Origin: a bacterium
Lineage (GTDB): Bacteria; JAJVIF01; JAGGVT01
Assembly (NCBI GenBank): GCA_021157815.1
Contig: JAGGVT010000119.1
Coordinates: 1 to 9,987, forward strand
Reading direction: 5' to 3'
Length of the DNA: 9,987 bases
This document shows positions 1 to 9,987 of this stretch, piece after piece (positions within the stretch are counted from its first letter, which is position 1; each line of letters opens with the position of its first letter). A program made the position numbers and the translations under genes. Under the pieces are notes generated by a model. It was not told the DNA's origin. It saw only the letters and a list, made by a program, of their open reading frames with translations, and did no database searches.

Positions 1-97
1 AAACAAATAATTGAATTCTCCATTTTATCGTAATTCGCTCAATCAAGCATGAATCCTGTAAACTAAGAAAAACTATTTTCATTCGAAAACAATCTGG

Positions 98-126
98 AAT
101 TAATTTGTACCCGGTACGAATTAATT
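98..126. repeat. 29-bp near-perfect palindrome
   Basis: Left arm AATTAATTTGTACC (98-111), one central C at 112, right arm GGTACGAATTAATT (113-126). Thirteen of fourteen arm positions are complementary, and the exception would be a G-U wobble in RNA. A further GAATTAAT follows at 134-141. It may be an operator for a dimeric protein or part of a repeat element; the sequence does not decide. Confidence 0.7.
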
Positions 127-151
127 ATTGTAGTGAATTAATAAAAAGAGA

Positions 152-179
152 GATTCCTCCGCTTCGCTACGGAATGACA
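152..179. repeat. Hairpin remnant of the GATTC...GAATGACA repeat type
   Basis: GATTCC (152-157) and GGAATGACA (171-179) flank a core rich in CGCTTCGCTACG, so ATTCC can pair with GGAAT. The order GATTC, CGCT-rich core, GAATGACA matches the right arm of the larger element at 402-430. This looks like a solo or degraded relative of the same repeat family. Confidence 0.5.
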
Positions 180-279
180 GATTTTCCATATCTTTTGCTT
201 TTTCAACAGCCCCGGGACGCCCGCGCTACGTTTTGCATTTGAATCGATTTATGTCTGGTTGTACACTATCATGTTGAGA

Positions 280-485
280 TTGGGGCGCAGTAAGGAGGCT
301 ATCTCAGAACCTGGCTTTTCTGTCATTCTGAACGAAGTGAAGAATCTATTCTCGACGATGCGAATTATTCTCATCAGGTTTAATAATCAACACCGCAACT
401 TATAGATTCTTCGCTGCGCTCAGAATGACAAACTTTTTCGCTCATCATAAGGTTCTGAGACAGCTTCCAAGCAACGCCCCTACGA
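280..485. repeat. GGGGCG...CGCCCC hairpin repeat, interrupted by a second element
   Basis: The left part TTGGGGCGCAGTAAG (280-294) and right part AAGCAACGCCCCTACGA (469-485, allowing a shared AAG) would together form a short hairpin closed by GGGGCG (282-287) and CGCCCC (475-480). About 170 bp of another palindromic element separates them. The inference rests on the neighbouring copy at 491-519, where the equivalents of both halves are contiguous. Confidence 0.6.
295..468. mobile_element. MITE-like nested palindromic element
   Basis: About 174 bp with two nested inverted repeats and no coding capacity. Outer arms: GGAGGCTATCTCAGAACCT (294-312) against AGGTTCTGAGACAGCTTCC (450-468), 17 of 19 complementary. 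Inner arms: 321-349 (starting TGTCATTCTGAACG) against 402-430 (ending GCTCAGAATGACA), 26 of 29 complementary, around an unpaired centre at about 350-401. AAG occurs on both flanks (292-294 and 469-471), which fits a 3-bp target duplication, or 4 bp (TAAG/CAAG) with one change. Sequences of the type GTCATTCTGA-GCGAAG-CGAAGAATC are, from memory, widespread in environmental bacterial genomes as small palindromic repeats. No transposase is present, so any movement would depend on an enzyme elsewhere. Confidence 0.65.
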
Positions 486-490
486 ATTAT

Positions 491-519
491 TTGGAGCGCA
501 GCAAGCAACGCTTTTACGA
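491..519. repeat. Degenerate uninterrupted copy of the GGGGCG hairpin repeat
   Basis: TTGGAGCGCAGCAAG (491-505) matches 280-294 at 13 of 15 positions, and AAGCAACGCTTTTACGA (503-519) matches 469-485 at 14 of 17. The two halves overlap and are contiguous here. The closing stem has decayed: GGAGCG now faces CGCTTT. It ends 26 bp before the gltX start, so it lies in the gltX leader or promoter. Confidence 0.55.
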
Positions 520-545
520 TGAGATGATAAATCGCAGGATGGTGA

Positions 546-2003
546 ATGATGACAGAACGTGAAATAAGAGTTCGATTCGCCCCGTCGCCGACCGGGCAAC
601 TTCATATAGGCAGTGTGCGAACAGCCCTATTCAACTACCTGTTCGTAAAGTCAGGCGGGGGAAAAATGGTGCTTCGCATTGAGGATACGGATGAACAGCG
701 CTCAACAGAGGAATCGCTGCGAACCATAATCGACGGTTTGAGATGGCTTGGTATCGATTGGGATGAGGGACCCGAAAAAGGCGGAATAGCTGAGTCATAT
801 TATCAATCTGAACGTGTTGAGATTCATCGGGAATACGCTCAAAAGCTGATTGACGCGGGGAAGACATATTACTGCGACTGCACAGGCGATGAGGGACCTA
901 CTACGTGTAACTGCAAGAATAAAGACCAGGAGGCGTTGAAGAATTCTCCCAACTCGGTTGTGCGATTTAACATCCCTGATGGTATTACTGAAATTGATGA
1001 TCTGATACGCGGCAAGGTTAAATTCAATAATCTTGATATAAAGGATTTTGTCATTCTTAAATCGAATGGGAATCCTGTTTATAATTTCGCGGTTGTCGTG
1101 GATGATATCACAATGGGAATCACGCACGTCATCCGCGGCGATGACCATCTCTCAAACACACCGAAGCAGATTCTGCTTTATAAAGCGCTGGGAGTCGAGC
1201 CGCCGATTATGGCTCATCTGCCTCTTATTCTATCACCGCTTGGCGGGAAATTGTCGAAACGCCAGATTGCGAAACCTCAGAATACACCGGATTCACAGAA
1301 TTATGTCCCAGCGGTTAATGTCGAGTGGTATTGTGAAAATGGGTTCCTGCCGGAGGCTTTTGTTAATTATCTCGCGCGCCTGTGTTGGAGTAACGGCACC
1401 GACGAGGAATTTTTCACGCTCGATGAGCTTATCGAGAAATTCTCCATGAAAGGCATTTCTCCAACCGCCGCGCTGTATGACTGGAAGAAACTCAAATGGT
1501 ATAATGGGAATTATATTCGTAATCTGAGCGTTGAGCGGTTTATCGATGAGTGCATGCCGTTTTTTATTAAGGCTCACGGTAAAGAGGCAGTTGATGAAAA
1601 AGGCGAGGAGTGGTGTAGTAAACTGCTTCCGCTGTATCAGGAGCGGGTTGAGTATTTCGCTGAAATCGGCGATAAGACAAAATTCTATTTCGAACGCCCG
1701 GTTGAGTTTACGCCCAAGGATATAAAGAAAGTCAAATGGAACGATGAAACGCGTGATTTACTTAAGGAATTCCTGCTGGATATCTGCGCCAAGAGCGATT
1801 TCACGGTTGAGAATCTTGAATCAACGATAAATCAATTCACTGAGCAGAAGGAAATCAAACTTGGACGAATCATGCAACCGATAAGATTGGCGGTATCGGG
1901 AACTCGCGCCACTCCGGGATTGTATGATGTTTTGAATCTCATCGGAAAAGAGGAGACAATCGAGCGAGTGAAGTGGTTTATTGACAATGTGGATGTGATC
2001 TAA
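546..2003 (+). CDS. gltX: Glutamate-tRNA ligase (GluRS, class I)
   Basis: Cytoplasmic enzyme that uses ATP to attach glutamate to tRNA-Glu. Visible landmarks in the 485-residue product are RFAPSPTGQLHIGSVR with the HIGH-type motif at 20-23, RIEDTDEQRS (44-53), a cysteine cluster C110-x-C112-x8-C121-x-C123 at the zinc-binding loop position, VIRGDDHLSNTPKQ (195-208), the KMSKS-equivalent KLSKR (235-239), and SGTRATPGLYDVL (451-463) in the anticodon-binding half. Length is typical of the family. Two oddities: about 14 extra residues follow KLSKR, where most enzymes have HG and run straight on, and the zinc linker is very short. ATG codons stand at 546 and 549, and AGGA at 536-539 suits either, so the first residue is uncertain by one codon. 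A DUF429 gene follows 18 bp downstream, probably in the same transcript. I cannot tell whether the enzyme is discriminating or also charges tRNA-Gln. Confidence 0.97.
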   Translation: MMTEREIRVRFAPSPTGQLHIGSVRTALFNYLFVKSGGGKMVLRIEDTDEQRSTEESLRTIIDGLRWLGIDWDEGPEKGGIAESYYQSERVEIHREYAQKLIDAGKTYYCDCTGDEGPTTCNCKNKDQEALKNSPNSVVRFNIPDGITEIDDLIRGKVKFNNLDIKDFVILKSNGNPVYNFAVVVDDITMGITHVIRGDDHLSNTPKQILLYKALGVEPPIMAHLPLILSPLGGKLSKRQIAKPQNTPDSQNYVPAVNVEWYCENGFLPEAFVNYLARLCWSNGTDEEFFTLDELIEKFSMKGISPTAALYDWKKLKWYNGNYIRNLSVERFIDECMPFFIKAHGKEAVDEKGEEWCSKLLPLYQERVEYFAEIGDKTKFYFERPVEFTPKDIKKVKWNDETRDLLKEFLLDICAKSDFTVENLESTINQFTEQKEIKLGRIMQPIRLAVSGTRATPGLYDVLNLIGKEETIERVKWFIDNVDVI

Positions 2004-2021
2004 TTTTCTAAGGAGTTTGTA

Positions 2022-2825
2022 ATGGTTGCTATTCTTGGAATTGATGCAGCATGGACATCAAAACAACCAAGTGGACTGGCACTTGTCGAACAGAAATCGG
2101 GACGCTGGTTATGCAGAGGCATTGCGCCAAGCTATTTGAGCTTTATTACATTATCTTATGGCAAAGCTATTGATTGGCATTCCAGGCCAACTGGCTCTAT
2201 GCCTAATGCCAAAGCAATTCTTGATGCTTCCAAACGTATTTTGCATAACAAACCTGTTGATATCGTAACTGTCGATATGCCGATTTCGACTGTGGAGTTT
2301 TCATCAAGAAGAATCGCGGATGAAAAAGTATCCAGAGCTTTTGGTGGTTTGGGTTGCAGCACTCATTCTCCGACAGAAGAACGACCAGGTTTAATGGGGA
2401 AAACAATAAGTTCTGAATTTGTTGAAATGGGATTCACAATCGCAACTGAAGACACGCCACAAAGCAGCAAAAATTGCATTGTTGAAGTGTATCCACATCC
2501 AGCGATAATAAAACTTCTTAATATCGATTATCGTTTGGAATATAAAACACTGCGTTCAAGACAATTCTGGCCAAGGACAAGAGTTAGATACAGAATAGAA
2601 AAACTGGTTCAACAATTTAACAGGATTTTTAACGCCTTAAGCACTGAAATAGAATGCATCCCGGATTTTTTACCAAACGCAAACACAACGTACACATTAA
2701 CGGGATTAAAAAAGTATGAAGATGTCTTGGATGCACTTGTGTGCGCATGGGTTGGCATCAAGTATTATGAAGGTTCAGCAGAACCTTTCGGCGATAACAC
2801 AGCTGCAATCTGGATACCTGTTTAG
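2022..2825 (+). CDS. DUF429 family protein (predicted RNase H-fold nuclease-like)
   Basis: The 267-residue product matches my knowledge of the DUF429 family, which is annotated as a predicted RNase H-like fold nuclease with no firmly known reaction. Signature segments are GIDAAW (6-11), VDMPI (84-88), the conserved block RRIADEKVSRAFGGLGCSTH (96-115), EVYPHPA (155-161) and KYEDVLDALVCAWVG (230-245). Acidic residues D8, D85, E155 and D237 are plausible metal ligands for an RNase H-type site; this is inference from the fold prediction. There is no signal peptide, so it is likely cytoplasmic. The start is supported by AGGAG (2011-2015), 6 nt before the ATG. The 18-bp gap to gltX suggests co-transcription. 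By eye it is AT-richer than gltX, with more AAA/AAT codons, so it may have a different history. Confidence 0.85.
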   Translation: MVAILGIDAAWTSKQPSGLALVEQKSGRWLCRGIAPSYLSFITLSYGKAIDWHSRPTGSMPNAKAILDASKRILHNKPVDIVTVDMPISTVEFSSRRIADEKVSRAFGGLGCSTHSPTEERPGLMGKTISSEFVEMGFTIATEDTPQSSKNCIVEVYPHPAIIKLLNIDYRLEYKTLRSRQFWPRTRVRYRIEKLVQQFNRIFNALSTEIECIPDFLPNANTTYTLTGLKKYEDVLDALVCAWVGIKYYEGSAEPFGDNTAAIWIPV

Positions 2826-2871
2826 ACATAATAGCAATGACAATGTTTGAGTCAACATTCCTTTTTCACCT

Positions 2872-2900
2872 TTGAATATCAACGAATAATGAACTATAAT
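2872..2900 (+). promoter_or_regulatory. Candidate sigma70 promoter for the lipoprotein gene
   Basis: TTGAAT (2872-2877), 17 bp, then TATAAT (2895-2900). The -10 hexamer matches consensus fully and the -35 at four of six positions, with ideal spacing. The expected start near 2907 would leave a leader of about 200 nt before the ATG at 3111. Confidence 0.5.
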
Positions 2901-2907
2901 TGATATT
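2875..2907. promoter_or_regulatory. Inverted repeat straddling the candidate promoter (possible operator)
   Basis: AATATCAA (2875-2882) and TTGATATT (2900-2907) are perfect 8-bp inverted arms separated by 17 bp. One arm overlaps the -35 hexamer and the other begins at the last base of the -10. The placement suits a repressor site, but AT-rich DNA yields such repeats by chance fairly often. Confidence 0.35.
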
Positions 2908-2999
2908 GCACATTAGGCATATTCTGAAAACCACCAAAAAATAAAACAAATTTTAAGGTTTGAAGTTGCATTTTCTGACAATCTTTGCTAACCTGCGAC

Positions 3000-3018
3000 T
3001 TAGTCTCGACTAACTTTT
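3000..3018 (+). terminator. Weak terminator-like hairpin
   Basis: TTAGT (3000-3004) pairs with ACTAA (3009-3013) around a CTCG loop and is followed by CTTTTT (3014-3019 region). The stem is short and poor in GC. It could end transcripts coming from gltX and the DUF429 gene, or attenuate transcripts from the promoter at 2872-2900. I see no better terminator for the upstream pair. Confidence 0.2.
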
Positions 3019-3046
3019 TGAGTGTTTGTTATTACTCAAGCACACA

Positions 3047-3075
3047 TTGATTTTGAGCAAATTAACTACTATTTA
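3047..3075 (+). promoter_or_regulatory. Second, weaker promoter candidate
   Basis: TTGATT (3047-3052), 17 bp, TATTTA (3070-3075). It would start transcription about 30 nt before the lipoprotein ATG. The match is moderate, and AT-rich surroundings make chance hits likely. Confidence 0.25.
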
Positions 3076-3110
3076 ATACAGAGTTTAACTACTACTCTGG
3101 AGGTTTTGAA

Positions 3111-5639
3111 ATGCGTACTTTAGTTTGTTTGTCAATAGTTCTATTTGCACTTGCATTTACGGGTTGCTCAGGGGGAGGCGATAATGCCTTGATCCCAAAT
3201 CCGGCGGGTAATATCAATGCTGGTGATTTGGATTCGCTGCCTGTAATCGCGTTCGATGGCGAAAGCGCAATCGGTTTTCTCGGCGCGTATAATCTGGCTA
3301 TTTCACCTGACGGCGCCAATGCTGAATTGATTTCCATGCGCCATACAGCGGATGGTGAATCATATATTGTGTCGGGCGAGAATTTCTTTACGATTTCTCC
3401 CTGTCAGGACTGCCTGAGGATTGACAGCATCGCGCTGGATGAAAATGGCGATATCGTTCTCGGGATGCAGGTTAAGCATCCGTTTCCAAAGGGGAACACA
3501 TCGCAGCCGCCATCCGCGATAAACCGTCTCGACCTGGATGTTTTCGACCTGGCGCTGATTCTTTATCCGATTGAGAGGACAGCGGATACATACTCACTTA
3601 CCGGAATTGATGCCTATCCCGGTATTCTTGTCAATGCGGATGGATTCACGTGTGAACTGGCTGAGGTAATTGATGATGATGCAGCGCTGCCATATAAAAT
3701 CTGTTATGAGGATGCAAAAAACAACAGGTTCGAGATGGGGCTTGATTATCAGGATTTCAATGTGGTTCTCTCAACAGGTTCGAAATTGGTGTTCGATGTT
3801 TATCTGACAATGGGGTACGGCGCGAGCGCGAAGAAACCCCAAAGGCTTGAGCCGACATATTATGTTCCCGAGTTCAATCGAAAAGCCGCATGGAAAGTCG
3901 ATGTTACACCGCCTGAGGGCGATGATCCGCCGGAGATTGGGAATACATGGGACACTAATGATTTATTAACCGAGTACACTGTTACAATCGATATTTACGA
4001 CTGGAACCATGGCGCGACAATCTCACCTGATTTTCCAGACCCGGATAACACTGACCAGATAAGCGCATCGTCAGATATCGGAGAGGTTACAGTTGAGATT
4101 CCCGGCATGACCAGCGCCGCGGTTTTAGGCGTAACAACAGATACGACATCAAACGGCTGGGATGATCCGCTGACATACACGGCCGCAATCGCCAATGAAA
4201 ATGGGCTTGGCGGCGGAGAATATACCGGCCTTGTAAAAGTAACCGATTCACGAATTCCCGGAATGGTGCTTTTTGGCGGTGAATCCGATACTCTTGTGCA
4301 CACACCAGACGGCATACTTATTGAATGGAAAAACATGCCTGAGTACGCGACATACCAAACATTCACCGCGACAGTTATTCATCTCTGCGGCCCGATTACC
4401 GGAGAGATTCTAAGCGGATGCCCGTCTGAGGGAATTGTCCACGGCGATACCCTTGATTTCACGGTAGCAGCCACGAGCGATAACGGCGGCAATGTTGTTC
4501 TTTATGAAGTTGATTTTGATTATGACGGTTTCGATTTCATTCCTGATCCGAATTTCCCGAACAACACTGACGGCATTTTCGATGATGTTGGGCCTTTTAA
4601 TGTGCCCGACCCGTGCGAAAGCAATATACCTTATGATTTCACAGTAGCGTTCCGCGCAACGGATGATTGCGTTCCTCCGAATGAAACAATATTCGATGAA
4701 TGTGTTGTAACGGTTGACGTTTGCGAGCAAACCGCGTTGATTTATTCTGTTACTTATGTCGAAAAACCATCTGAAGATACATGGGTTGATATCTGTGTAA
4801 TGCCTGATGGGCCTGTTTATATCGCCGCTGACCATCCCGCGACAGGGAATGTCGGAAGCATGAGGACAGCTATTCGCTTTGACAATGATTTAACAAACAT
4901 GACTGTTCTAAACGAGGGGTGGGGAATAAATGAGGACAGGCCAAATGTATTCGATAAACTGGATGTTTCAGATGGCGGTTATATCCTTAATAATCCCAAC
5001 AGAGATACTCAGGCGCTATGGTCTGACCCCGGCGGCAGTTCATTTACGCTGATTCATGTCTATGGAATAACATTCTGCGGTGGCCACTATTTTGAGGATG
5101 TTTGGGATGTGAATGAAGTTGCTGATAACCATTTATGTAATTACTGGAAAGCGATTGGGTGCATGCAGGCAAATTGCACTTATGTATGGCACGACTCCAA
5201 TCCGACTGACCCAAATCTTGGTGGCATGGCTTATGGTCCGACTCTTTATGACTACTTCGAAGTAGTCGGAATTGACGGTCCCGGAACAGCCATATTTTTC
5301 ATCTCAACTGATGCCAAGGGATACCTGTCGAAATCCGGTGACTGGGTGCCCTCTCATTCATCTCCGATTGAAATAGCAACAACCGGTACACTTGGCACCG
5401 CGGATGGTGAATTCACCGGCGGTCTTGATGTTACCTGCGATTCTGACAACAATATCGTGACACTGGAGGATCACGGCTCAGGTGTTTACAGATTCCAGAA
5501 ATTCGATTATGACCTAACATGGATATATACATCAGAGTGGATAGATGATGGTGATCCGATGCGGATGGATTTCGACACGGCTGATGATTACATGGTGCTG
5601 ATTTCGACTACAGGCGTGCATATTATGTTTGTGACGTAG
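3111..5639 (+). CDS. Large secreted lipoprotein with PKD-like and NHL-like segments
   Basis: The 842-residue product starts with a short basic end, a hydrophobic stretch and a lipobox FTGC with C19 as the predicted lipidated cysteine, then a glycine-rich linker. It should be exported and anchored to a membrane, probably facing outward. Residues about 40-420 look like beta-rich extracellular domains that I cannot assign. Residues about 425-540 include YEVDFDYDGFDF and DFTVAFRATDDC, resembling PKD or Ig-like repeats with paired cysteines. The C-terminal 300 residues look like a propeller: GTADGEFTGGLDV and YRFQKFDYDLTWIY near the end match the pattern of an NHL repeat. There is no recognisable catalytic site, sorting tail or transmembrane segment after the lipobox. 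The start is fixed by TGGAGG (3098-3103), 7 nt before the ATG. It is followed by a repeat and a strong terminator, so it is probably a single-gene transcript. Function is unknown; adhesion or ligand binding at the surface is a guess. Confidence 0.85.
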   Translation: MRTLVCLSIVLFALAFTGCSGGGDNALIPNPAGNINAGDLDSLPVIAFDGESAIGFLGAYNLAISPDGANAELISMRHTADGESYIVSGENFFTISPCQDCLRIDSIALDENGDIVLGMQVKHPFPKGNTSQPPSAINRLDLDVFDLALILYPIERTADTYSLTGIDAYPGILVNADGFTCELAEVIDDDAALPYKICYEDAKNNRFEMGLDYQDFNVVLSTGSKLVFDVYLTMGYGASAKKPQRLEPTYYVPEFNRKAAWKVDVTPPEGDDPPEIGNTWDTNDLLTEYTVTIDIYDWNHGATISPDFPDPDNTDQISASSDIGEVTVEIPGMTSAAVLGVTTDTTSNGWDDPLTYTAAIANENGLGGGEYTGLVKVTDSRIPGMVLFGGESDTLVHTPDGILIEWKNMPEYATYQTFTATVIHLCGPITGEILSGCPSEGIVHGDTLDFTVAATSDNGGNVVLYEVDFDYDGFDFIPDPNFPNNTDGIFDDVGPFNVPDPCESNIPYDFTVAFRATDDCVPPNETIFDECVVTVDVCEQTALIYSVTYVEKPSEDTWVDICVMPDGPVYIAADHPATGNVGSMRTAIRFDNDLTNMTVLNEGWGINEDRPNVFDKLDVSDGGYILNNPNRDTQALWSDPGGSSFTLIHVYGITFCGGHYFEDVWDVNEVADNHLCNYWKAIGCMQANCTYVWHDSNPTDPNLGGMAYGPTLYDYFEVVGIDGPGTAIFFISTDAKGYLSKSGDWVPSHSSPIEIATTGTLGTADGEFTGGLDVTCDSDNNIVTLEDHGSGVYRFQKFDYDLTWIYTSEWIDDGDPMRMDFDTADDYMVLISTTGVHIMFVT

Positions 5640-5697
5640 GCGCTCATGTAAAAAGGCGTAAACGCCTTTCGCGCCAGATGAAATCCAGCGCTCCCAG
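5639..5697. repeat. REP-like compound hairpin repeat, copy A
   Basis: Begins on the last base of the lipoprotein stop codon. The outer arms GGCGC (5639-5643) and GCGCC (5671-5675) enclose a perfect inner hairpin AAAGGCGT (5652-5659)/ACGCCTTT (5662-5669). A tail, TCCAGCGCTCCCAG (5684-5697), recurs exactly at 8569-8582. Copy B at 8485-8582 shares this tail, the GCGCTCATG motif and the AAAGGCGT/ACGCCTTT hairpin. Confidence 0.75.
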
Positions 5698-5723
5698 GGA
5701 ATGTTAATATACCAACATGAATA

Positions 5724-5759
5724 AAAATCCCCCAAATAACGGGGGATTTTGTTTTTTTT
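5724..5759 (+). terminator. Strong intrinsic terminator of the lipoprotein gene
   Basis: Perfect 10-bp stem AAAATCCCCC (5724-5733)/GGGGGATTTT (5741-5750) with loop AAATAAC, followed by G and eight T residues (5752-5759). The adenines before the stem would give some function on the other strand as well. It lies about 85 bp after the lipoprotein stop codon. Confidence 0.9.
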
Positions 5760-5819
5760 GAAGCAGCATTGCAGTTGTTCAAAGCACCATATCGACTCTT
5801 CAAAACACCATGCCTCTTA

Positions 5820-6046
5820 GCACCATGCTAAAGCATGGTGTTAATTAAAACCGGTTAAAACCAAATATCACATCGGGTGCCGCCCACACATCACGTCTTT
5901 TTGTGATTTGTGGGTGAAATGCGTAACTTCGCTGCATATCACCCATAAAGCCGGGACGGCTGTATGGGTCCCTCGACAAACTCTGGATCTACGAGCGGCA
6001 CTAGGCTTTAGCCTCTCCATCATAACACCATGCTTTAGCATGGTGC
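5820..6046. repeat. Composite palindromic element bounded by identical inverted hairpins
   Basis: The 24-bp sequences at 5820-5843 and 6023-6046 are exact inverted copies of each other. Each is itself a hairpin: CACCATGCT and AGCATGGTG with a two-base loop (5821-5840 and 6026-6045). The 179 bp between them hold a structured core (5877-6001), a short GGTT-AA-AACC hairpin at about 5853-5862 and AGGCT-TT-AGCCT at 6003-6014. Partial copies of the end motif (GCACCAT at 5784-5790, ACACCATGC at 5805-5813) lie just outside on the left. There is no believable gene inside. It resembles a MITE or a REPIN-like pair of REP hairpins; which of these cannot be decided from one copy. Confidence 0.6.
5877..6001. 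repeat. Cloverleaf-like structured core (three stem-loops inside a closing stem)
   Basis: A closing stem GTGCCGC (5877-5883)/GCGGCAC (5995-6001) encloses three consecutive stem-loops that abut at shared GGG/CCC runs. They are 5883-5894 with 5903-5914 (11 of 12 pairs), 5912-5922 with 5934-5944 (10 of 11 pairs), and ACCCATA (5941-5947) with TATGGGT (5963-5969), extended by AGCC/GGCT. The regular layout could be an RNA structure or a DNA cruciform of a mobile repeat. It is not a tRNA: arm lengths are wrong and there is no T-loop motif. Confidence 0.5.
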
Positions 6047-6051
6047 TTTTT

Positions 6052-6846
6052 CTATAAACCTTGCAAGAGACGCTCTCGAAGAGATTCGGGGAGTTTGGCT
6101 TCCTCCATCTGCTCGACTGTTTTTTCGATATTGTAATCGGTTCTAAACCATCGGATTGAATGTTCCGCCATGTCATACATGACGAGAGAAAGGCGTTCAT
6201 CGCCATCGCGAGGCTGTCCGATTGAACCGACGTTTACAATGTATCGCTGGTCAGGCTCAAGGAGAATTGGTTTATCCCATCCGAAATATTTTTTTAAGTC
6301 ATCGGCGGTGTAGTAATGCGGATGCCCTTTGGCATCGACAGCCGCCATTGCCGGTTTGTGAGTGTGCCCTGTAAATGTAACGCTGACATTCTCGGAAATC
6401 CCGCCAAACGCAGTTAATGTATCATCCTTGCTTTCAACATAACCATCGGAAACACCCGGAGCATAGTGAGTGAATGCGATAGTGTTTCCGGTTTTGGGAA
6501 TTGTAATTGTCTGGTTGGGAGGCAGGCCTGTAAGCCAGTTTAAATCATCCTCACCGAGAACTTTTTTCGTGTACTCGATAACCTCAAGCGCTTTTGGATT
6601 AACACGGCGCTTGTCGAAATCGCCCTGAAGATAACTCTCATGGTTGCCTGAGAGACATACTCCGAAAGTCCTGGCGATATCCACACATTCCTTTGGCTTG
6701 GGGCCATAACCGATTACATCGCCAAGGCAAACCATCTTTCGCGGGTTTTCCATCCCCTGCACTTTCAAGTATTCGAGCGCCCGATTGAGCGCCACAATGT
6801 TAGAGTGAATGTCGCTCATAATCACAAGACAACTTTTTTTATCCAC
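6052..6846 (-). CDS. Calcineurin-like metallophosphoesterase
   Basis: The 264-residue product has the full metallophosphoesterase signature: SDIHSN (D12, H14), GDVIGYGP (D43), GNHE (N68, H69), THYAP (H127) and GHTH (H161, H163), all expected to hold two metal ions in the active site. NVGSIGQPRDGD (205-216) is the C-terminal block typical of the small ApaH/YfcE-like branch. It should hydrolyse a phosphoester; candidates are phosphodiesters, nucleotides or phosphoproteins, and the substrate cannot be read from the sequence. There is no signal peptide, so it is likely cytoplasmic. The start is a GTG (6844-6846 on the plus strand reads CAC), supported by GAGG (6856-6859), 9 nt upstream. It is divergent from the solute-binding protein gene and probably monocistronic. 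Downstream lies a palindromic repeat; no terminator with a T-run in its own direction is evident. Confidence 0.92.
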   Translation of the reverse strand: MDKKSCLVIMSDIHSNIVALNRALEYLKVQGMENPRKMVCLGDVIGYGPKPKECVDIARTFGVCLSGNHESYLQGDFDKRRVNPKALEVIEYTKKVLGEDDLNWLTGLPPNQTITIPKTGNTIAFTHYAPGVSDGYVESKDDTLTAFGGISENVSVTFTGHTHKPAMAAVDAKGHPHYYTADDLKKYFGWDKPILLEPDQRYIVNVGSIGQPRDGDERLSLVMYDMAEHSIRWFRTDYNIEKTVEQMEEAKLPESLRERLLQGL

Positions 6847-6867
6847 TGTCTGAAACCTCGTATGAAA

Positions 6868-6873
6868 AGTATA
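6868..6873 (-). promoter_or_regulatory. Candidate -10 element for the phosphoesterase gene
   Basis: On the minus strand this reads TATACT, five of six matches to consensus, about 22 bp before the GTG start. No good -35 hexamer sits at the right distance. That position falls inside the 24-bp palindrome at 6885-6908, which would make an activator- or repressor-controlled promoter plausible. Confidence 0.3.
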
Positions 6874-6884
6874 AAGTAACTTTG

Positions 6885-6908
6885 AACAATGGGTTTAAAC
6901 CCATTGTT
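6885..6908. repeat. Perfect 24-bp palindrome between divergent genes
   Basis: AACAATGGGTTT (6885-6896) is followed at once by its exact reverse complement AAACCCATTGTT (6897-6908). It lies 39 bp before the phosphoesterase start and about 100 bp before the likely solute-binding protein start. It could be an operator for a symmetric dimer controlling both genes, or a member of the hairpin repeat family with a TTTA-type loop seen elsewhere in the spacers. Confidence 0.7.
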
Positions 6909-7007
6909 AATAATATAAATCGTAAGTAACCGGGATTGCCCCAGCTTGAACGGATTGGATTTTTACATTATATGATAAAATTGTCAACCGGAATGAAAAA
7001 GGTGAAT

Positions 7008-8468
7008 ATGGCAAATAGCAAAAAACACTTAAATCGCATTAATCCGTTGGCTGGCTATTATCCCAGGAAATGGATTCCCGGGCTACGAGCTGGATGGATG
7101 TTTCCATTCGTTATTATTCTCATCCTTGTTCTAACTAATTCTTCCTCAGCGTATATCTGGCCCCGATATGACGGCTATCTCAAAATGCCTATCTCGGGTT
7201 CTGAATTGACTCTTGACCCGGCGCATGAGATGACATACGAGGAAATTGGCTTGTTCTTCGCTCTCTATGACTGCCTTTTTTATATCAATAATTCAAATCA
7301 GGTGGTGCCCAATCTCGCTGAGAGTTATGAGACCTATGAACAGTACAGGCGGTATGTCATACGCCTGAATAAACACGCGACATTCCATGACGGTTCCCCT
7401 GTTACCGCGCAGGCTGTCGCTGATTCAATTCGACGGAATCATGTGAGAATACAGCAGAAAAGCCAGCCGTACGACAATATTCAAAGCATCAATACGCTTG
7501 ACACGTACACTCTTGAATTTCATTTGAACACTGCTGATCCTGATTTGCCTGAAAAACTGGCTCATCCGTTCTGCGCAATTATTAAAGGCGCTGGCGAGGA
7601 AGTGGTGTCCGGCAGCACTAAAGTATTTCATTACATCGGTTCCGGGCCTTTCAAACTTGATGAGGTCAGTTCGCAGCGGATTCGCCTTGTCGCCAATGAT
7701 TCATACCATCGGGGACGGCCATATCTGCGGTCAATTGAATTCCAGATTATCAAATCGGAAGAGGATAGCTTTCTGAAATTCGCATCGGGGAAACTGCATA
7801 TTCATCGTGTGCCATACAAGCAGTACGGTGAATTGATGCGCCTTCATGGGATTAACATTGTCAATCGCGAAGGCAGCGATACGATTATTCTGGATTTCGG
7901 AAATAACATAAATAAATCCGCGCTGATAAAGCTCCTCAAGCCTGAGGAGATTGTAAACGTTGTGATGAATCACGCAGGTTGTGGTGTTAAGGGAATACTC
8001 CCGGAGGATGAAACCGGATTCTGCAATCCGGATATTTCCGGCAGGCATCGCATTACAGATAATAACATTGTGTTGGGTTATCTTGGCGATAACAGCCTTC
8101 TTGAACCGATCGCAAGGCGCATTGAAACTGAATGGGAGGCGTCCGGACTTGATGTTTCAGTAATCATGCTGGATGAACTGCCATGTGGAATCTGCGATGC
8201 CGTGTTAAGGATAGTAAAAACCATGCGCCAGGACAGCAGTTTTATCTGGCTGAGCGCTCGCTTCAGCCTTGGCGCCGAGGGTGTGCTTTTCGACAGTTTC
8301 GATGTTTTTGAAAATCCGGAGGTTCTTGAGGAAAAGCAGCTCATTGATGACATGCGCTTTTTCCCGATTGCCCGTCCGAGAATGGCGTTCGCGCTGTCGG
8401 ATGACGTTGTTAATTTCAGATTGATTGCGGGCTGCGTACCCGATTTCTGGTCGATTAGTTTGAAGTGA
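7008..8468 (+). CDS. ABC transporter solute-binding protein, family 5 (peptide/oligopeptide type)
   Basis: The product resembles the DppA/OppA class of exported binding proteins that deliver peptides, nickel or other solutes to an ABC importer. From the start chosen here it has 486 residues. A long basic leader precedes a hydrophobic stretch (about 31-44), with likely signal peptidase I cleavage after NSSSA at residue 48. Family landmarks are LDP (69-71), VPNLAESYE (100-108), FHDGSPVTA (126-134) and GSGPFKL (about 211-217). The C-terminal third is divergent. I chose ATG 7008 because AAAGG (6998-7002) sits 5 nt before it. The frame is open upstream, with ATG at 6972 and 6993 and TTG at 6936; ATG 7098 would give a signal peptide without a charged leader. 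No permease or ATPase gene is adjacent, so it is an orphan. It could work with a distant transporter or serve as a receptor; its ligand is unknown. Confidence 0.85.
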   Translation: MANSKKHLNRINPLAGYYPRKWIPGLRAGWMFPFVIILILVLTNSSSAYIWPRYDGYLKMPISGSELTLDPAHEMTYEEIGLFFALYDCLFYINNSNQVVPNLAESYETYEQYRRYVIRLNKHATFHDGSPVTAQAVADSIRRNHVRIQQKSQPYDNIQSINTLDTYTLEFHLNTADPDLPEKLAHPFCAIIKGAGEEVVSGSTKVFHYIGSGPFKLDEVSSQRIRLVANDSYHRGRPYLRSIEFQIIKSEEDSFLKFASGKLHIHRVPYKQYGELMRLHGINIVNREGSDTIILDFGNNINKSALIKLLKPEEIVNVVMNHAGCGVKGILPEDETGFCNPDISGRHRITDNNIVLGYLGDNSLLEPIARRIETEWEASGLDVSVIMLDELPCGICDAVLRIVKTMRQDSSFIWLSARFSLGAEGVLFDSFDVFENPEVLEEKQLIDDMRFFPIARPRMAFALSDDVVNFRLIAGCVPDFWSISLK

Positions 8469-8484
8469 AATTTTTTATCCCCTC

Positions 8485-8582
8485 CTGGGAGCGCCGGATT
8501 CTATCCGGCGCATAAAGGCGTTCACGCCTTTTGACAAAAGCGCTTTCGCGCTCATGCGCCGGCAAGATTCCAGCGCTCCCAG
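8485..8582. repeat. REP-like multi-hairpin repeat, copy B
   Basis: The ends CTGGGAGCGC (8485-8494) and GCGCTCCCAG (8573-8582) are perfect 10-bp inverted repeats. Between them lie three perfect hairpins in a row: GCGCCGGAT/ATCCGGCGC (8491-8499, 8503-8511), AAAGGCGT/ACGCCTTT (8514-8521, 8524-8531) and AGCGC/GCGCT (8539-8543, 8548-8552). It sits between the 3' ends of two convergent genes, 16 bp after one stop codon and 13 bp before the other. It may help separate their transcripts, although no T-run follows a stem. It shares motifs with copy A at 5639-5697. Confidence 0.8.
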
Positions 8583-8595
8583 TGGGGAGTAATCG

Positions 8596-9987
8596 TTACT
8601 TCATAAGCGGAAACAAAATAACATCGCGGATTGAGGGTTGGTCTAAAAGCACCATAGCCATTCGGTCGATTCCCAGGCCGAGACCGCCTGCCGGCGGCAT
8701 GCCGTGTTCCATTGCGAGAACGAAATCCTCATCCAAAGGCATTGCCTCGTCATCGCCGGCGCTTCTGTCTTTCATTTGCCCAAGTAATCGTTCACGCTGA
8801 TCGATTGGATCGTTTAATTCGGTGAACGCGTTTCCCATTTCACTTCCCAGAATAAACGCCTCGAAGCGATAGACAAAACCATCCGTGTCGGGAATTTTTT
8901 TCGCGAGCGGTGATATTTCAATCGGGTAATCTACTACAAACATGGGGCCTCGAAGATGCTCCTCGACTTTTTTTGAGAAGATGAGATCGATAAGCCGTCC
9001 ACGGGTTTTGATTTCGTCGGCGTCATCATCGAATTCTTTTGCTTTCGCCTGCAATTCCTCAATTGACGGTTTCTTTAGAATATCAATGCCCGCGTGTTCA
9101 ATCATGAGGTCGTTGAATTTTTGCCTTGGCCAGGGAGGAGTGAAATCAACTTTCTCGCCGCGACATTCGATTATGTTCGATCCGTTAAGCGCGAGTGAAC
9201 ATCGAAGATATAAATCCTCGACTATTTTCATCATGTCCTCGTAGTCCGCGTACGCCTGATACAGTTCGAGCATTGTGTATTCGGGTGAATGGTCTCTGTC
9301 CATTCCCTCGTTGCGGAAAACTTTCGCCATTTCATAGACACGGTCAATGCCGCCAATCATCGCGAGTTTCAGATGAATCTCAAGCGAAATTCTGAGGAAG
9401 TAATCCCTGTCCTGTGCGTTGTGATGCGTGCTGAACGGTTTGGCCGCGGCACCGGATGCCACATTATGAAACACCGGAGTCTCAACTTCGATGAATGAAC
9501 TTTCAGCAAGATAATCCCGAATCTCGCGCACGATGCGGCTTCTGCCCTCCATGGCCTTTCTTGAATCCGGGTTGGAAATCAAATCGAGGTAACGCTGGCG
9601 GTATCTGAGTTCGACATCCTGAAGGCCGTGCCACTTTTCAGGCAGGGGGCGAATCGCTTTTGACAAAATGGTAATCTCTTTCGCTCGAATGCTTATTTCA
9701 CCGCGTTTGGTTTTGAATATTTCTCCTTTTACTCCGAGGAAATCAGCGACATGCACGAGGTCGGTTATGCGCTGGAAAGCGTCTTCGCCCAGTTCTTTCA
9801 GTGAACAGAAAATCTGGATTTTACCTGTCGGGTCGTTCATGTCGAGAAACGCGGCTTTTCCCATATCGCGCTTTGCGGTGATTCGTCCGGCGACTGTGAT
9901 TTCATCATCCTCGTTTGAGGGAAATTTCGCGTGGATGTCCCCCGCGAATCCGGTTCGCTCGAATTTGTGTCCAAAAGGGTCGATTCC
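8596..9987 (-). CDS. lysS: Lysine-tRNA ligase (class II LysRS), 5' end outside the window
   Basis: Cytoplasmic enzyme that uses ATP to charge tRNA-Lys. The frame stays open from the TAA stop (8596-8598) to the right edge, giving 463 visible residues that begin GIDPFGHKFERT, a typical early stretch of LysRS. Roughly the first 20-40 residues are therefore missing, and the internal ATG at 9862-9864 is not the start. The N-terminal OB-fold tRNA-binding domain includes DEITVAGRITAKRDMG (about 28-43). The catalytic domain shows motif 1 ending in FIEVETP (about 165-171), motif 2 VFRNEGMDRDHSPEYTMLE (223-241) and motif 3 GGLGLGIDR (434-442). It ends FPLMK with no C-terminal extension. It converges on the solute-binding protein gene, with the repeat at 8485-8582 between them. 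Its promoter is not visible. Confidence 0.96.
   Translation of the reverse strand, partial: GIDPFGHKFERTGFAGDIHAKFPSNEDDEITVAGRITAKRDMGKAAFLDMNDPTGKIQIFCSLKELGEDAFQRITDLVHVADFLGVKGEIFKTKRGEISIRAKEITILSKAIRPLPEKWHGLQDVELRYRQRYLDLISNPDSRKAMEGRSRIVREIRDYLAESSFIEVETPVFHNVASGAAAKPFSTHHNAQDRDYFLRISLEIHLKLAMIGGIDRVYEMAKVFRNEGMDRDHSPEYTMLELYQAYADYEDMMKIVEDLYLRCSLALNGSNIIECRGEKVDFTPPWPRQKFNDLMIEHAGIDILKKPSIEELQAKAKEFDDDADEIKTRGRLIDLIFSKKVEEHLRGPMFVVDYPIEISPLAKKIPDTDGFVYRFEAFILGSEMGNAFTELNDPIDQRERLLGQMKDRSAGDDEAMPLDEDFVLAMEHGMPPAGGLGLGIDRMAMVLLDQPSIRDVILFPLMK

Follow-up and report, generated by a model that had tools for sequence, protein, structure and literature searches.

REPINs, described by Bertels and Rainey (2011; PMC3116915), consist of two REPs that face each other across a spacer. 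They lie in extragenic DNA, show compensatory changes in their hairpins and are linked to a RAYT gene. In Pseudomonas the doublet is the mobile unit, and singlets are decayed remnants (PMC3116915). The same paper puts forward a clover-shaped fold that a RAYT dimer would recognise, the long hairpin being a poor substrate (PMC3116915, Fig. S11). In REPtrons one cognate gene lies between a REP and an inverted REP with a GTAG or GTGG head, and its protein carries HUH, WQ and YIHNNP motifs (PMC8266576, PMC6006769). In vitro, an E. coli enzyme of the RAYT kind can cleave single-stranded REPs and rejoin them (PMC8266576). Subclasses 2.6 and 3 are known to have atypical REP feet (PMC6006769), and TnpAREP subclass 2.6 (group 5), found mostly in Bacteroidetes, is flanked by 'atypical secondary structures' (PMC8266576, PMC6006769). 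REP dimers situated in or beside other palindromes were reported in PMC3733652, as were dimers of unlike REPs. Elements of the IS200/IS605 type likewise combine an HUH/Y1 enzyme with subterminal hairpins in single-stranded DNA. The repeat family described below has features in common with each of these systems and differs from each in others.

The window, a 9,987-nucleotide stretch of DNA, contains such a structure at 5874-6001. This core is in all likelihood a REPIN, a miniature element that is non-autonomous and would be moved in trans by the RAYT whose gene lies on contig C84 of the same genome. It starts on the plus strand with the head of the left REP (CGGGTGCCG, 5874-5882), which also serves as the 5' strand of the closing stem and is present in nearly all copies. 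The left REP hairpin follows as arm 1 (CCCACACATCACGTCTTTTTGTGATTTGTGGG, 5883-5914, plus strand), and then arm 2, a linker stem-loop joining the two REPs (5915-5941, plus strand). Arm 3 (5942-5968, minus strand) is the hairpin of the right REP, inverted and diverged, and arm 4 (5969-5995, minus strand, where it reads CTCGTAGATCCAGAGTTTGTCGAGGGA) is a stem-loop of a second REP type inserted beside the head. A remnant of the inverted right head (CGGCAC, 5996-6001, minus strand) provides the 3' side of the closing stem; it is degenerate here, the canonical form being CGGCACCCG. The canonical order of the core is CGGGTGCCG, arm 1 (CCCACACATCACGTCTTTTTGTGATTTGTGGG), arm 2, arm 3 (CCCATAAAGCCGAGACGGCTGTATGGG) and CGGCACCCG. 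The first-pass annotation had correctly located the closing stem, as 5877-5883 (GTGCCGC) is the exact reverse complement of 5995-6001 (GCGGCAC). It had placed three stem-loops inside this stem; there are four, the fourth (5969-5995) being a variable extra.

The left REP and the reverse complement of the right REP could be aligned over their full length with a score of 22, while shuffled sequences reached a maximum of 6.5. Judged by this alignment, the core is composed of two homologous, diverged REPs that face each other in inverted orientation and each form a separate hairpin, and of a third arm that lies between the two. In this it departs from the REPINs of PMC3116915, because here the left and right REP clearly differ and each retains its own hairpin. 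The REP dimer families of PMC3733652 carry GTAG or CGTC tags, and their sequences differ from the core.

The genome from which the window derives (G000, 3.2 Mb in 221 contigs) is a fragmented draft, and copy numbers given for it are lower bounds. Core alignments were built from matches to a model based on the closest copies. The core was found to belong to a genome-wide family of about 62-63 full and about 25-26 half copies. A search with the 227-bp block between the outer hairpins recovered the part 5873-5968 in at least 40 copies, and a covariance model made from 36 copies gave 132 matches on both strands, with 150 of 1255 candidates scored. The 32 bp of arm 1 occurred in at least 93 copies, 74 of them exact, and had 0 matches in the control. 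The head motif CGGGTGCCGCCC was found 54 times in forward and 53 times in reverse orientation, compared with 0 and 1 in the control. The foot of the hairpin was GGGTGCCG in nearly all copies; the tetranucleotide GT[AG]G of canonical REPs was absent from the 5' foot. Open reading frames of at least 120 amino acids contained only 4 of 80 REPs, whereas 971 of 1428 random positions fell inside them. Target duplications could not be recognised at the copies; they are not expected for enzymes of the IS200/IS605 type. The exact arm pattern had 0 matches in the contigs of the named genomes. The IMG/VR contig at L078 matches the core but represents the same locus as C167 of G000, and hence no independent copy.

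The Y1_Tnp profile had nine matches in G000, and the C84 gene was the one scanned against NCBIfam. Its product matched NF047646 (REP-associated tyrosine transposase) with 92.9 bits (cut-off 80) and PF01797 with 33.3 bits (cut-off 23); no solved structure matched it by sequence. The protein comprises 179 amino acids counted from the first matched residue and contains the motifs EHVH, WQ and YIHNNP. On either side of the gene lies an exact 49-nt copy of the left REP, comprising head, arm 1 and tail, the two copies being inverted. Six relatives of this RAYT, with identities of 46-60%, were found in G001 and G003, genomes of the same class and of another family. Five of the six (L170, L171, L173, L176 and L178) had clear adjoining inverted repeats, whose heads were GGGTGCC-like and whose stems differed from gene to gene. 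At L181, the sixth, REP-like structures adjoin the gene, among which an exact inverted pair could not be detected. Complete REPIN-like pairs were present in G001 at L147 and L148. A protein scan of the named relatives for RAYTs confirmed none.

Given the left REPs that flank the C84 gene and the similar pairs in its relatives, the family is a REPIN/RAYT (REPtron) system. It differs from the described REPtrons (PMC8266576, PMC6006769) in its head, which is GGGTGCC(G) instead of GTAG or GTGG. The RAYT motifs overall (E/DHVH or EHFH, WQ and YIHNNP, with an HUH-to-Y spacing of about 76) resemble those of TnpAREP subclass 2.6 or 2.4 of PMC6006769, subclass 2.6 (group 5) being the nearest, an assignment made by reading motifs and not from a tree. 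In contrast to IS200/IS605 elements, the C84 gene occurs only once although there are many copies of its repeats, and its protein reached 32.2 bits, below the IS200 cut-off of 55. A second Y1 gene of G000, at L174 (C182, about 9.5-10 kb), is flanked by inverted ATGTAACCCGGCATCCCCTTGCCGGGG, a motif that recurs in the fetched loci; together they probably constitute a second, independent REP/RAYT system.

We infer binding, cleavage and transposition by the RAYT, with the cloverleaf as the active form, as follows. In single-stranded DNA each REP would fold its own hairpin beside a GGGTGCC(G) head, and the paired heads would close the cloverleaf. The RAYT, a putative single-strand nuclease of the HUH/Y1 type, would recognise arm 1 and head as its cognate REP, bind there, cut the strand and join it elsewhere. 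No excision or insertion event was seen in the draft genome.

When the core (5874-6002) was folded as single-stranded DNA, an outer stem with four stem-loops, hence a cloverleaf, was predicted (z = -4.5, 0 of 200 shuffles). Because the two REPs differ enough, this prediction favours the clover form directly. Over 61 copies, 96.2% of the cells were paired, compared with 31.6-46.3% when the partners were slid. Changes on both sides of a pair were counted in 20 cells of the same 61 copies, distributed over 6 pairs, against a shuffled mean of 4.6; 12 of these 20 cells sit in one pair and may represent a single inherited event. Examples are ATCGC/GCGAT in L095, CCCATA/TATGGG in L083 and, in several copies, GCCCGGAGGGC replacing GCCGAGACGGC; arm 3 is among the arms with compensatory pairs.

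Compensatory changes had been proposed at the outset as support for an RNA. They were indeed found and argue for a conserved structure, but an RNA does not follow from them, since the same constraint is expected to act on REP hairpins that are recognised as single-stranded DNA. The cores have no clear strand bias relative to co-directional genes (19 in the same and 11 in the opposite orientation). A transcribed regulatory or small RNA family with a conserved cloverleaf, linked only incidentally to the RAYT, would also account for the extragenic position of the cores and for their stability when folded as RNA (z = -4.1), with the RNA model preferring mixed pairing. This explanation is nevertheless very improbable, as it does not fit the left REPs that flank the RAYT gene in inverted orientation, the half copies in which arm 1 alone is conserved, or the inversion of arm 2 in some copies. 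Nor does any Rfam family correspond to the core. A scan of 5400-6400 gave nothing near a gathering score, only chance matches, and none of these lay inside the core.

The core places in the fetched loci comprise 63 doublets and 26 copies without a recognisable arm 3. Among the latter are the two RAYT-flanking REPs, a contig end, a diverged copy and some copies with internal deletions, which leaves about 20 true singlets. Arm 1 was exact in 19 of the 26 half copies and in 51 of the 63 doublets. The half copies are therefore as conserved as the doublets and appear undecayed, in contrast to the decayed singlets of PMC3116915. This counts against the REPIN reading, under which singlets should decay if the pair alone is mobile. 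Two further differences from those REPINs were noted. The linker arm is inverted in about 10 copies; of 60 copies in which arm 2 could be read, 10 had it reverse-complemented within its stem. Among these L089 is a weak case, and the same form was seen in L103. Some copies also carry a fourth arm of REP type. This second REP type, CTCGTAGATCC(C)GAGTTTATCGAGGGA, is joined beside the head, on the arm-1 side in L101 and L103 and on the arm-3 side in the window copy and in L010; L131 has it with a GGGTGCCG head and without arm 1. In L092 and L102 another stable hairpin, CGCGAAGCG, takes the place of the arm-1 loop, and the outer stem is retained.

Many doublets are embedded in larger repeats of two kinds, each bounded by terminal inverted repeats: context A (CTCGACTTTCGACATTT) and context B (AGAGCCTGTCGGGAAAG). 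Context A, seen in L012, L024, L025 and L026, is MITE-like with 17-bp ends; in L024 a possible 5-bp duplication (AGGAT) was observed, and the context A element seems to lie inside yet another repeat. Context B is also MITE-like and carries a REPIN; it is nested in the middle of palindromes of the H family described below, or in the middle of a second palindrome, AGCAGAGGGTTTTAACCCTCTGCT, in L013, L014, L030, L042, L044 and others. Long short-tandem runs of the GTTAGCAGGTTAGTAAGTTAGC type adjoin REPs in L021, L027, L036 and L037.

The frequency of these contexts would be explained if the cores were parts of ordinary MITEs with terminal inverted repeats, spread inside A and B by cut-and-paste of a DDE transposase. 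We regard this as about as improbable as the RNA explanation. One and the same core is found within A, within B, next to H palindromes and by itself, with unrelated flanks, and arm 1 is better conserved than the MITE flanks. Such MITEs should have fixed ends and duplications everywhere, but by inspection no consistent duplication was found at the core boundary. The linkage between the REPs and the RAYT is likewise left without explanation. A and B flanks are even mixed around one core, that of L028, which has a B-type flank on the left and an A-type flank on the right; this suggests exchange through the core. The MITEs of contexts A and B may have carried some cores as passengers.

The outer hairpins do not belong to the REPIN. 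Their 25-nt arms at 5819-5843 (AGCACCATGCTAAAGCATGGTGTTA) and 6023-6047, the latter in opposite orientation and with a T run after it, match as reverse complements at 100%. Each also folds into a hairpin by itself, as had been claimed. The regular folding noticed in the first-pass annotation was also reproduced: the predicted folding energy of the 227 nt is -101.8 kcal/mol (z = -9.1), equalled by 0 of 200 shuffles, and a large share of this energy is contributed by the long outer inverted repeat. Both hairpins are members of a genome-wide palindrome family, H (AACACCATGCTTTAGCATGGTGCT), whose centre, TTTA/TAAA, is A+T-rich. With up to 3 mismatches allowed, the family had 67 forward and 65 reverse matches in G000, the pattern being self-complementary, and 0 in the control. 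Among 54 listed H palindromes, 25 had an arm-1 copy no more than 200 nt away, against an expectation of 0.6 for a uniform distribution and of about 4 if both families are confined to 15% of the genome. The outer hairpins are an independent palindrome family near which REPs are unusually frequent. Of the initial guesses of a transposon, a REPIN or a structured RNA, the REPIN stands, for the core only.

Between the left hairpin and the core lies a spacer (5844-5873), of which a diverged version is present at other loci where H is followed by a left REP (L009, L019 and partly L116). With the 227 nt as query, this region was matched by C23 over 1-149 at 88% and by C206 over 2-104 at 93%. The H hairpins were also considered as the REP of another RAYT, but none was found near the eight Y1 genes, and as intrinsic terminators, but a T run follows some copies only. 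No transposase was found beside the H palindromes. A single transposon that spans all 227 bp, both hairpins included, has been largely refuted and is scarcely credible, because no second full-length copy was present in G000 (the best match covered 149 of 227 nt at 88%): the exact 25-nt inverted ends, the enrichment of H near REPs and the recurrence, in diverged form, of hairpin, spacer and left REP speak for it, but both ends enclose the whole at one place only, H stands by itself in many places and there are REPs that lack it, so that the 227 bp are a composite.

The REPIN family provides natural variants that bear on how REPINs are copied. As each REP has its own hairpin and the two REPs have diverged, the cloverleaf can be distinguished from a simple long hairpin. 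Copies with an arm inverted in place, copies with an added foreign REP arm and half copies that are seemingly undecayed are useful for this question. The gene-repeat pairs of the same class, with a common head and different stems, make recognition rules testable outside the GT[AG]G groups. We consider it possible, although rather doubtful, that the pairs represent a RAYT/REP branch of an uncultured class, in which a GGGTGCC head replaces GT[AG]G, cloverleaf REPINs are modular with invertible and addable arms, and single REPs are mobile. If this were true, REPs would be copied via a folded single-stranded junction and not via a simple long hairpin.
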